A stretch of DNA of 64,000 bases from Methanobrevibacter sp. (GTDB lineage Archaea; Methanobacteriota; Methanobacteria; Methanobacteriales; Methanobacteriaceae): contig NZ_SUTM01000002.1 of the NCBI RefSeq assembly GCF_015062935.1, forward strand, positions 30,252 through 94,251. Direction: 5' to 3'. This document shows positions 1-64,000 of the stretch, one piece after another (position 1 is the stretch's first letter; each line of letters starts with the position of its first letter). Under the pieces are notes generated by a model, which worked only from the letters and a program-made list of their open reading frames with translations, made no database searches and was not told the DNA's origin. Both the position numbers and the translations under genes were made by a program.

Positions 1-168
1 GTGAGTTAGCTAATGCTACTGATAGGATTGCTGATTTGACTGAACAGTTAGATGATGCTAATGCTAGGGTTGGTAATTTGACTGGTGAGTTAGCTAATGC
101 TACTGATAGGATTGCTGATTTGACTGAACAGTTAGATGATGCTAATGCTAGGGTTGGTAATCTAACTG
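1..168 (+). repeat. 84-bp tandem repeat encoding four heptads
   Basis: The unit beginning GTGAGTTAGCTAATGCTACT at position 1 recurs at 85, giving two near-identical 84-bp copies. A decayed third copy runs to about 240. Each copy encodes 28 residues, exactly four heptads, so copy-number change would keep both frame and coiled-coil register. More copies probably lie to the left of the window. Confidence 0.9.
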
Positions 169-1187
169 AGCAGTTGGCTGATGCTAATAAGACTATTGAG
201 GATTTAACACGTCAATTAGAAGAAGCTTTAGCTAATAAGACTAAAACTGTTGTTGTTGATGGTGTTGAGTATCCTATTGACTATGTGAATGGTACTGCTG
301 TTGTTAATACCAATAAGACTGAAATGTTAAGCGCTGAATTTGATAAAATTACTGTTTCCGGTTCCAACATTGATGCTGTTTTAGTTGATAGTGAAGGAAA
401 ACCTGTTGCAGGTGCTACAATTGCATATAAGGTAAACGGTGTTGAATCAAATATCACTACTGATGATGACGGTAGGTTTATGTTGAAAATCGCTCCTAAT
501 TCCATTGTGGAAATATCTTATGCAGGAAGCGAGACTGTTGCACCGGTTAATGTCTCTATTAACTTACAGGGTCTTGCTCCTGTAAGACAAGCTACTTTAT
601 TTAACAGTAATGACTTCTCACAATATGCTTGTGATTTCTACGAAGGAGAACGTGGTGGAAACTTCACATTCCAACTCGTTGATGAGATGGGTAATCCTCT
701 TGCAAACAAAACCATCTACATCGGTTACAATGGTGTAACATTAAACAGAACAACTGATGAAAACGGTTTTGCAAATGTTCAGATTAACCTCAAAAACGCA
801 GGTCTATACACCTTTGTAATAGTATTCCTGGGCGATGAAGACTACAACGCAACCATGGCTGTACACAAGGTTAACATTGAAAAGAAAACAACTTCAATAT
901 CTGCAAGCGCAAAAACATATAAGGCTACTGCAAAAACCAAAAAATACACAGTAACCTTAAAAACCATCAAAGGATCATCCATCGATGGAAAAACATACCT
1001 TGCAAAAGGCAAAAAAGTTACCCTACAAATCAATGGTAAAACCTACACAGCAAAAACCAACGCTAAAGGTCAAGCAACATTCAGCCTAAAAATAACTAAA
1101 AAAGGCAAATTCGCTGCTAAAGTTTCATTTGCCGGTGACAATACATACAAGGAAGCAAACAAATCAGTAAAATTAACAATCAAATAG
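3..1187 (+). CDS. Adhesin-like surface protein, C-terminal part (5' end outside window)
   Basis: The reading frame is open from the left edge, so the N-terminus and any signal peptide lie outside. The visible 394 residues begin with about 75 residues of heptad coiled coil, made of near-identical 28-residue units containing LTEQLDDANARVGNLT. Two or three Ig-like/carboxypeptidase-regulatory-type domains follow (around residues 110-190, 205-290 and 295-394), with the pattern VDSEGKPVAGATI, then TDDDGRF; VDEMGNPLANKTI, then TDENGFA; and a Lys/Thr-rich last domain with TYTAKTNAKGQATF. This is the usual build of Methanobrevibacter adhesin-like proteins, which are cell-surface proteins of mostly unproven function. 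There is no C-terminal membrane anchor. The coiled coil would act as a stalk; that is inference. Confidence 0.85.
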   Translation, partial: ELANATDRIADLTEQLDDANARVGNLTGELANATDRIADLTEQLDDANARVGNLTEQLADANKTIEDLTRQLEEALANKTKTVVVDGVEYPIDYVNGTAVVNTNKTEMLSAEFDKITVSGSNIDAVLVDSEGKPVAGATIAYKVNGVESNITTDDDGRFMLKIAPNSIVEISYAGSETVAPVNVSINLQGLAPVRQATLFNSNDFSQYACDFYEGERGGNFTFQLVDEMGNPLANKTIYIGYNGVTLNRTTDENGFANVQINLKNAGLYTFVIVFLGDEDYNATMAVHKVNIEKKTTSISASAKTYKATAKTKKYTVTLKTIKGSSIDGKTYLAKGKKVTLQINGKTYTAKTNAKGQATFSLKITKKGKFAAKVSFAGDNTYKEANKSVKLTIK

Positions 1188-1226
1188 AAGGGAATCAAAT
1201 TCCTTTCTAACTTTTTTCTTTTTTTC
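1187..1226 (+). terminator. Hairpin plus T-tract terminator of the adhesin gene
   Basis: GAAGGGAAT (1187-1195) pairs with ATTCCTTTC (1199-1207) apart from one G-T wobble, with a 3-nt loop, directly after the stop codon. A T-rich run at 1211-1226 follows. Archaeal termination relies mainly on the U-tract. Confidence 0.7.
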
Positions 1227-1315
1227 ACATTTGACCAAATTTATATAACTACTTTTTTTCGGTGTTCATTTCAAGGAAAAAATCTTTGGATTGAAAAATA
1301 ACAATGCAATATTTA

Positions 1316-1331
1316 ACAATTTATATATAAT
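1316..1331 (+). promoter_or_regulatory. metK promoter TATA box
   Basis: AACAATTTATATATAATA matches an archaeal BRE/TATA. Transcription would start near 1350, leaving a leader of about 65 nt before the metK ATG. The start codon itself is preceded by TTGGTGATAAT, the ribosome-binding context used repeatedly in this genome. Confidence 0.6.
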
Positions 1332-1417
1332 AATTAAGACATAAACAATATAGACTAGTAATAATATGTAAAATCTAATTATTATAATGAGAATTTACAC
1401 ATGATATTGGTGATAAT

Positions 1418-2581
1418 ATGAATGAAATAGGTAGGACATTTACATCAGAGTCTGTAACTCAAGGGCACCCTGATAAGGTTGCGGATATAATTTCTGATGC
1501 AATATTGGATGCATATATGGCACAGGATAAAGATTCACATGTCGCTTGTGAAACTTGTGTAACAACCAATTTTTGTATGGTATTTGGTGAAATAACATCT
1601 AAAGCTCACATTTCAGATGAAGAAATCGAAAAGATCATAAGGGATACAATTATTGAAATAGGTTATGATAAGCCTGAACTGAAATTCGATGGTCACAGCT
1701 GTGAAGTTGTAAACAGGCTCCATGAACAGTCTGCAGATATCAATCAGGGTGTTGACCGTGGAGATGAGGAAACCGGTGCAGGAGACCAGGGTATGATGTT
1801 TGGTTTTGCAACCAATGAAACTGAATCATTAATGCCTTATCCGATTGACCTTGCACGTAAGTTAACCAATAAATTGACCGAGCTCAGGGAATCCGGTGAA
1901 ATTCCATATTTAAGACCTGACGGTAAGGCACAGGTATCAGTCAATTATGACAAGGACGGAAATGTTGTTTCACTTGACGCAGTTGTACTGTCAACCCAGC
2001 ATGACGAGTCAATGTCTGACAATCAGGAACAGCTTAAAGCGGACATTCGTGAAAAGCTCTTCAAGGCAGTCATTCCTGATGAACTCATGACTGAAGACAC
2101 AAAAGAACACATCAACCCAACCGGCAAATTCGAAATAGGCGGCCCTCACGGAGATGCAGGTCTTACCGGACGTAAAATCATCGTCGATACCTATGGTGGA
2201 TATGCAAGACATGGTGGTGGAGCGTTTTCAGGAAAAGACTGTACTAAAGTGGACAGAAGTGCATGCTACATGGCAAGATACATTGCCAAAAACATCGTTG
2301 CAAGCGGACTTGCTGAAAAATGTGAAATCCAATTGTCATATGCTATTGGAGTTGCAGAACCGACTTCAGTAATGGTAGACACTTTCGGAACCGGTGTTGA
2401 AGGCGTAGATTTCGAAAAGATTGTACGTGAAAACTTCAGATTGACTCCTGACGGAATCATCGAAACATTAGGTTTAAGGGACACTACCTACAAGCAAACC
2501 GCAAAATACGGTCACTTCGGTATTGAAGGTCTTCCATGGGAGAAAACCGACAAGGCTGAAGATTTGAAAAAATACATTTAA
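1418..2581 (+). CDS. metK: S-adenosylmethionine synthetase, bacterial MetK type
   Basis: Makes S-adenosylmethionine from ATP and methionine in the cytosol. The 387 residues match the bacterial/eukaryotic MetK family in length and motifs: [17 protein letters not shown] (about residues 16-32), [15 protein letters not shown] (about 120-134, the ATP-binding signature), [20 protein letters not shown] and [16 protein letters not shown] (P-loop-like and metal/phosphate-binding region, about 240-280). Archaea normally carry the very divergent archaeal Mat instead, so this copy is a likely transfer. It stands alone, with its own TATA box and a hairpin/T-tract after it. I cannot see whether an archaeal mat exists elsewhere in the genome. 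Confidence 0.95.
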
Positions 2582-2593
2582 ACAGGCAAAATT

Positions 2594-2628
2594 TTCCTCT
2601 TTTGAGGAATTTTCCATCTCTTTTTTTT
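2594..2628 (+). terminator. metK terminator hairpin
   Basis: TTCCTC (2594-2599), a TTTT loop and GAGGAA (2604-2609) are followed by an eight-T run at 2621-2628. Confidence 0.65.
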
Positions 2629-2629
2629 A

Positions 2630-2731
2630 ACATTAACGGCAGACATTTTAACATTTGGCTTTATTTTTCTTCTTTGATATATATCCCCATTTTCAGCATG
2701 CTTTCAAAATCACTTTCCCGAATGTTAATGT
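2630..2731. repeat. Dispersed intergenic element, copy 1 (inverted ends, GATATATAT core)
   Basis: Starts with ACATTAACGGC (2630-2640). After exactly 35 bp comes GATATATATC (2676-2685), and it ends with GTTAATGT (2724-2731), the reverse complement of ACATTAAC. Similar elements sit at 22333-22431 and 39740-39846. It lies in the 462-bp gene-free stretch between metK and ileS (2582-3043). Besides this element, that stretch holds only the metK terminator and the ileS promoter; I see no small gene in it. Confidence 0.6.
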
Positions 2732-2979
2732 AATTCACGATTAAAATAATCATAGGTTTTATGTAAAACTATGGAAATAATCAATGAGTATTTCTTTTAA
2801 ATCATACTTTGAACTTTTGCAGTTTATAATCAGGATTAATGTCCGGAATCCTGAAATGGGCAGTATAGATTTTCACTATTAATTTTGATTTTAATTTGTT
2901 ATCCCTTGAAAATAATTCTAAATCCTTTCTTATTTTTAAAAATTTTCCAGATTCCCACAACCTTTATTTATTATCTAAA

Positions 2980-3038
2980 ACAAAAAGATATATATTATAA
3001 ATTTTTATTTACTTAGATTATTTTAATTATTTGAGGAG
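2980..3038 (+). promoter_or_regulatory. ileS operon promoter and ribosome binding site
   Basis: ACAAAAAGATATATATTA (2980-2998) reads as BRE plus TATA. A strong GAGGAG Shine-Dalgarno (3033-3038) stands 5 nt before the ileS ATG. Confidence 0.65.
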
Positions 3039-3043
3039 TTACA

Positions 3044-6000
3044 ATGCCAATAGAAGAGGCAGAAAAGTCATACGACCATGGAAAAATAGAAAAGAAAGTT
3101 CAGAAATTCTGGAAAGAAGAAGAAACTTTCAAAAAAGTAAACGAGCTTAGAGAAAAAGGTCCTAGATACTCATTTTTGGACGGACCACCATACTGCAGCG
3201 GAAAAATCCACTTAGGTACCGCCTGGAACAAGGTCATCAAGGACTCATACCTTAGATACAAGTCCATGAACGGATTCAGCCTAAGGCGTCAGGCAGGATG
3301 GGACATGCACGGGCTACCTATTGAAAACAAGGTGGAACACCTCATGGACATCCAATCCAAGCAGGACATTGAGGAAAACATTGGAATTGACAAATTTGTC
3401 GACAAATGCAGAGAATTTGCAATCGAAAACAAGATAGCTATGGAAAAGCAGTTCGACCAGCTTGGTGTTTGGATGGACTGGGACGACCCGTACATGACAC
3501 TTGATCCAAAATACATGGAATCCTCATGGTGGACACTTAAAAGGGCAAACGAACAGGGATTACTTGTAAATGACCAGAGAGTAATCAGCTGGTGTCCTCA
3601 CTGCGGAACCGCTCTGGCCGCAGCTGAAATAGAATATGAGGAAAAGGTTGACCCTTCCATATTCATCAAATTCCCGGTAACCGGCGAAGAGAATACCTAT
3701 TTCCTGGTATGGACAACAACTCCATGGACACTACCTGCAAACCTTGCAATCTGTGTAAATCCTGAATTTGATTACGTTTACGTTTCAAAAGACGGTGAAA
3801 CCTACATCATAGCCGAAAACCTCATGGAAGCGGTTTTAGGAAAACAAATCAAAATCCACAGAACCAAAATCCCTGCCGAATCTGAAGATGAAGAGGACAA
3901 AGTCATCGAAGAAGAAGAGGTAATGTATGACATCATTAAAACAGTAAAAGGTGAAGACCTCGTTGGAATGGCTTATGATTATATTTTAGCAGATGAAATT
4001 CCAAAACAGATGGAATTCGATTCAGAAATTGAAAAGGTTCACACAATCCTTCCTGGAGACCATGTAGAGCTCGGCGAAGGTACAGGTCTTGTACACACAG
4101 CACCAGGACACGGTCCGGACGACTTTGAAGTCGGTCAGAAATTCGGTCTTCCTATATTCTGTCCTGTTGGCGAAGACGGATGCTTCACACAGGATGCAGG
4201 TAAATACGACGGCAAGTTCACAAAAGAGGAAAACGACCAGATCATTGAAGACCTCCAGACCAAAAACCTCATGTACAGGGTAGAAACCATTGAGCACAGA
4301 TACGGTGTGTGCTGGAGATGCAAAACCCCTATCATATACAGGGCAACCAAACAGTGGTTTTTAAAAGTGACTGACATCAAGGACAAAATGCTTGATGAAA
4401 TCGACAAGGTTGAATGGGTACCTAAATGGGCCGGAGAAGGAAGGTTCCATGACTGGGTTGACAACGCACGTGACTGGACAATTTCCAGACAAAGATACTG
4501 GGGTATACCTATTCCTATATGGGAATGTCCTGACTGCGGAGAGCTTAAGGTAATAGGTTCTCTCGACGAGCTTAAAAAAGAATCCTTAAACGAAATCAAC
4601 GTTTCAGATTCCGAACTTATCCACAGGCCGTATGTTGATGAAGTTGAAGTCAAATGTGACAAATGCGGCTCTACAATCAAAAGAATTCCTGATGTGCTGG
4701 ACGTATGGATCGATTCCGGTGTAGCCGGATGGGCATCACTCTACTATCCTGAAGAAAAGGAAAAATTCGAAGACTGGTTCCCATATGACTTCATTACAGA
4801 AGGCCACGACCAGACAAGAGGATGGTTCTACTCACAACTTGGTACAGGAGTAATTTCAATGGGTAAAAGTCCATATCAAAAAGTATTGATGCACGGTTTT
4901 GTTCTCGATGAAAACGGAAACAAGATGTCCAAATCTCTAGGTAATGTTGTATCTCCTGAAGAAGTAATTGAAAAGTACGGGGCGGATGTTTTAAGATTCT
5001 ACCTGTTATGGGCTTCAAAACCATGGGATGACCTCAAATTCGTTTGGGATGAACTTCTAAACGTCAACAAAATGATTAACATTTTATGGAACGTATATGT
5101 GTTCTCAACAACTTACATGTCTCTGGACAACTTCAATCCTAATGAAATCACACAGGATGACATAATTTTAAGGGCTGAAGACAAATGGATTGTATCCAGA
5201 GCAAATTCACTGATTAAAGGCGTTGCAGAAGACCTTGACAATCTCTTCTTCCACAAGGCAACAAGAAAAATATATGACTTCATACTTGATGATTTGAGCC
5301 GCTGGTATGTAAGGCTCATCCGTGGAAGGACCTGGGTTGAAAGCGATGACCCTGACAAGTTAGGTGCTTATTACAGCCTGTACACAGCACTTGTCAAACT
5401 TATTACAGTATTATGTCCTATAGCTCCTCATGTATCAGAGGAAATCTATGAAAACCTTGTAAAAGGAGTAAACCCTGAAGCTCCTGAAAGCATTCACATG
5501 CTCGACTGGGAATATGACGGCGAACAGATTGATGAAGCTCTTGAAGAAAAAATGGATGTTGTCCGTCAGGTAATCGACGCATCAATAAGGGCACGTGATA
5601 TGGCACAGTACAAACTCAGATGGCCGGTATCAGACATTACCGTAGTGTCAGAAGATGAAGATGTTCTCAAAGCCATCGACGAGTTGAATGACATCATCAA
5701 AGATCAGTCAAATACCAAAGAAGTCATAAGCGCAAGCGTATTTGAAAAATTATCATACAATGCAAAACCTAACCTCAAGATATTGGGTCCAAAACTCAAA
5801 GGAGACATGGGCAAGGTAGTTAAAGGTTTAAAAACAGCTGACGGAAATGAAATCAAAGCTGAACTGGAAGCAAACGGAACAGTAACAATCGAAGGAATTG
5901 AACTGAACTCAGAAGAAGTACTGTTCGATTCAGAACTTCCGGATGACTTCGTATCCTCCGAATTCGACGGCGGAAACGTATTTGTAAATACTAATGTTAC

Positions 6001-6283
6001 TCTGGAAATCAGACAGGAAGCTATGGCCCGTGAACTGATAAGAAGAATTCAGGACATGAGAAAAGACCTTGATTTGGATGTGGAAGCAAACATCAATGTC
6101 GACGTTGAAACTTCAGCACAGTTCAAGGACCTTATCGTACCTCAATCAGAAATCATATCTCATGAGGTCAGAGCAAAAAGCCTGATTATAACCGATACAG
6201 AAGAATGCAGTAAAGATTCTAAAGATTATACTAAAGAATGGGATATTGAAGGTGAAAAAGTAATTATTTCAATTAAAAATTAG
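3044..6283 (+). CDS. ileS: Isoleucyl-tRNA synthetase
   Basis: Charges tRNA-Ile with isoleucine. The 1079-residue class I enzyme has the HIGH-type motif as HLGT (residues 56-59) after GPPYCSGKI. It also has a CP1 editing domain (roughly 190-400, with [10 protein letters not shown]), zinc-ligand pairs CWRCK and [18 protein letters not shown] (about 626-633) and an anticodon-binding/C-terminal region typical of the long archaeal/eukaryotic form. It is the first gene of a probable operon with purL (10 nt between stop and ATG), moeA and a site-2 protease. Confidence 0.97.
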
Positions 6284-6293
6284 GGTGTTTAAC

Positions 6294-8435
6294 ATGACTT
6301 TAGCTGATTCTGAAATTGAATATATCGAAGGAATCCTCGGCAGGAAAATGAATGAACTTGAAGAAGGAATGCTTGACGTAATGTTTTCAGAACATTGTTC
6401 CTACAAAAGCAGCAGGCCATTTTTAAGGGCATTTCCAACCGAAGGGGAAAACATTATTTTAGGTCCCGGTGACGATGCGGGACTGGTATCAGTAACCGAC
6501 AAATATGCACTTGCTGTAGGAATGGAATCCCACAACCACCCGTCAGCAATCGAACCTTATGGTGGAGCGGGAACCGGTATCGGTGGAATATTGAGGGATA
6601 TCATTTCCATGGGCGCAATGCCGATAGCTCTTCTCGATTCACTTAGATTCGGACCTCTTGAAGAGGATGAAAAATCAAGATACCTGTTTGAACATGTAGT
6701 AAAGGGAATTTCCGATTACGGAAATCGTGTTGGAGTTCCGACCGTTGCAGGTGAAATAGAATTTGACGAATCCTTCAGAACAAATCCGTTAGTAAACGTA
6801 ATGTGTGTCGGACTTGTCGAAAAGGATAAAATCGTACGTGCACAGGCTCCAAACATAGGCGACGTATTCCTTCTAATGGGAGGAACCACTGGAAGAGACG
6901 GAATTCACGGGGTAACATTCGCATCAGAGGAACTCACATCCGATTCAGAAACCGAAGACAGGCCTGCAGTACAGGTTGCAGATCCGTTCACCAAAAAAAG
7001 AGTGCTTGAAGCATCACTGGAAATACTTGAAAAAATCAATGTCAGCGGTGTTAAAGACCTTGGTGGAGGAGGCCTTACATGCTGCATTTCAGAGCTTGTG
7101 GATTCCTCTAAAAACGGAGCATTAGTGGACTTAAGGGCAATCCCTCTAAGGGAAACCGGAATGACTCCATATGAAATCATGCTTTCAGAGTCCCAGGAAA
7201 GGATGGTATTCGTCATAAACCCTGACGATGTCGAACTCGCTCAGCAAATCTGCGACAAGCATGAAATCACATCATCAGTAATCGGTGAGGTAATCGAAGG
7301 AAACAACATGATAATCTCTGATGATGGGGATGAAATCGCAAACCTTCCAACCATATTGCTTGCGGACCCTCCTTCAATCGACAGGCCTATTAAGGAAATA
7401 CCTGAAGACACAGAAAAAATTGAACTGAAAGAGCCTGGCGTTTACCAGTCACTGCCTAAACTCCTATCAAGCCCTAACATAGCTTCCAAAGAATGGGTAT
7501 ACAAACAGTACGACCACGAGGTTCAGGTAAGGACAGTCGTAAAGCCTGGTGATGATGCAGCTGTTTTAAGAATAGATGATGAAACCGCAATTGCGCTTAC
7601 AACCGATTCAAACACAATCCACACAAAACTCTCTCCATTTGACGGAGCTGCAGGATGTGTTGCAGAAGCTATCAGAAACGTTATTTCAATGGGTGCAACC
7701 CCTTACGCTGTGGTTGACTGTCTTAACTTCGGAAACCCTGAAACTCCTGAAATATTATGGCAATTCAAAACAGCAATTGAAGGAATGGCACTTGTTGCTG
7801 AAAACTTCAACGCACCTGTCATCAGCGGTAACGTAAGTTTCTACAATGAAACTGAAGGAATCAAAATCAATCCGACACCTGCTGTAGGTGTAATCGGTGT
7901 GGAAAACATCAAAAACATAAGAACCATGGACTTCAAGAACGAAGGTGACAAGATTATCCTGATAGGTAAGACCTATGATGAGCTCACAGGTTCTGAATAC
8001 CACAGATGCATACACAACCTTGAAAAGGGAACAGCACCAAGAATAAGGATTGATGAAGAGGTGGCAAACGGTCAGACAGTCCTCAAGCTAATCGATGAGG
8101 ATGAAGACAAAAACATCACTGCAGTCCACGACGTGTCTGCAGGAGGTCTTGCAGTTGCACTTTCCGAAATGGTCATCAAATCAGGTCTCGGATGTGAAGT
8201 GGAACTTGTCGACGATGAACTTGACAAAATCCAGCTTTTATACTCTGAAAGCCATGCAAGATATCTGTTAACCGTAAAGGCAGATGCCGTCGATGACATC
8301 TTATCAAAAATAGATGTTGAAGCAAAAGTCATTGGTGAGGTAAAAGGCACATCATTGAATGTAAACAATCATGAATTCAGTTTTGAAGATTTAAATAATG
8401 CTTATCATGGCGTTATTGAAAAGTATATGGCATAA
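6294..8435 (+). CDS. purL: Phosphoribosylformylglycinamidine synthase subunit PurL
   Basis: Converts FGAR to FGAM in purine synthesis, working with the separate PurS and PurQ subunits, which are not in this window. About 713 residues is the length of the small PurL type. Motifs seen: [20 protein letters not shown] near residue 75, two AIR-synthase-like halves (each with a GDDA motif), and [12 protein letters not shown] near 610. An upstream in-frame GTG exists at 6285, but the ATG at 6294 has better spacing from GGGTG and fits the family start. Confidence 0.95.
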
Positions 8436-8457
8436 ATACTTTGGGGAGTTTTAAAAC

Positions 8458-9675
8458 ATGTTCTTATCAAAATTGGATTCAGTTACAAATGCTACAAAGC
8501 TAATTGCAGATCATCAGAAATTCACTGACACCGAAGAGATATCCATTTATGATGCCCATAAAAGAGTATTGGCTGAAGACATAATGGCATTTCATGATTC
8601 ACCGCCTTTTGATAAATCAGCAATGGACGGATTTGCACTGATTGCTGAAGATACATTCGGAGCAGGTCAGTCCGCACCTAAGGAATTTAAAATAATCGAT
8701 GCAATCGGAGCCGGAGACTTCTCCCAAAAAACAGTCAAAAACGGTGAAGCCATTGTCATAGCCACAGGCGCACCAATTCCTGAAGGCGCTAATGCTGTGC
8801 TTATGAAGGAATACACTACTGAAGACGGGGACGATTTGACAATATACTCCCAGGTTACTCCTGGTGAAAACATTTCTCCGAAATCCGAAGACATCAAAAA
8901 GGGCCAGAAGATTTTGGATAAAAATACATTCATCAGATATCAGGAACTGGGACTTATAGCTTCAGCCGGATATGACAGGGTTAAGGTCTATAAGAAACCT
9001 AATGTCAAGGTTATCATAACCGGAAATGAGCTTGTGGAACCTACCAAGGAAGAGATAGACAAGGCTAAAATCATCAATTCAAATCAGTTCACAATCAAGG
9101 CGATGATTGAGGATTCAGGTGCAACATGCGATATTGGACATGCCGGAGATTCCTTTGAAGAGGTAAAACAGGCAATCCTTGATGCGTCAAAGGAATATGA
9201 TGTAATCATGACCACCGGAGGAACAGCCATCAGTAAAGGTGACGTTGTACTGGACGTTATCAATGAAATTGGAGAAATATTGTTCCACGGAGTAGCCATG
9301 AGGCCGGGCAAGCCTGCAGGTGCCGGAGTTGTAAACGATAAAATGATATTTACATTCTCAGGTCAGCCTGTTGCTGCAATGTCTCAGTTTGATGTTTTTG
9401 CAAGAAAATACCTGTTTGAAATGCAGGGACGTGAATTCAACTTTAATGTTGTTTCAAGGGTATCACAGCTTAAGATACCTTCCCAGTTGGGTAGAACAGA
9501 TTTCATACGTGCTTACAGTGATAATGAACATGCAAAGCATGTGCTCAATAGAGGTTCTGGTATAATTCGTTCAATGGTTGAGGCGAACAGCTATATCATC
9601 ATAGACGAAAATGATGAAGGATATCAGAAGGATGATATAGTTGACGTAGTCTTTTTCGATTCACTACTTTGGTAG
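8458..9675 (+). CDS. moeA: Molybdopterin molybdenumtransferase MoeA
   Basis: Inserts molybdate (or tungstate) into adenylylated molybdopterin, as needed by formylmethanofuran and formate dehydrogenases. The 405 residues show the MoeA N-terminal domain (PFDKSAMDGFAL, near residue 45), the MoCF domain with ITGNEL and TTGGTAISKGDVV (about 185-265), and a C-terminal beta domain. GGGGAG lies upstream of the ATG, 22 nt after purL. moaC at 37139 is a second cofactor gene in the window. Confidence 0.95.
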   Translation: MFLSKLDSVTNATKLIADHQKFTDTEEISIYDAHKRVLAEDIMAFHDSPPFDKSAMDGFALIAEDTFGAGQSAPKEFKIIDAIGAGDFSQKTVKNGEAIVIATGAPIPEGANAVLMKEYTTEDGDDLTIYSQVTPGENISPKSEDIKKGQKILDKNTFIRYQELGLIASAGYDRVKVYKKPNVKVIITGNELVEPTKEEIDKAKIINSNQFTIKAMIEDSGATCDIGHAGDSFEEVKQAILDASKEYDVIMTTGGTAISKGDVVLDVINEIGEILFHGVAMRPGKPAGAGVVNDKMIFTFSGQPVAAMSQFDVFARKYLFEMQGREFNFNVVSRVSQLKIPSQLGRTDFIRAYSDNEHAKHVLNRGSGIIRSMVEANSYIIIDENDEGYQKDDIVDVVFFDSLLW

Positions 9676-9691
9676 TTGAAGGTGTATTTTA

Positions 9692-10822
9692 ATGAATGGG
9701 ATTTATTATTATTTGATAGCTTTTGCTGTCATCTGGATATTGGCAGGAATATTTCATGAAAGGTTGTCCAATCACGGATTTGAAATAAACTTTCCCGTGA
9801 TAATGTGGAAAACCCAAAGGTTAAGGGGTCTGATATCCAGAATCAATAACCTTTCACCAAGATTCTGGCGATGGTTCATGAATCTTGGAATTGTTGTAGC
9901 CTTCGGGGCTATGATATTTATTACATGGACGCTGGTCTCATCACTGCCGTCAGTATTCGAGACACCTGCTGTTTCCATTGTCATTCCAGGTGTGGAAATG
10001 CCCGGATCATCTATTTATATCCCGTTCGTTTACGGACTGATAGGTCTGGCTACAGTCTTAATAGTTCATGAATTTTCCCATGGGGTGCAGGCTGTAGGAG
10101 AGAAAATATCCATAAAATCTATAGGTTTACTGCTGTTTGCAATTATTCCGGGTGCATTTGTAGAGCCTGATGAGGATGAACTCAAGGAAGCTAAAAGAAC
10201 TTCAAGATTAAGGGTTTATGCGGCAGGTTCTGTTGCCAATATTTCCTTAGCCCTTATAGCACTGCTTCTCGTATCATTATTTTCAGCAGGAATTCCGGCA
10301 TTCTTTGCAGAAGACGGAATAGCCGTTGACAGAGTCGTTACAGATTCACCTTCCGACGGTATTCTAAAAGAGGGAATGATTTTGAAATCTGTCGATAATC
10401 ATCAGATAACTAATTCTACAGATTATATTGATATTGTAAGTTCATATAAGCCCGGTGATAATGTAACCGTTCAAACAGACCAGGGCAGCTATACTTTAAC
10501 CTTGGATAAAAATCCAAATAATGATTCAAGAGGATTTTTCGGAATTCAGGCAGTTAAACATTTTGAGATGATTAATGACAGTTTGGGTCCTCTTCCATGG
10601 ATTTTGTTCGAGCTTGTTGAAATGTTCCAGTGGATAGCAATGCTTAACCTGGGAATCGGACTGTTCAATCTGCTTCCGATTAAACCATTGGACGGCGGAT
10701 ATATGCTCGAAATACTTTTAAGTTATAAATTGTCTGAAGAGCATTATAAACCAATTGTCAATGCGTTGTCTGTTGTAATGGCAATGATAATAGTATTCAG
10801 CCTTGTTGCTGGATTCATTTAA
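9692..10822 (+). CDS. Site-2 protease family membrane metalloprotease (M50) with PDZ domain
   Basis: Intramembrane zinc protease, 376 residues. It has an N-terminal membrane segment (about 5-22), further segments around 65-85 and 108-135, the zinc motif HEFSH (about 125-129), a PDZ-like domain (about 205-275, with GMILKSVDNHQI), and the third ligand region NLLPIKPLDGGYM near 325. This matches archaeal S2P homologues. Substrate unknown. It is the last gene of the ileS operon (17-nt gap after moeA, RBS GGTG). Confidence 0.92.
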   Translation: MNGIYYYLIAFAVIWILAGIFHERLSNHGFEINFPVIMWKTQRLRGLISRINNLSPRFWRWFMNLGIVVAFGAMIFITWTLVSSLPSVFETPAVSIVIPGVEMPGSSIYIPFVYGLIGLATVLIVHEFSHGVQAVGEKISIKSIGLLLFAIIPGAFVEPDEDELKEAKRTSRLRVYAAGSVANISLALIALLLVSLFSAGIPAFFAEDGIAVDRVVTDSPSDGILKEGMILKSVDNHQITNSTDYIDIVSSYKPGDNVTVQTDQGSYTLTLDKNPNNDSRGFFGIQAVKHFEMINDSLGPLPWILFELVEMFQWIAMLNLGIGLFNLLPIKPLDGGYMLEILLSYKLSEEHYKPIVNALSVVMAMIIVFSLVAGFI

Positions 10823-10830
10823 CTTATTTT

Positions 10831-10871
10831 TATAAAAAAAAGAAATGGTGAAAGAATAATTAAATTCTTTC
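10831..10871 (-). terminator. Terminator of the fprA-rubrerythrin operon
   Basis: GAAAGAAT (10850-10857) and ATTCTTTC (10864-10871) form a perfect 8-bp stem. On the minus strand a T-rich tract follows (complement of 10833-10843). The convergent protease gene may also use it. Confidence 0.6.
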
Positions 10872-10885
10872 GGTTTAATATATAT

Positions 10886-11299
10886 TTAGAAGTATCTTTC
10901 AAGGATTCCTTCTAGGATTTTGTAGTGACGACCTTCGTCTTTGGAACTTTCACGGAAGAAATCAGCTGCAGTTTCGATACCTGCTTCCTGAGCTTTTTCG
11001 GAAGCTTCTCTTTTTTCTGCATTAGCCATTTTTTCTCCACCCATCATCCATTCGATGTTTTCTTTGAGGGTTGGTTTGATGATTCCGTTCATTTCACAGA
11101 ATCTTGCAGCGTGTTCAGCTTCTTCCCAAGCTAATCTTTTGAATACTTCAGCTAATTCCCCATAACCTTCACGGGAAGCTTGTCTGGACATGGCTAAGTA
11201 GATACCTACTTCGTTGGTTTCTCCTTCAAAGTTTCCTGCAACGAATTTTTCTACAGGGGTTCCTTTTGTAATTCCGATTTCATGTTCGTATTTAACCAT
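10886..11299 (-). CDS. Rubrerythrin-like diiron protein without rubredoxin domain
   Basis: Ferritin-like four-helix protein, 137 residues, probably reducing peroxide. Diiron ligands are visible as E in [14 protein letters not shown] (about 58-62) and a distal ESSKDEGRH. The C-terminal rubredoxin domain of classical rubrerythrin is absent, as in the Rlp protein of the Methanothermobacter fpaA-rlp-rub operon. The start is set by GGTGATAAT-ATG. It follows the F420H2 oxidase gene by 10 nt and is surely co-transcribed with it. Confidence 0.92.
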
Positions 11300-11309
11300 A
11301 TTATCACCA

Positions 11310-12536
11310 TTATAATTCTTTACATGCCTGAGCTAATTTTTTACCTAACTCGTAGCTTGCTTCATCTTCATCAGCGGTTGGTACAAAGTAGATTTCCTGA
11401 GTGTCAACAATATCGAATCCGCAGTTTCCTAATTCTTCAGCGAGTTTTGCAGGAGCTCCTCCTCTTCCGCCCATGGAACCGAAGGTAACTGCTTTTCTTT
11501 CAATACCTGTTCTGTTGAAGAGTAATCCTTTAAGGTAGTACATGATGTCCCCGATACTTGGGTATGGCACATCGTTGATTGTAGGGTCTCCAACAGCAAT
11601 TCCTTTACTGGTTAGGATACTTTTGACGATTTCGGATCTTTCATCTTCGTGCAAGAAGAAGATTTCCACATCATATCCTTCAGACATTGCACCTTCAGCA
11701 ATTTCATGAGCCATTTGCTGGGTTGAGTAGTGCATGGTGTCATAGATGATTGTGATTTTGTCTTCACATACACCGGTAGCCCAGTTCTGGTAAGCTCCGA
11801 TAATTTGCATTGGGTCGGTCCAGATTTGACCGTGGGATGGTGCAATCATTTTGATTTGATCAAGTAAACCTAATTCGACTACTTCATTTAGTTTTTTGAG
11901 AACTAATTTGGAAAGTGGTGTAATTAAGTTTGCGTAGAATTTCTGAGCTGCATCCATTAACACGTTTTCAGGGATTTCATCTGAGAATCTTTTGGTGAAA
12001 CATAAGTGCTGACCGAATGCGTCGTTAGGGAATAAGATACCGGTTTCATCAGCAAGCAATGTAAACATGCTGTCAGGCCAGTGTAGGAGGAATGCATCTA
12101 AGAATGCTAAGGTTCTTCCGCCAACATCTAATGAATCTCCGGTTCCTACAGTGATGAATTCTGCTCCTTCAAGTGCAGGGTAGTGTTTTAATAAACCTTT
12201 CACTGCGATTTCGGTACAGTAAATTGGTGCTTCAGGGAATCTTTTGTGTAAGTCCACTAAAACACCAGAGTGATCTTTTTCAACGTGGTTTTGAATAATG
12301 TAGTCAACTTTAACTTCTTTTCCTTCTTGAGCGAAAGCATCGTCGATACGTGCCATCATTTCTTTGGTTTTACCAGGATAAGCGTTATCAATAAGTGCTA
12401 CTTTGTCTTCTCCAAATACTAAATATGCGTTGTAGGTTGTTCCGTCTAAGGTGTAACCGTGGTATGTTCTTAAGTCCCAATCGAGTACACCGATCCAGTA
12501 TACTCCATCAGCTATTTTTTGAGCATTAGCTTTCAT
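11310..12536 (-). CDS. fprA: Coenzyme F420H2 oxidase FprA (A-type flavoprotein)
   Basis: Reduces O2 to water with F420H2, protecting a strict anaerobe. The 408 residues have a metallo-beta-lactamase domain carrying the diiron ligands (NHVEKDHSG near residue 85, a His in HWPDSMF near 150, APSHGQIW near 230). A flavodoxin domain with the FMN loop [11 protein letters not shown] (about 260-270) and GGRGGAP follows. It leads a two-gene operon with the rubrerythrin-like protein. A CGAA/TTCG palindrome next to its TATA box and an msvR gene 14 kb away suggest redox control. Confidence 0.96.
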
Positions 12537-12608
12537 TTTAATCTACCATTTAAAAGTTTTATTCATTTGATTAAATCATATGAATTGTTATTATTTTCTT
12601 ATTTATTA

Positions 12609-12644
12609 TTATATATAATTTTGTTTTATACGAATAGTTCGTTA
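12609..12644 (-). promoter_or_regulatory. fprA promoter with CGAAT-A-GTTCG palindrome
   Basis: On the minus strand the TATA element lies at 12609-12619 (TTATATATAAT). Just upstream is TACGAATAGTTCGTTA (12629-12644), a near-perfect palindrome. The same core occurs at msvR (26012-26024). MsvR is known to bind TTCG-containing boxes at fpaA and msvR in Methanothermobacter; assigning this site to MsvR is inference. Confidence 0.55.
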
Positions 12645-12683
12645 TTATAGTGGCTTTTTCAAGAGGGTATAGTTATTAATTAA

Positions 12684-12699
12684 GTGGCTTTCATGCCAC
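12684..12699. promoter_or_regulatory. GTGGC-N6-GCCAC palindrome, candidate HxlR operator
   Basis: A perfect inverted repeat (GTGGC 12684-12688, GCCAC 12695-12699) extended by flanking TTAA on both sides. It stands 45 bp before the tautomerase ATG. Related AGTGGC half-sites lie at 12649 and, on the minus strand, near 13420 between the HxlR and MFS genes. Confidence 0.4.
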
Positions 12700-12744
12700 A
12701 TTAACTTTTTATTTAGAAAAATTTAATTTTCAATTGGTGATAAT

Positions 12745-12930
12745 ATGCCAGTTATAAGTTTTGATATAGGAGAATTAACAAAAGAGCAAAAAGAAATTTT
12801 AGCAAAAGAATTCAGCGAATCTGCTTCAAGAGTCACAGGCCTTCCGATAGAAATGATATATGTGCTGTTCAACGAAAGGAAATTTGACAATGTTGGAGTC
12901 GGTGGTGTTCTTTTAAGTAATCAGGAATAG
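12745..12930 (+). CDS. 4-oxalocrotonate tautomerase family protein
   Basis: A 61-residue small tautomerase. After removal of Met the protein starts with the catalytic Pro (MPVISFDIG), and the family pattern LTKEQKEIL...VTGLPIEMIYVLFNE is intact. The physiological substrate in methanogens is unknown. Start context TTGGTGATAAT-ATG. Its neighbours, a convergent HxlR regulator and an MFS exporter, suggest a shared role in handling a reactive small molecule (inference). Confidence 0.88.
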   Translation: MPVISFDIGELTKEQKEILAKEFSESASRVTGLPIEMIYVLFNERKFDNVGVGGVLLSNQE

Positions 12931-12955
12931 ATGGATTTTTAAAAATTCATTCTTT

Positions 12956-13414
12956 TCATTTTAAATCCAATATTTCCTTATACATTTCTTTCAATTCTTT
13001 TTTTTCATATTCCGAATAATGTTCGTTGTCGACATCCGTTTCAAGAGCAAACAGTAACAGTTCATAGAATACCTTATTCAGTGACCTTCCCTTTTTGGTT
13101 AGGAAATATTGGGTATTTTTTGGATCATTGCCCTCATTTGTCTTGTAAATAAGACCATTATCCTGCATTGTCTTAAGGCATCTTGACAGTGCCTTGTTGT
13201 CCAGTGAGGGTCTGTTGACTTTAAATTCATTGAAATGGCTTTTTCCTAAAAATAGGTCTCTTAAAACATGCAGTGTCCATTTGTTGCTCATGAATTTGAG
13301 AGTGTCTTCCAGTGGGTTTCGTTCATACTTTTTTTCGTAATATGCAAGTTTTTTTGGATTTAAAGTCATGTTTATTGTTATATATGTTTTAATATTAAGT
13401 TTTTTAGATGTCAT
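12956..13414 (-). CDS. HxlR-family winged-helix transcriptional regulator
   Basis: A winged-helix regulator of about 152 residues with the HxlR core: LKFMSNKWTLHVLRDLFLG, LDNKALSRCLKTMQDNGLI and a C-terminal dimer helix. The cysteine that many redox-sensing HxlR proteins carry before the first helix is Asn here (YERNPLEDT). The start is uncertain: ATG 13414 suits an AT-rich TATA around 13445-13455, GTG 13423 is also open, and ATG 13369 would give the usual short family N-terminus. It is divergent from the MFS gene and probably controls it. Confidence 0.85.
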   Translation of the reverse strand: MTSKKLNIKTYITINMTLNPKKLAYYEKKYERNPLEDTLKFMSNKWTLHVLRDLFLGKSHFNEFKVNRPSLDNKALSRCLKTMQDNGLIYKTNEGNDPKNTQYFLTKKGRSLNKVFYELLLFALETDVDNEHYSEYEKKELKEMYKEILDLK

Positions 13415-13485
13415 TGATGCCACTTTATCTTTAAATACCCTATTTTTTAAATATTTGATTAGAAAATTTTAATTGGTGCGATAAT

Positions 13486-14691
13486 ATGAATGATAATGAG
13501 ATAGTCATGACTAAATTCCTGGCGATACTGTTTGCGATATGTTCAGGTCTTGCAATAGGTAATCTGTACTGGGCCCAGCCGTTGCTTGTCCAGATAATGG
13601 ATGGTTTCGGTCTTCCCGCAGCAAATGGGGGACTTCTGGTTACTGCAACCCAAATAGGCTATGCGATGGGAATTCTCTTTATTTTGCCTTTGGGCGATTT
13701 TGTTCGAAGAAAACGTATGATAGCTATTGTAATGGTTCTGTCCGTATTGGCTTTGGTCTCCTGTGCCATATCTCCTTCATTTATCATATTGTCACTGTCA
13801 CTCTTCAGTATGGGGATTGTAACAATTTCCGGTCAAATCATATTGCCTCTTGCAGGGGATTTGAGCCGTGAGGATGAACGTGGCCACATCGTTGGAATTG
13901 TATCATCCGGAATAACAACCGGTATCCTCTTTTCAAGGTTTGCAAGTGGCATCATTGCAGGATTTTGGGGATGGAGATCAGTTTATGTAATAGCGGCCGC
14001 CTTGAATCTGGTCATGGTTTTGGTAATGATTTATGTATTGCCGGAAATTCCTGCAAAAAACAAATTTAAATCATATGGGAAACTTTTGGCAAGTGTTTTC
14101 ACCACCTTTAAAAATCATAGGTCCTTGCCGAACATATTACTGCACTCAGGACTTATATTCGGTTTGATTTTCAACATATTCTGGACTTCCTTAACATTTC
14201 TTCTGTCCGCAGATCCATTTAACTATAACACGTTCCAAATTGGGCTTGTAAGTCTGGCAGGTCTTGCAGCGGCAGTATTTGGTGTGGGAATCGGAAAATT
14301 GCAGGACAAAGGCTTGAGCATACCTGCGCTCGGAGCGTTCATTGTGGTTTGCCTTGTTAGTATGGTGTGCGGCTTTGCATTCAGTGATTCAATAGTTGCC
14401 ATTGTGATTGTTGCAGCGGTACTTTCAGTTGCAGTTCAGGGAGTAAGCGTCTTGACCCAGACAAGATTGTTTAACTTATCTCAGGGTGAGCGCAGCAGAC
14501 TGAATACGGTTTTTGTTGTGAATAACTTTATATTTGGGGCTGTCGGAAGTGCTCTTGCATCTCTTTTATGGTCATTGGGGGGATGGTCATATGTAATGAT
14601 GGCAGCTAGTGCGGTTTCTGTTGTGGCATTGATTGTCTGGTTGTTTTCAAGAAGTAAATTTAAATATGCTGATGAATCATTGGATAATTAG
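13486..14691 (+). CDS. MFS transporter, 12-TM drug-exporter type
   Basis: Major facilitator with 401 residues and about 12 hydrophobic segments. The first inter-helix loop has GDFVRRKRM, the A-motif position, and WGWRSVYVIAAALN follows in helices 5-6. It resembles sugar/drug efflux carriers; substrate unknown. Start context GGTGCGATAAT-ATG. It is divergent from the HxlR regulator, a common efflux pump and repressor arrangement. Confidence 0.9.
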   Translation: MNDNEIVMTKFLAILFAICSGLAIGNLYWAQPLLVQIMDGFGLPAANGGLLVTATQIGYAMGILFILPLGDFVRRKRMIAIVMVLSVLALVSCAISPSFIILSLSLFSMGIVTISGQIILPLAGDLSREDERGHIVGIVSSGITTGILFSRFASGIIAGFWGWRSVYVIAAALNLVMVLVMIYVLPEIPAKNKFKSYGKLLASVFTTFKNHRSLPNILLHSGLIFGLIFNIFWTSLTFLLSADPFNYNTFQIGLVSLAGLAAAVFGVGIGKLQDKGLSIPALGAFIVVCLVSMVCGFAFSDSIVAIVIVAAVLSVAVQGVSVLTQTRLFNLSQGERSRLNTVFVVNNFIFGAVGSALASLLWSLGGWSYVMMAASAVSVVALIVWLFSRSKFKYADESLDN

Positions 14692-14750
14692 TTATTTTTG
14701 CTTCCAATATCTAATTTTTTAAATTTTTCTTTCTATTAATTATATATTTG

Positions 14751-14815
14751 AGTTTTAGTGGGCAAATCGATAAGTATTCGAACTATATCATACGTTTTAT
14801 ATGAATTATTCGTAT
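14751..14815. repeat. Island repeat, copy A
   Basis: Starts AGTTTTAGTG, continues with AAATCGATAAGTATT and ends in a degenerate palindrome GAATTATTCGTAT. Positions 14779-14801 are identical to 15733-15755 in copy B. The first part matches copies C (17895) and D (20604). It lies 60 bp after the MFS stop and before the toxin-antitoxin promoter; nothing else is visible in the 294-bp spacer 14692-14985. Confidence 0.55.
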
Positions 14816-14854
14816 TTTTATAGATTTTGTCTTTGGGAAATTTCTTTTATAAAA

Positions 14855-14925
14855 ATTGCTCTACTTTTGTAAAATTGCTTTAACTTTATAATATTGTATT
14901 CATTTAAAACAAAAACCTTATAAAA
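14855..14925 (+). promoter_or_regulatory. Island-type promoter, 19-bp triple repeat (toxin-antitoxin operon)
   Basis: ATTGCT at 14855, ATTGCT at 14874 and ATTGTA at 14893 are each exactly 19 bp apart. The last repeat runs straight into TTTAAAACAAAAACC and TTATAAAA (14918-14925), a BRE/TATA block. The same arrangement occurs upstream of 17692, 19331 and 23311. TATA to ATG is about 60 bp. Confidence 0.7.
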
Positions 14926-14985
14926 TTTGTAATTTAACATAATATTAAATTAAATTTTTTAAAATATAAAATAAAGGTTTTAAAA

Positions 14986-15297
14986 ATGAGAGATTATTCT
15001 ATTGAAGAGGCAATTGAAATAATTAATTCATGTGATCAATCGTTCATGCCTGATACTAAACATTTTGATGTTAGGAATATTCAACGGATTGGAGATTTTG
15101 GCTTAATCTTTGAAACATTCTTACACAATCCATTAATGGGGATTATCAAGCAAGATTACAATAAATTTAGATTATATTTTGAACACAATCAGAGACCTAC
15201 AAAAGATATATCATTAGTGATAGGTATAAATGATAATAAAGATGTGAAGTTTGTAACTGTTATGGAAACTTATAGAAATCAAAGGGTGAGAAAATGA
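14986..15297 (+). CDS. Small RNase-like toxin candidate (DUF4258-like)
   Basis: A 103-residue protein with an N-terminal helix, a central TKHFDVRNIQRI element, a beta-rich middle (KFRLYFEH) and a basic tail VTVMETYRNQRVRK. This general pattern is that of DUF4258/RelE-like toxins, which are mRNA interferases in other systems; the family assignment is by eye. It overlaps the next gene by 4 nt (ATGA), the usual toxin-first arrangement with a DUF2283 partner. RBS AAGGTT. Transcribed from the 19-bp-repeat promoter. Confidence 0.6.
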   Translation: MRDYSIEEAIEIINSCDQSFMPDTKHFDVRNIQRIGDFGLIFETFLHNPLMGIIKQDYNKFRLYFEHNQRPTKDISLVIGINDNKDVKFVTVMETYRNQRVRK

Positions 15298-15659
15298 ACA
15301 ACAAAGTAGTATATGATTATGACCATCAAGGGGACTCATTATTCATATATTGTGTTGATGATTATGAATATGAAGTTTCACTTGAATTGGACAATGATGT
15401 GATTCTGGATATTGATAAAGAAGGTAAGCCTGTTGCATTTGAATTTCTAAACGCATCTAAAATATTCAATCTGGATAAAAGTCATTTTAATAATTTAACT
15501 AAAATTACTATTCAATCAATAATCACTGAAGAAGCTATAAATTTAAAAGTCAAATTAGCAGTTCCGGTCCATAATAAAACACAAACTTTTGGAATGAATA
15601 GAATCACAACTAATTTAAATGGTATTCCTGCTATTGAATCTGAACTGGTTACAGCATAA
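15294..15659 (+). CDS. DUF2283-type antitoxin candidate
   Basis: A 121-residue protein with the DUF2283 pattern YDHQGDSLFIY, then DNDVILDIDKEGKPVAFEFLNASKI around residues 33-60. DUF2283 proteins are often encoded next to DUF4258 proteins and are thought to neutralise them. The last 50 residues extend past the usual short domain and may be the toxin-binding part (inference). RBS GTGAG lies inside the upstream gene. Confidence 0.65.
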   Translation: MNNKVVYDYDHQGDSLFIYCVDDYEYEVSLELDNDVILDIDKEGKPVAFEFLNASKIFNLDKSHFNNLTKITIQSIITEEAINLKVKLAVPVHNKTQTFGMNRITTNLNGIPAIESELVTA

Positions 15660-15706
15660 CATTATTTACTCTTTAAACCACATAATTATTTAAAAATAAT
15701 ATGTTG

Positions 15707-15768
15707 AGATTTACTAAAAATTGATAATGTTGCGAACTATATCATACGTTTTATACGAACGTTCGTAT
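15707..15768. repeat. Island repeat, copy B
   Basis: Contains a 23-bp block (15733-15755) identical to copy A and ends in the perfect palindrome ATACGAACGTTCGTAT (15753-15768). It sits between two convergent genes, 48 bp after the antitoxin stop and 17 bp before the ATPase gene end, so it is not an obvious promoter. Confidence 0.55.
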
Positions 15769-15784
15769 TAATTTTACACATGTC

Positions 15785-16975
15785 TCATATGTTTCTGTAG
15801 GGATAAATTCCTTTCTCATTAAATTCTAATTCTAACCATCTTTTAAGAATCGGTTCTGAAATCTCGTATAAACCGTTATTTAGTATTATAAGGCCCTGAT
15901 TTTGAAGGTTATTTAAGTAATTGCTTAATGACCCTGTTGATATTCCAAATTCATTTGCTATGTCAATTCTACGTAGGGGTTTTTCAAGCAAAATAATGAT
16001 TATTGTCTGTTCTCTAAATGATAATCTTGTCCACATGTTTATTAATTGAGAACTTATGGCCTGAATTTTTTTATCGAATTGTATTTTTATGGCATTTTCA
16101 TCTAATTGCTGATTGATTGGTAGAAGTGATGCAAATATATTAACATATGAGGGGGTTCCGGATGTGCATTGGTAGAATCTGTCAAAACCATCATCAGTAA
16201 ATATTATGTAGGGAGCTTTTTCAGATAAATAATTCCGTACTGTTTCTTTTTCGAATGGATTTAAGTGGATTGAAATCATTCTTCCGCCGAATGCTCCATT
16301 TTGACTTGCAATTTCGGAAATTAATTTATCTTGCATGCTCATTGATCCGGAAAATACATATGCTACATTTCTTTGATTTTGAATGTAACTTCTCAATTTC
16401 CATAAGAATGAATCTCTGTAGTCGTTTAATTCTCTTATGAGTTGGAATTCGTCAATGAAAATTAAAACACCTTTGATTTTGTCCAGATTTTTTTCATATA
16501 TTTTTTCGGGTAAATCCAGTACAAAATCCATAAGTTTTTCTTCGTTTGTCTCTTTTGAAAAAACAGGTATAGGTATTTTATCAATTTCTATGAATTCCTT
16601 GATGTTAAAGTCATTTGATTTAAAATATTTTTCTATTTGCTTATCTAGTGTGTTTAATCCTTTGCTTTTTGCTTCTTTAATAAATTCTTTGAAAATATGT
16701 TCCATCAAACCAATAATACTCATTTGATTTTTCTGATAACATTTGGATTTTGAAAAATCAATATAAACCACTAAATAGTCGTTGTCCATTTCTCGTTTTA
16801 ATTTTTTAAGAAAAACAGTTTTTCCAACACCTCTTATGCCTGTTAATAATAAATCAGGGGCATGACCCTGGCCTGTTGATTGTAGAAGGTTTTTAATATT
16901 TATTAATTCGCTTTTTCTATTGTAAAACTCTTCATCAGTTAAATTTTGATTAGTCCCCCAAGGTAAGTCGGTCAT
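15785..16975 (-). CDS. Archaeal-type ATPase with C-terminal winged helix
   Basis: A 396-residue P-loop protein of the archaeal ATPase_2 (STAND-like MNS) type. Walker A is GIRGVGKT (near residue 48), Walker B GVLIFIDEFQ (about 165-174), followed by a sensor-like VFSGSMS. The C-terminal 90 residues form a winged helix (LRRIDIANEFGISTGSLSNYLNNL). These proteins are expanded in archaeal accessory regions; function is unknown and a sensor/regulator or defence role is possible. RBS AGGAGC. Its promoter is bracketed by TACTAYA palindromes, which the winged helix might bind. Confidence 0.85.
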   Translation of the reverse strand: MTDLPWGTNQNLTDEEFYNRKSELINIKNLLQSTGQGHAPDLLLTGIRGVGKTVFLKKLKREMDNDYLVVYIDFSKSKCYQKNQMSIIGLMEHIFKEFIKEAKSKGLNTLDKQIEKYFKSNDFNIKEFIEIDKIPIPVFSKETNEEKLMDFVLDLPEKIYEKNLDKIKGVLIFIDEFQLIRELNDYRDSFLWKLRSYIQNQRNVAYVFSGSMSMQDKLISEIASQNGAFGGRMISIHLNPFEKETVRNYLSEKAPYIIFTDDGFDRFYQCTSGTPSYVNIFASLLPINQQLDENAIKIQFDKKIQAISSQLINMWTRLSFREQTIIIILLEKPLRRIDIANEFGISTGSLSNYLNNLQNQGLIILNNGLYEISEPILKRWLELEFNEKGIYPYRNI

Positions 16976-16993
16976 AATGTAAGCTCCTATATG

Positions 16994-17057
16994 TACTACA
17001 AATTGTAGTATGTTTATTTTATAATATAAATTTTAGTATATACTATAAAATATAGTA
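16994..17057 (-). promoter_or_regulatory. Palindromic operators bracketing the ATPase TATA box
   Basis: TACTACAAATTGTAGTA (16994-17010) has perfect 8-bp arms. TACTATAAAATATAGTA (17041-17057) has perfect 7-bp arms and is joined by the overlapping palindrome AGTATATACT (17034-17043). Between them, on the minus strand, lies the TATA-like TTTATATTATAAAA (about 17017-17030). The start-proximal palindrome would cover the transcription start. Confidence 0.6.
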
Positions 17058-17079
17058 TGATTTGAAGGTATTATAAATT

Positions 17080-17439
17080 TTAGAATATGTTTTTTTCTTC
17101 AACTAGTTCATTGATATGCTCTAGAAATTCTCTATCCACTAATCCATCATATTCGATGTCTGTTTCAGTATCTAATATTTTTTGAGTAGAAAGAATTTCC
17201 TGAAACCTTCCCTCAACTGGTGGAATGTCAATTATTCCAATAATGTCATCAGGATGTACTGTTTTTCTTTTATTGTCTCCTTTTCTAGTATATGTATCAA
17301 AATTACCTAATTCTTTTTCTAAATATTGTTTTAACCTTTTAAAAACCTCTAAATCTTCTTCATATGCTTCATCACTTGGAATAAATGAAAACCAAGATAA
17401 AGCAACTTCAATATCTTTCTGTAACTGATTTTTAGCCAT
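17080..17439 (-). CDS. Hypothetical acidic protein
   Basis: 119 residues, no recognised domain. Helical N-terminal half (KDIEVALSWFSFIPSDEAYEED), a basic stretch TRKGDNKRKT, then a PDDIIGIIDIPP segment and an acidic helical C-terminus. No signal peptide or membrane segment. Its start overlaps the end of the upstream coiled-coil gene by 8 nt, so the two are translationally coupled and driven by the 19-bp-repeat promoter at 17761-17830. Confidence 0.7.
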   Translation of the reverse strand: MAKNQLQKDIEVALSWFSFIPSDEAYEEDLEVFKRLKQYLEKELGNFDTYTRKGDNKRKTVHPDDIIGIIDIPPVEGRFQEILSTQKILDTETDIEYDGLVDREFLEHINELVEEKNIF

Positions 17440-17692
17440 CTATAATCATCTCTATGTCATTAAAATAATCCTTTACTTTTTGCAACAATTCTTTTGTGCT
17501 TTCCAATTTGAATTTCAAGCAATCATTTTCTTTTTTTAACTCAAGTATGCTGGAATCTATTGTTTCATCTGATTTCAGCAATTCATTTTCTTCATACAAT
17601 TTGTTTAATACATCACATAATTCTTTCCAAGTCAATTGTTTGCCGTTGTCCCATATGCCATTGCTTTCAATGATAAATCTTTCATTGACCAT
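17432..17692 (-). CDS. Small coiled-coil protein
   Basis: 86 residues: a short beta part (RFIIESNGIWDNGKQLT), then LTWKELCDVLNKLYEENELL leading into a coiled coil (about residues 30-80). Small proteins of this build (ordered N-terminus plus coiled coil) are frequent in Methanobrevibacter; function unknown. An ATG at 17698 sits directly against GAGGA, so ATG 17692, 6-7 nt downstream of it, is the better start. First gene of a two-gene unit. Confidence 0.75.
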   Translation of the reverse strand: MVNERFIIESNGIWDNGKQLTWKELCDVLNKLYEENELLKSDETIDSSILELKKENDCLKFKLESTKELLQKVKDYFNDIEMIIDG

Positions 17693-17760
17693 TTTCATTC
17701 CTCTATGAATTTATTTCACTTAATTAAAGAATAATTGATGATATAATATTAAATTAAAAA

Positions 17761-17830
17761 TAATATATAGTTTTTGTTTGAAATTAAAGCAATTTTATGA
17801 AGTGAAAGCAATATTACAATATCAAACAAT
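17761..17830 (-). promoter_or_regulatory. Island-type promoter, 19-bp repeat (17692 operon)
   Basis: Read on the minus strand, ATTGCT at 17812-17807 and ATTGCT at 17793-17788 are 19 bp apart. The second runs into TTTCAAACAAAAACTATATA with the TATA at 17761-17769. A third, weaker ATTGTT lies at 17830-17825 (18 bp). It is part of the 357-bp gap 17693-18049, which also holds repeat copy C and no gene that I can see. Confidence 0.7.
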
Positions 17831-17894
17831 GATTTCAATATTTTCAATGGTTTCAAAAGATTTAATAATAACTACAAAACAAATTTTGTATCCG

Positions 17895-17945
17895 AGTTTA
17901 CGTGCTTGAAATCGATAAGTACTGGAGTATTACGAATAGTTTGTT
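17895..17945. repeat. Island repeat, copy C
   Basis: AGTTTACGTGCTTGAAATCG, then ATAAGTACTGGAGTATTACG and AATAGTTTGTT. It matches copy A in its first part and copy D throughout, with an internal gap relative to A. It is located between two divergent genes. Confidence 0.5.
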
Positions 17946-18049
17946 TAGGTTTTAATAATATAATAGCACGATGTAAAATAATCATTACAATTAAATAGCA
18001 TGACAAAGATAAACTAAGAATATTATTATTTGTTAGTGGAGAGAGTATT

Positions 18050-19051
18050 TTGAGTGTAGAAACATTTGTGAGAAAAAACATATATTGCTTTAAGATTATT
18101 TTGGCAATTACAATGTTTCTATCATTGGTATATTTTTCACTATATCTGCAGGAATTTCTTGTTTACTCACCATTTACTCCATTTGGTATATTGATATGCC
18201 AAATTATAAGTTCTTCAATTGTTGCGCTTGTCATTGCATATTATATCGGCAAATCTAAAAATTTTCATATTGCACTTTCATGCATGCTGTTTGTTATTTT
18301 ATTAGTGGGGGTTTTTTTAGCTGAAAACGTTATGGCAAGCACATTCAGTTATAATCTTGATGGTGTGGAATACTGTTTGATATTTTTTTCACTATTTATT
18401 AGCTTGTTTTTTAGCTATAATCTGTATCAGGTCATGACTAATAAATGTGATTCCAGATTGAAGGTAAATTTCTGGAGCTTTTTGGTCTTTTGTGAATTGT
18501 CTTTTTTGTCAATGTTTGTATGTGAAGTGATATTTTATGAACTTACTCTTATATCATCATTAATCGATGCATTTTTAATATTCAATGCGTTTTATCTTGC
18601 ATTTAAGTTCAGTGTAGATATAACCTCTAGGGATTTAAAGATAATTGAATCAAAAAGGGTTGCTGAATTGAATAAAAAAGAAGAAGACATTGATATGCAA
18701 AAAGTAAAATTATGTTTCATGTTATCTTTTGTTTCATTGTTTGTAATCTCTTTTATTTTTTATAAATATTATAATGTTTTGCAACTGGATTCAAGGAGTT
18801 TTGCTGGAATAATTTTATTTGGATCTATAATAATCACTGCTTATTATTATAAAAAATCATTATTTTTGTCAATAATTGGAATTGGAATCGATGCGGGATT
18901 ATGGGCATTATTTGCTGGATTATTTACACTGGTCGGATACTTTAATATGAATCCCAAATTTTTATTCCCAATTTGGTTTTTTGAAGGTTTGACTTTAATT
19001 CTTATGCGTTTCGTCTTGAGATACAGGAGATTATCTGGAATAGGCTTTTAA
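18050..19051 (+). CDS. Unknown multispanning membrane protein
   Basis: 333 residues, extremely hydrophobic, about nine to ten membrane segments in two groups separated by a charged loop (about 200-225, with KRVAELNKKEEDIDMQ). No family recognised. The start is a TTG preceded by GGAGAG 8 nt upstream. Followed by a 280-bp spacer and an ATPase gene on the same strand. AT-rich codons and lack of core neighbours fit accessory DNA. Confidence 0.75.
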   Translation: MSVETFVRKNIYCFKIILAITMFLSLVYFSLYLQEFLVYSPFTPFGILICQIISSSIVALVIAYYIGKSKNFHIALSCMLFVILLVGVFLAENVMASTFSYNLDGVEYCLIFFSLFISLFFSYNLYQVMTNKCDSRLKVNFWSFLVFCELSFLSMFVCEVIFYELTLISSLIDAFLIFNAFYLAFKFSVDITSRDLKIIESKRVAELNKKEEDIDMQKVKLCFMLSFVSLFVISFIFYKYYNVLQLDSRSFAGIILFGSIIITAYYYKKSLFLSIIGIGIDAGLWALFAGLFTLVGYFNMNPKFLFPIWFFEGLTLILMRFVLRYRRLSGIGF

Positions 19052-19098
19052 TAGTTCTTATTTTAACAGTATTATTGATAAGTTAGAAATGTTAAATT

Positions 19099-19168
19099 AT
19101 TGATTTTATTTAGTAAAATTGTTTTTAATTCGTTAAATTGTTTTTATTTCAAACAAAAACTATATTTA
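19099..19168 (+). promoter_or_regulatory. Island-type promoter, 19-bp triple repeat (DUF4143 ATPase)
   Basis: ATTGAT at 19099, ATTGTT at 19118 and ATTGTT at 19137, exactly 19 bp apart. The last runs into TTTCAAACAAAAACTATATT with the TATA at 19161-19168. Transcription would start near 19190 and the leader would contain the 23-bp tandem array. Confidence 0.7.
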
Positions 19169-19232
19169 AGTTTCAAATTAACATATAATCCATAGTATGG
19201 AAACCTATATCTAATAGTATTTAAAATGTTTT

Positions 19233-19319
19233 ATCAAAAAATAGTTAAATATATTATCAAAAAATAGTTAAATATATTATCAAAAAATAGTTAAATATAT
19301 TATCAAAAAATAGTTAAAC
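19233..19319 (+). repeat. 23-bp tandem direct repeat, 3.8 copies, before ATPase start
   Basis: Units start at 19233, 19256, 19279 and 19302. Each begins ATCAAAAAATAGTTAA and the first three continue ATATATT. The copies are identical, and the last is cut short 12 bp before the ATG of the ATPase gene. Each unit carries a TATA-like TTAAATATATT. There are no spacers, so it is not CRISPR. Confidence 0.9.
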
Positions 19320-19330
19320 GGTATGATTCT

Positions 19331-20605
19331 ATGGAGTATATGGTCCGATATTTGGATGATGAATTGGAGCAGTGGATGAATGTTATTGGTGCAGTGCTTA
19401 TTGTTGGTCCCAAATGGTGTGGTAAGACAACTACTGCTGAACAATATGCAAAAAGTGTTTTAAAACTTCAGGATATTGACAGGCAAGAGGAATATCAGAT
19501 GTGGTTAGATATTAAACCATCCAAATTATTGGAAGGTGAAAAACCTAGACTTATTGATGAATGGCAGATGGCACCAATATTGTGGGATGGTGTTAGAAAT
19601 AGTGTTGATGAACTTCAAGGGGAAGGATTATATATATTGACAGGTTCTACAGTAGTTGATGAGTCTAAAATTATGCATTCTGGGACTGGCAGAATTCATA
19701 GGCTATTAATGAGGCCTATGAGTCTATATGAAAGTGGAGAATCAAACGGTAAGATTTCTATTGAGGAATTGTTTGATAATCCGAATATGGATATTGATGG
19801 AATTGAATCCAATTTAACAATGGATGATTTAATTTTTGCAGCATGCCGTGGAGGATGGCCAGATTCCATAAATAAACAAAGCGATAAAGATAAATTATTA
19901 ATAGCTTATAATTATCTGGATAATATATCTGAAAGTGATATTTCTAATGTAGATGGTGTTAAACGTGACCCTGATAGGGTAAAAGTAATTTTAAAAGCTA
20001 TTGCAAGAAATAATTCTACTTTAGCTAAGGACACTACAATAATGGCAGATATTTCAGCTAACTTTGGTGACATTAGCAAGCCCACTTATTATTCATATGT
20101 TGACTCATTGAAACGATTATTTGTCATTGAAGATTTAAGGGGCTGGGCTCCAAACATTAGATCAAAATCATCAATGAGGTCAGGCAATAAAAAAGTATTC
20201 ATTGATCCATCCATTTCTGTAGCCTCTTTAGATATGAGTCCTGAAGCGTTCAATACAATTGATGGTTTAAAAACTTTCGGTTTTATTTTTGAAAACTTAT
20301 GTATTCGTGATTTGAGTGTATACACTTCTAAATTGGGTGGTTCAATATCTTATTATCATGACAATTCCGATACGGAGGTTGACTGTGTTGTACATCTCAA
20401 CGATGGAAGATATGCATTAATCGAATGTAAATTAGGAAAAACTAAAATAGAGGAAGGAGCTCGAAATTTACTGAAAGTGAATAAATTGATTGAAGCTAAT
20501 GACCAAGTTAGAAATCCTAGTTTTTTAGCTGTTATAACCGGAGGAAAGTTTGCATATACTCGGGAGGATGGTGTAAAAGTAATTCCAATTGGATGTTTAA
20601 GGTAG
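19331..20605 (+). CDS. AAA ATPase with DUF4143 C-terminal domain
   Basis: 424 residues. AAA_14-type ATPase with Walker A VGPKWCGKTT (near residue 26), Walker B RLIDEWQ (near 76) and sensor region YILTGSTV. A DUF4143 region (about 200-420) follows, ending in a PD-(D/E)XK-like motif: EVDCVV and ALIECKLGK. The family is common in mobile and accessory DNA of bacteria and archaea; the cellular role is not settled. The ATG at 19340 is an alternative start. No clear Shine-Dalgarno is seen. Confidence 0.88.
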   Translation: MEYMVRYLDDELEQWMNVIGAVLIVGPKWCGKTTTAEQYAKSVLKLQDIDRQEEYQMWLDIKPSKLLEGEKPRLIDEWQMAPILWDGVRNSVDELQGEGLYILTGSTVVDESKIMHSGTGRIHRLLMRPMSLYESGESNGKISIEELFDNPNMDIDGIESNLTMDDLIFAACRGGWPDSINKQSDKDKLLIAYNYLDNISESDISNVDGVKRDPDRVKVILKAIARNNSTLAKDTTIMADISANFGDISKPTYYSYVDSLKRLFVIEDLRGWAPNIRSKSSMRSGNKKVFIDPSISVASLDMSPEAFNTIDGLKTFGFIFENLCIRDLSVYTSKLGGSISYYHDNSDTEVDCVVHLNDGRYALIECKLGKTKIEEGARNLLKVNKLIEANDQVRNPSFLAVITGGKFAYTREDGVKVIPIGCLR

Positions 20606-20665
20606 TTTTAGCGCTTGAAATTGAAAATATGTGAAGAGTATCACATGTTTTCTACGAATAGTTTT
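20604..20665. repeat. Island repeat, copy D
   Basis: AGTTTTAGCGCTTGAAATTG through GAGTATCACATGTTTTC to TACGAATAGTTTT. It begins inside the ATPase stop codon region and shares its first 20 bases with copies A and C and its end with C. It lies in the convergent gap 20606-20730. Confidence 0.5.
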
Positions 20666-20730
20666 AATTAGTTTTGAGTCTAGATTTTTTGAACCTCCTC
20701 CGGCTTCTTCAGGCCTGAGGGGATTAAAAG

Positions 20731-21474
20731 TTAATCGGATAGATTATTAATGTCTTCAATTAGCTCATCCAACAATTCATCATTCTCATTTAATTCACGT
20801 GCCTTATTTATATAATATAATGCTTCATCGTAGTTTCCCAATCCAATTGATATTCTGGAAATGGCGTATAAATATCCAAATTCGTTAGGATTCATCTCTG
20901 ATGCTAACTTAAAGTAATCTAGTGCTTTTTCATAATTTCCCAGATAGCTGTTGCAATAGCCTAGATTTGCATAAAGAAACGGATGGTCATATCCTAGTTT
21001 CTGGGATTCTTCCAAGCTAACTAATGCCTCATCGTAGCGTTGTAGTGTGTTTAAAGCACTCCCTTTGATGGCTAAAATGTAAGATTTCTTTCCAAATATG
21101 AATATGGAACAGTTTGCAAATTTTAAAGCTGTTGAAAAATGATTGTGTCTTAAAAAGAATCTGGCCAGCATGTCTAATGTAGGTTCGAGGCATACCCAGA
21201 GCAAAAGCAATAAAAAACCAAAATATCCATATGCTAAAAGCCAGTCATTGTTTTTTATCCCGATGTAAGTCTCAATGAGACAAACAACCATCATTACATA
21301 TGTTAGGAATTTAGAAATTTTATTTTGGGGGATATCGGCAAACTGGTAAACCAGAATGATGATTACTAGGGAAGATGTGAAAATATTCCATAAACTAAAA
21401 TTATAAGTACATTGGTAAATTAAATTCGCAATCAGTAATATAGCTAGAATGAAATATTTTGCATTTTTGTCCAT
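20731..21474 (-). CDS. Membrane protein with C-terminal TPR repeats
   Basis: 247 residues. Three to four hydrophobic segments lie in the first 110 residues. About three tetratricopeptide repeats follow (about 115-240), for example ALKFANCSIFIFGKK, YDEALVSLEESQKLGYDHPF, YEKALDYFKLASEMNPNEF and YDEALYYINKARELNEN. The TPR part would be a protein-binding scaffold on one face of the membrane; partner unknown. It lies 31 bp after a HEAT-repeat gene on the same strand. Confidence 0.82.
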   Translation of the reverse strand: MDKNAKYFILAILLIANLIYQCTYNFSLWNIFTSSLVIIILVYQFADIPQNKISKFLTYVMMVVCLIETYIGIKNNDWLLAYGYFGFLLLLLWVCLEPTLDMLARFFLRHNHFSTALKFANCSIFIFGKKSYILAIKGSALNTLQRYDEALVSLEESQKLGYDHPFLYANLGYCNSYLGNYEKALDYFKLASEMNPNEFGYLYAISRISIGLGNYDEALYYINKARELNENDELLDELIEDINNLSD

Positions 21475-21505
21475 GATTACACTTTTAGACTTTGTGATAT
21501 ATATG

Positions 21506-22129
21506 TTATTTCAAGGCTCTTTTTGTAATTCGAATTGTGCCCTCGCTGTGGATTCGGACAATAGGGTTTTCATCATTTTCTGCAATCCATTCTAATTTTT
21601 TCAGGTAGGGTTTTACATGGTCTGGTTTTTGTTTTCCGACAACTCTAAACATTTCAGGAGCTTCTATCCAAACCTTATCGCTTGAATCTGAAATCATTTC
21701 TAAAAAAATTTCAAGATTTTCTAAAAATAGTTCGGGAGCGTTTGTTGCAATGTTTTCACAGGCCCAGATGAATGCATGTCTGACGTTTTCAGATTCATCG
21801 TCTTTCATAGTCATTAGTTGATCTAAATAAGGGATTATCAGATTTTCATCTCCTCGCCCGATTCTTCCTATTGCATTTGTTGATCTTTCCTGCAATTTGG
21901 GATTGCCGTCATCCATGTAACCGGCAATGTCTTCAACATATTTTTCTATCTCTTCAGGGTACTTCAGTCCCATCTCTCCAAGAAGCCATAATGCCTTTGC
22001 CTTTACGGCAGCGGAATAATTGTTATCTAATCTGGATGCGACATCATCAATATTGGCTTTCCATGATTCATTATTTTTTGTTATTTCTCTTAATTCTTTT
22101 AGAATCTCTTTATCATTCATATTTGACAT
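21506..22129 (-). CDS. HEAT-repeat protein
   Basis: 207 residues, soluble, built of five or so HEAT-like helical pairs (AAVKAKALWLLGEMGLKYPE, LQERSTNAIGRIGRGDE, ENVRHAFIWACENIATNAPE). No catalytic motif. Such repeats bind protein or nucleic acid. It is probably co-transcribed with the downstream TPR membrane protein. ATG 22120 is an alternative start. Confidence 0.8.
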   Translation of the reverse strand: MSNMNDKEILKELREITKNNESWKANIDDVASRLDNNYSAAVKAKALWLLGEMGLKYPEEIEKYVEDIAGYMDDGNPKLQERSTNAIGRIGRGDENLIIPYLDQLMTMKDDESENVRHAFIWACENIATNAPELFLENLEIFLEMISDSSDKVWIEAPEMFRVVGKQKPDHVKPYLKKLEWIAENDENPIVRIHSEGTIRITKRALK

Positions 22130-22332
22130 TAAAATTTTTCTCCTCAGTAAAATTGCGAGTATATCTTTATTTTGCCTGATTTAAATGTGTTTTGAAAATT
22201 TTTTCAGGTTCTTATTTTGGATGCCTTCTATAGAACTAATTTTAACAGTTCATGTTGATTTCAGTATTTTAAATGTTGCTATGATATAATCAATAGTTAA
22301 TTTTTTTATTTTAATTTGAAGGCTCGGATTTC

Positions 22333-22431
22333 ACATTAACGGCAATGATTTTTAAAAACGATTATTATTAAAAATCGCGATATATATCAAACATTTTTAA
22401 AAGCTGTTTTGAATAGGAAAAATGTTGGTGT
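22333..22431. repeat. Dispersed intergenic element, copy 2
   Basis: ACATTAACGGC (22333-22343), then exactly 35 bp, GATATATATC (22379-22388) and the weaker right end GTTGGTGT (22424-22431). It is in the 357-bp gap 22130-22486, where I see no gene. Confidence 0.55.
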
Positions 22432-22486
22432 TATAGTAAAAAAAGTATAACTGTGGTTTGTTTTAATTTTAAGAGCTATGCTTTAG

Positions 22487-23311
22487 TTATTCATCCAACA
22501 ATTCGGGATTTTTGGAATTCTTTTTGCTAATAACGGATTTTCCAGTCACTGATTCAAGTTCTTTTCTTGCATTTCCTGCAATGTTTCCCCCACGTTTTGC
22601 AACATCACGGCTTTCTTCAAAGCCGTCTGGATTTTCAACTTTGCTTATTTCGGTTGTTGAAGCTTCAGCGAGCATGTTTAGGATTAGTTCCATATTTGTC
22701 ATATTGTCTCTTAGACCTTCTTTTTTAAGTCCCTTGTATTGTTTGTACTCTTTTGTAGACATTCCTGACCATGCTTTTGAAATATCATCAGTCAATATTG
22801 CATATTCGATTCCTTCGTTAACTCCGACCCTGTTCCATTCTGCTGTCAGTTCTTTTCTGGTTTCGATAGTTCTCATTCTCTGAGTAATCCAATCTTCGGA
22901 GTAACCTTTTTGGCGGTAAGTGTCGATTGCTCTTTGCATGGCGATTTCGGGGTCTGCTATCTCTTCAAGTCTTTCTTTACCCATTTGAGCTAACCATTGT
23001 TTGAACGGTTCTGCTTTTGGTGAAGGGACTGACTGGATGAGACGTAATAATTGTTTAGTTGTTGCAACATCTGTTAAACGCATTTTGCCATCTTTGGCAG
23101 GCATTTTCAAACGGTTACAATTTGTAACCAGTTCACTACCTTCGTCTTTCATCCTTTTTTTCAATACTTTCCAATAGTTTCTTGGATTTTTGCTCTCGGT
23201 AAGAACTGCAATAACATCTATTATGGAATAGTACCAATCTTCGATTTCAGAATCCCATTTGGTTCTTATTTTGTATTCTTCGAATAATTTAATTGCATAT
23301 TTTTCTTCCAT
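22487..23311 (-). CDS. DinD/BRO-N family protein
   Basis: 274 residues. N-terminal BRO-N domain (about 1-105) with WYYSIIDVIAVLTESKNPRNYW. The rest is DinD-like, with AILTDDISKAWSGMSTKEYK, YKGLKKEGLRDNMTNMELIL and VAKRGGNIAGNARKELE. Escherichia coli DinD is DNA-damage induced and inhibits RecA activities. BRO-N proteins are typical of phage and mobile DNA. RBS GGAGGA. Transcribed from a 19-bp-repeat promoter, so it probably shares control with the other island units. Confidence 0.85.
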   Translation of the reverse strand: MEEKYAIKLFEEYKIRTKWDSEIEDWYYSIIDVIAVLTESKNPRNYWKVLKKRMKDEGSELVTNCNRLKMPAKDGKMRLTDVATTKQLLRLIQSVPSPKAEPFKQWLAQMGKERLEEIADPEIAMQRAIDTYRQKGYSEDWITQRMRTIETRKELTAEWNRVGVNEGIEYAILTDDISKAWSGMSTKEYKQYKGLKKEGLRDNMTNMELILNMLAEASTTEISKVENPDGFEESRDVAKRGGNIAGNARKELESVTGKSVISKKNSKNPELLDE

Positions 23312-23369
23312 AATTTTTCCTCCTTCAATTAATTAAGTTAAATTACTTATTATTATATTAAAATAAGGG

Positions 23370-23440
23370 ATAAATATAGTTTTTGTTTGAAATGAAAGCA
23401 ATTATATGAAGTTAGAACAATTTTATGAAGTTAAAGCAAT
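23370..23440 (-). promoter_or_regulatory. Island-type promoter, 19-bp triple repeat (DinD-like gene)
   Basis: On the minus strand: ATTGCT at 23440-23435, ATTGTT at 23421-23416 and ATTGCT at 23402-23397, each 19 bp apart. The last runs into TTTCAAACAAAAACTATATT with the TATA at 23370-23378. TATA to ATG is 59 bp. Confidence 0.72.
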
Positions 23441-23462
23441 AGTATCATATAATATTTCAATT

Positions 23463-24338
23463 CTAAAAATCAAGTATTATTTCAACGATTTTTTTGAAGG
23501 CCTCTTTTGACTCGGGAACTAAAGGGTAAACAGGATATACGTGGGTCATTTCATATCCAACAATCAGTTCGGCTTCAACACAATTATCCTTTAATTTGTC
23601 ATGGAATTTAACAACATCAGGATAGAATATTTCATGAGTTCCCACAAACAACGTTGTTTTTGGAAGTTTGCTCACTTCCCCGAATAATGGGCTTACCTTA
23701 TAGTCTTTAGGGTCCAAATCTCCTGCCCAGGTTTCACCCATTTTGCGCAGGCCGTCCACTCCAAGCATGGGGTCAAATTCCACATCATAATCTCCAGACA
23801 TTGATACATCAACCCATGGGGATATTAGAATCAGGTTTTCCGGCTGAGGCTTATTTTTAACCGCCAGATGTTCGCTGAATGCAGCGGATAATCCCCCTCC
23901 GGCTGAGTCACCCATGATAATAACAGGTTTTTTCAGTGTCAGGAAATAGTCATAGAGCTTTTCAACAATTTCATAGGTTTCTTCATAGCTATGATTTGGA
24001 GCAAGCGGATAAATTGGAGCAAATACGCAGGCATTAACTTTTTTTGCAAGTTTGTCGCAAAAGATTATGTGGGGAAGTCTGATTTCGTTAACATATATCC
24101 CTCCATGAAGATATATTATTAAACGTTCCGCATCGTCCATATCATTAAATGTTAGCATCTGGCATCCAAACATGTCTTTGCTTTCAACTTTTGAGCGGTA
24201 TATTATTGGTATTTTGTAATATTCATCTTCTTCTAAAGAGCGTTCCTGCATATGTTCGGCCGCTTTACCTGCATCGTCCACATATTCGCGGTGTCTTTTC
24301 TTTAGGACTGTTGCCACTATTTTTGACAGTTTTGACAT
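23463..24338 (-). CDS. Alpha/beta hydrolase, HSL-type esterase
   Basis: 291 residues. Oxyanion motif HGGIY (near residue 77), nucleophile GDSAGGG (near 143-149), Asp/Glu region around GTHEIFYPD and catalytic His in EMTHVYP (near 266). It fits the hormone-sensitive-lipase family of carboxylesterases. No signal peptide, so it acts in the cytosol; substrate unknown. Lies 30 bp after the TcdA-like gene on the same strand. Confidence 0.9.
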   Translation of the reverse strand: MSKLSKIVATVLKKRHREYVDDAGKAAEHMQERSLEEDEYYKIPIIYRSKVESKDMFGCQMLTFNDMDDAERLIIYLHGGIYVNEIRLPHIIFCDKLAKKVNACVFAPIYPLAPNHSYEETYEIVEKLYDYFLTLKKPVIIMGDSAGGGLSAAFSEHLAVKNKPQPENLILISPWVDVSMSGDYDVEFDPMLGVDGLRKMGETWAGDLDPKDYKVSPLFGEVSKLPKTTLFVGTHEIFYPDVVKFHDKLKDNCVEAELIVGYEMTHVYPVYPLVPESKEAFKKIVEIILDF

Positions 24339-24368
24339 TTTGTCGCCTGTTAATTTAATTACATGCTT

Positions 24369-25079
24369 TCAGTCTTTTACGATATCCTTAATCACTTCTC
24401 CGGCGATAATAAGTCCCGCAACTGACGGAACAAAAGAAACGCTTCCTTTTACTTTAAATTTCCTGTCCTTATTTATTTCATGGTCGTTGGTGTTTATAGG
24501 GTGTTCCTGTGAATAGACTACTTTTAATTTTTCTATATTTCTCTTTCTAAGGTCTTTTTTCATTATTCTGGCAAGTGGGCACACGGTTGTCTCAAAGATG
24601 TCTGCAACTTCAAACATGGTGGGATCCAGTTTGTTTCCGGTTCCCATTGATGAGATGACCGGAACGTCAAGTTCATCGCATTTGCATATGATTGCAATCT
24701 TTGCCATTATGGTGTCAACGCAGTCAACGGCATATGATAAATCCTCTGTAAGGATGTCTATTTCACAATCATCCATGTAGAATTCCTTATATGTTTCCAC
24801 ATTGGCATTCGGATTAATCTTAAGAATTCTTTCGGCCATCAAATCAACCTTATACTTGCCGATTGTATCAACAGTTGCAATCAGCTGTCTGTTGATGTTG
24901 CTTTCATCTATCTTGTCAAAGTCAACCAAAACAAAATTTCCTATTCCGCTTCTTGCAAGTCCTTCGCATACAAAAGATCCTACGCCGCCAAGTCCGAAAA
25001 CGGCAACCTTTGCATCGCTCAATTTTTCCATTCCGTCATTTCCAATTAACATTTCTGTTCTTGAAAACTTCTCATCCAT
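24369..25079 (-). CDS. ThiF/E1-like protein, TcdA type (tRNA ct6A dehydratase-like)
   Basis: 236 residues. Rossmann ATP-binding motif GLGGVGSFVCEGLARSGIG (near 29-47), VDFDKIDESNINRQ (adenylation loop), and an internal DCVDTI...VISSMGTGNKLDP. This is the TcdA/CsdL branch, which cyclises t6A in tRNA in bacteria. No C-terminal rhodanese or ubiquitin-like partner is nearby. The tRNA role in this archaeon is inferred. Confidence 0.85.
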   Translation of the reverse strand: MDEKFSRTEMLIGNDGMEKLSDAKVAVFGLGGVGSFVCEGLARSGIGNFVLVDFDKIDESNINRQLIATVDTIGKYKVDLMAERILKINPNANVETYKEFYMDDCEIDILTEDLSYAVDCVDTIMAKIAIICKCDELDVPVISSMGTGNKLDPTMFEVADIFETTVCPLARIMKKDLRKRNIEKLKVVYSQEHPINTNDHEINKDRKFKVKGSVSFVPSVAGLIIAGEVIKDIVKD

Positions 25080-25176
25080 CTCGCTTCACCAAAAAATATA
25101 ATTTAATTAATCATATAATTATTGATTAGATAAGAATAAAAAGTTAATGCAAATAATCTTTATTGCAGGGATTTTC

Positions 25177-25932
25177 ATGATAATAGATACTCATTGCCAC
25201 ATTTATGCAAGTGAAATGGAAAATGCGGAAGAAATTATAAATGAAGCCGCAAAAAAGGACATCCATATGATATTGAACGGCACGGACCCATTAAGCAACC
25301 TTGAAGTATTGGGGCTGGCAGAAAAATACGAAAATGTCCATGCCGCTTTGGGATATCTGTATACCTTTGCAGATGATGTAACTGATGATGATATCTCCTT
25401 ATTGGATGAGCAGCTTGAAAATGAAAATGTTATTGCAGTGGGAGAGATTGGCCTTGACTATTACCATACAAAGGACAACAGGGACAGGCAAATTAAATTG
25501 TTTGAAAAGATGCTATGCCTTGCAGAAAAACACGGCCTGCCTGTGATAGTCCATTCAAGAAAGTCAATGCAGGATACTTATGACATATTGAAAATGCATA
25601 ATGTGAGGGGTTCCATGCACTGCTATCTGGGTTCTGCAGAAATGGCACAGCAATTCATCAAATTAGGTTTTTGCATTGGAATTGCAGGGCCGATTACTCA
25701 CACCAACAACAAGAAAACAAAGAAAATGGCGAAAAATATTGACATTAGCCATATTCTTGTGGAAACCGACTCTCCCTATCTGACTCCAGAAGAGATGAGG
25801 GGTGAGAAAAATACGCCTCTGAACTTGAAGTTTATCATAGAAAAACTGGCTGAAGAACTGGCCATGACAGAAGATGAGGTCATTGAAATAACTACAGAAA
25901 ATGCAAAAGGATTATTTAATCTATTCAAATAA
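25177..25932 (+). CDS. TatD-family metal-dependent hydrolase
   Basis: 251 residues, TIM-barrel amidohydrolase. DTHCHIY at the N-terminus (metal ligands), GEIGLDYY (Glu ligand, near 90), PVIVHSRKS (His), MHCYLGS (His) and ETDSPYLTPE (Asp). TatD proteins are DNases/deoxyribonucleases in several organisms. An in-frame ATG exists at 25147, but ATG 25177 follows GCAGGGATT and starts with the canonical MIIDTHCH. Confidence 0.92.
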   Translation: MIIDTHCHIYASEMENAEEIINEAAKKDIHMILNGTDPLSNLEVLGLAEKYENVHAALGYLYTFADDVTDDDISLLDEQLENENVIAVGEIGLDYYHTKDNRDRQIKLFEKMLCLAEKHGLPVIVHSRKSMQDTYDILKMHNVRGSMHCYLGSAEMAQQFIKLGFCIGIAGPITHTNNKKTKKMAKNIDISHILVETDSPYLTPEEMRGEKNTPLNLKFIIEKLAEELAMTEDEVIEITTENAKGLFNLFK

Positions 25933-25996
25933 ATTGTAAATTTCAGCAGAATTTTTCGGGGTTTTAGTTTGTTAAGAACTTAACTATACTAACTAG

Positions 25997-26024
25997 TTTA
26001 TATGTTATAAAACGAACAGTTCGT
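25997..26024 (+). promoter_or_regulatory. msvR upstream TATA-like element and CGAAC-A-GTTCG palindrome
   Basis: GTTTATATG (25999-26006 region) is followed by the perfect palindrome ACGAACAGTTCGT (26012-26024). It has the same core as the site at fprA (12629-12644). Placed between TATA and the expected start of transcription, it would suit autorepression. A second TATA-like stretch nearer the gene (about 26097-26105) is possible. Confidence 0.5.
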
Positions 26025-26157
26025 ATCTATTTTATTCTTTAATTTTATCATTGTTCATATTTTTTTATTATTTCTATACAATTATCGTTTTTTGATTTAT
26101 ACAAATATTTATTAACCTAAAAATATTAAATAAGATTATATATTGGGGGATATTAAT

Positions 26158-26928
26158 ATGAGCGAACAAAAACCAATCCAGATTTTCTCAAATTCCAACG
26201 ACAATATTGGTGTTAATGTTGTAAAAAGTCCAGTAAAACTTACAATTCTTGAAATGTTAAGGGACCGTGATATGGAATTTGATGAAATCGTAAGCAATAC
26301 AGGAAAATCAAAATCTACAGTATCAGTTCATCTCAAAAGTTTAAGGGAAAAAGGTATAATTTCATATAAGGTTCATCCTGTAGACAACAGGAAAAAAATA
26401 TTCTTTTTAAACTCCAAATACATAGGTTCTGTCGACATGAGGGAACCAAAAGAGATAGAACAAACCCAATCCGATTACCTAATCAAAAATCTAGTTGAAG
26501 AGGATGAGGAATTTTCAACATTGCTGTTCCACACATTAAAATCAATGCTTATTCAGGAAGGAATAAATATAGATCCGATTCTTCAGTCAACAGGAAACAG
26601 CATAGGCAAATCAATTTTTGAAAAATTGTATGATGATGATTTGGATGTATTCATGGATAATCTTGCCGAATTCTGGCAAAGAAAAGGTTTAGGAAGATTA
26701 ACATTTAAAATAGGTCAGATAATAAAAATTACAACCTATGACTGTTTTGAATGCAAATTCCTCCCAAAAACAGGAAAACCAGCATGTTTTTTGGATACTG
26801 GAATATTTGAAGGTTTATTCACTGAATTTTTCAATCTCCCTGTCAGCGTTATTGAAACTCAATGTTATACTATGGGAGATGAAAAATGTGTATTTGAAAT
26901 TGAGCCTTTAAGCATCAAATCAAATTAA
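26158..26928 (+). CDS. msvR: MsvR, methanogen redox-responsive transcription regulator
   Basis: 256 residues. N-terminal ArsR-like winged helix (about 15-80, with IVSNTGKSKSTVSVHLKSLR) and C-terminal V4R domain (about 115-250). The V4R part carries CFECKFLPKTGKPAC and QCYTMGDEKC, the cysteines expected to sense redox state. MsvR regulates the fpaA operon and itself in Methanothermobacter. The ATG at 26158 follows GGGGGA and is preferred over the in-frame TTG at 26143. The 3' end overlaps the convergent cbiL gene by 4 nt. Confidence 0.92.
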   Translation: MSEQKPIQIFSNSNDNIGVNVVKSPVKLTILEMLRDRDMEFDEIVSNTGKSKSTVSVHLKSLREKGIISYKVHPVDNRKKIFFLNSKYIGSVDMREPKEIEQTQSDYLIKNLVEEDEEFSTLLFHTLKSMLIQEGINIDPILQSTGNSIGKSIFEKLYDDDLDVFMDNLAEFWQRKGLGRLTFKIGQIIKITTYDCFECKFLPKTGKPACFLDTGIFEGLFTEFFNLPVSVIETQCYTMGDEKCVFEIEPLSIKSN

Positions 26929-27629
26929 TCGTCTTCAAATTTTATTATTGTTGTTGTAAGGTAAGGTTTTTCATTAGAAAATCCTTCAATAATTTTTTCG
27001 CTTTCGCGTGTGCAGTTCTGCACTGAATAAATTTCTTTAGGTCTTTCTTTTTCTTCTATTGTTTTTTCCAGTTCAGAAGTATTTCTTGACGCTTTCATTA
27101 ACACGACTGAATCGCTGTACTCTAAAACCTGCTCTAATCTGTCGTCAATTTTAGGAACAATAGTTAAAATCTGGTTCTGTTCGACTAAAGCCTTATTCCT
27201 GGCTGCAGCACATGCAGTAAATGATGTAATTCCAGGAACTGTTTCTATTTCATATCTTCCAGCTAATTTCTTTTGGACATATGAGTAAGTGCTGAATACG
27301 GAGCTGTCTCCGAGGGTAATGAATGCAACGTCCCTTCCGCTGTCAAGATATTGAGCTATCATTTCAGATGCGCTGGTCCAAACTTTTTCAAGTTCCTCTT
27401 TATCTTCAATCATTGGAAATATAGGTTCAACAAGCATTAATCTTTTATAATCTTTTCTTTCTTTAAGTATTGGTCTAACAATTGATAATGCAATACTTTC
27501 TTTTTCTTTAGCGGATTTTGGTGAGAAAACAACAGGGACTGTTTTTAAAATTCTAGCAGCTTTTAATGTAAGTAATTCTGTATCTCCCGGTCCGACACCA
27601 ATTCCAATCAATTTTCCTTTTTTAGCCAT
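26925..27629 (-). CDS. cbiL: Cobalt-factor II C20-methyltransferase CbiL
   Basis: 234-residue SAM-dependent methylase of the anaerobic corrinoid pathway (B12 is needed for methyl transfer in methanogenesis). GIGVGPGDTELLTLKAARIL at the N-terminus, FITLGDSSVFSTYSYV (SAM site), VPGITSFTACAA and IVPKIDD are canonical for CbiL/CobI. RBS GTGATT. No other cbi gene lies nearby. Confidence 0.93.
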   Translation of the reverse strand: MAKKGKLIGIGVGPGDTELLTLKAARILKTVPVVFSPKSAKEKESIALSIVRPILKERKDYKRLMLVEPIFPMIEDKEELEKVWTSASEMIAQYLDSGRDVAFITLGDSSVFSTYSYVQKKLAGRYEIETVPGITSFTACAAARNKALVEQNQILTIVPKIDDRLEQVLEYSDSVVLMKASRNTSELEKTIEEKERPKEIYSVQNCTRESEKIIEGFSNEKPYLTTTIIKFEDD

Positions 27630-27693
27630 ATAATCACTTTTTAGTATAAAATTTTAATTTGAATATTATTTATCAAATGCTCTTCCTATAATT

Positions 27694-27706
27694 TATTTAT
27701 ATTATA
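27694..27706 (+). promoter_or_regulatory. TATA box of a probably leaderless helicase mRNA
   Basis: TTTATATTATACT ends about 20 bp before the helicase ATG and no Shine-Dalgarno is present, so transcription should begin at or next to the start codon. Confidence 0.5.
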
Positions 27707-27724
27707 CTAACTAATATATCTTTA

Positions 27725-29554
27725 ATGTCAAATTCGATTTTTTGCCCAAATTGTGGAATGTTAAAAAGTAATTGTACTTGTGGAAATTCAAGTAATAAGA
27801 AATCAAGCGGTCCGACTAATTTATTTAGTTTTCAAAAGCCTAGGACATCCTCCATACTGGATGATGAAATTCCTGAGGTATATTCGGTTGAAAACCATAA
27901 ACTGGATGAGGGAACTGCGGCATATATAAAGGAGTTATATCCTCACATTGACGACGAGATAATTGAAAATTTCCCTTTCAATGAACCCCGTTCCGGCCAG
28001 CTGGAAATTATTCAGGACATTAACGATGCAATCAAGCAGGGTTACAAGTATATAATTTTGGAAGCCGGTACAGGTACCGGAAAATCAGCAATTGCAACCA
28101 CTCTTGCAAAAATGTATGAATCCGCTTATATCTTAACAATGACCAAGCAGCTGCAGTCACAATATTCAAACGAGTTCAGTTTCCCTCTAGTAAAGGGAAG
28201 GGGAAATTTTGCATGTTTGAATTCTAATTTGGATGCCACTTGTGATATGGGTACATGTAAGACAACTCCTACTTCAAGCAACTTTTTCTGTCCGTTTGGT
28301 ATTGCAAAAAATCCTACATTGGATGCTGAGCTGGCTTTTGAGGATTCATTTGGAGGAACAATATTTTACCAGTCAGCAAATCACTGTCATTACTGGAATC
28401 AGAAGGCCAATGCAATAAATTCCCCGATAACTCTTATGAATTATGATTATGCTATTGTGGAGTTAAATTATGTAAAGCATTTCGGCCCACGTTCTCTGTT
28501 GATTCTTGACGAAGCTCACAACATCGAAAATAAGCTGATGACTACAATGGAGGTTACATTATATAACAGAACCCTTGAAAAGGATATCAGCAAGCACATT
28601 TCAGAAGAAACATTAAAAGATGGCGAGCTTCAGGACTGGAAAATGGAAATTGATGCCATCAGGGAAAGCTATGAAGAAATAGATTTGAAGGAAGTTACCA
28701 AAAGCAAAGCTGATAGGATCAGGTCAACTATAGGAAGGCTGAAAAGCCTCAGCAACAATCTTGAAAAGGAACCTAAAAACTGGGTTATCGATGCTGAAGA
28801 GTCAGGAGTAACATTCAAGCCGCTGAGAGTGCATCATTACGCTAAAAATAATCTCCTAAAATACGGGGATGTTGTAATTTTCATGAGTGCGACAATCCTG
28901 TCTCATAAGATGTTTTCCAAATGGCTGGGGTTAAATCCGAATGAGGTCTACCACATTAAGGTTGACAGTCCGTTCACCAAGGAAAAAAGGCCAATCATTC
29001 TTAATCTGGCAGGTAAGATGTCTGCAAACAGGATTAAAAATACAGCTCCAAAAACAATTCCAATCCTTCAGGAAATCCTTAAAAAGCATGAAGGGGATAA
29101 GGGTTTAATCCACACACACAGTTACAAGTGTCAGCAGTATATTCTAAACAACCTGTATAATTCAAGGCTAGTTTCCCATACCTCAAAAAACAGGGAACAG
29201 ATATTGAATTTCTTTGAAAAAGATGAAAACCCGCTGGTTCTTGTTTCACCGTCCATGAGTGAGGGTGTTGATTTGCCTTATGATAAGTGCAGATTCCAGG
29301 TTATCTATAAGATGCCGTTCCCATATCTTGGTGATAAGCAGGTGAATATGAGAATGAAAAGGGATAAGAAATGGTATGCTTATAAGACTGTAATGACTCT
29401 CATGCAGGCGTATGGCCGTGGAATGAGAGCTGAAGATGATTCCTGTTACACTTACATCATTGACAGTGACATTAACATGCTGTTTAAAAGTCCTATGTAC
29501 AGATCTTTAATTCCTGACTTTTTCAAGGAAGCTGTTGTAAGAATAAAAAATTAG
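27725..29554 (+). CDS. Rad3/XPD-DinG family DNA helicase
   Basis: 609 residues, superfamily 2 helicase. N-terminal zinc ribbon CPNCGMLKSNCTC, Walker A LEAGTGTGKSAI (near 117), four cysteines consistent with an Fe-S cluster (CLNSNLDATCDMGTC and later FFCPF), DEAH box ILDEAH (near 262), and motifs V/VI SPSMSEGVDLPYD and AYGRGMRAEDD. It is likely a 5'-3' helicase in repair or R-loop removal. The stop codon touches the 3' end of the opposite-strand tRNA-Arg. Confidence 0.92.
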   Translation: MSNSIFCPNCGMLKSNCTCGNSSNKKSSGPTNLFSFQKPRTSSILDDEIPEVYSVENHKLDEGTAAYIKELYPHIDDEIIENFPFNEPRSGQLEIIQDINDAIKQGYKYIILEAGTGTGKSAIATTLAKMYESAYILTMTKQLQSQYSNEFSFPLVKGRGNFACLNSNLDATCDMGTCKTTPTSSNFFCPFGIAKNPTLDAELAFEDSFGGTIFYQSANHCHYWNQKANAINSPITLMNYDYAIVELNYVKHFGPRSLLILDEAHNIENKLMTTMEVTLYNRTLEKDISKHISEETLKDGELQDWKMEIDAIRESYEEIDLKEVTKSKADRIRSTIGRLKSLSNNLEKEPKNWVIDAEESGVTFKPLRVHHYAKNNLLKYGDVVIFMSATILSHKMFSKWLGLNPNEVYHIKVDSPFTKEKRPIILNLAGKMSANRIKNTAPKTIPILQEILKKHEGDKGLIHTHSYKCQQYILNNLYNSRLVSHTSKNREQILNFFEKDENPLVLVSPSMSEGVDLPYDKCRFQVIYKMPFPYLGDKQVNMRMKRDKKWYAYKTVMTLMQAYGRGMRAEDDSCYTYIIDSDINMLFKSPMYRSLIPDFFKEAVVRIKN

Positions 29555-29628
29555 CGGACCTGGAGGGATTTGAACCCCCGATCTCAGGATCCGAAGTCCT
29601 GCGTCATTCCAGACTAGACCACAGGCCC
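29555..29628 (-). tRNA. tRNA-Arg (anticodon TCG)
   Basis: 74 nt on the minus strand. Acceptor stem GGGCCTG/CAGGTCC with discriminator G, anticodon stem CAGGA/TCCTG around loop CTTCGGA (anticodon TCG at 29592-29594), T-arm GGGGG-TTCAAAT-CCCTC. No encoded CCA and no intron. Zero bases separate its 3' end from the helicase stop codon. Confidence 0.95.
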
Positions 29629-29645
29629 TAATTAATAAATAAAAT

Positions 29646-30614
29646 TTATTTTTTTTCGCTATCTCTAGAAATAGGGATATTATCAATATCTTCAACTTCT
29701 GCAAAGATATCATCAATAGATTGGCTTTCACGAACTACTTGCTCGTATTCAATTTCTTCGATTTCTTCAGAAGTTAAACCTTTTTTCTCTTTAGGTTTTT
29801 CTCGAGCAGGTGGTATTTTATCCAATTCCTCTTGGGTTGGTGGCGCTGGTTTTTTAGGTTGGGACGGTTTTTTGAGTTTACTTTTTATATCCCTAAAGTT
29901 GAATTCTCCTATTTTGTAAGACTCTTTATCTAATGGAATGTTACTTTTAGGGATGACTTTTTCAACGGGCTCTTCTTCTTTTTTAGAAGGAGCAGGTTTA
30001 TTCTCTTCAATAGAATTTATTCTATTTGACATCCCTTCCAATGGGTTTTTAAAACCAATTACTCGGTACAATCCATAGATTAGCAGTAATAAACCAAATA
30101 TTAAAAATATAATGAAATAAAAGTTGGTTTCACCGGAGACTACATTATCAATGACTCTTTCACTGCGTGATGAGAAAATAAATCCTGAAATGGCTATGAG
30201 TATTAATCCCAAAATTGCGCTGATTACACCAATGATTGGTGTTCTTCCAACTTTGGCATTAATTAGATTGTCAAAGCCTTCGCTGACATCACCTGAAAAG
30301 TCATCGAAAAATTCGTCACCTTCAGTCGGATTACTTGCTTCTGATTCTTTTTCTTTGGGAGTATTTATTATATAATCTTCATTAATAGGATTATCTTCTA
30401 AATTAATAGCTTGTCCTTCATCTTCACCAGGGTGATAGATGAATTCGTCGTCGATTTCATAATCTCCAGCTGACGGATCTTCATTAAGATAGTTGATTAA
30501 CTCCATGTCCTCTTCGATTTCTTCAGGAGCGACAGTGCGGTCCTTTTCTGTGACATTGTCAATCATGTCCTTGAGATTTGAAATCCTAAGCTCTTTTTCT
30601 TTAGAATCTTTCAT
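29646..30614 (-). CDS. Hypothetical membrane protein with acidic N-terminus
   Basis: 322 residues. Acidic, probably disordered N-terminal half (1-125), two membrane segments (about 130-150 and 160-185, PIIGVISAILGLILIAISGF and FYFIIFLIFGLLLLIYGLY), and a Pro/Lys/Glu-rich C-terminal tail. No known domain. RBS GAGGAT. Lies 12 nt after the TFS gene and is probably co-transcribed with it. Confidence 0.75.
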   Translation of the reverse strand: MKDSKEKELRISNLKDMIDNVTEKDRTVAPEEIEEDMELINYLNEDPSAGDYEIDDEFIYHPGEDEGQAINLEDNPINEDYIINTPKEKESEASNPTEGDEFFDDFSGDVSEGFDNLINAKVGRTPIIGVISAILGLILIAISGFIFSSRSERVIDNVVSGETNFYFIIFLIFGLLLLIYGLYRVIGFKNPLEGMSNRINSIEENKPAPSKKEEEPVEKVIPKSNIPLDKESYKIGEFNFRDIKSKLKKPSQPKKPAPPTQEELDKIPPAREKPKEKKGLTSEEIEEIEYEQVVRESQSIDDIFAEVEDIDNIPISRDSEKK

Positions 30615-30626
30615 GATAAATCCTCT

Positions 30627-30947
30627 TTAATCGTATGCTCTCCAAGTATGTTTACATTTTGAACATTTAAAAATTCTAGTTGGTGCTTCATCAGCACTAC
30701 GGGTTTGAATTAATTTATAAGTTGCTTTATCATGTCCGCATTCAGGACAGGTTTCGTTTACGGTTGGACCTACTTCAACGTCTTCTCCAAGCATTTTAAC
30801 AGTTTCATCGCTAGATTTTTCTAATTGTTCTTTTCTTGAAACTTCATACTCGTTGCCGCTTGATAAATCTTTTTTATATCCACAGCCACATTCCAGTTTT
30901 CCATTTTTTGGAAGTAGCATGGCACCACAATCAGGACAAAATTCCAT
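30627..30947 (-). CDS. tfs: Transcription factor S (TFS)
   Basis: 106 residues, archaeal TFIIS/RPB9-like protein that stimulates RNA cleavage in backtracked RNA polymerase. N-terminal zinc ribbon CPDCGAML...CGCG and C-terminal ribbon CPECGHDKA...CSKCKHTW. The catalytic loop TRSADEAPTRIF is intact. RBS AGGAGAG. Confidence 0.95.
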   Translation of the reverse strand: MEFCPDCGAMLLPKNGKLECGCGYKKDLSSGNEYEVSRKEQLEKSSDETVKMLGEDVEVGPTVNETCPECGHDKATYKLIQTRSADEAPTRIFKCSKCKHTWRAYD

Positions 30948-31017
30948 TTAACTCTCCTCTATTAATATATTTTATATATTCAATAAATCTTTTTTTTAAC
31001 TTATTTAAATATACTCA

Positions 31018-31440
31018 TTAAAAGTTCTTTTTTGCTGTTTTTAAGCAGTCTTTAATTATTTCCTTATGGTCGAATGCAATATCGATTTCATCTAATTTTT
31101 TTTCATCAAAAATTGAAATGTCGATTGCATCGCTGTCGGCTTTTTTGTCGGCAAAATTTCCTTTTGCTGTGTATGCTACTGTTATTGTGTGTCCCCTTGG
31201 ATCCCTGTCAGGTTTTGAATAAACATTTACCAGGTCCATGAGTTCAACGTCAATGCTGGTTTCTTCCTTTGCTTCGCGTATTGCTGCGTTTTCTACAGTT
31301 TCACCGTATTCAACAAATCCTCCCGGAATAGCCCAACAATCTTTATATGGTTCATTTTTCCTTTTAATTAAAATAAAGTTCAAATCATCATCAAAAATAA
31401 AGATATCGGTAGTTATAGAAGGAATTTTGTAATTTGTCAT
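31018..31440 (-). CDS. Nudix hydrolase (ADP-ribose pyrophosphatase-like)
   Basis: 140 residues with the full Nudix box GGFVEYGETVENAAIREAKE-ETSID (about 41-65). The following DLVNVYSKPDRDPRGHTI resembles ADP-ribose pyrophosphatases of archaea. It lies 27 nt after rpoL, starts in the GTGATTTA-ATG context, and is probably in the csl4-rpoL transcript. Confidence 0.9.
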   Translation of the reverse strand: MTNYKIPSITTDIFIFDDDLNFILIKRKNEPYKDCWAIPGGFVEYGETVENAAIREAKEETSIDVELMDLVNVYSKPDRDPRGHTITVAYTAKGNFADKKADSDAIDISIFDEKKLDEIDIAFDHKEIIKDCLKTAKKNF

Positions 31441-31467
31441 TAAATCACATAAAAAAATAATTTGAAG

Positions 31468-31746
31468 CTATAAAGCTTCATCAATAAGTTTTTTAAAATC
31501 AGCACTCTCTTTTTGGAGTTCTTCTGCTGCTTTTTTTAATGCAACTCTAGGTCTTTTTCCTCTTTTTGTTTTTATTGTCATTTCTGGTTTTCCAGTAAGA
31601 GGGTGGTCGATGTTGTAAACAGCATATTCAACATCTTCATCTTGCATTAAAAGGTGTCTTAAAGCATTGCAAACTCCGTGACTTTCATCATTTATGCGAA
31701 ATGTCAATTCTAAAGTTTTATCTTCAATAATTTCAATATTTTCCAT
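31468..31746 (-). CDS. rpoL: DNA-directed RNA polymerase subunit L
   Basis: 92 residues, Rpb11-like half of the D/L assembly platform. Typical pattern: LELTFRINDESHGVCNALRH and DEDVEYAVYNIDHPLTGKPE. Preceded by csl4 with 14 nt between them, the usual archaeal csl4/rpoL neighbourhood. Confidence 0.95.
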   Translation of the reverse strand: MENIEIIEDKTLELTFRINDESHGVCNALRHLLMQDEDVEYAVYNIDHPLTGKPEMTIKTKRGKRPRVALKKAAEELQKESADFKKLIDEAL

Positions 31747-31760
31747 ATTATCAACCTTAA

Positions 31761-32330
31761 TTAACCATTAATATAGTTTTTAGAGACTTTACGTTTCTCT
31801 TTTTTGTTGCAAGTATTGCACTGAAGTTCATTTTGTTTTTTGGTGGTATGCATATAGTCTCTGCAGCGAGTGCACATTGCCTTTAGAACTCCACATTCAT
31901 CATCTACTGTACCTAAATCAATATTATCTCCAGTAACTTTAACTACTTTTGCTTGTATGATGTCTCCTATTCTGAAAGCATCGGATAATTTTTCGAGATA
32001 ATCTTTTTTTGCTTGAGATATGTGGATAGCTCCCATATACGGTAATGCTAACGGTCTAGCATTATCTTTTATGCATTCAATATTCACATTTGCTCTTTGT
32101 GGTTTGATATCAGTTATTTGTCCATATACAATGTCGCCGACTTTTAATAAAGCCGGTTTAGTGTCACCTTCAACAGAAATAACCTTCATTTTTTGATTAA
32201 TTTTAACATTTCCCAGTACAGATGCTTTTATGTCTCCATTATCGTCATATGTACCTTCTCCTGGGAGATATTGTTCAATTATTCCTAATTTATCTCCAGG
32301 CATTACTATTTGTTCCTCTTTATTGCTCAT
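31761..32330 (-). CDS. csl4: Exosome complex RNA-binding subunit Csl4
   Basis: 189 residues. N-terminal domain (MPGDKLGIIEQYLPGEGTY), central S1 domain (about 65-145, VGDIVYGQITDIKPQRANVN) and C-terminal zinc ribbon CTRCRDYMHTT...CNTCNKKEKR. It forms the RNA-entry cap of the archaeal exosome. RBS GGTGATTTTAAT-ATG. Confidence 0.94.
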   Translation of the reverse strand: MSNKEEQIVMPGDKLGIIEQYLPGEGTYDDNGDIKASVLGNVKINQKMKVISVEGDTKPALLKVGDIVYGQITDIKPQRANVNIECIKDNARPLALPYMGAIHISQAKKDYLEKLSDAFRIGDIIQAKVVKVTGDNIDLGTVDDECGVLKAMCTRCRDYMHTTKKQNELQCNTCNKKEKRKVSKNYING

Positions 32331-32457
32331 ATTAAAATCACCAAAATTAAAGATTTTATAAAATTTTCTTTAATATACTAATTTTATTTTAATTAATATT
32401 TAAAGCTATTTAATATATTTTGCCTCATTGTTTGAAATATTTTAATCACTAAATATT

Positions 32458-32475
32458 ATATTCATTAATGAATAT
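32458..32475. promoter_or_regulatory. 18-bp perfect palindrome in divergent spacer
   Basis: ATATTCATTAATGAATAT is self-complementary over 18 bp. It lies in the 285-bp spacer between csl4 and the 102-residue gene. It could be an operator; no partner is known and AT-rich chance is possible. Confidence 0.35.
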
Positions 32476-32615
32476 TTATTTGACCTTATTTTATTGTTTA
32501 ATCTTCTGAAATTGTTTTATTTTAGATTAACTAAATTTAAATACTTTAAAATTTAAAATAAAGAGCATTAAATAACTTTATAACTAATATATTTTTATTA
32601 GGATGTGGGGTTAAA

Positions 32616-32924
32616 ATGAGTAAAAACACGGACATCTTTGCCAAACAGAAAATAGGGCACAGCAAATACGGAATACTTAATGTTGGAAAGAATACCAATA
32701 AGGCGGTAATCACGGGTTTTGTGTGGTCATACAGGTATTTTGATGGTGAAAAATTGAGAGTAATCACTTCATATGACCTGGTGAAGCTGAGAAAAAAAGT
32801 TGAAAGCATAGGTGAGGAATGGGTCATTGTTGATTTGGAAAAGGCCAGAAAGGCATACGAGCTCAATCGTAAGGCAATGAAAATCCATGAAGAATACATT
32901 AAAAACAAAAAAACTAAGTCTTAA
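32616..32924 (+). CDS. Hypothetical basic protein
   Basis: 102 residues, no recognised domain. Beta-rich N-terminal 60 residues ([20 protein letters not shown], then [17 protein letters not shown]), followed by a basic helical tail. No membrane segment. Start supported by GGATGTGGGG and a TATA near 32574. Its stop overlaps the convergent dph2 end by 4 nt. Confidence 0.75.
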
Positions 32925-33925
32925 TGATATCTTTCATGGAATAAGATTTCATCCAGCTGATAATTTTCCCATTCCCTTTTATCTAAAACTATTTCCAACT
33001 CCTGCGGAGTCAATAACGGTTTTTTATACATTTGCGAATCGTCAATAGCAATTCTTGGACATGCACTGACGACAAATGCCTCCAATTCAAGATAAGGCAG
33101 CAAAATGTCCGGATTGATGTTGTCTGCTAAAATGATGTATGCTTCCATATCCCTGTCTTCTAAAGTTTTCTTAAGTTCCTTTGCAAGAGCCATTCTGTAT
33201 TGTCCTTCTTTTGAAGAGACGATTATTCCCCATTTTTTTGCACTTCGGGCTTTGGTGATTCTTGCAAATCTTATTCTTAGGATTCTATCTGCATATTCAT
33301 CCATCTTTCTAATTTCATTGTTGTACGGATCAATAGCGATAACCGGGGTGTTTGAAAATAATTTTATGCCTAACGGGTGGAAATTTCCGCTTCCGACAAA
33401 CAGAATCACCTCAGCATCCAAATCCTTTATTGATGAAAAGTTGCATCCGAGAACCTGCCCTTTCCTGGTGGATTTTGATGAGCCAAGAATGACTTCCTTT
33501 CCGTTGTCTTCAAGAAAATCCCTGATTTCATTTAAAAGATGAAGGTGCTGTGTTGTGGTGACCAGTCCGACTCTGGAATATCCTTTAAGCTCTTCCAAAC
33601 ATTTTTTAAGGTCTTTTTTAACGTCAATTTTTGAATAAGCTTCAATGAACAGTGTCGGAACTTCATATTTAAGTGGAAGTGGAGTATGTCCGTAATGGAC
33701 TATCAAATCCACAGAGCCTTTCATCTTCCAGTCACTAACGTCACATGCTCCAAAACATGGGTCTCCTGAAATGATGACTGTTGCTTCAGTTTCCTCCTCA
33801 ATAGCTCTGGCTATTTTAATGGCCTGCATTTTCAAGCCTTCTGGAAACTGAAGGCCAACGGTTCTGGCATCTTTAGAATTGATTTTACGGATTACTTTAT
33901 CCAAATCCATATCATACATTGACAT
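32921..33925 (-). CDS. dph2: Diphthamide biosynthesis radical enzyme Dph2
   Basis: 334 residues. Transfers the 3-amino-3-carboxypropyl group of SAM to the EF-2 histidine using an unusual Fe-S cluster. Domain signatures: GLQFPEGLK (near 24), [12 protein letters not shown] (first Cys near 59), NFSSIK preceded by GCN (second Cys) and [12 protein letters not shown] (third Cys near 283). Start 1 nt after the hpt stop region; ATG 33919 is an alternative. Confidence 0.94.
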
Positions 33926-33926
33926 T

Positions 33927-34496
33927 TTAATCTTCGATTGTTTTTTCGATAACTACTTTGCCGTCAATAACATCCAGCTTGACGATGGATAATACGTCAA
34001 CGCCGGTTTCCTTTTTGACGATTTCTTTTCCTTCACCCTTTTCAATAACTGCCACAATAGATTTGATGTCCAGGCCCAGATCTTCAAGGGTTCTGATTAA
34101 AGCAACAAGGGTTCCTCCGGTACTTACGACATCATCAATCAGCAATATTTTTTCGCCTGCATGCAAATCGTTGATGTAGAGATTTGATGAACCGTATCCG
34201 GTTTTCTGATATACTTCATGTTCTCCCTCAAGTCCGTACTGTCTTTTACGGATAACGACAAAGGGAATGTCGGTTGCAAGGGATAGTGCAGTAGCTAAAT
34301 GGATTCCCATAGCTTCAACAGCCACAATTTTATCAACATCCAAATCTGCATGTTTATAAACTGCCAATGATATTTCACGTAACATTTTAGGATCCATTGC
34401 AGGAACGCCGTCACTGATTGGATTTACAAAGTAATTGTAGTCACCTTTCTTTACAATTGGTGATGCTTCTAAAGATCTTTTCACTTCTTCTAACAT
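33927..34496 (-). CDS. hpt: Hypoxanthine/guanine phosphoribosyltransferase, archaeal Hpt
   Basis: 190 residues, purine salvage. PRPP motif [17 protein letters not shown] (about 118-134) and the archaeal Hpt pattern [12 protein letters not shown] and [18 protein letters not shown] 34496, preceded by GTGATAC, is chosen over the in-frame GTG at 34508. Operon with dph2 (1-nt gap). Confidence 0.92.
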
Positions 34497-34580
34497 AGTA
34501 TCACACAAAAATTTTAAAATATAGATAAATATAAATATATTTTAATATAATTAAATAATTTTTCTAATAAAGTGATTATT

Positions 34581-35924
34581 ATGCTCGGAAATTTAGGAGA
34601 AAATCTTACTAATACTATGAAAAAATTAGTAGGAATGTCTGTAATTGATAAAAAAACAATTAAGGAAGTTGTAAAAGATATACAACGTGCATTAATTCAA
34701 TCAGACGTTAATATTAAGTTAGTATTGGAATTATCAAAAACAATCGAATCAAGAGCTCTTGAAGAAAAACCTCCTAAAGGTATCACTCCAAGAGAACATG
34801 TAATAACTATTATCTATGAAGAAATGGTAAACCTGCTGGGAAGTGAAGCAGTAAGCCTCGACATTAACGACAGACCATACAAAATCCTCTTTTTAGGTCT
34901 TCAAGGTAGTGGTAAAACAACCACCATCGGTAAATTATGCAGATACCTGCAGAAAAAAGGTTTCAATCCTGCTGTTGTATGTACAGACACATGGAGGCCG
35001 GCCGCTTACGAGCAGTTAAGGCAGCTGACTGAAGAAATGGACATTCCTCTGTATGGGGATCCAGACAATAAGGACGCACTTGACCTGGCCCAAAAAGGTC
35101 TGCAGGAATTTAAAAACAGAAAAGTCATTATTTTCGATACAGCCGGTAGGCACAAACAGGAAGAGGACCTGATTGCTGAAATGGATGAACTGGACAACAT
35201 AATCAATCCTAATGAAGCTATCCTGGTTATCGACGGTACAATCGGTCAGCAGGCAGGTGAACAGGCAAAGGCATTTTCACAGGCTACCGACATCGGTTCA
35301 ATAATTATTACAAAATTGGACGGTTCCGCAAAAGGTGGGGGTGCAATGTCCGCAGTTGCAGAAACAGGCGCTCCAATCAAGTTCATCGGTACAGGTGAAC
35401 GGGTAGATGATTTCGAACTCTTTGACCCTGAAAGATTTATTTCAAGACTGCTTGGAATGGGAGACATCAAGTCCCTTATAGAAAAGGCCGAAGAAAACAT
35501 TGATGAGGATGTGGCTGAAAAAACCATGAACAACATGCTGACTGGTAAATTCACATTGATGGACATGAAAAACCAGTTTGAAATGATGAACAGCATGGGA
35601 CCGATGCAGCAGGTCCTGAACATGATTCCGGGTATGGGAAACAAGATTACAAAAGAGGCATCCAAAATGACCGAGGATAAAATTGACTCATATAAGGTCA
35701 TGATGTCTTCAATGACCGAAGAGGAAATGCTGAATCCTAAAATCATTAAACAGTCACGTATTCAAAGGATTGCAAGAGGGTCAGGTGTACAGGAAAGCGA
35801 AGTAAAAGAGCTTTTAAAATACTACAACAACACCAAAAAGACCATGAAAGGAATTGGAAAACGTGGTGGCCGTTTAGGCGGCGGTGCAATGAACCGTATG
35901 ATGGGACAATTCATGAATAGATAA
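34581..35924 (+). CDS. srp54: Signal recognition particle GTPase SRP54
   Basis: 447 residues. N domain, then G domain with [10 protein letters not shown] (P-loop, near 105), [17 protein letters not shown] and [11 protein letters not shown]. The Met-rich M domain (about 300-447) contains [18 protein letters not shown]. It targets nascent membrane and secreted proteins together with 7S RNA. ATG 34581 with GTGATT upstream is preferred over GTG 34572. Confidence 0.96.
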
Positions 35925-35925
35925 T

Positions 35926-37134
35926 ATGTTAGACTTAGCAAGTAAAATTTTGGAAGAAGCCGACTATAAAATCTGCAAGCACTGTCTTGGACGTAAACTA
36001 TCCAAAACAGTCGAGGGGTCCAACAATATTGAACGGGCCGACAAGGTATGTCAGGAACTGGGCATTGATTTGGATGATGCAGAATGCGTGATTTGTGATA
36101 ATTTATTTGATAAGCTTGATGATGATTTATACAAAAAGATTGATGATAAGATAAATCAGCTGGGCATTGAATTCGACACATTTCTTGTAGGATGTCAAAT
36201 CGAAAAGGACATCAGGGACAGGGACGATGAATTCAGTGAAAAATTCGATTTGACTGTAGAAACCATAAAAAAGGAAGTCAACAGATTAATAGGACTTGGA
36301 ATATGGGAAATCTACGGTAAGGAAGCGGAATTTGAAAGACAAGACATTGTTTTTAATGTGGATTTAAGAAAAGAGCCTAAAGTTAAAATCCAAATAAACC
36401 CGCTTTATATTGAAGGAAAATACAATAAGCTGAAAAGGGGAATTCCCCAAACCAAATGGCCGTGCACAAAATGTAAGGGAAGAGGCTGTGAAGAGTGCAA
36501 TTTCACAGGAAAACAATACCCTGAATCCGTCGAGGAGTTAATATCCGAGCATGTATTAAAGTTAACCAAAGGACGGGAAGCCAAATTCCACGGTGCAGGC
36601 CGTGAAGACATTGACGTGCTGATGTTAGGTTCCGGAAGACAATTCGTTCTTGAAATCAAAGAACCTAGAATCAGAAAACTTGACTACAGGCAACTTGAAG
36701 ATGACATTAACAGGATGAATGAAGGAAAAACCTCCTATCATAACCTGCATCCATGTGAAAGGCCAAGAAAAGCCGAAATAAAGCAGTCATCTCCTGATGC
36801 ATATAAAGTTTATCATGCAATCGTAAAATGTGATGAGGCATTTGACGAAGCCAAACTCGAAGAACTTAAGAAATTAAATGAAATTAACCAGCAAACTCCT
36901 TTGAGGGTACTTAGAAGGCGTGCGGATATGGTAAGAGTAAAGCATGTTCTTGACTTGTCATATGAAATAATAGACGACAAGACATTCAGCATGCATATCA
37001 AAACCGAAGGAGGCCTTTACATTAAGGAACTGATTTCCGGAGATGAAGGAAGAAGCAAACCTAACGTATCCGAAATATTGGGAGTCAATGCAATTTGCGA
37101 ACAATTGGACGTATTGGAAGTAAGTGAGAAATGA
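35926..37134 (+). CDS. pus10: tRNA pseudouridine synthase Pus10
   Basis: 402 residues. Makes pseudouridine 54/55 in the tRNA T-loop, the archaeal counterpart of TruB action. N-terminal zinc/THUMP-like part with CKHCLGRKL and CVICDNL, CTKCKGRGCEECN, then the catalytic region GREDIDVLMLGSGRQFVLEI (near residue 225). The Arg usually following the catalytic Asp-Val is Leu here as far as I recall the family motif. It is 1 nt after srp54, and its end is near the moaC start. Confidence 0.93.
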   Translation: MLDLASKILEEADYKICKHCLGRKLSKTVEGSNNIERADKVCQELGIDLDDAECVICDNLFDKLDDDLYKKIDDKINQLGIEFDTFLVGCQIEKDIRDRDDEFSEKFDLTVETIKKEVNRLIGLGIWEIYGKEAEFERQDIVFNVDLRKEPKVKIQINPLYIEGKYNKLKRGIPQTKWPCTKCKGRGCEECNFTGKQYPESVEELISEHVLKLTKGREAKFHGAGREDIDVLMLGSGRQFVLEIKEPRIRKLDYRQLEDDINRMNEGKTSYHNLHPCERPRKAEIKQSSPDAYKVYHAIVKCDEAFDEAKLEELKKLNEINQQTPLRVLRRRADMVRVKHVLDLSYEIIDDKTFSMHIKTEGGLYIKELISGDEGRSKPNVSEILGVNAICEQLDVLEVSEK

Positions 37135-37138
37135 TATT

Positions 37139-37606
37139 ATGGCAGATGAATTTACACATTTAACTGACAGTGGAGTACACATGGTTGAAGTTGGGGCAAA
37201 ACCCGATCAGAAAAGAAGAGCTATTGCCCAGGGAAGCATATTTCTGGATAAGCATACCATAGAGTTAATACAAAACGAGGAAATCAAAAAAGGTAATGTA
37301 TTGACAACAGCTCAAATTGCAGGAATTCAGGCCGTAAAAAATACCTCTTCAATTATTCCTCTCTGCCATCCTTTAGCTTTAACAGGAATCGAACTTGATT
37401 TTGAAGTGAAAGCTGATGAAATCATAGCTACCTGTGCAGTAAATACATTGGGTAAAACAGGTGTTGAAATGGAAGCTATAACCGGTATCAGCGTAGCGCT
37501 TTTAACCGTATGGGATATGGTAAAGGCTGTTGAAAAGGATGAGAACGGACAGTATCCTGATACAAGAATTAGTGATATTAAAGTTATCAAAAAGGAAAAA
37601 ATTTAA
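37139..37606 (+). CDS. moaC: Cyclic pyranopterin monophosphate synthase MoaC
   Basis: 156 residues. Second step of molybdopterin synthesis. LCHPLALTGIEL (near 75) and NTLGKTGVEMEAITGISVAL are diagnostic, followed by WDMVKAVEKD. ATG 37139 lies 4 nt after the pus10 stop; the in-frame GTG 37124 inside pus10 is less likely. Partner gene moeA is at 8458. Confidence 0.94.
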   Translation: MADEFTHLTDSGVHMVEVGAKPDQKRRAIAQGSIFLDKHTIELIQNEEIKKGNVLTTAQIAGIQAVKNTSSIIPLCHPLALTGIELDFEVKADEIIATCAVNTLGKTGVEMEAITGISVALLTVWDMVKAVEKDENGQYPDTRISDIKVIKKEKI

Positions 37607-37675
37607 AGTTTATATATGATGAAGAAAATAATTATATTCAGTTATTTTTATAAATTAATTTAATGGGAGATTATT

Positions 37676-37837
37676 ATGGCAAAAAAAGATAATAAGATTT
37701 CTATGCCTCAAACTGGTGCAGGTTTAGTAAGATACTTTGATGAAGAAAGTTTAGGTCCAAAACTTTCCCCTGAGCACGTACTTGTTGCTACTGTAATTTT
37801 AGCAATATTCTGTTTCGTTTTAAGATACTCAGCTTAA
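37676..37837 (+). CDS. secG: Preprotein translocase Sec61-beta subunit (SecG)
   Basis: A 53-residue gene too short for many callers. MAKKDNKISMPQTGAGLVRY with a single C-terminal membrane helix (about 33-49) and the family signature GAGLVRYFDEES...GPKLSPEHV. It is the small tail-anchored subunit of the SecYE channel. RBS GGGAGA, own TATA (TTTATATATG near 37610). Confidence 0.95.
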   Translation: MAKKDNKISMPQTGAGLVRYFDEESLGPKLSPEHVLVATVILAIFCFVLRYSA

Positions 37838-37841
37838 TATT

Positions 37842-37871
37842 ATTGTTTTTAAAAAACAATACTCTTTTTTT
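37842..37871 (+). terminator. secG terminator
   Basis: ATTGTTTT (37842-37849) pairs with AAAACAAT (37853-37860), followed by a T-run at 37865-37871. Confidence 0.55.
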
Positions 37872-37885
37872 ATTTATTTGATACT

Positions 37886-38710
37886 ATGTTAACTAAAAGA
37901 ATTATTCCTTGTCTAGATTGTGATTTACAGGTTCCGGAAGGCAGAGTAGTTAAAGGAGTTGAATTCAAGGAAATTAAATATGCAGGAAATCCTGTTGACC
38001 TTGCAACACGCTACTATGAGGAAGGGGCCGATGAAGTGGTTGTCCTCGACATAACCGCATCTCATGAAAGAAGAGCTACAATGGCGGACGTCATTGACAG
38101 GTTAACCGAAAACGTGTTCATGCCAATCTGCGTAGGCGGAGGAATAAGGAAAGTTGACGATTATATAAAAATGCTTAAGGCAGGGGCGGATAAATGCTCA
38201 ACAAACACTGCCGCCATTAAAAATCCTGAGCTATTGACAGAAGCTTCAAAAGTTGTGGGATCTCAGGCTGTCGTTATCGGAATTGATGCTAAAAGAAGAT
38301 ATGTCGACCACCCGGATGACGCTCCGGATAAAACTGTCATTGAAACTGAAAAGGGTTACTGCTGGTTTGATACAAGTATTTACGGAGGACGTGAATTTAC
38401 AGGCATTGATGCAATCCAATGGGCAGTGGAATGTCAGGAACGTGGAGCCGGTGAAATTCTCTTGACCAGTATGGACGGGGACGGAACCCAGAACGGATAT
38501 GATATTGAATTGAATAAGACAATCAATGATGCGGTGGACATTCCTGTAATAGCCAGTGGCGGTGTCGGCGAGCCAAAACATATTCTTGAAGTTTTTGAAA
38601 AAACAGATGTTTCAGCGGCTCTTGCAGCAAGCATATTTCATTTTAACCAATATTCAATAGGCACTGTAAAGGAATATCTGAAAGAAAATAATGTGGCTGT
38701 CCGCTTATGA
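37886..38710 (+). CDS. hisF: Imidazole glycerol phosphate synthase subunit HisF
   Basis: 274-residue (beta-alpha)8 barrel, cyclase half of the HisF-HisH enzyme of histidine synthesis, which also yields AICAR. Catalytic Asp in PCLDCD (residue 11) and GIDAKRR (near 133), phosphate loops GGGIRKVDD and GGVGEPKH. It overlaps the next gene by 4 nt (ATGA). Confidence 0.95.
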
Positions 38711-39621
38711 TTATCAAAAAACCTATTGATTTGGAACTGACCCAATTGTCCGGCCAGACTTCTCAGCCTCCATGGGCTGAAATCAACGGTACTTTTTCTA
38801 ATGTTGTTAATGTTAATGGAAATCAGGTTATTTTTAATGTAAAGCAATTCGGTGAATTTTTGGATTTTGATTTTGACGGGGATGTCTCTCAAAGCCAAGC
38901 CGTTTCAAAATTAAGCTACATCTTTGATTTGGATTTTGATTTGGATAGGTTTTATAAATATCTTGAAAATCATGCCGAGCTGGTGGAAATGTCAAAATTC
39001 TGCAATGGATTAAGACTGTTTTTGGCACCTGATCCTTTTGAATGCGTTATATCATCAATATGTTCTGCAAACAATTCCATAAAAAGATGGACAAAGTCAA
39101 TATCCGACATTAAGCATAACTGGGGAAATCAATATGGTGACTACTATACTTTTCCTAAAAGCTGCGATTTATTAAACATCTACCTGGATGAGGAAGAGGA
39201 ATTTGATTTGTCAGGCATTTCAGATATTGAAAGATGTACCAATAATCTTAAAAATTGCGGTGTCGGATATAGAGCACCATATATGAGAAAGGCAAGCGAG
39301 CTTTTTACAGATGAAATGGACCTTCAGGACATTTCAAAAATGTCTTATGAGGAAGCATTTGAAACTATTTTGAAGGTTCCGGGTGTAGGGCCAAAAGTGG
39401 CGGACTGCATTTTATTGTATGGATTTAACTTCAAAGAGGCCTTCCCAAGCGATGTATGGATTAAAAGAATAGTTTCATACCTTTACTTTGACGGAAAGGA
39501 TATAAGCGTTTCAAAGGTAAGGGAATTTGGTATGGAAGAGTTTGGAGATTATGCAGGCTATGTTCAGCTCTATATGTTTCATTATGCCCGCAAATCCGGT
39601 TTGATGGCAAAATTGAAGTAG
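38707..39621 (+). CDS. ogg: 8-oxoguanine DNA glycosylase, OGG1 type
   Basis: 304 residues. N-terminal OGG domain and HhH-GPD fold (about 115-290) with [16 protein letters not shown], where Lys is the Schiff-base nucleophile, and the catalytic Asp in FPSDVWIKR. It removes oxidised guanine from DNA. Translationally coupled to hisF by a 4-nt overlap. Confidence 0.92.
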
Positions 39622-39739
39622 TTTCATTTATGCTTTTAAGATTATTTTTTCATCATTATCGAACCTGTGGAATACTTAAAGATAGGGTTAATATTTTCAA
39701 TAGCCGTCCTTCTACAGTTATTTTAATTAATTGAATTTT

Positions 39740-39846
39740 ACATTAACGGCCGGTTTTTTTTGAATTTGAATTTAATTTTCAGTAGGGATATATATGAAAC
39801 TGTTTGAAAAAGCATATTTTAAGTAGCTAAATGCGGATGTTAATGT
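39740..39846. repeat. Dispersed intergenic element, copy 3
   Basis: ACATTAACGGC (39740-39750), 36 bp, GATATATATG (39787-39796) and perfect right inverted end GTTAATGT (39839-39846). It is in the 276-bp spacer before the MFS gene, where no other gene is visible. Confidence 0.58.
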
Positions 39847-39897
39847 TAACAACTGCATATAAGAGTTTATATTCTATAATTACCATATATTTCCTTG

Positions 39898-41262
39898 ATG
39901 GAGAGCAAAAATTTAATATTAATTATTTGTACAATATTGTCATTTTTTACGGTGTTTGCCGTTAATGCGGTTACAATTGTTATTCCGTCCATTGCAGCGG
40001 AATATGGAATGAGTAATATTATTCAAAACTGGGTTACTATTATCTTTTTGCTGGTTGTGGCTGTACTGTCCGTTCCTGCAGGTCAAATTTCAGGAAAATA
40101 CGGCCTTAAAAAAGTTACAATTTTAAGTATAATCTTATTTATTATAATTTCAATTGTCAATGTTCTTGTCACATCACAGGAACAGTTCCTCGTATGCAGA
40201 TTTGTTCTGGGAATTTCTCTGGCTTTTATTAACGTTACTTCAATGGCAATGATTGTTTCCGTATTTCCTCCTGAGGAACGTGGAAAAGCATTGGGGATAA
40301 ACATTACAGGAGTTTATGTAGGCCTGTCACTGTCTCCCGTTCTTGGTGGAATTTTAGACTATAATCTGGGATGGAGATCAGTAGTGCTATTTGGCGTACC
40401 GTTCTTGTTTGCAATTCTGGCCCTGCTTTTAACAAAAATAGATGAAGAGTGGAGCTCATTTGAAAACATTCCTCTGGATATTAAAGGGTCACTCACATAC
40501 GGTATTGGAATGGTACTTTTCATGTACGGCTTTACAATACTGAATACTGCAATGGGAATTGCATTGACTGTTTTGGGAATCATTATTTTAATCGGTTTTG
40601 CTTTAATAGAACTGAGAGAGAAAAATCCTGTATTTGACATAAAATTTTTCAAAAATCATAAATTCCTCTCAGCAAATTTTGCATCACTATGCGCATATCT
40701 GGCGACATATGCTGTTACAACAATTTTAAATTATCATCTGCAATACATTAAAGGCCTTGATTCACAGACTGCAGGAATGATATTGCTTGCAGCACCGTTG
40801 TGCCAGGTTGTTCTCGCTCCAATTGCAGGAAGACTTTCTGATAAGTTTGTTCCGCAAATTCTTGCAGCTATTGGAATGGCATTAGGTACAATTTCACTAT
40901 TTTTATTCTCATCACTGAGCAGCACAACTTCAATGGAATTTCTCTTTGTTGCAATGATAATCTACGGTATTGGTTTTGGACTTTTCTCACCGCCGAATAC
41001 AAATGTCATTATGGGTTCTGTTCCTCCTAAAGACACATCGGTGGCATCAGCGGCAGTTGCAACAATGCGTACTGTCGGTCAGGCAATGAGTATGGGAATA
41101 TTGACACTGGTATTTGCATTTGTGATGGGCAATGTGCCTATGATTGAGCAATACTATCCTCTATTGATTACTAGCTGTCAAATAACCTGTCTGATTTGTG
41201 TGATATTATGTATAGCATCTGTATTTGCTTCATTTGTAGGTATTAAATCCAGTGAGGTTTAG
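39898..41262 (+). CDS. MFS multidrug exporter, 14-TM (EmrB/QacA) type
   Basis: 454 residues with about 14 hydrophobic segments. Motif A GQISGKYGLKKV after helix 2, motif C GLSLSPVLGGILDY in helix 5. DHA2-family exporters expel drugs with protons. Start ATG 39898; an in-frame TTG precedes it by 3 nt. No Shine-Dalgarno is evident. It stands alone between ogg and a convergent cyclophilin gene. Confidence 0.92.
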   Translation: MESKNLILIICTILSFFTVFAVNAVTIVIPSIAAEYGMSNIIQNWVTIIFLLVVAVLSVPAGQISGKYGLKKVTILSIILFIIISIVNVLVTSQEQFLVCRFVLGISLAFINVTSMAMIVSVFPPEERGKALGINITGVYVGLSLSPVLGGILDYNLGWRSVVLFGVPFLFAILALLLTKIDEEWSSFENIPLDIKGSLTYGIGMVLFMYGFTILNTAMGIALTVLGIIILIGFALIELREKNPVFDIKFFKNHKFLSANFASLCAYLATYAVTTILNYHLQYIKGLDSQTAGMILLAAPLCQVVLAPIAGRLSDKFVPQILAAIGMALGTISLFLFSSLSSTTSMEFLFVAMIIYGIGFGLFSPPNTNVIMGSVPPKDTSVASAAVATMRTVGQAMSMGILTLVFAFVMGNVPMIEQYYPLLITSCQITCLICVILCIASVFASFVGIKSSEV

Positions 41263-41373
41263 TTAAATATAATCAAATTAATATATTTAAAATTAGCAGT
41301 TTAAATGGGAGCAATTACATGCCCGTACAATTTTTTCTATTTTCAGCACGTAATAAGTTTAAATTAATTTATT

Positions 41374-41410
41374 TAAAAAAAAGAAAAGTGAAAGATAAGA
41401 ATTATCTTTC
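41374..41410 (-). terminator. Cyclophilin gene terminator
   Basis: GAAAGATAA (41390-41398) and TTATCTTTC (41402-41410) form a perfect 9-bp stem overlapping the stop codon, followed on the minus strand by a T-tract (complement of 41375-41386). Confidence 0.65.
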
Positions 41411-41833
41411 TTCAACGGTCACTCTGTTCATTTTGTCTCCTTGACGGATTGCATTAACAACATCTTGACCTTCAATAACTTGACCGAATACAGTGTGTAC
41501 TCCGTCTAAGTGTGGTTGTGGTGAGTGAGTAATAAAGAATTGGCTTCCACCGGTGTCTTTACCTGCGTGTGCCATGGATAGAGCACCAGTACCGTGTCTG
41601 TGTGGGTTTCCTTCGGTTTCACATTTGATTGTGTAACCTGGTCCGCCAGTACCGTCTCCTCTAGGACAGCCTCCCTGAATTACAAAGTTAGGAATAACTC
41701 TGTGGAAGGTTAATCCGTCATAGAAACCTTCTTTGATTAATTTTTCAAAGTTAGCTACAGTTCCAGGTGCTTCATTCGGGAAGAGTTCTAAAACAATGTT
41801 CCCTTTATCAGTTTCAATAGTTGCGACTTTCAT
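41402..41833 (-). CDS. Cyclophilin-type peptidyl-prolyl isomerase
   Basis: 143 residues, single-domain cytosolic cyclophilin. [20 protein letters not shown] (catalytic Arg), [23 protein letters not shown] and HTVFGQV are all present. Divergent from argD. Confidence 0.95.
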
Positions 41834-41902
41834 TTTATCACCTATTTTTATATAATACTATTACTATAAGTATTATTGAATAAATAGTTAATGGAGGATA
41901 AA

Positions 41903-43063
41903 ATGAATACTCAGGATTTAATTAAGATTGAAGATGATTATTTCATTAACACTTTCACAAGACAGCCTGTCGTATTGGACCACGGTGATGGTGTTAAAGT
42001 AACTGATATTGATGGAAATGAATATATTGACATGTTTGCAGGTATTGCAGTTAATGCTTTAGGTCACAATCATCCTGCATTGGTTAAAGCTATTCAGGAC
42101 CAGGCAGAAAAGCTCATTCACATTTCAAGCATTTACTACAACGAACCTGCTTTAATTTACGCTAAAAAATTAATTGACAAAACCAGCTTTGACAGAATAT
42201 TTTATGCAAACAGTGGAGCTGAAGCAAACGAAGGAGCTATCAAGTTAGCTGTCAAATACACTGGAAAAAGCGAAATCATATCAACCGTAGATTCATTCCA
42301 CGGAAGAACAATAATGACTCTCGCTGCAACAGGTCATGAAGAATATCATGAACCATTCAAGGCAGTAATGCCAAAAGGATTCATCAACGTACCATACAAT
42401 GACATCGATGCAATCAAAGAGGCAATCACTGAAAATACTGCAGCTATTATTGTTGAACCTATCCAAGGGGAAGGCGGAGTAAACGTCCCTGACAAAGATT
42501 ACTTAAAACAAATCGAAGAAATCTGCCATGAAAAGGATATTGTTTTCATTGTGGATGAAGTACAAACCGGATTTGGAAGATGCGGAACATTATTCGCCCA
42601 TGAACTTTTTGACGTTAAACCTGACATAATGACCATGGCTAAAGGAATAGGTGGAGGAGTCCCAATGGGAGGAATCCTTGCAACCGAAAAAGTAGCAAGC
42701 GCATTTGTACCGGGAGATCACGGAACCACATTTGGTGGAGGACCTTTAGTCTGTGCAGCTGCAAATGCAGTACTGGACACTTTCGATGAAGAAAACATCC
42801 TTGACAATGTTAATGAAGTCGGCGAATACTTCATTGAAGAGTTGAAAAAATTAGACAAAGAAATCATTGCTGATGTAAGAGGTAAAGGTCTAATGGTCGG
42901 TTTGGAACTGACCAAACCTGGAGCAGAATACGTTGATAAACTCAGAGAAGCAGGATTTTTAATTAACTGCACTGCAGGTAATGTATTAAGATTTGTTCCA
43001 CCACTGATAATTACCAAAGAAGACATCGATGAATTTGTTAAAGCTTTAGACGAAATATTATAG
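41903..43063 (+). CDS. argD: Acetylornithine aminotransferase
   Basis: 386 residues, PLP-dependent class III aminotransferase of arginine (possibly also lysine) synthesis. NSGAEANEGAIKLA (phosphate loop), VEPIQGEGGVNVP, VDEVQTGFGRCG and the PLP lysine in TMAKGIGGG (near 240). ATG 41903 with GGAGG 5 nt upstream is preferred over ATG 41891. Confidence 0.94.
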   Translation: MNTQDLIKIEDDYFINTFTRQPVVLDHGDGVKVTDIDGNEYIDMFAGIAVNALGHNHPALVKAIQDQAEKLIHISSIYYNEPALIYAKKLIDKTSFDRIFYANSGAEANEGAIKLAVKYTGKSEIISTVDSFHGRTIMTLAATGHEEYHEPFKAVMPKGFINVPYNDIDAIKEAITENTAAIIVEPIQGEGGVNVPDKDYLKQIEEICHEKDIVFIVDEVQTGFGRCGTLFAHELFDVKPDIMTMAKGIGGGVPMGGILATEKVASAFVPGDHGTTFGGGPLVCAAANAVLDTFDEENILDNVNEVGEYFIEELKKLDKEIIADVRGKGLMVGLELTKPGAEYVDKLREAGFLINCTAGNVLRFVPPLIITKEDIDEFVKALDEIL

Positions 43064-43071
43064 GTGATTTA

Positions 43072-43773
43072 ATGGGTGTCCATAATGAATATTCATGCAG
43101 CGAATGCGGATTTAAATTGGAGGATTCTTCAAATATCTTCTGGATAGATTTTGACAGAAATGTTCATGTGGATATTTTAACCGTTAAAGCATCTTCTGAA
43201 GCTTCCAAAGCTCTGGTTTCTGGAGGAATCTATAAATATTACTGTTATAACTGCGGGGAAGTTATCTATAACTTCCATATAACCTCTAAAGAAGAAGCTA
43301 TTCGCAATGAGGAAATTATTTTCCTTCTTGAGAAACTTGACAAAAATGTTAAAATCATCGATTTCGACGCCAAATTCCAAAACTGCATAGAATGCGGCAA
43401 AAATCTTGATTTGAAAATGAAAAAATCATTTGCGCTTGACAGTGAAGGAAACTTCTGCATAGACGATCCGAAATTAAATGACTTTTCAGACAAGATGCTG
43501 GATTTAAGCGGTAAATACTACGGTTATTACTGTAAGGACTGTTCAAAGCAAATCAACAAATTTGTAATTTTTGAAAACAATGCAGATTTGGATGAGTCTT
43601 TAATAAAAGAGATTTTGGAAGACCATACCAATGAACTGACAGTATTTCTTGATGACACTTATGCGTTATGCCCTCATTGCGGGGGAGAACTCAGCGTATT
43701 GGGAGAATCTTCTAAATGTCCAAGCTGCAAAAAAGGCGAATTGAAATTGGTTAATCGAACCTTCATCGACTAG
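43072..43773 (+). CDS. Hypothetical zinc-ribbon protein
   Basis: 233 residues with six CxxC pairs that form three ribbons: CSECG with CYNCG, CIECG with CKDCS, and CPHCG with CPSCK. The first two ribbons look like a duplication (about 8-75 and 107-160). No catalytic domain. Follows argD by 8 nt. Role unknown; nucleic-acid or protein binding is likely. Confidence 0.8.
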   Translation: MGVHNEYSCSECGFKLEDSSNIFWIDFDRNVHVDILTVKASSEASKALVSGGIYKYYCYNCGEVIYNFHITSKEEAIRNEEIIFLLEKLDKNVKIIDFDAKFQNCIECGKNLDLKMKKSFALDSEGNFCIDDPKLNDFSDKMLDLSGKYYGYYCKDCSKQINKFVIFENNADLDESLIKEILEDHTNELTVFLDDTYALCPHCGGELSVLGESSKCPSCKKGELKLVNRTFID

Positions 43774-44168
43774 ATTTCCCAATTTCTTTTTTCTAATAAT
43801 TTTTTAAGTGATGTTGAAATCTCTAATGTTCTGATTTCATCCAGACTTGCCCACATCCACTCTGTGTGCTCATCACTGATTTTAACTTCACCTTCAACCT
43901 CATCAAAATACATCATAATCTGCACGGTACGCTTGTGCATGTAGTCGTTTTGAACTGCATCGCAAAAGTCACCAACTTTAACGTCAAGATTTGTTTCCTC
44001 CTTGATTTCACGTACAAGCGCATCTGCGAAAAATTCTCCCTTTTCAACCTTGCCTCCGGGCAATTCCCACATTTCAGGGTCGGTTCTGCTTTTCGGATGT
44101 CTTTTGACGATTAGGATTTTATCATTATTTTTGATTATTCCTCTAACGGTAAGTCCATATGCTTTCAT
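43770..44168 (-). CDS. Nudix hydrolase, MutT-like
   Basis: 132 residues. Nudix box GGKVEKGEFFADALVREIKE-ETNLD (about 38-62) preceded by MWELPGG. Probably sanitises oxidised or excess nucleotides. Overlaps the convergent zinc-ribbon gene by 4 nt. Confidence 0.9.
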   Translation of the reverse strand: MKAYGLTVRGIIKNNDKILIVKRHPKSRTDPEMWELPGGKVEKGEFFADALVREIKEETNLDVKVGDFCDAVQNDYMHKRTVQIMMYFDEVEGEVKISDEHTEWMWASLDEIRTLEISTSLKKLLEKRNWEI

Positions 44169-44201
44169 ATTGTTATTTTAAATGAAATAGGATAAGAATT
44201 T

Positions 44202-44987
44202 TTAGTATGTCATTCCCCTAAATACCCCTATTGCCAGTGATGTTAAAAAGACGGTAGTTATGAAAAATATTGAAGGGAATGCAATATATGCAAATATAAA
44301 GAAAATTAATGCAAAAATCAGTTCGCTTCTATGTCCGTCCAGTTCTATTTGGTAATACTCGGCCAGTTCGTATATTATCGGAAATATGATGAATGAGGCC
44401 GTAATCCATATGATTTCATAAACATGACCGTAAGGCGCCAGGATGTACATAATTACAGGAACAGTGATGAAACTGACTATTCCGCTGTTAATTTCTTCAT
44501 ATGGTAAATATTTTTTCAGATATATGTTTGGCCATAGGGATGCGGAATATAATATGCATGCAGGCCATGAATACTGCCCGAAACTCAAGATCAATCCGGC
44601 TATCAGTCCGCATAAATAGAATGCATTGACACTCACGTTTACATTGCGCTTAAGCAATATCAGCAGTATGACTGAGTTGAGTGAGTATGCAAGGAAAAGC
44701 AATTCCATAAACAGGTCAATATTTAAGAATAAGAGTATTATAAATCCGATGAAATATGAAATTGCATTTGATACTGAGCAAACGTTAAATGTATATTTTT
44801 CCTGCTTTTCAAGTAAAAAGTTGCTTATTTTAGGAATAACTAATGCAGTTAACACAGATACTGCCGCCAAAACTATGAATTCGGAGGTATCCGAAGATAC
44901 GGCTGTGCATATTATCAAAAGCAGCGGGACGCATATTATGTTATAGTCTGTAATTTTTGATATTCCCTTAATAAGTTTTGTAAACAT
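44202..44987 (-). CDS. Unknown multispanning membrane protein
   Basis: 261 residues, about eight hydrophobic segments and few charged residues. The segment YHQIELDGHRSELIFALI-like loop (IELDGHRSE, near 225) is the most polar and could hold function. No family recognised. Sits 33 bp before the Nudix gene on the same strand. Confidence 0.75.
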   Translation of the reverse strand: MFTKLIKGISKITDYNIICVPLLLIICTAVSSDTSEFIVLAAVSVLTALVIPKISNFLLEKQEKYTFNVCSVSNAISYFIGFIILLFLNIDLFMELLFLAYSLNSVILLILLKRNVNVSVNAFYLCGLIAGLILSFGQYSWPACILYSASLWPNIYLKKYLPYEEINSGIVSFITVPVIMYILAPYGHVYEIIWITASFIIFPIIYELAEYYQIELDGHRSELIFALIFFIFAYIAFPSIFFITTVFLTSLAIGVFRGMTY

Positions 44988-45106
44988 TATTTTACATTAT
45001 GTTCTTTTAATTTAAACTTCTATCGGCAAAATCCTTTCCTTCATTAGTTTTAAATAGCTTAAACTAAATATTTTTATACATAATGTAACTTTTTAGGAGT
45101 TTTATT

Positions 45107-46390
45107 ATGGATTTAAATATTAAAGTAAACGATAAAAACCATTTAGATATAGGCGGTGCCGATGCATTAGACATCGCAGAAGAATTCGGAACTCCAACCT
45201 ATGTAATTGACGAGAATAGGATAAGAGATAACTATAACAGATTTTACTCTGCTTTTTCAAAATACTATTCTGATTTTAAAGTGTTTTACGCATGTAAAGC
45301 AAATACCAACATTGCCGTAATGAAAATATTGGAAAGCGAAGGATGCTGCATTGATGCAGTTTCCCCTGGAGAAGTTCACATTGCAAAAATGCTCGGATTT
45401 TCAGGTGACAGAATATTATTCACAGGTAACAACATTACCAATGACGAGTTAAAATTCGTTCACGATGAAGGTGCTGTTTTAAACATCGATTCCGTATCAG
45501 CACTTAACAGATTAGCTAAAATGGTTGACCCTGAAGGGCTAAAAATATCTTTCAGAGTAAACCCGATGGTTGGTGCAGGACACCATGACCACTGTATCAC
45601 TGGTGGAGTAATGAGTAAATTTGGTATAATGGACAATGAAGCTGTTGAAGTTTATACCATGGCTAAAGAATTAGGATTTAATCCTGTCGGTATGCACTCA
45701 CACATCGGATCCGGAATCCTGGACCCTGAACCATTTAAACTCGCAATCGAATCCACAATGGACATTGCAGGTAAAGTTCACCAGGAAGCTGGAATCGACT
45801 TTGAATTCGTTGATTTCGGTGGAGGTGTAGGAATTCCATACACTCCTGAAGAAAACATTGTTGACTTGGACAAGTTTGCAGAAGTCAATGTGGGACTTTT
45901 CAAAGAAAAACTTGAAGCATATGATATGGGCAACCCAACAATGTATCTTGAACCTGGAAGATACCTGGTTGGAGATGCAGCTGTCCTTTTAGTAACTGTA
46001 AACAGTGTAAAACAAAGCTACAGAAAATTCATAGGTGTAGACGCTGGTTTCCACACACTCTTAAGACCGGCAATGTATGATTCATACCACCACATTGTAG
46101 ATGCAAGCAAAATGGACGCTCCAAATACTCAGGAAGTGGACATTGCAGGTAACGTATGTGAATCCGGAGATTTATTCGCACGTGACAGGCCGATGCCTGA
46201 CGTTGAAGAAGGAGATGTATTGGGTATAATGAATGCAGGTGCATACGGATTTACAATGTCATCCAACTACAATTCAAGACCATTATGTTCTGAAATACTG
46301 GTCACTGACGGCAAATGCAATGTAGTACGTGAAAGAGAAACCTTTGAAGACTTATATGCAAAACAAAGCATTCCACCACATTTAAAATAA
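45107..46390 (+). CDS. lysA: Diaminopimelate decarboxylase
   Basis: 427 residues, fold type III PLP enzyme giving lysine, which is also used in pseudomurein. PLP lysine in [13 protein letters not shown] (near residue 64), [29 protein letters not shown] and the [11 protein letters not shown] active-site loop. RBS AGGAG, TATA near 45072. It leads an operon with dapF (9-nt gap). Confidence 0.96.
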
Positions 46391-46399
46391 GTTGATAGC

Positions 46400-47260
46400 A
46401 TGGTAGATTTAAAAGGACTGAAATTTTCAAAAATGCACGGAATAGGTAATGACTTTCCAATAATCGATGAAAGCAAAGGAGAAGTCATTCCCGAAGCAGA
46501 CAAACCAGAAGCATGCAGAATACTATGTCACAGAAATTTCGGTGTAGGCGGAGATGGAGTACTGTTTGTAGAGCCATCTGAAGTAGCTGACATTGGATAC
46601 AGAATGTTCAATCCTGACGGAAGCGAAGCTGAAATGTGCGGAAACGGTATAAGATGCTTTGGAGATTTCGTATACAGAAAAGGCATTTTAAAACAGGAAA
46701 AAATGACCGTTGAAACCAGAGCAGGAATCAAAACAATTGAAATCACATTGGAAGATGATGAACCTGTACTGTTCAAAGTGGACATGGGTTTATCCACCTT
46801 TAAAACTCCTAAAATTCCAATGACTTCAGATAAGGAAGAGTTCCTCGACGGTGAGCTTGAAGTTCTTGATACCACTTTCAATGTAACTGCAATCAGTGTC
46901 GGAAATCCTCACGCAATAATCTTTGTCGATAATGTTGATGAAGTTGACATTAACAAATACGGTCCTGCAATTGAGGCTCATGAAGTTTTCCCTGAAAAGA
47001 TTAATGTGCACTTCGTTGAAGTCATATCCAAAAACGAAGGAAAAATGATTACATGGGAAAGAGGTGCCGGCGTAACATTGGCATGCGGTACCGGTGCAAC
47101 ATCCACAGCCATTTCAGGTTTCAAGTTAGGCCTGTTTGAAGAAAATGTATTGCTTCAGCTGCCTGGCGGTGACTTAAACTTTACAGTTTATGAAAAAGAG
47201 GATGCTCTCGGAGCCTTCATGGAAGGTCCTGCAGAGCTTGTTTTCGATGGAGAATTCTAA
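46400..47260 (+). CDS. dapF: Diaminopimelate epimerase
   Basis: 286 residues. Converts LL- to meso-diaminopimelate for LysA. The catalytic cysteines sit in MCGNGIRCFGDF (near 82) and LACGTGATSTA (near 231). N-terminal FSKMHGIGNDF is typical. Confidence 0.96.
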   Translation: MVDLKGLKFSKMHGIGNDFPIIDESKGEVIPEADKPEACRILCHRNFGVGGDGVLFVEPSEVADIGYRMFNPDGSEAEMCGNGIRCFGDFVYRKGILKQEKMTVETRAGIKTIEITLEDDEPVLFKVDMGLSTFKTPKIPMTSDKEEFLDGELEVLDTTFNVTAISVGNPHAIIFVDNVDEVDINKYGPAIEAHEVFPEKINVHFVEVISKNEGKMITWERGAGVTLACGTGATSTAISGFKLGLFEENVLLQLPGGDLNFTVYEKEDALGAFMEGPAELVFDGEF

Positions 47261-47274
47261 TTCTCCTTTTTTTT
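47249..47274 (+). terminator. lysA-dapF terminator
   Basis: GGAGAATT (47249-47256) and AATTCTCC (47259-47266) form a perfect stem through the dapF stop, followed by eight T (47267-47274). Confidence 0.75.
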
Positions 47275-47431
47275 AATTATTTTTTCTCATATATCCAGTT
47301 ATCATCATCAAAATTGCTACAATAATAAGCAGTATTCCTAAATATGCGTATTTTGTTGTAATCAAAAGGAATATCACAGCAATAATTAAAAATACAACTC
47401 CTATAATTATTGATTTCATTCCGCTGTCCAT
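47273..47431 (-). CDS. Small two-TM membrane protein
   Basis: 52 residues from ATG 47431 (GAGGTG upstream; an ATG at 47458 is less likely). Two hydrophobic helices (about 6-23 and 27-45) with a charged tail YMRKNN. No family recognised. Follows the hemK-like gene by 10 nt. Confidence 0.6.
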   Translation of the reverse strand: MDSGMKSIIIGVVFLIIAVIFLLITTKYAYLGILLIIVAILMMITGYMRKNN

Positions 47432-47441
47432 ATTTTCACCT

Positions 47442-48026
47442 CTATATTTTATATGCATTAATTAATGTGATATCTTCAAAAAAGAAATGTTCTTTAGCTT
47501 TAATTTCAGCTATAAAACCTAGTTTATCCAACATTTCAAGAGTCATGTCATTGTCTGAAAATGAAGACTGTATCACCTGGACAATTCCACCATCATTTAA
47601 ATAATTTGACACTTCATTTAAAAATAAATCTATGACTTTCCTACCATTTAATCCACCGTCGAATGCATAATTTAAATTGCTATCAATAACTTCGTCTTCT
47701 TCGGTAGGCAGATATGGAGTATTAAATAAAATTACATCAAACTTTCTATTTTTCACAGGTTCGAAAAGGTTTCCAAACAATATTTCAATGTTTTCAATTC
47801 CGTTTGCCTCGAAGTTTTTTCTCGCAAGCTCACAGGCATCGAAGTTAATGTCTGTAACTGTAATTTTGTCTGTCAGTTTTGAAGCGTACATTGCAACAAT
47901 TCCGGAACCTGTTCCTATTTCCAAAACGCTTTGTCCTTCTTTTATTTCCAGATTTTCTGCAAGTAAATAGCTGTCTTCTGCTGGAATGTAAACGTTTTCA
48001 TCAGTATTTAAAACAAATTCGCTCAT
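47442..48026 (-). CDS. HemK/PrmC-related N5-glutamine methyltransferase
   Basis: 194 residues, class I SAM methyltransferase. VLEIGTGSGIVAMYA (SAM motif I, near 35) and FNTPYLPTEEDE (near 105) in place of the usual NPPY. It is of the short HEMK2/Mtq2 type that methylates the GGQ of release factor aRF1. The Thr in NTPY is a mild departure. Confidence 0.88.
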   Translation of the reverse strand: MSEFVLNTDENVYIPAEDSYLLAENLEIKEGQSVLEIGTGSGIVAMYASKLTDKITVTDINFDACELARKNFEANGIENIEILFGNLFEPVKNRKFDVILFNTPYLPTEEDEVIDSNLNYAFDGGLNGRKVIDLFLNEVSNYLNDGGIVQVIQSSFSDNDMTLEMLDKLGFIAEIKAKEHFFFEDITLINAYKI

Positions 48027-48031
48027 CGTAT

Positions 48032-48895
48032 CTACTCACTTAAAATTAGGTTCAGCTCTTTTGATAAAAACAGTATCTCTTCAGGCTCGATTGCAATGAC
48101 CCTTTTTTTAAGATATTCTTCAATCTCCTCATTTTCAATGGAGTTGATCTTGTTTTTCATCTCTTTTTTATCCAGATTGCAGATGATATGTCTTGAATCG
48201 ATCAGTGCATTTCTGATTTTTTTGTTTCTATGCTGAAATAGAGCCTTTGTATAATTCGAATAAACTTTAAATTCATCCTTTGAGATTTTATTCTCTTTAG
48301 GTGTTAGCTTCACGACTGTTGAGTCAATTTTAGGCTTTGGAATGAAGCTTTCGGAACTGACGTCTGTTAAAGTTTCAACGTCGCATTTAAAATAAAGCAT
48401 GGCGGACAGCCTTGAATAGTCCTTGCTTCCAACTTTGCCGTTCATGCGGCTTGCAAATTCCTTTTGATACATCAGGACTGCCAGGTCAAAATCGTAATTT
48501 AAAAATTTAAATGTGATTGGTGATGAAATCTGATAAGGTAGATTTGAGATGATTTTGTTGAATTTTGGAAAATCAACATTCAGTGCATCATCGTTTATTA
48601 GCTCTACATTATCGATTTTTTCTTCTTTAAGTCTTTCACTCAGTATGTTGGCTATCTTTGTGTCTTGCTCGATAGCTATTACTTTTCCAGCTTTTTTGGC
48701 AAGTTCGATTGTTAAAGTTCCAATTCCAGTTCCTATCTCTAATACAACATCATCTTTAGTGAGATTTGCAAAATTGATTATCTGGTCTCTTTTATTTCTG
48801 TCGATTAAATAATTCTGACCAAGATTTTTATTTAACGTTATCCCATATCTGTTTAGAATGTTTTTAGTTGTTTTAGATAAAGACTCATTAGTCAA
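48032..48895 (-). CDS. ksgA: 16S rRNA dimethyladenosine transferase KsgA
   Basis: 287 residues. Dimethylates the two adenosines of the 3'-terminal 16S hairpin. Motifs NLGQNYLIDRN, VLEIGTGIGTLTIEL and NLPYQISSPITF. The start is a TTG within AGTGATAAT-TTG, which matches the start context used with ATG elsewhere in this window. Preceded by DUF655 with 9 nt between. Confidence 0.95.
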   Translation of the reverse strand: MTNESLSKTTKNILNRYGITLNKNLGQNYLIDRNKRDQIINFANLTKDDVVLEIGTGIGTLTIELAKKAGKVIAIEQDTKIANILSERLKEEKIDNVELINDDALNVDFPKFNKIISNLPYQISSPITFKFLNYDFDLAVLMYQKEFASRMNGKVGSKDYSRLSAMLYFKCDVETLTDVSSESFIPKPKIDSTVVKLTPKENKISKDEFKVYSNYTKALFQHRNKKIRNALIDSRHIICNLDKKEMKNKINSIENEEIEEYLKKRVIAIEPEEILFLSKELNLILSE

Positions 48896-48904
48896 ATTAT
48901 CACT

Positions 48905-49528
48905 TTATCTTCTAGGTTTTCTTGGAGCTTGAGTGAATATGTAATATTTATTTTTACCTCTTCTGACAGTGGAGGTATCCAATTCCTGTTTAACTCTGTT
49001 AACAATCATGCCTGCGGGATCGGTTAATGTTGGAAGTCTTTTGGTAATGTCTTCAAAACTTTCAAAAGGCTTTTCCTCTCTTGCTTTAATAATGTCCCAC
49101 ATGTATTTTTTACCAATTCCTGGAATTAACTCTAAACTGTGAAGTCTTGTACTTAATGAATCTGCAGTATTAAAGAAATCAACGTATTTCTGTTCGTTTG
49201 CTTCTACAATGTCCCGAATTGCATATTCCAATTCGATTCTACTGGTTGCGGTTAAATTTTCGAAATTCAGTTTGCCTAAAACCCTATAGATTTTATCTCT
49301 TTTGCCTTTTCCTATGTAAACAGTATCTTGAATTTCCAAATCCACACCAGTCTTTGGAGCTAATTCTAGTAAAGTGAATTGTTCTGTACCAATAGCTTGA
49401 GCAATAGCTTTTCCACCAAATTTGGACATGTCTGATTTAACATATCCTCTACTTAAATAATCAAGTATTACAGCATTTTCTTCTTTTTTCACTGCTGGCG
49501 CTCTCTCTTTTTTGTTATTATTATTCAT
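48905..49528 (-). CDS. DUF655 RNA/DNA-binding protein
   Basis: 207 residues. OB-like domain (about 35-110, VYIGKGKRDKIYRVLGKL) and two helix-hairpin-helix motifs (LIPGIGKKYMWDIIKARE), with basic ends. It is conserved in archaea between rpoF and ksgA. Exact role unknown; nucleic-acid binding is inferred. Confidence 0.9.
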   Translation of the reverse strand: MNNNNKKERAPAVKKEENAVILDYLSRGYVKSDMSKFGGKAIAQAIGTEQFTLLELAPKTGVDLEIQDTVYIGKGKRDKIYRVLGKLNFENLTATSRIELEYAIRDIVEANEQKYVDFFNTADSLSTRLHSLELIPGIGKKYMWDIIKAREEKPFESFEDITKRLPTLTDPAGMIVNRVKQELDTSTVRRGKNKYYIFTQAPRKPRR

Positions 49529-49652
49529 GTTATCACTTCACTATTGTTTTTCATCGGCCAAAATTTGACCTAAGATTAATATTATTTATAGTTATTATTT
49601 TTAAATGTAATAAACATATCTAAAAAAAGGCGGTTAAATGAGTTTAAAAATA

Positions 49653-49684
49653 AGTAAAAAAAAGGAATAGTTTTGCAACTATTC
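49653..49684 (-). terminator. Terminator between rpoF and DUF655
   Basis: GAATAGTT (49665-49672), loop TTGC, AACTATTC (49677-49684), overlapping the rpoF stop and followed on the minus strand by a T-run (complement of 49655-49663). It separates L21e-rpoF from DUF655-ksgA. Confidence 0.65.
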
Positions 49685-50023
49685 AATAATATCATATTGT
49701 TCTAAAAGTTCAAGAATTTTTTCCATGTCTTCTTTGCTGAATTGACCTGGTTCTTTTGCAAAAATTAATCTTAAGTCAGCTAAATCCTGTGGAACTAAAT
49801 CTACAATATGAACTGCTACTTTTGGTCTTAAATTGAATTCACTTTGAAGCTTTTCGATAATCTCTTCGGAATCTTCAACGGAATATCTTTTAAACCTTGC
49901 AAGATGGTTTAAAGTAATGTTCTGTTCATAATTCAGTTCGTTATCTTCTGAAAATTCTTCGAGAACTTCTTTAACTTTAGCACCTGAAATAGGTTCAGTT
50001 TCAATAACTTCTTTTCCAATCAT
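49679..50023 (-). CDS. rpoF: RNA polymerase subunit Rpo4/F
   Basis: 114 residues, Rpb4-like, forming the polymerase stalk with RpoE. VLEEFSEDNELNYEQNITLNHLARFKR and KVAVHIVDLVPQDLADLRLI are family features, with a C-terminal HRDC-like end. 5 nt after L21e. Confidence 0.93.
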   Translation of the reverse strand: MIGKEVIETEPISGAKVKEVLEEFSEDNELNYEQNITLNHLARFKRYSVEDSEEIIEKLQSEFNLRPKVAVHIVDLVPQDLADLRLIFAKEPGQFSKEDMEKILELLEQYDIIE

Positions 50024-50028
50024 AAAAC

Positions 50029-50319
50029 TCAGTTTTGTAATTTTAAGTGGTCAGGTCTTACAATTAATTCTTTTGCTTTGTTTCCATCTTTTAAAGCAAC
50101 TAAGTAAGCTTTACCTTTTTGTCCTACGATTTTACCGGTTTTACCGTGGAATCTAGGAGCAGGTTGACCTTTTTGAATACTTGGGTTAATAGTAATGTGA
50201 ACTAAGTCTCCTTCATTAAATTTTTGGAGCCTGTTTGTAATAGGGTTAGTTCTTCCCGGTCTTTGTACTTTAGTCATTTTTTTTCTTGATCTACTTTTTA
50301 ATCCTCTTGATCTTTGCAT
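50029..50319 (-). CDS. rpl21e: Ribosomal protein L21e
   Basis: 96 residues, basic. [20 protein letters not shown] and [19 protein letters not shown] (KOW-like) match L21e. RBS GAGGTT. The 268-bp leader/spacer upstream holds a large inverted repeat. Confidence 0.96.
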
Positions 50320-50354
50320 GATATAACCTCTAATCAGTTCTGTCTGGGTATAAG

Positions 50355-50409
50355 TCTATGTTATCAGCGATCTAGTATTGTAAAAGCCCATAAATACTAG
50401 TAACATAGA
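50355..50409 (-). promoter_or_regulatory. Structured L21e leader: 17-bp stem with 8-nt bulge
   Basis: On the plus strand TCTATGTTA (50355-50363) pairs with TAACATAGA (50401-50409), and CTAGTATT (50372-50379) with AATACTAG (50393-50400). TCAGCGAT (50364-50371) is unpaired on one side and the loop is 13 nt. A TATA-like AAAAATATAATATTA on the minus strand (about 50445-50458) would start RNA near 50425, so this structure would be the first part of the L21e-rpoF mRNA leader. Confidence 0.55.
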
Positions 50410-50555
50410 GTATTAAAATAATGAATTATCATTCAGTGATATGATAATATTATATTTTTAGATTAATATCATTAATATACTTTTAGTTTTTTGCGGATTT
50501 TTCAAAAAATTTGTGGATTTGAAATTTTTTTTTAATTGTTGTGCTAAAATTTTTA

Positions 50556-50587
50556 AAAATAAAAAAAGAGGAGGAATGTTATTCCTC
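50556..50587 (-). terminator. Terminator of the adhesin fragment
   Basis: GAGGAAT (50571-50577) and ATTCCTC (50581-50587) form a perfect stem next to the stop codon, with a T-tract on the minus strand (complement of 50556-50568). Confidence 0.7.
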
Positions 50588-51952
50588 TTAACGTTTGACT
50601 TTTAAGGTTGTTTTAACAGTGTTTTTAAGGTAGGTAACTTTCATGATGTATTTTTTACCTACTTTAAGTTTGCTGATAACGCTTTTCTTAACGGTGAATT
50701 TAGCTATTCCATATTTATTGGTTTTGGCAGTTAATTTCTTACCGTTAATGCTGAGTGTTATCTTTTTGTTTTTAAGCGCTGTCTTTCCGTTTTTGAGTGT
50801 TGCTTTAACGGTTAGTTTTTTAGCGGATTTTTTGACAGTGTATTTGCTGGTTTTAAGGTTCTGTTTTACCTTAATTGTTTTTGTAATGCTTTGTCCCTTG
50901 TATGTTGCAGTCAATTTGTAGGTACCCGGCTTTAAGGTGCTTGGTATCTTAAATGAAATAAGGCCTTTAGCATTTGTTTTGACCTTGTAGGTTTGTTTGT
51001 TGAGTTTAATGGTAACTAGCTGGTTTTGGCCAACCGCCTGACCATTGTCCCCAATGATGTATGCTGTAAATTTAGACCCGTCATAATAATACATTGCAAT
51101 ATTTTTAGGATTCACAAACCTTGATACAACTGTAATTTTGCTTGTTTTAACATCTCCGTTTGACGGATTAACAACATTAATTATTTGAGGTTGTGTCAGT
51201 TTAGTGAACTTGACGGTTATATAACCCATCTCGTCGGTTGTGTAGTTTTTGCTTTTATTGTTAACTGACACTGAAACTGCAGTTTTGTTCAGCGGATTGC
51301 CGGCAGGGTCCAATACCTGCAGTTTATAGTCATAATTGCTGTTGATTCCTCTTACGGCATCATTGGAAATAATGGTACTTTTTATTTCTATATAGTTGAG
51401 AATGGTCATGTTTTTGTATGTTGTTGAGATAACATACTTTCCTACATCTCTATCAATATTCAATTTGGCGGATCCGTTCACTGATTTGACAGTGTAGTTT
51501 TTATCACCAAACTGGAAAAGGACTTCTTCACCATCATCAACTTCTGCAACGAATGGAGCATCACTTCCATAGTATTTCACCAGATTTTGAGTAATATTTA
51601 AATCTGAAACTGTGTATGCTTTTAAAATGGCCACTGCATTTGAAGTCTTCAGCTCATAATATGTTGTGCCGTTGTTGGTACTGTAAAATGATTGGCCCTT
51701 TTCAACATGAATTCTAAGGTTAGTGACAACGTGAAGTATATTTCTAAATGCTATTTTGAAATTGTCTCCTTTCTTGATTTGAATGAATTTGTTCAGTTTG
51801 ATTGTTTCATATCCTCCAAAAGTACTTACTCCTTCATGGTTATATACAGGTACGTCATTGACATATATTGAAAATGCATATTTGTCACCGGAATTTTTAA
51901 AGTAGGTTCCAACGGCCGCAATCACTCTCTTAAACATTATAATGTTATACAT
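50588..51952 (-). CDS. Adhesin-like protein lacking signal peptide (probable 5'-truncated copy)
   Basis: 454 residues. It begins abruptly in what looks like the lectin-like domain of Methanobrevibacter C1-peptidase/adhesin proteins (VIAAVGTYFKNSGDKYAFSI...KGQSFYSTNNGTTYYELK, residues 8-110). A beta domain and three Ig-like domains follow (VLDPAGNPLNKTAVSVSVNN then TTDEMGYITVKF; KQTYKVKTNAKGLISFKIP; KKLTAKTNKYGIAKFTVKK). There is no signal peptide and no catalytic domain. Only 143 bp separate the start from nrdD, so the N-terminal part has probably been lost. It may be a pseudogene or a non-secreted remnant. Confidence 0.75.
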   Translation of the reverse strand: MYNIIMFKRVIAAVGTYFKNSGDKYAFSIYVNDVPVYNHEGVSTFGGYETIKLNKFIQIKKGDNFKIAFRNILHVVTNLRIHVEKGQSFYSTNNGTTYYELKTSNAVAILKAYTVSDLNITQNLVKYYGSDAPFVAEVDDGEEVLFQFGDKNYTVKSVNGSAKLNIDRDVGKYVISTTYKNMTILNYIEIKSTIISNDAVRGINSNYDYKLQVLDPAGNPLNKTAVSVSVNNKSKNYTTDEMGYITVKFTKLTQPQIINVVNPSNGDVKTSKITVVSRFVNPKNIAMYYYDGSKFTAYIIGDNGQAVGQNQLVTIKLNKQTYKVKTNAKGLISFKIPSTLKPGTYKLTATYKGQSITKTIKVKQNLKTSKYTVKKSAKKLTVKATLKNGKTALKNKKITLSINGKKLTAKTNKYGIAKFTVKKSVISKLKVGKKYIMKVTYLKNTVKTTLKVKR

Positions 51953-52095
51953 AATTATGTTTATTTTGTAAAATATTTAAGTTTATTCAAAAAAGTTCAA
52001 TAACTTTTCAATTAATGTTTTGAAAAAAAGCAGTCTGGGTATAATTATGGATGGTTTTTGGTGTTTAAAAAAAATGGTGTGAAGAAGATAACTGT

Positions 52096-54414
52096 TTAGT
52101 TATCTTCGAATCTTCTTCTGTCAATTAATTCTTGACGTTTACCTGGGTTCCAACCACCAGATGCAGATTTTGCACGTCCAACTTGTTGTACGTATCCGGT
52201 AATTCTGTCATACCATTCAACATCTTCGCTTTCACCGCAGGTAGGACAAGTATTATTTAATCCTTTCATTAAGGTTTTACATTTTAAACAGAAACTTAAT
52301 GCTGAGCTGTAAGCCCAGAATCCGATATCGGATTTTCTTGCAATTTTGTTAGTTAAACTCATTAATGAATCTGGATCGGAGTATGATTCTCCCATGAATG
52401 CATGGAAGATATGTCCACCAGGAGTTATACTGTGATATTGTTCTTCAATTTTGATTTTTTCAATTAAGGATAATCCTGTGTCTACTGGTACGTGTGAGGA
52501 GTTGGTGTAGTAGTTTGCATTTCCTTCTCCCTGTACGATAGCTTGGTCTCCGAATTGTTTTTTATCGAGAGTTGCAAATCTGTAAGCAGTAGATTCAGCA
52601 GGAGTTTGAATTACAGACCATCTGAGTCCAGTTTCATCTTTTAATTGGTTAGCTCTATCGTTAATGTAGTTTATACATTTTACACCGAATTTATTGGATT
52701 CAGGATTTTCAATACCTTCGCCGAATAAGGATAATAACATTTCGTTAAGTCCAACAAAACCAAAGGATAATGTTGAATTTTCGATTCTGTAGTATGATTC
52801 TTCTCCTACTTTTTGTTTTAAGAATGGTAAGATGTGGAAATCATTTAAACATTTTAATCCTTGTTCTCTTCTAAGCATTAAAGTTTCAACAGCCAAGTCC
52901 ATGTATTCATCTAAGTATTCGAATACTTGGTTTTCATCTTTGGATTGGTATCCGATTCTTGGTAAGTTTAATGTAACGTATGCAAGGTTACCGGTTCTTA
53001 AACAGTCTTTATCCCAGTCTCCAGTCCAGGTATCTTGTAAACAGGTTCTGCATCCCATGTAGTTTGCCATTTGGCCTCTGTATTCAGGGAACATGTTTAC
53101 AAAGTAGGATGAACCGTATTTAGCAGATAATTCGTGGACTAAACGGAGGTCATCTTCGTATTCACTGGTCATTGTTTCAGGTCTTAAGGTGTAAATTGTA
53201 TTTGGGAATAAATGAGGTTTACCTTCGTTGTCTCCTGCGAGTAATGTTTCAGTGAATGCTCTTTGGATTAATCTGGTTTCTTCTTCAAAATCAGCGTAGG
53301 TTCCTACAACCTGACCTTTTGGTCCGTATGCGGTTTCTTCTTTTAAGAAGTCAGGAACACCGAATTCCAGTGCCATACTTGTGAATGGTACTTGGGATCC
53401 TCTTGCTGCATAAGCCATATTTAAGTTGTAAACAAGCATTTGTACAGCCTGTTTGATTTCATCATAAGTTCTGCCTCTTGCAAATGGTGCAACGAATACG
53501 TTCCAGAGGGACATTGATTGTCCACCGGACATGTTTTGTTGTGCTGCAAGCATGATTTCACCAGTGTGGTTCATTAAAGTTTCCATGTGGTTTGGTGCAC
53601 CTGCAATGGAGGTGTGGTCACCGGTACCGTCTACTTTAAGTCCGTATTTGATGAATGTTCTTATATCATGCTGGAGACAGTTTAGAGGTCTTCCTGCGAA
53701 GAATTCTAAATCGTGAATGTGAATGTCACCGGACATGTGTGCGTCTGCTAGGTGTGCAGGTAACATTTTTAATAAAGCGTATTGTTTTAATGCTTCGTCT
53801 GCTACATGTTTGTGAATACTTTCTGGGTTGTGAATCATGTTTGCGTTATCCCTGTTACCGTTTTCGATGAGTGATGTAATGTTGTATACAGGAATACCTA
53901 AACGGGTGTAACGGCTTCTTAAGTCTTCTAAACCGTATTCAATTAATTTTGTGTTAACCATTTCCCTGATCATTGGAGCGGTTAAGTATTCTACATTTAA
54001 TTTTTTGAGTTCTTTCCAGGTTTCAGTAGCAATTTCAAAAGCAGTTTCTTGGCTAGCACCGGTTTCTTCAATCAGGGTGTTAGCGATTTTTGATAAGTCA
54101 AATGCTTCAATAGTATCTCTTGAAGTACGTACTTTTAATTGGGTACTTGCTAAGTATTTGTTTGCGATTTCAGGGTCGATATCTTCTAAACATTCGTGAA
54201 CTATTTTTTTGATTTCTTTGGTTTTAATTCCATCGTATAATTGGGATACTACTGTAGCTACGATTTTATCAGATTCAAAGAATGGGGTTTCTACCATTAC
54301 TAATGATTTTACTAGCTTTTCATAGCTAAATCTTTCTTTAATACCGTTATTCTTTTCTACATTGATTTTAACGGTTTCATTTAATTTATTTCCTAGTTCT
54401 GAAATTTTTTCCAT
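52096..54414 (-). CDS. nrdD: Anaerobic ribonucleoside-triphosphate reductase NrdD
   Basis: About 772 residues. Glycyl-radical class III reductase that makes deoxynucleotides. N-terminal ATP-cone (about 12-105), catalytic core with NCLQHDIR and GCRTCLQD, C-terminal zinc site CLKCKTLMKGLNNTCPTCG and radical site RITGYVQ (near 740). The activase nrdG is not in the window. ATG 54414 is chosen over GTG 54423 because GGTGTG then sits at proper spacing. Two palindromes bracket its promoter. Confidence 0.95.
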   Translation of the reverse strand: MEKISELGNKLNETVKINVEKNNGIKERFSYEKLVKSLVMVETPFFESDKIVATVVSQLYDGIKTKEIKKIVHECLEDIDPEIANKYLASTQLKVRTSRDTIEAFDLSKIANTLIEETGASQETAFEIATETWKELKKLNVEYLTAPMIREMVNTKLIEYGLEDLRSRYTRLGIPVYNITSLIENGNRDNANMIHNPESIHKHVADEALKQYALLKMLPAHLADAHMSGDIHIHDLEFFAGRPLNCLQHDIRTFIKYGLKVDGTGDHTSIAGAPNHMETLMNHTGEIMLAAQQNMSGGQSMSLWNVFVAPFARGRTYDEIKQAVQMLVYNLNMAYAARGSQVPFTSMALEFGVPDFLKEETAYGPKGQVVGTYADFEEETRLIQRAFTETLLAGDNEGKPHLFPNTIYTLRPETMTSEYEDDLRLVHELSAKYGSSYFVNMFPEYRGQMANYMGCRTCLQDTWTGDWDKDCLRTGNLAYVTLNLPRIGYQSKDENQVFEYLDEYMDLAVETLMLRREQGLKCLNDFHILPFLKQKVGEESYYRIENSTLSFGFVGLNEMLLSLFGEGIENPESNKFGVKCINYINDRANQLKDETGLRWSVIQTPAESTAYRFATLDKKQFGDQAIVQGEGNANYYTNSSHVPVDTGLSLIEKIKIEEQYHSITPGGHIFHAFMGESYSDPDSLMSLTNKIARKSDIGFWAYSSALSFCLKCKTLMKGLNNTCPTCGESEDVEWYDRITGYVQQVGRAKSASGGWNPGKRQELIDRRRFEDN

Positions 54415-54513
54415 GTACTTCACACCATTTTCCTAGTTTTTAAAAATTTATTATCCAACTGAGAGAGCATTCTCTCACCTGTTATAGTTTATGTCGTCAC
54501 ATGTATAATTATT

Positions 54514-54586
54514 GTTCGTTTGTATACGAACATCTATATAATACATGGTTCCTCATAGTATATAAATTGTTCGTCTTGTATCGAAC
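54514..54586 (-). promoter_or_regulatory. nrdD promoter with two GTTCG-N8-CGAAC operators
   Basis: Perfect inverted repeats at 54514-54531 and 54569-54586, each GTTCG, 8 bp, CGAAC, with centres 55 bp apart. The minus-strand TATA (TTTATATACT, 54558-54567) lies between them, so one operator abuts the TATA from upstream and the other covers the region just past the expected transcription start. The half-sites resemble the CGAA/TTCG sites at fprA and msvR, but the geometry differs. It is not a bacterial NrdR box. Confidence 0.65.
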
Positions 54587-54665
54587 AGGATTTATTTACT
54601 CTGAAATATATTATATTAATAATATTAAAAATCAAATGTCCGAGAGCATTTGAGAAGTAATGTCA

Positions 54666-57600
54666 CTAGAAGAAAACATCCAGTGAGCTCTGTTTGGATT
54701 TATCACTTTCAAACAGTGACTTGATACCAAACTCCTGAATTTCCAAACGTTGTCTCAAGTATGGGGAAATCGGATATCTGTTAATCAGCTCCTGTGAAAT
54801 TTCAAGATACTTTGTAACTGATCCCTTTGAAACTGAAAGTATCAGATTGCCTCCGCATTTCTGGCATTTTCCTGTAAGAGGAATCCTGCGGTACTTGGAT
54901 CCGCACTTGGTACATCTTACCTTCTGTTTGGAAAAGGCTCTTGAATTGCCCATGATGTCTGGCAAGAAATGAGAGGACAATACCTTTTCAACAACCCCTC
55001 TTTGGTCAACAGCCCTGATTTTTTCAGCAAGACTGATTTGCGCCTCAACCTTTTCACGCATTGACGGCAAGGTCTTATAAAGACAGATTGTAGGCCCTGC
55101 ATGAATGTTGGATGTGTGATGGGAAAACATTAATCCCTCATATTGCTGCGGAGTTCCCAAATGCATTTCAACATTGTCAATGTATTCCAGAACTTCAGCA
55201 GGTTTTAAAGGACTGTAAGTCTTTTCATAAAATTCAACAGGGAACCTTTCAAAGATATCCAGGTTGTGGGATTCGTCGTCTATTTCTTCCGGGTCAATTC
55301 TTGTAGATAAAACTAAAGGAGCATCCATACTTCCTCCTCTAGTGTTTGGTAAGTATGATTTTGAAAAGTTTAAAATTGAATCTAAAAGCAACATTATAGC
55401 ATCTTCGTCACTGTCACAGTTTCTACGTTTTGCTGAATGGAAATATGGATGCGCATAACAGCCTAAAGCCTTTGTAAATCCGACAATCCTTCCAAGCACT
55501 CCTGCAGATGTGTGCGGTGCAAGACCTGCAACAAGATGTCCAATCAAATCGCTTTTTTCTTTGACATTGTAGAACGGTTCCATATCATAAAATCTTGTAA
55601 GCTCATCGTCAATGAATTTTGCAGTTTTAAGCAGATATTCTCCGCAGTTATCTGATATTACAATGTCCTGAACTCTTAACTCGATAATTTGGTCTTCATT
55701 TTCAATAGGATTTCCGTAACAGTCTTTTTCATAACCCATTTCCTTAAGCTTTTCCACAGTAACTCCAATTTCCTTTGGTATGAAATGAGTTAGAGGCAAA
55801 TCTGTTGAGTCATGACGGATTGTTCCATCCTTAAATGTGAATACCTCATTTTTGGCTCTAAGAATACCTTTTTCAAGAGGCTCGGCCAGTTTTGATTCTG
55901 AAATCATACCAACTACGCCTTTCACTTCATCCACTCTTCTGACTTTAACATTATCTGATGCTTTTTTGAGCATGGATGCCAAAGGTATGTTTTTTTCACT
56001 AGGTTTTCCGATTTCAGTCGGACTTCCGCATTTCGGACACAGTGAATTGTTTGAACTGATTCCGCATGAAGGGTTTGTACATTTTCTTCTGGCTATTTCC
56101 ACTTTGATATTTCCTTTTTTAGCGGCTGTTGCAATTAATCTTCGGGCACCTCCATTGTTTCCAATCGGGAACAGTACATGCGGTGCCGGTCTCATCAGTC
56201 TTTCCTTGGACTTTTCAGGTCTTCCTACACGTGTACCGATGTATGCCGGAGCCTTATTCTTAATCTCGATAGGTGAGATTTCATTGACTGCCTCCAATGT
56301 GCTGTCCTTTTCAGGCAACTTTTTAGGCAGTGTAACTAAAAGAGCGTAGGCATGATCCTTATCTATGACAATTTTGCCCTCTCTTACTGTATGAGGGACT
56401 CCAATAACCTCCAGAACTCTTTTAGGATATGATAAATCTAATATTAATTCACTATTTGCTTTATAATTTGCTTTGCCTTTCTCCAGTAATTCAATCAGTG
56501 AATTTAAATCTTCAATAGTAACGTCATTGTAGCAGTAAGTGTATTTCGGATGGAGAGGTATGTTATAGTTTTTAGACAGGGTCAATGCTTCAGCAGATGA
56601 GAGATATTCGTATTCGAGTTTGTGTAAATCCAAATCGTTGTTGTTCTCATCAAAGTTTTCGCTTTGCATTAGAAGTTGTATCCACCATTCTTCAACCCAT
56701 CCTGAAGGGTATAACGGCTGGTTGTTTCTTAAAAACTCTCCGAATGCAACAAGCATGTCTCCAAGGAATAAAATTTCATCCACGTCTTTTTTAAGCTCAC
56801 GGGCCTGGCGAACGCTGTCGATGATTACGACATCTCCATTTCTCAGCTTGACAATAGGGCCTTCGATTGAGTCTACTGGAACAACACAGTTTCCTTTTCC
56901 GGGATATTCAATTTTAAGCTGTGTTCCAACTGCCAGAAATTCGAGCAGTGCCATTGTTGCAGGGTGAACTCCCATTGTTGCAAGACCGGTATTTCTGGAC
57001 CTTCCGTATCTCAGGCGGAATGCTCCCTTTTCAGAAGGATATCCGAGAATAGGTCTTCCTCCAATAATATCCTGAATATATTTAGGTTCACTGACTATAT
57101 CTGAGTCTCCACTGTCTTCTGAGGATTCTGTTGTTTTTGGTTTGGAATATTCCTCAAGCCAATCCCAGTCAAGTCCCAGCTTGTTAGCAATCTTTTTGAT
57201 TTTTTTGGATTTCTGGATTACTCCTTCCACCATCGCAAGCAGTGCTCCTCCACGGATGTTGTTTGTCTCGACACGCTGGAGGTCTCTGTGGGATACTTCA
57301 ACCTGGTCAGTCTGTTCCCCTGAAACTTCTACGGGGATGTGGTTTGCGGCAAATCTCACTTCTTCTGGTGTTGGTGAGTACTGTAAATTTGTAACTTCGG
57401 ATTCGTATAGCTCCACTTCCTCCACATATCTTTCGATTTCATCTTCGATAGGCTTGAATTCATCAATTCCAATAGCCTGTCTGATTTTATCTCCTAAAAG
57501 CACTGCAAGAGCTGCTGCAGTACCTCCTGCACTTCTGATAGGTCCTGCAAAATAAACTCCGATGTATTTTGTTCCGTCAAAATTATCCTTGATTTTTACA

Positions 57601-57965
57601 TCAGAAATCCCTTCCAATGGTGCTGCTACAACCCCTTCGGTAAGGATAGCCAATGCAGTCCTGAGGCCCTGGTCACATCTCTGCTCAACGTCCCATTCGG
57701 CTTTTTCACCGGTGAGTTCAAACTTGGATGATGCGATTTCAGCGGCGATTTCAAATGCAACTGATTCCCTGTCCATATCCTTTTCCAGTTCCTTAATACG
57801 CTGAGCAACACCTTCGGGACCAACTAGCCCCTCTACTCTTTCAGCTAAATCCTTTGCTAAAGGCACTTCTGTTTCTGTTTCCACATCCAAACCTTTAGAT
57901 CTAGCCTCATTAGCTATTTCGTATAGGTGATGGGTTTCTTTCTCTAATCTGTCAAAATAATCCAT
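54666..57965 (-). CDS. polC: DNA polymerase II (family D) large subunit DP2
   Basis: 1099 residues, catalytic subunit of the archaeal replicative PolD. N-terminal DP2 domain with FAGPIRSAGGTAAAL (near 145), central two-barrel core with RLRYGRSRNTG, MRPAPHVLFPIGNNGGARR, zinc sites CTNPSCGISSNNSLCPKCG and, near the C-terminus, CTKCGSKY...CQKCGG, and NCDSDEDAIMLLLD (catalytic Asp). No intein: length is normal and motifs are uninterrupted. ATG 57965 with GTGGCGAT upstream is the start; the longer frame to 58040 includes promoter-like sequence. Confidence 0.96.
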   Translation of the reverse strand: MDYFDRLEKETHHLYEIANEARSKGLDVETETEVPLAKDLAERVEGLVGPEGVAQRIKELEKDMDRESVAFEIAAEIASSKFELTGEKAEWDVEQRCDQGLRTALAILTEGVVAAPLEGISDVKIKDNFDGTKYIGVYFAGPIRSAGGTAAALAVLLGDKIRQAIGIDEFKPIEDEIERYVEEVELYESEVTNLQYSPTPEEVRFAANHIPVEVSGEQTDQVEVSHRDLQRVETNNIRGGALLAMVEGVIQKSKKIKKIANKLGLDWDWLEEYSKPKTTESSEDSGDSDIVSEPKYIQDIIGGRPILGYPSEKGAFRLRYGRSRNTGLATMGVHPATMALLEFLAVGTQLKIEYPGKGNCVVPVDSIEGPIVKLRNGDVVIIDSVRQARELKKDVDEILFLGDMLVAFGEFLRNNQPLYPSGWVEEWWIQLLMQSENFDENNNDLDLHKLEYEYLSSAEALTLSKNYNIPLHPKYTYCYNDVTIEDLNSLIELLEKGKANYKANSELILDLSYPKRVLEVIGVPHTVREGKIVIDKDHAYALLVTLPKKLPEKDSTLEAVNEISPIEIKNKAPAYIGTRVGRPEKSKERLMRPAPHVLFPIGNNGGARRLIATAAKKGNIKVEIARRKCTNPSCGISSNNSLCPKCGSPTEIGKPSEKNIPLASMLKKASDNVKVRRVDEVKGVVGMISESKLAEPLEKGILRAKNEVFTFKDGTIRHDSTDLPLTHFIPKEIGVTVEKLKEMGYEKDCYGNPIENEDQIIELRVQDIVISDNCGEYLLKTAKFIDDELTRFYDMEPFYNVKEKSDLIGHLVAGLAPHTSAGVLGRIVGFTKALGCYAHPYFHSAKRRNCDSDEDAIMLLLDSILNFSKSYLPNTRGGSMDAPLVLSTRIDPEEIDDESHNLDIFERFPVEFYEKTYSPLKPAEVLEYIDNVEMHLGTPQQYEGLMFSHHTSNIHAGPTICLYKTLPSMREKVEAQISLAEKIRAVDQRGVVEKVLSSHFLPDIMGNSRAFSKQKVRCTKCGSKYRRIPLTGKCQKCGGNLILSVSKGSVTKYLEISQELINRYPISPYLRQRLEIQEFGIKSLFESDKSKQSSLDVFF

Positions 57966-58146
57966 ATTATCGCCACAAGTTACAAAATTAATTCGGTATA
58001 ATATAGTTAGATTTTCATAATATTTGAATATTTTCAACATTAAAAATCATGATAAAAAAAGATTAAATATATTGTAATCTATAAGTGTTATATACTGTAA
58101 TTTGACTGTTGAATTTGTAATTATTATTGCTATTTTGGTGATTTTA

Positions 58147-59271
58147 ATGTCAGATGATAAACCAATAAATGCCATGTATGGCCAAAAAATGAAATTAGAT
58201 TTAGACAAAATTAGAAATAGAAAAGCAAAAGCTAAAGAAACTCCAAAAGAAGTTTCTGAAGAAGTTGTTGAAAATGTTGCTAGCGAACCAGCAGTTGAAG
58301 AACCTGTTGTAGAGGAAGTTGCTGAGGAACCTGTAGAAGAGGTTGCTGAGGAAGCTAGTGAAGATGCTTCTGAAGATTCAGTCGAGGAACCTGTTGTAGA
58401 GGAAGTTGCTGAGGAACCTGCTGAAGAGGTTATAGAAGAAGATGAAGAAGACGATGATTCAGAAGAGGAAGTAATTAATGAACCTGTCGTGGAAGAGGTT
58501 ATTGACGATCCGGTAGTCGACGGCGTCATTGATGATGAAAAACCTGATGCAGATTCTAGTTTGGTTGATGACTTGAAAAGGAAAATGAAAGAAAAAGATG
58601 AAAAATTATCCAACCAATCAAGTGAACTGAACTATTTAACTAATAAAATTATTCCTAAGCTTAAAAAAGAAAATGCCGAGTTAAACAAACTTAAAAACGA
58701 GTTAACCGATGCATTAGAAAAAACTACTAGAAAATACTTCGACCAATTAGATATTAACGCAGATTTGAGTAATAAATTTGGAAAACTAGGTGCTGAAAAC
58801 GCAGTCAGTAAAGTAAGAGCCGATAAATTAGAATCTGAAGTTAACACAATTCGTGAAGAACTTGAAGGCGAAATTGACAGCTTAAAAGAAAAATTGGCTT
58901 CCGTTAATGTCGATGAAGTTAAAAATGAAAATAAACAGCTATCTAGTGAACTAGGTGATGTTAAAGATAAATTGGCCGATGCAAGAAAAGAAAACATAGA
59001 ACTTTCAGAAGAAATTGACAAGTTAAGAGCTGAACTCATTGAACTTGGAAACTATAAGGAAGAAGTTGACAAAGATAACAAAAAACAGATGGATGAATAT
59101 AAAGAAGAACTCTCTTCCCTTAGAACTCAACTTAAACTTAAGGAAAGTAGCTATGACAAATTATCCAATGAATCAAGTAAAACTATTTCTGATTTAAGAA
59201 AAGAAGTATCCAAACTTGAAGACGCATTGGAAAAAGAATCCAATAAAGGATTGTTCAACAGATTTAAATAG
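58147..59271 (+). CDS. Acidic coiled-coil protein
   Basis: 374 residues. MSDDKPINAMYGQKMKLDLD start, then a Glu/Val repeat region (about 35-130, repeated EEPVVEEVAEEP), then about 230 residues of near-continuous coiled coil ending KGLFNRFK. No membrane segment from ATG 58147 (GGTGATTTTA upstream); the longer frame from 58102 would add a hydrophobic stretch but lacks an RBS. Function unknown; a scaffold is possible. Confidence 0.8.
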   Translation: MSDDKPINAMYGQKMKLDLDKIRNRKAKAKETPKEVSEEVVENVASEPAVEEPVVEEVAEEPVEEVAEEASEDASEDSVEEPVVEEVAEEPAEEVIEEDEEDDDSEEEVINEPVVEEVIDDPVVDGVIDDEKPDADSSLVDDLKRKMKEKDEKLSNQSSELNYLTNKIIPKLKKENAELNKLKNELTDALEKTTRKYFDQLDINADLSNKFGKLGAENAVSKVRADKLESEVNTIREELEGEIDSLKEKLASVNVDEVKNENKQLSSELGDVKDKLADARKENIELSEEIDKLRAELIELGNYKEEVDKDNKKQMDEYKEELSSLRTQLKLKESSYDKLSNESSKTISDLRKEVSKLEDALEKESNKGLFNRFK

Positions 59272-59307
59272 ATGATTAATTTCATCTATAACTTATTTTT
59301 TTTTAAA

Positions 59308-59778
59308 ATGACTCAAGATAACTGTTTTATGCAAGAAGCTATTAAAGAAGCTCAAAAATCTTTAAAAGAAGGCGGAATTCCTATTGGAGCCGTCCTAGTT
59401 AAAGATGATAAAATCATATCTAGAGGGCATAACAGATTAATTCAGAATGATTCCGTTGTGCTGCATGCGGAAATAGATGCAATTGAAAATGCAGGCCGTT
59501 TGAATTATGAAGATTACATTAATTGCACACTTTACACAACATTATCCCCCTGCCCTATGTGTTCCGGAGCCGTAATACTTTATAACATACCTAAAGTCGT
59601 CATTGGCGAGAACACTACACTGATGGGTGCTGAAAACCTGCTGGAAATGAATGATGTTGAAGTGGTTGTCCTAAATGACTCCAGATGCAGAGACCTGTTT
59701 TTAAGGTTTTTGGAGGAAAATCCTGAAGTCTGGGATGATGAACTTGCTAAAGTGGGAAATACTACGGAGGTTAAATAA
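59308..59778 (+). CDS. Cytosine deaminase, yeast Fcy1-like
   Basis: 156 residues, zinc-dependent CDA-fold deaminase. HAEIDAIENAGRL (HAE, zinc His and proton-shuttle Glu) and TTLSPCPMCSGAVILYNIPK (PCxxC zinc cysteines), then VVIGEN and a C-terminal FLEENPEVWDDE. These last parts resemble Saccharomyces Fcy1 cytosine deaminase more than tRNA adenosine deaminase TadA. Start uncertain: ATG 59272 directly follows the previous stop, 59308 is taken here, and 59326 is possible. Pyrimidine salvage is the likely role. Confidence 0.85.
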   Translation: MTQDNCFMQEAIKEAQKSLKEGGIPIGAVLVKDDKIISRGHNRLIQNDSVVLHAEIDAIENAGRLNYEDYINCTLYTTLSPCPMCSGAVILYNIPKVVIGENTTLMGAENLLEMNDVEVVVLNDSRCRDLFLRFLEENPEVWDDELAKVGNTTEVK

Positions 59779-60155
59779 TGGAAATTATAGTGACAGATGA
59801 AAGGGATGAAAGATTTATAGAATTTTGCGGGTCTTTTGGATGTAAAATAGACGAACCTCAGGTAGTTTTGCTTTTAAATAATTTTGGAAAAATTGTCGGT
59901 TGCAGCAGCTTTAAGGTATATAACGCCGATTCTGCTGAAATCATCATTCTGTTTTTAAATTCCTATGACAATCGTGAAAAGATAGCCTATAAACTGATAA
60001 GGCAGCTTGAAAAGATAGCTATTGATTACGAATTCAAAAGTGTGGTTGTCCGTTTTGACAGCCGTGAAGACATCCTCATTGAAATATTCGAAAAACTGGA
60101 TTATCAATGGGTGGATGAATTCTTAATGAAAAAAGAGTTTAAAAGTTTGGTTTAA
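59778..60155 (+). CDS. GNAT-like acetyltransferase domain protein
   Basis: 125 residues. IVGCSSFKVYNADSAEIIIL followed by the helix DNREKIAYKLIRQLEKIAID and YEFKSVVVRF fits a GNAT fold (beta4, acetyl-CoA helix, beta5). The usual Q/RxxGxG/A loop is replaced by SYDNREKIA, so activity is uncertain. GGAGG upstream; start overlaps the deaminase stop by 1 nt. Confidence 0.7.
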   Translation: MEIIVTDERDERFIEFCGSFGCKIDEPQVVLLLNNFGKIVGCSSFKVYNADSAEIIILFLNSYDNREKIAYKLIRQLEKIAIDYEFKSVVVRFDSREDILIEIFEKLDYQWVDEFLMKKEFKSLV

Positions 60156-60200
60156 AAAAAAGAAAAATTTAAAAGATTAAGCTTCCTGTCTTAATCTTTT
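60153..60200 (-). terminator. lysS terminator
   Basis: AAAAGATTAAG (60171-60181) and CTTAATCTTTT (60190-60200) form a perfect 11-bp stem spanning the stop codon, followed on the minus strand by a T-rich tract (complement of 60153-60168). Confidence 0.6.
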
Positions 60201-61760
60201 TACAACAAAGTCTTTGTCTAAGCTTAACAAGAATGATGCAGCTCTTGGACCTTGTTTTTGACCTAGAATCATTTTATAGATAGCTTGGAAACCTTTTTGT
60301 GGTTTTAATCCTTGTTCTTCCAGGACTCCATACATTGCATCATGCAATTCTGCAGCATCTGTAAACTCTGTTGATTCCATTAAATCAGCTAAACCTTTCA
60401 GGAATTGAGTTTGCTCGTCAGTTAATGGTAATTTAGGCACTTTTTTAGTTTGCACTTGGAATTTTACAAATTTAGGTGCATAATTTTCCAACCAGTAAAT
60501 AACGTTGTCAACTCTTTCTCTGTATTGAGCCAATTCAGTTTCAGTCAGGTCTCCAAATTCTTTGTCTTTAAAGCTTTTGGTCAATTGGGAGTTCCTTTTA
60601 AGAATATCAAATATTTTTTCAAGGTCATCTCCTGCAATCTGGTAAGCGTTAACGAGGAATCTGAAAGGTGGTCTGAATGGTAAAGGTGCGTCAGGATGCA
60701 TCTGAACTATTTCATAGATTTCCCTGAATTTTCTTCCTTCTTTTTCAGATGGTGCTTCCTCTTCTCCGTAGAATACTTTTTCAACAGTATCAAAATTGTC
60801 AATGAAGTCTAAGAAAGGCATTTTTGGTGAGAAATCTTTAGCTTTCATTGGTTTTGATCTGAACAGGTAGTAATGGAGACTTTCTGCAGGTCCGATTTTC
60901 AGCCATTCTTCAGGAGCAAAGAATACTCCGTGGGATTTACTCATTGCTTCTCCGTCAAGGGTAATCCATTCGTATGGTACTGGATAAGGTGCAGGATAGT
61001 CAAATATTTCTTCGGAAATGACGCTACTTACATCATATGATCCTCCGCTTGCAGCGTGGTCTTTACCGAACGGTTCGCAGGTGGTTCCGAATATTTTCCA
61101 TCTTGCTGCCCATTCCACTCTCCATGTAAGTTTACCGTTTCCGGATTTAATGTCCATTTCACCTTCATGGCCACATTCACATCTGTATTTTACAATATCT
61201 CCGTCATAATCGTAAGCCTGTGTGGTATTTACTCTGCCACATTCTTCACAGATCGGGTTGTAAGGAAGCCAGTCGTCAGCTAAAGGTTCCCTTCTGTACT
61301 GGTTGAAGATTTCTTTGATTCTTTCAACCTTTTCAAATGCAGTTCTTATGTAATCGTCATAAACTCCTGATTTATACATTTCAAATCCGGATTTGTGTTC
61401 CATTTCAATTCCATAGTCGTCCATTACTGAAAGCAGTGGTTTTTCAAAGTGCTCTACAAAGTTTGCACAGCATCCGTCAGGACATGGAATCATGGAATAA
61501 GGCATACCGAGGTATTTGTCATAATCTTCAGGTAAAGGGTATGGAACTTTTCTCAGCGGATCGTGGTCATCAGCAATCCAGATGGTTTTAGCTTTCTTTC
61601 CTTTTTCTCTTAATTTCTTTCCAATTCCGTTAGCTATAAAAATATCGCAAGAGTTTCCAATATGTATTGAACCTGAAATTGAGGTTCCGCTTGCGATGAC
61701 ATGTTCTTCTACATCCATTTTGCTTAATTCATCAGCTATGTTTTCAATCCAATGTGTCAT
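60177..61760 (-). CDS. lysS: Lysyl-tRNA synthetase, class I
   Basis: 527 residues. Class I LysRS, the archaeal form unrelated to the common class II enzyme. [11 protein letters not shown] (HIGH motif, near 30), zinc ligands CEECG and CECG, AMSKSHG (KMSKS, near 273) and a helical anticodon-binding C-terminus. Monocistronic with its own terminator. Confidence 0.96.
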
Positions 61761-61939
61761 CTATTTCACCATATAATAAAAAAATTATCTTAAAATAAGT
61801 TATACTAATTAATCTTTGTTGCTATTAATATAAAAAGATTGGTTTAAATATTCTCTAACCACTATCTCAACATGAATTAAATATATTTTGAGTCATTAAA
61901 GTGAAAAAGTTTTATTTTATTATTTTATTAACTTATATT

Positions 61940-62815
61940 ATGACAGAGAAAGGAATTTCTGAATTTATAACATTTCCAAAAAGCTTTGAAAAATACCGAT
62001 GGTACAAGCCGATACTTGTTTTCATAATTGCTTTGATAATATATTCCATACTTACCCTGGTGCTGGTGGCAGTATTTTCAGGAATTTATGGAGAATCACT
62101 TATTGATGCCCTCCTGAATGCGGGATATGAAGCCATGGACACTGAGGTGGGTCAAATCTTTAATCAGTTAGCGGTGATTATCCTGATACCGTCACTGTAT
62201 ATTGCAACTAAGATTGTTAAAGACAGGCCATTTTCATCATATGCATCCTCACGGGGTGGATGGAATCATAAACTCTTCTTTAAGGCATTAATAATCCCAT
62301 TTATTGTATTTCTTGTTGTTGGATTTATTGAAAATGCAATAGCTGGTTCTAAAGGTGAATATCATTTTTCAATACTGTTTTTTATCATCACATTGATTCT
62401 TGTGCCTCTGCAGTCTATTGCAGAAGAGTATGCCTATCGGGGACTTATCATGCAGGCATTCGGCTCATGGTTTAACATACCCCTTTTAGCAGTAATTCTC
62501 CAGGCCATAATCTTTGCACTATCCCATGGTTACAATAGTCTTGGAAACATTGAAGTATTTGTTTTCGGACTTCTAATGGGATTTTTAGCATGGAAATCCA
62601 ACGGTATAGAAGTATCTTCAGCATTCCATGTCGGAAATAACCTGGCCATTGCATTATTGGTCATGTTCGGAATGCAGGCATCAACTTCAAACGTGCAAAT
62701 GAATGATGTAATAATTGCATTCATTGTAGATATAGTTCTCACTATGGTTATTTATTATGTAGCTAAGAAAAGCAACTGGTTTGGTGAAATCCCTGAAAAC
62801 TCTCAAAATGCATGA
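61940..62815 (+). CDS. CPBP (CAAX) intramembrane metalloprotease family protein
   Basis: 291 residues, about seven or eight membrane segments. ABI/CPBP motifs: EEYAYRG (EExxxR, near 176), HGYNS (His, near 212) and HVGNN (near 243). The family contains Rce1-like CAAX proteases and bacteriocin-immunity proteins; substrate unknown. ATG 61940 is preferred over GTG 61901 because a TATA-like AAATATATTTT near 61880 would start RNA close to 61908. Confidence 0.88.
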   Translation: MTEKGISEFITFPKSFEKYRWYKPILVFIIALIIYSILTLVLVAVFSGIYGESLIDALLNAGYEAMDTEVGQIFNQLAVIILIPSLYIATKIVKDRPFSSYASSRGGWNHKLFFKALIIPFIVFLVVGFIENAIAGSKGEYHFSILFFIITLILVPLQSIAEEYAYRGLIMQAFGSWFNIPLLAVILQAIIFALSHGYNSLGNIEVFVFGLLMGFLAWKSNGIEVSSAFHVGNNLAIALLVMFGMQASTSNVQMNDVIIAFIVDIVLTMVIYYVAKKSNWFGEIPENSQNA

Positions 62816-62840
62816 TTATTCTAATGAATAATCTTTTTTT
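62814..62840 (+). terminator. CPBP gene terminator
   Basis: GATTATTC (62814-62821), loop TAAT, GAATAATC (62826-62833), then T-run 62834-62840. Confidence 0.65.
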
Positions 62841-62846
62841 CTTTTT

Positions 62847-64000
62847 TTAAATGTTTTTCATGATTTTGTCGATGGCGTCGAGGAAATCTTTTGAAATCAC
62901 TTCTTTTCTCTCAGACCTTATTGCAAACATTCCGGCTTCAGTACAGACTGCCTTTAAATCTGCACCTGAAAGGCCTTCGGTTATTTCGCTTATTTCATCA
63001 AAATTGATGTTTTCTGCAAGCTTCATCCTTGAAGTGTGTATTTTAAGAATCTTTTCCCTGCTTTCCTTGACTGGATTTGGAACCTCAATTGTCCTGTCAA
63101 ACCTTCCAGGTCTTAAAAGTGCTTCATCAAGAATATCTGGTCTGTTGGTTGCTCCAACGATTCCAACATCACCTCTTGATTCGAATCCGTCAAGTTCAGC
63201 CAACAGCTGCATCAAAGTCCTTTGAACCTCTCTGTCAGCTCCTTCGCTGCTTCCAACCCTTTTTGTTCCTATTGCATCGATTTCATCTATGAATATTATT
63301 GCAGGGCTTTTTTCCTTTGCAAGGTCAAAGACATCTCGAACAATCCTTGAGCCTTCACCAAGGTACTTGTTCACGAATTCTGAAGCCACGATTTTAATGA
63401 ATGTTGCATTGGTTTCATTGGCCACAGCCTTTGCAAGCAGGGTCTTACCGGTTCCCGGAGGTCCGTAAAGCAGTATTCCCTTTGGAGGATCAATACCAAT
63501 TTCCTCAAATATTTCAGGATTTTTTATAGGAAGTTCCACGGTCTCCTTGATTTCGGTAATCTGTGTGTCAAGTCCCCCAATGTCGGCATATGTAACATCA
63601 GGCTTTTCATCAATCTCCATTGCAGATACATTCTTGTCCTTTTTGGCAGGAAATACATTGACTACAGTGAGGCTATTCTGGTTCAGGGCAACTCTTGCTC
63701 CAGGCTCAAGCAAATCCCTGTTAATTGAACCAGGACATGTCACAAGAAACTCGTGGCCGACAGCACCTTGAATTCCTATTTTGGTTTCATCAAAAACTTC
63801 AGTCACTGTTGCAAGAACCAGAGGTGTCTTTTTAAATGAGTTGATTTCACCCTTGAGCTCTTTGATTTTTCCCTCAAGCTGACGGTTGCTCACGTTTGAT
63901 TTCAGCTGTTCGCCTTCAAGGGCCCTTACCTTTTGCATCAGTTCGTCCTTGGTTTTTTCATTTTCTTCCTTTAGTGATTCAATTGTTTCAAGAAGCTGTT
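62847..64000 (-). CDS. pan: Proteasome-activating nucleotidase PAN (N-terminus cut by window edge)
   Basis: The frame runs to the right edge. 384 residues are visible: N-terminal coiled coil, OB domain (about 60-125), AAA domain with GPPGTGKT (Walker A), IIFIDEIDA (Walker B), GATNRPD (sensor 1) and RPGRFDR. It unfolds substrates for the 20S proteasome. The protein ends at DAIDKIMKNI, without the C-terminal HbYX tripeptide that PAN of Methanocaldococcus uses to dock and open the 20S gate. Confidence 0.93.
   Translation of the reverse strand, partial: QLLETIESLKEENEKTKDELMQKVRALEGEQLKSNVSNRQLEGKIKELKGEINSFKKTPLVLATVTEVFDETKIGIQGAVGHEFLVTCPGSINRDLLEPGARVALNQNSLTVVNVFPAKKDKNVSAMEIDEKPDVTYADIGGLDTQITEIKETVELPIKNPEIFEEIGIDPPKGILLYGPPGTGKTLLAKAVANETNATFIKIVASEFVNKYLGEGSRIVRDVFDLAKEKSPAIIFIDEIDAIGTKRVGSSEGADREVQRTLMQLLAELDGFESRGDVGIVGATNRPDILDEALLRPGRFDRTIEVPNPVKESREKILKIHTSRMKLAENINFDEISEITEGLSGADLKAVCTEAGMFAIRSERKEVISKDFLDAIDKIMKNI

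Follow-up and report, generated by a model that had tools for sequence, protein, structure and literature searches.

Upstream of nrdD, the window (the whole 64,000-nucleotide stretch of Methanobrevibacter sp. DNA analysed here) carries two palindromes that, judged by sequence, are MsvR-type boxes, a known kind of operator at a new target. We favor the reading, at a probability of roughly 0.65, that these boxes form two tandem operator-promoter modules at which reduced MsvR represses nrdD, and from which oxidation releases it. The boxes and their TATA elements are observed directly, whereas MsvR as the binder, its repressing action and the redox signal at nrdD are what we infer from them and from characterised relatives.

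Apparent tandem operator-promoter modules upstream of nrdD

The nrdD gene (52096-54411, minus strand) encodes an anaerobic (class III) ribonucleoside-triphosphate reductase with an NRDD domain (PF13597, E = 4.6e-168) and an ATP-cone, and matches the NCBIfam model NrdD (TIGR02487). Upstream of it the window contains two exact copies of GTTCG-N8-CGAAC, GTTCGTTTGTATACGAAC and GTTCGTCTTGTATCGAAC, confirming the original prediction of two exact inverted repeats with the same half-sites and spacing. The gene preceding nrdD, an 1124-residue reading frame that we recognise by its sequence as apparently the large subunit of archaeal DNA polymerase II, lies on the same strand and is not divergent, so the palindromes most likely serve nrdD.

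Read on the nrdD (minus) strand, the distal operator O1 (54569-54586, GTTCGATACAAGACGAAC) abuts and covers the expected BRE of a promoter P1 whose TATA element TTTATATA (54559-54566, minus) shows 98% column identity across 29 sequences. The proximal operator O2 (54514-54531, minus, GTTCGTATACAAACGAAC), with half-sites that are 100% conserved, is positioned just downstream of the expected P1 start and covers the expected BRE of P2, which it forms together with the TATA-like element AATTATAC (54503-54510, minus; 97% column identity). Transcription starts near 54537 for P1 and near 54480 for P2 were placed from the usual TATA distance of 25-27 bp. The claim that the boxes flank the nrdD TATA therefore holds for the P1 element lying between them, while the second TATA-like element, just past the proximal box, had been overlooked. 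A bacterial-type promoter scan was set aside as irrelevant to archaea.

The exact palindrome occurs only three times in the whole 2.5-Mb genome, two of these being the nrdD pair. Shuffled versions of the window gave a mean of 0.41 matches at no more than one mismatch and reached two matches in 3 of 100 cases; of the shorter TTCG-N8-CGAA the genome has 8 copies, fewer than of the reversed control pattern (27). It is conservation that rules out chance and makes the sites look functional: the 450-bp regions upstream of nrdD in this and related genomes hold 85 sites (spacers of 4 to 13 counted), every one with a spacer of 8, as against no spacer-8 TTCG/CGAA site in the other 496 kb of these loci.

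Conservation at the nrdD promoters of relatives

A single scan of genome contigs yielded 75 nrdD loci, 70 of which (from Methanobrevibacter and relatives, the window included) have upstream regions long enough to use. TTCG-N8-CGAA occurs in 51 of these 70, twice in 36 and once in 15, and is missing from 19. Across the family, the exact GTTCG-N8-CGAAC pair is found in 36 of 139 genomes, 35 of them in the window's genus, with none for the control pattern, in a search that partly covers the same genomes as the locus scan; within the genus, TGTTCG-N8-CGAACA is present in 58 of 67 genomes, with one for the control. The scan of Methanobrevibacter nrdD promoters proposed in the original prediction thus finds the motif conserved, not absent, at orthologous promoters. 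One-box promoters represent a simpler version of the arrangement, as in G042, which is presumably M. smithii.

In other genera the element ranges from intact through degenerate to absent. It is mostly intact in genera g3 and g9; in g6, g8 and g13 one or two half-site bases have changed, with a TATA still adjacent and in a similar place; two of four g12 genomes carry direct repeats of TACGAAC; and g19, to which the probable M. thermautotrophicus belongs, retains a single (A)TACGAACAG at nrdD, or TGCGAACAG in one genome. The box is absent from nrdD in g5, g7, g10 and g11 although MsvR is encoded there, and family f2 has nrdD without such a box and no MsvR above cut-off.

Alignment of 29 two-box promoters reveals half-sites that are 99-100% identical (those of O1 included) between spacers at 63-72% (72% in O1), with 63% identity in the DNA between the P1 TATA and O2. 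This pattern bears on whether the repeats might work as leader RNA hairpins and not as DNA operators. O2, if transcribed from P1, can indeed fold. O1, however, precedes the TATA and would be missing from a P1 transcript, there is no Rfam match, and the half-sites are invariant, free of compensatory change, in contrast to a separate and covarying leader hairpin, so we give this explanation almost no credence. In the two-box clade the conserved leader hairpin itself (54460-54477, minus; relatives L014-L088) reads GAGAG...CTCTC, whereas the one-box clade has GATAG...CTATC. Both partners of one pair are replaced in 9 of 24 sequences, and the hairpin is lost in species with a shortened leader, among them L026, L028, L030 and L032.

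The boxes hold their position relative to TATA rather than to each other. Of the distal boxes, 32 of 34 are followed by their best TATA 8-mer at 3 bp from CGAA, as are 29 of 35 proximal boxes and 12 of 15 single ones, whereas box-to-box distances are 55, 56, 57, 58, 59, 60, 78, 79, 84 or 103 bp, most of them 55-60 and the rest 78-103. The conserved unit is therefore a box plus a TATA, present once or twice per nrdD promoter, and the fixed register combined with a varying distance identifies two tandem operator-promoter modules and not a looping pair. A box end some 3 bp upstream of TATA also means that each box covers the expected BRE of its own promoter.

The original prediction had seen in the pair the geometry of a looping or co-operative repressor, and a helically phased pair bound co-operatively by one complex, possibly NrdR-like, would be the general form of that idea. 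Although 36 promoters are two-boxed and 15 of these have exactly 55 bp between boxes, another 15 make do with one box, the distances cover both faces of the helix, conservation between the P1 TATA and O2 is low (0.63), each box is locked to its own TATA, and NrdR is absent; we consider such a pair very unlikely. As to NrdR, the protein exceeded the cut-off in 2 of 139 family genomes, both of them assemblies with contamination (5% and 8%), and in the window's own genome the match was weak and confined to the ATP-cone part. Bacterial NrdR boxes resemble the nrdD boxes in being site pairs that overlap a ribonucleotide reductase (RNR) promoter, but the sites of a pair stand 14-17 or 24-27 bp from each other, in helical phase, with both sites needed (PMC12051234), whereas the boxes here are 37 bp apart, variably so in relatives, and commonly single. 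NrdR control of nrdD was rejected on both counts, and the earlier statement that these are not NrdR boxes is borne out.

Identity of the element and of its candidate regulator

For MsvR the published box reads TTCGTAN4TACGAA, or TTCGN7-9CGAA in its more general form (PMC3729527). Both window boxes have the inverted TTCG...CGAA half-sites with an N8 spacer; for the inner TA...TA, the proximal consensus TGTTCGTAtnaataCGAACa fits, the distal consensus is variable on the left with AAGACGAA on the right, and neither window box is a full match. Their setting at BRE and TATA agrees with that of MsvR boxes, box B of M. acetivorans lying just upstream of TATA where it is thought to block the BRE (PMC3729527). 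Their 17-bp flanks are about 18-29% G+C by an eye count, the upstream sides falling slightly above the published <20%. The original prediction had called the operator undescribed, a description that does not survive comparison with the published box (PMC3729527).

The closest known systems are the PmsvR/fpaA region of M. thermautotrophicus and PmsvR of M. acetivorans (PMC3729527), which share with nrdD a TTCG-N8-CGAA repeat in an A+T-rich promoter, a box placed over BRE/TATA or immediately before it, and a regulator of the same NCBIfam equivalogue. They differ in that the putative target here is nrdD and not msvR or an oxidative-stress operon, and that two separate box-TATA modules stand in tandem. 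The motif by itself is insufficient for MsvR binding, as the unbound rpoK site illustrates (PMC3729527).

The candidate regulator, msvR (26143-26928, plus strand), scores 308.6 bits against NCBIfam NF053755 (MsvR; cut-off 220), and Pfam places an N-terminal ArsR-type HTH (HTH_5) before a C-terminal V4R domain. By alignment its five cysteines are C201, C204 (CFECKFLP), C215, C241 and C249, which supply both the three conserved V4R cysteines and the CX2CX3(H/P) motif of other MsvR homologues, here as CX2CX3P. The HTH segment KSKSTVSxHL is common to this protein and that of G148. At least one MsvR match is present in all 67 genus genomes.

The same N8 box appears at msvR in related genera. In G148, probably M. 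thermautotrophicus delta H, msvR diverges from an fpaA-like gene with the N8 box TTCGTATATCATCGAA between them; genera g14-g16 and g2 have N8 boxes at their msvR promoters; and G133 carries a pair of GTTCG-N8-CGAA(C) sites between its MsvR gene and hcp, the hcp-nearer site being followed by a TATA-like stretch.

In the window's own genus the arrangement is different. The msvR promoter there has conserved everted half-sites (ACGAACAGTTCGTAT; in the window CGAACAGTTCG at 26013-26023) and no N8 box, and everted half-sites also occur upstream of fprA (11310-12536, minus) as CGAACTATTCG at 12631-12641, the form CGAAC-N2-TTCG being found in this genome and some relatives. The likeness to msvR and fprA noted in the original prediction consequently extends to the half-site but not to its arrangement, which is CGAAC-N1-2-TTCG there. 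This everted order at the genus's own msvR is the main weakness in assigning MsvR to the nrdD boxes. It lends some weight to the possibility that nrdD answers to another regulator recognising a TTCG-type half-site, with the window's MsvR playing no part, as do the MsvR-bearing genera without an nrdD box and the presence in this genome of a second MsvR paralogue (on C10; its upstream region is without half-sites), which would be a sub-case of the same explanation. We nevertheless think it quite improbable, given the exact fit to an experimentally defined MsvR box, the same boxes at the msvR promoters of related genera and between msvR and hcp in G133, and the occurrence of the nrdD pair in genomes with a single MsvR match, such as the one-contig genome G043.

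Other occurrences of the half-site

The third exact site in the genome (G000:C33:9313-9330; L003 1501-1518) lies in an A+T-rich repeat beside a phage-integrase-family gene. The palindrome recurs in L183, L196, L197, L182, L184, L189 and L193, several of these copies being flanked by AATTTCACTA or TAGTGAAATT; this repeat with the same flanks in relatives is probably of another class. It has more the look of a site for a recombinase or mobile element than of an MsvR operator, and a genome-wide regulon drawn up from the motif alone was therefore rejected.

In L181, L186, L187, L188, L190, L191 and L195, GTTCG-N8-CGAAC is conserved in the gap between a prephenate-dehydrogenase-like gene and cdc48, some 170 bp upstream of a conserved cdc48 BRE/TATA, ACCGAAACCTTTATATAG. 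A perfect palindrome with the msvR half-site, ATACGAACGTTCGTAT (window 15754-15769), is flanked by a DUF2283 gene on one side and a gene for an archaeal ATPase on the other, with no promoter obviously assignable to it. Another candidate MsvR target is a HEAT-repeat protein gene, where TTCGTATACTATCGAA (G000:C32:19745-19760; L012) precedes a TATA-like TTTATATA by a few bp. A further element, CAAATGCTCT or often ACTTGTCAAATGCTCT (window 54637-54652, minus; L003, L189, L206), is conserved just 3' of the gene preceding nrdD in many relatives and also occurs in unrelated places, for example beside the integrase gene.

A proposed redox mechanism

NrdD is a glycyl-radical enzyme, destroyed by oxygen. 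No class I or II RNR was found among the 67 genus genomes, so nrdD is apparently the sole RNR. In M. acetivorans, reduced MsvR binds its own promoter, H2O2 reverses the binding and DTT restores it; thioredoxin reactivates the protein. By analogy, an MsvR dimer on either nrdD box would block TFB/TBP at that promoter, and MsvR bound at O2 would in addition form a roadblock immediately past the P1 start. Reduced MsvR would thereby lower nrdD transcription, oxidation of the V4R cysteines would release it, and the oxygen-sensitive RNR could be resupplied after oxidative damage. Two promoters may give graded output. With such a repressor engaged under ordinary anaerobic conditions, a cell could afford repression of its only RNR if that repression were partial.

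The cost of standing repression of what is apparently the only RNR speaks instead for activation, in which MsvR, or another factor at the same site, recruits TFB/TBP from just upstream of TATA. Box centres near -42 from the expected starts would be compatible with this, and a fixed 3-bp register to TATA suits a recruiting contact equally well. We judge activation unlikely: the BRE itself is taken up by the right half-site, O2 falls immediately past the expected P1 start, and for characterised MsvR proteins with boxes so positioned the described role is repression by blocking TBP/TFB (PMC3729527).

MsvR is known to act on its own gene and on one oxidative-stress operon. Among the papers searched none links MsvR with RNR control, the MsvR passages of the one review returned being about other targets; nrdD could be among the entries of the M. 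acetivorans target table. MsvR differs in protein family and binding site from SurR of the Thermococcales. SurR is likewise an archaeal redox-sensing transcription regulator (mentioned in PMC7278568).

Redox control of nrdD by repression through MsvR is plausible. The broader proposal, that a thiol-redox repressor gates the sole Methanobrevibacter RNR through tandem operator-TATA modules and so links DNA precursors to oxidant exposure, we regard as an even bet; in the papers searched, no such control of an archaeal class III RNR was found. The nrdD promoter fragment is a short and directly testable piece of DNA. If nrdD does carry a conserved MsvR box, this would account for the way rumen and gut methanogens maintain the supply of an essential, oxygen-sensitive enzyme, and two MsvR-type addresses at a sole nrdD suggest redox control of DNA synthesis in gut methanogens.
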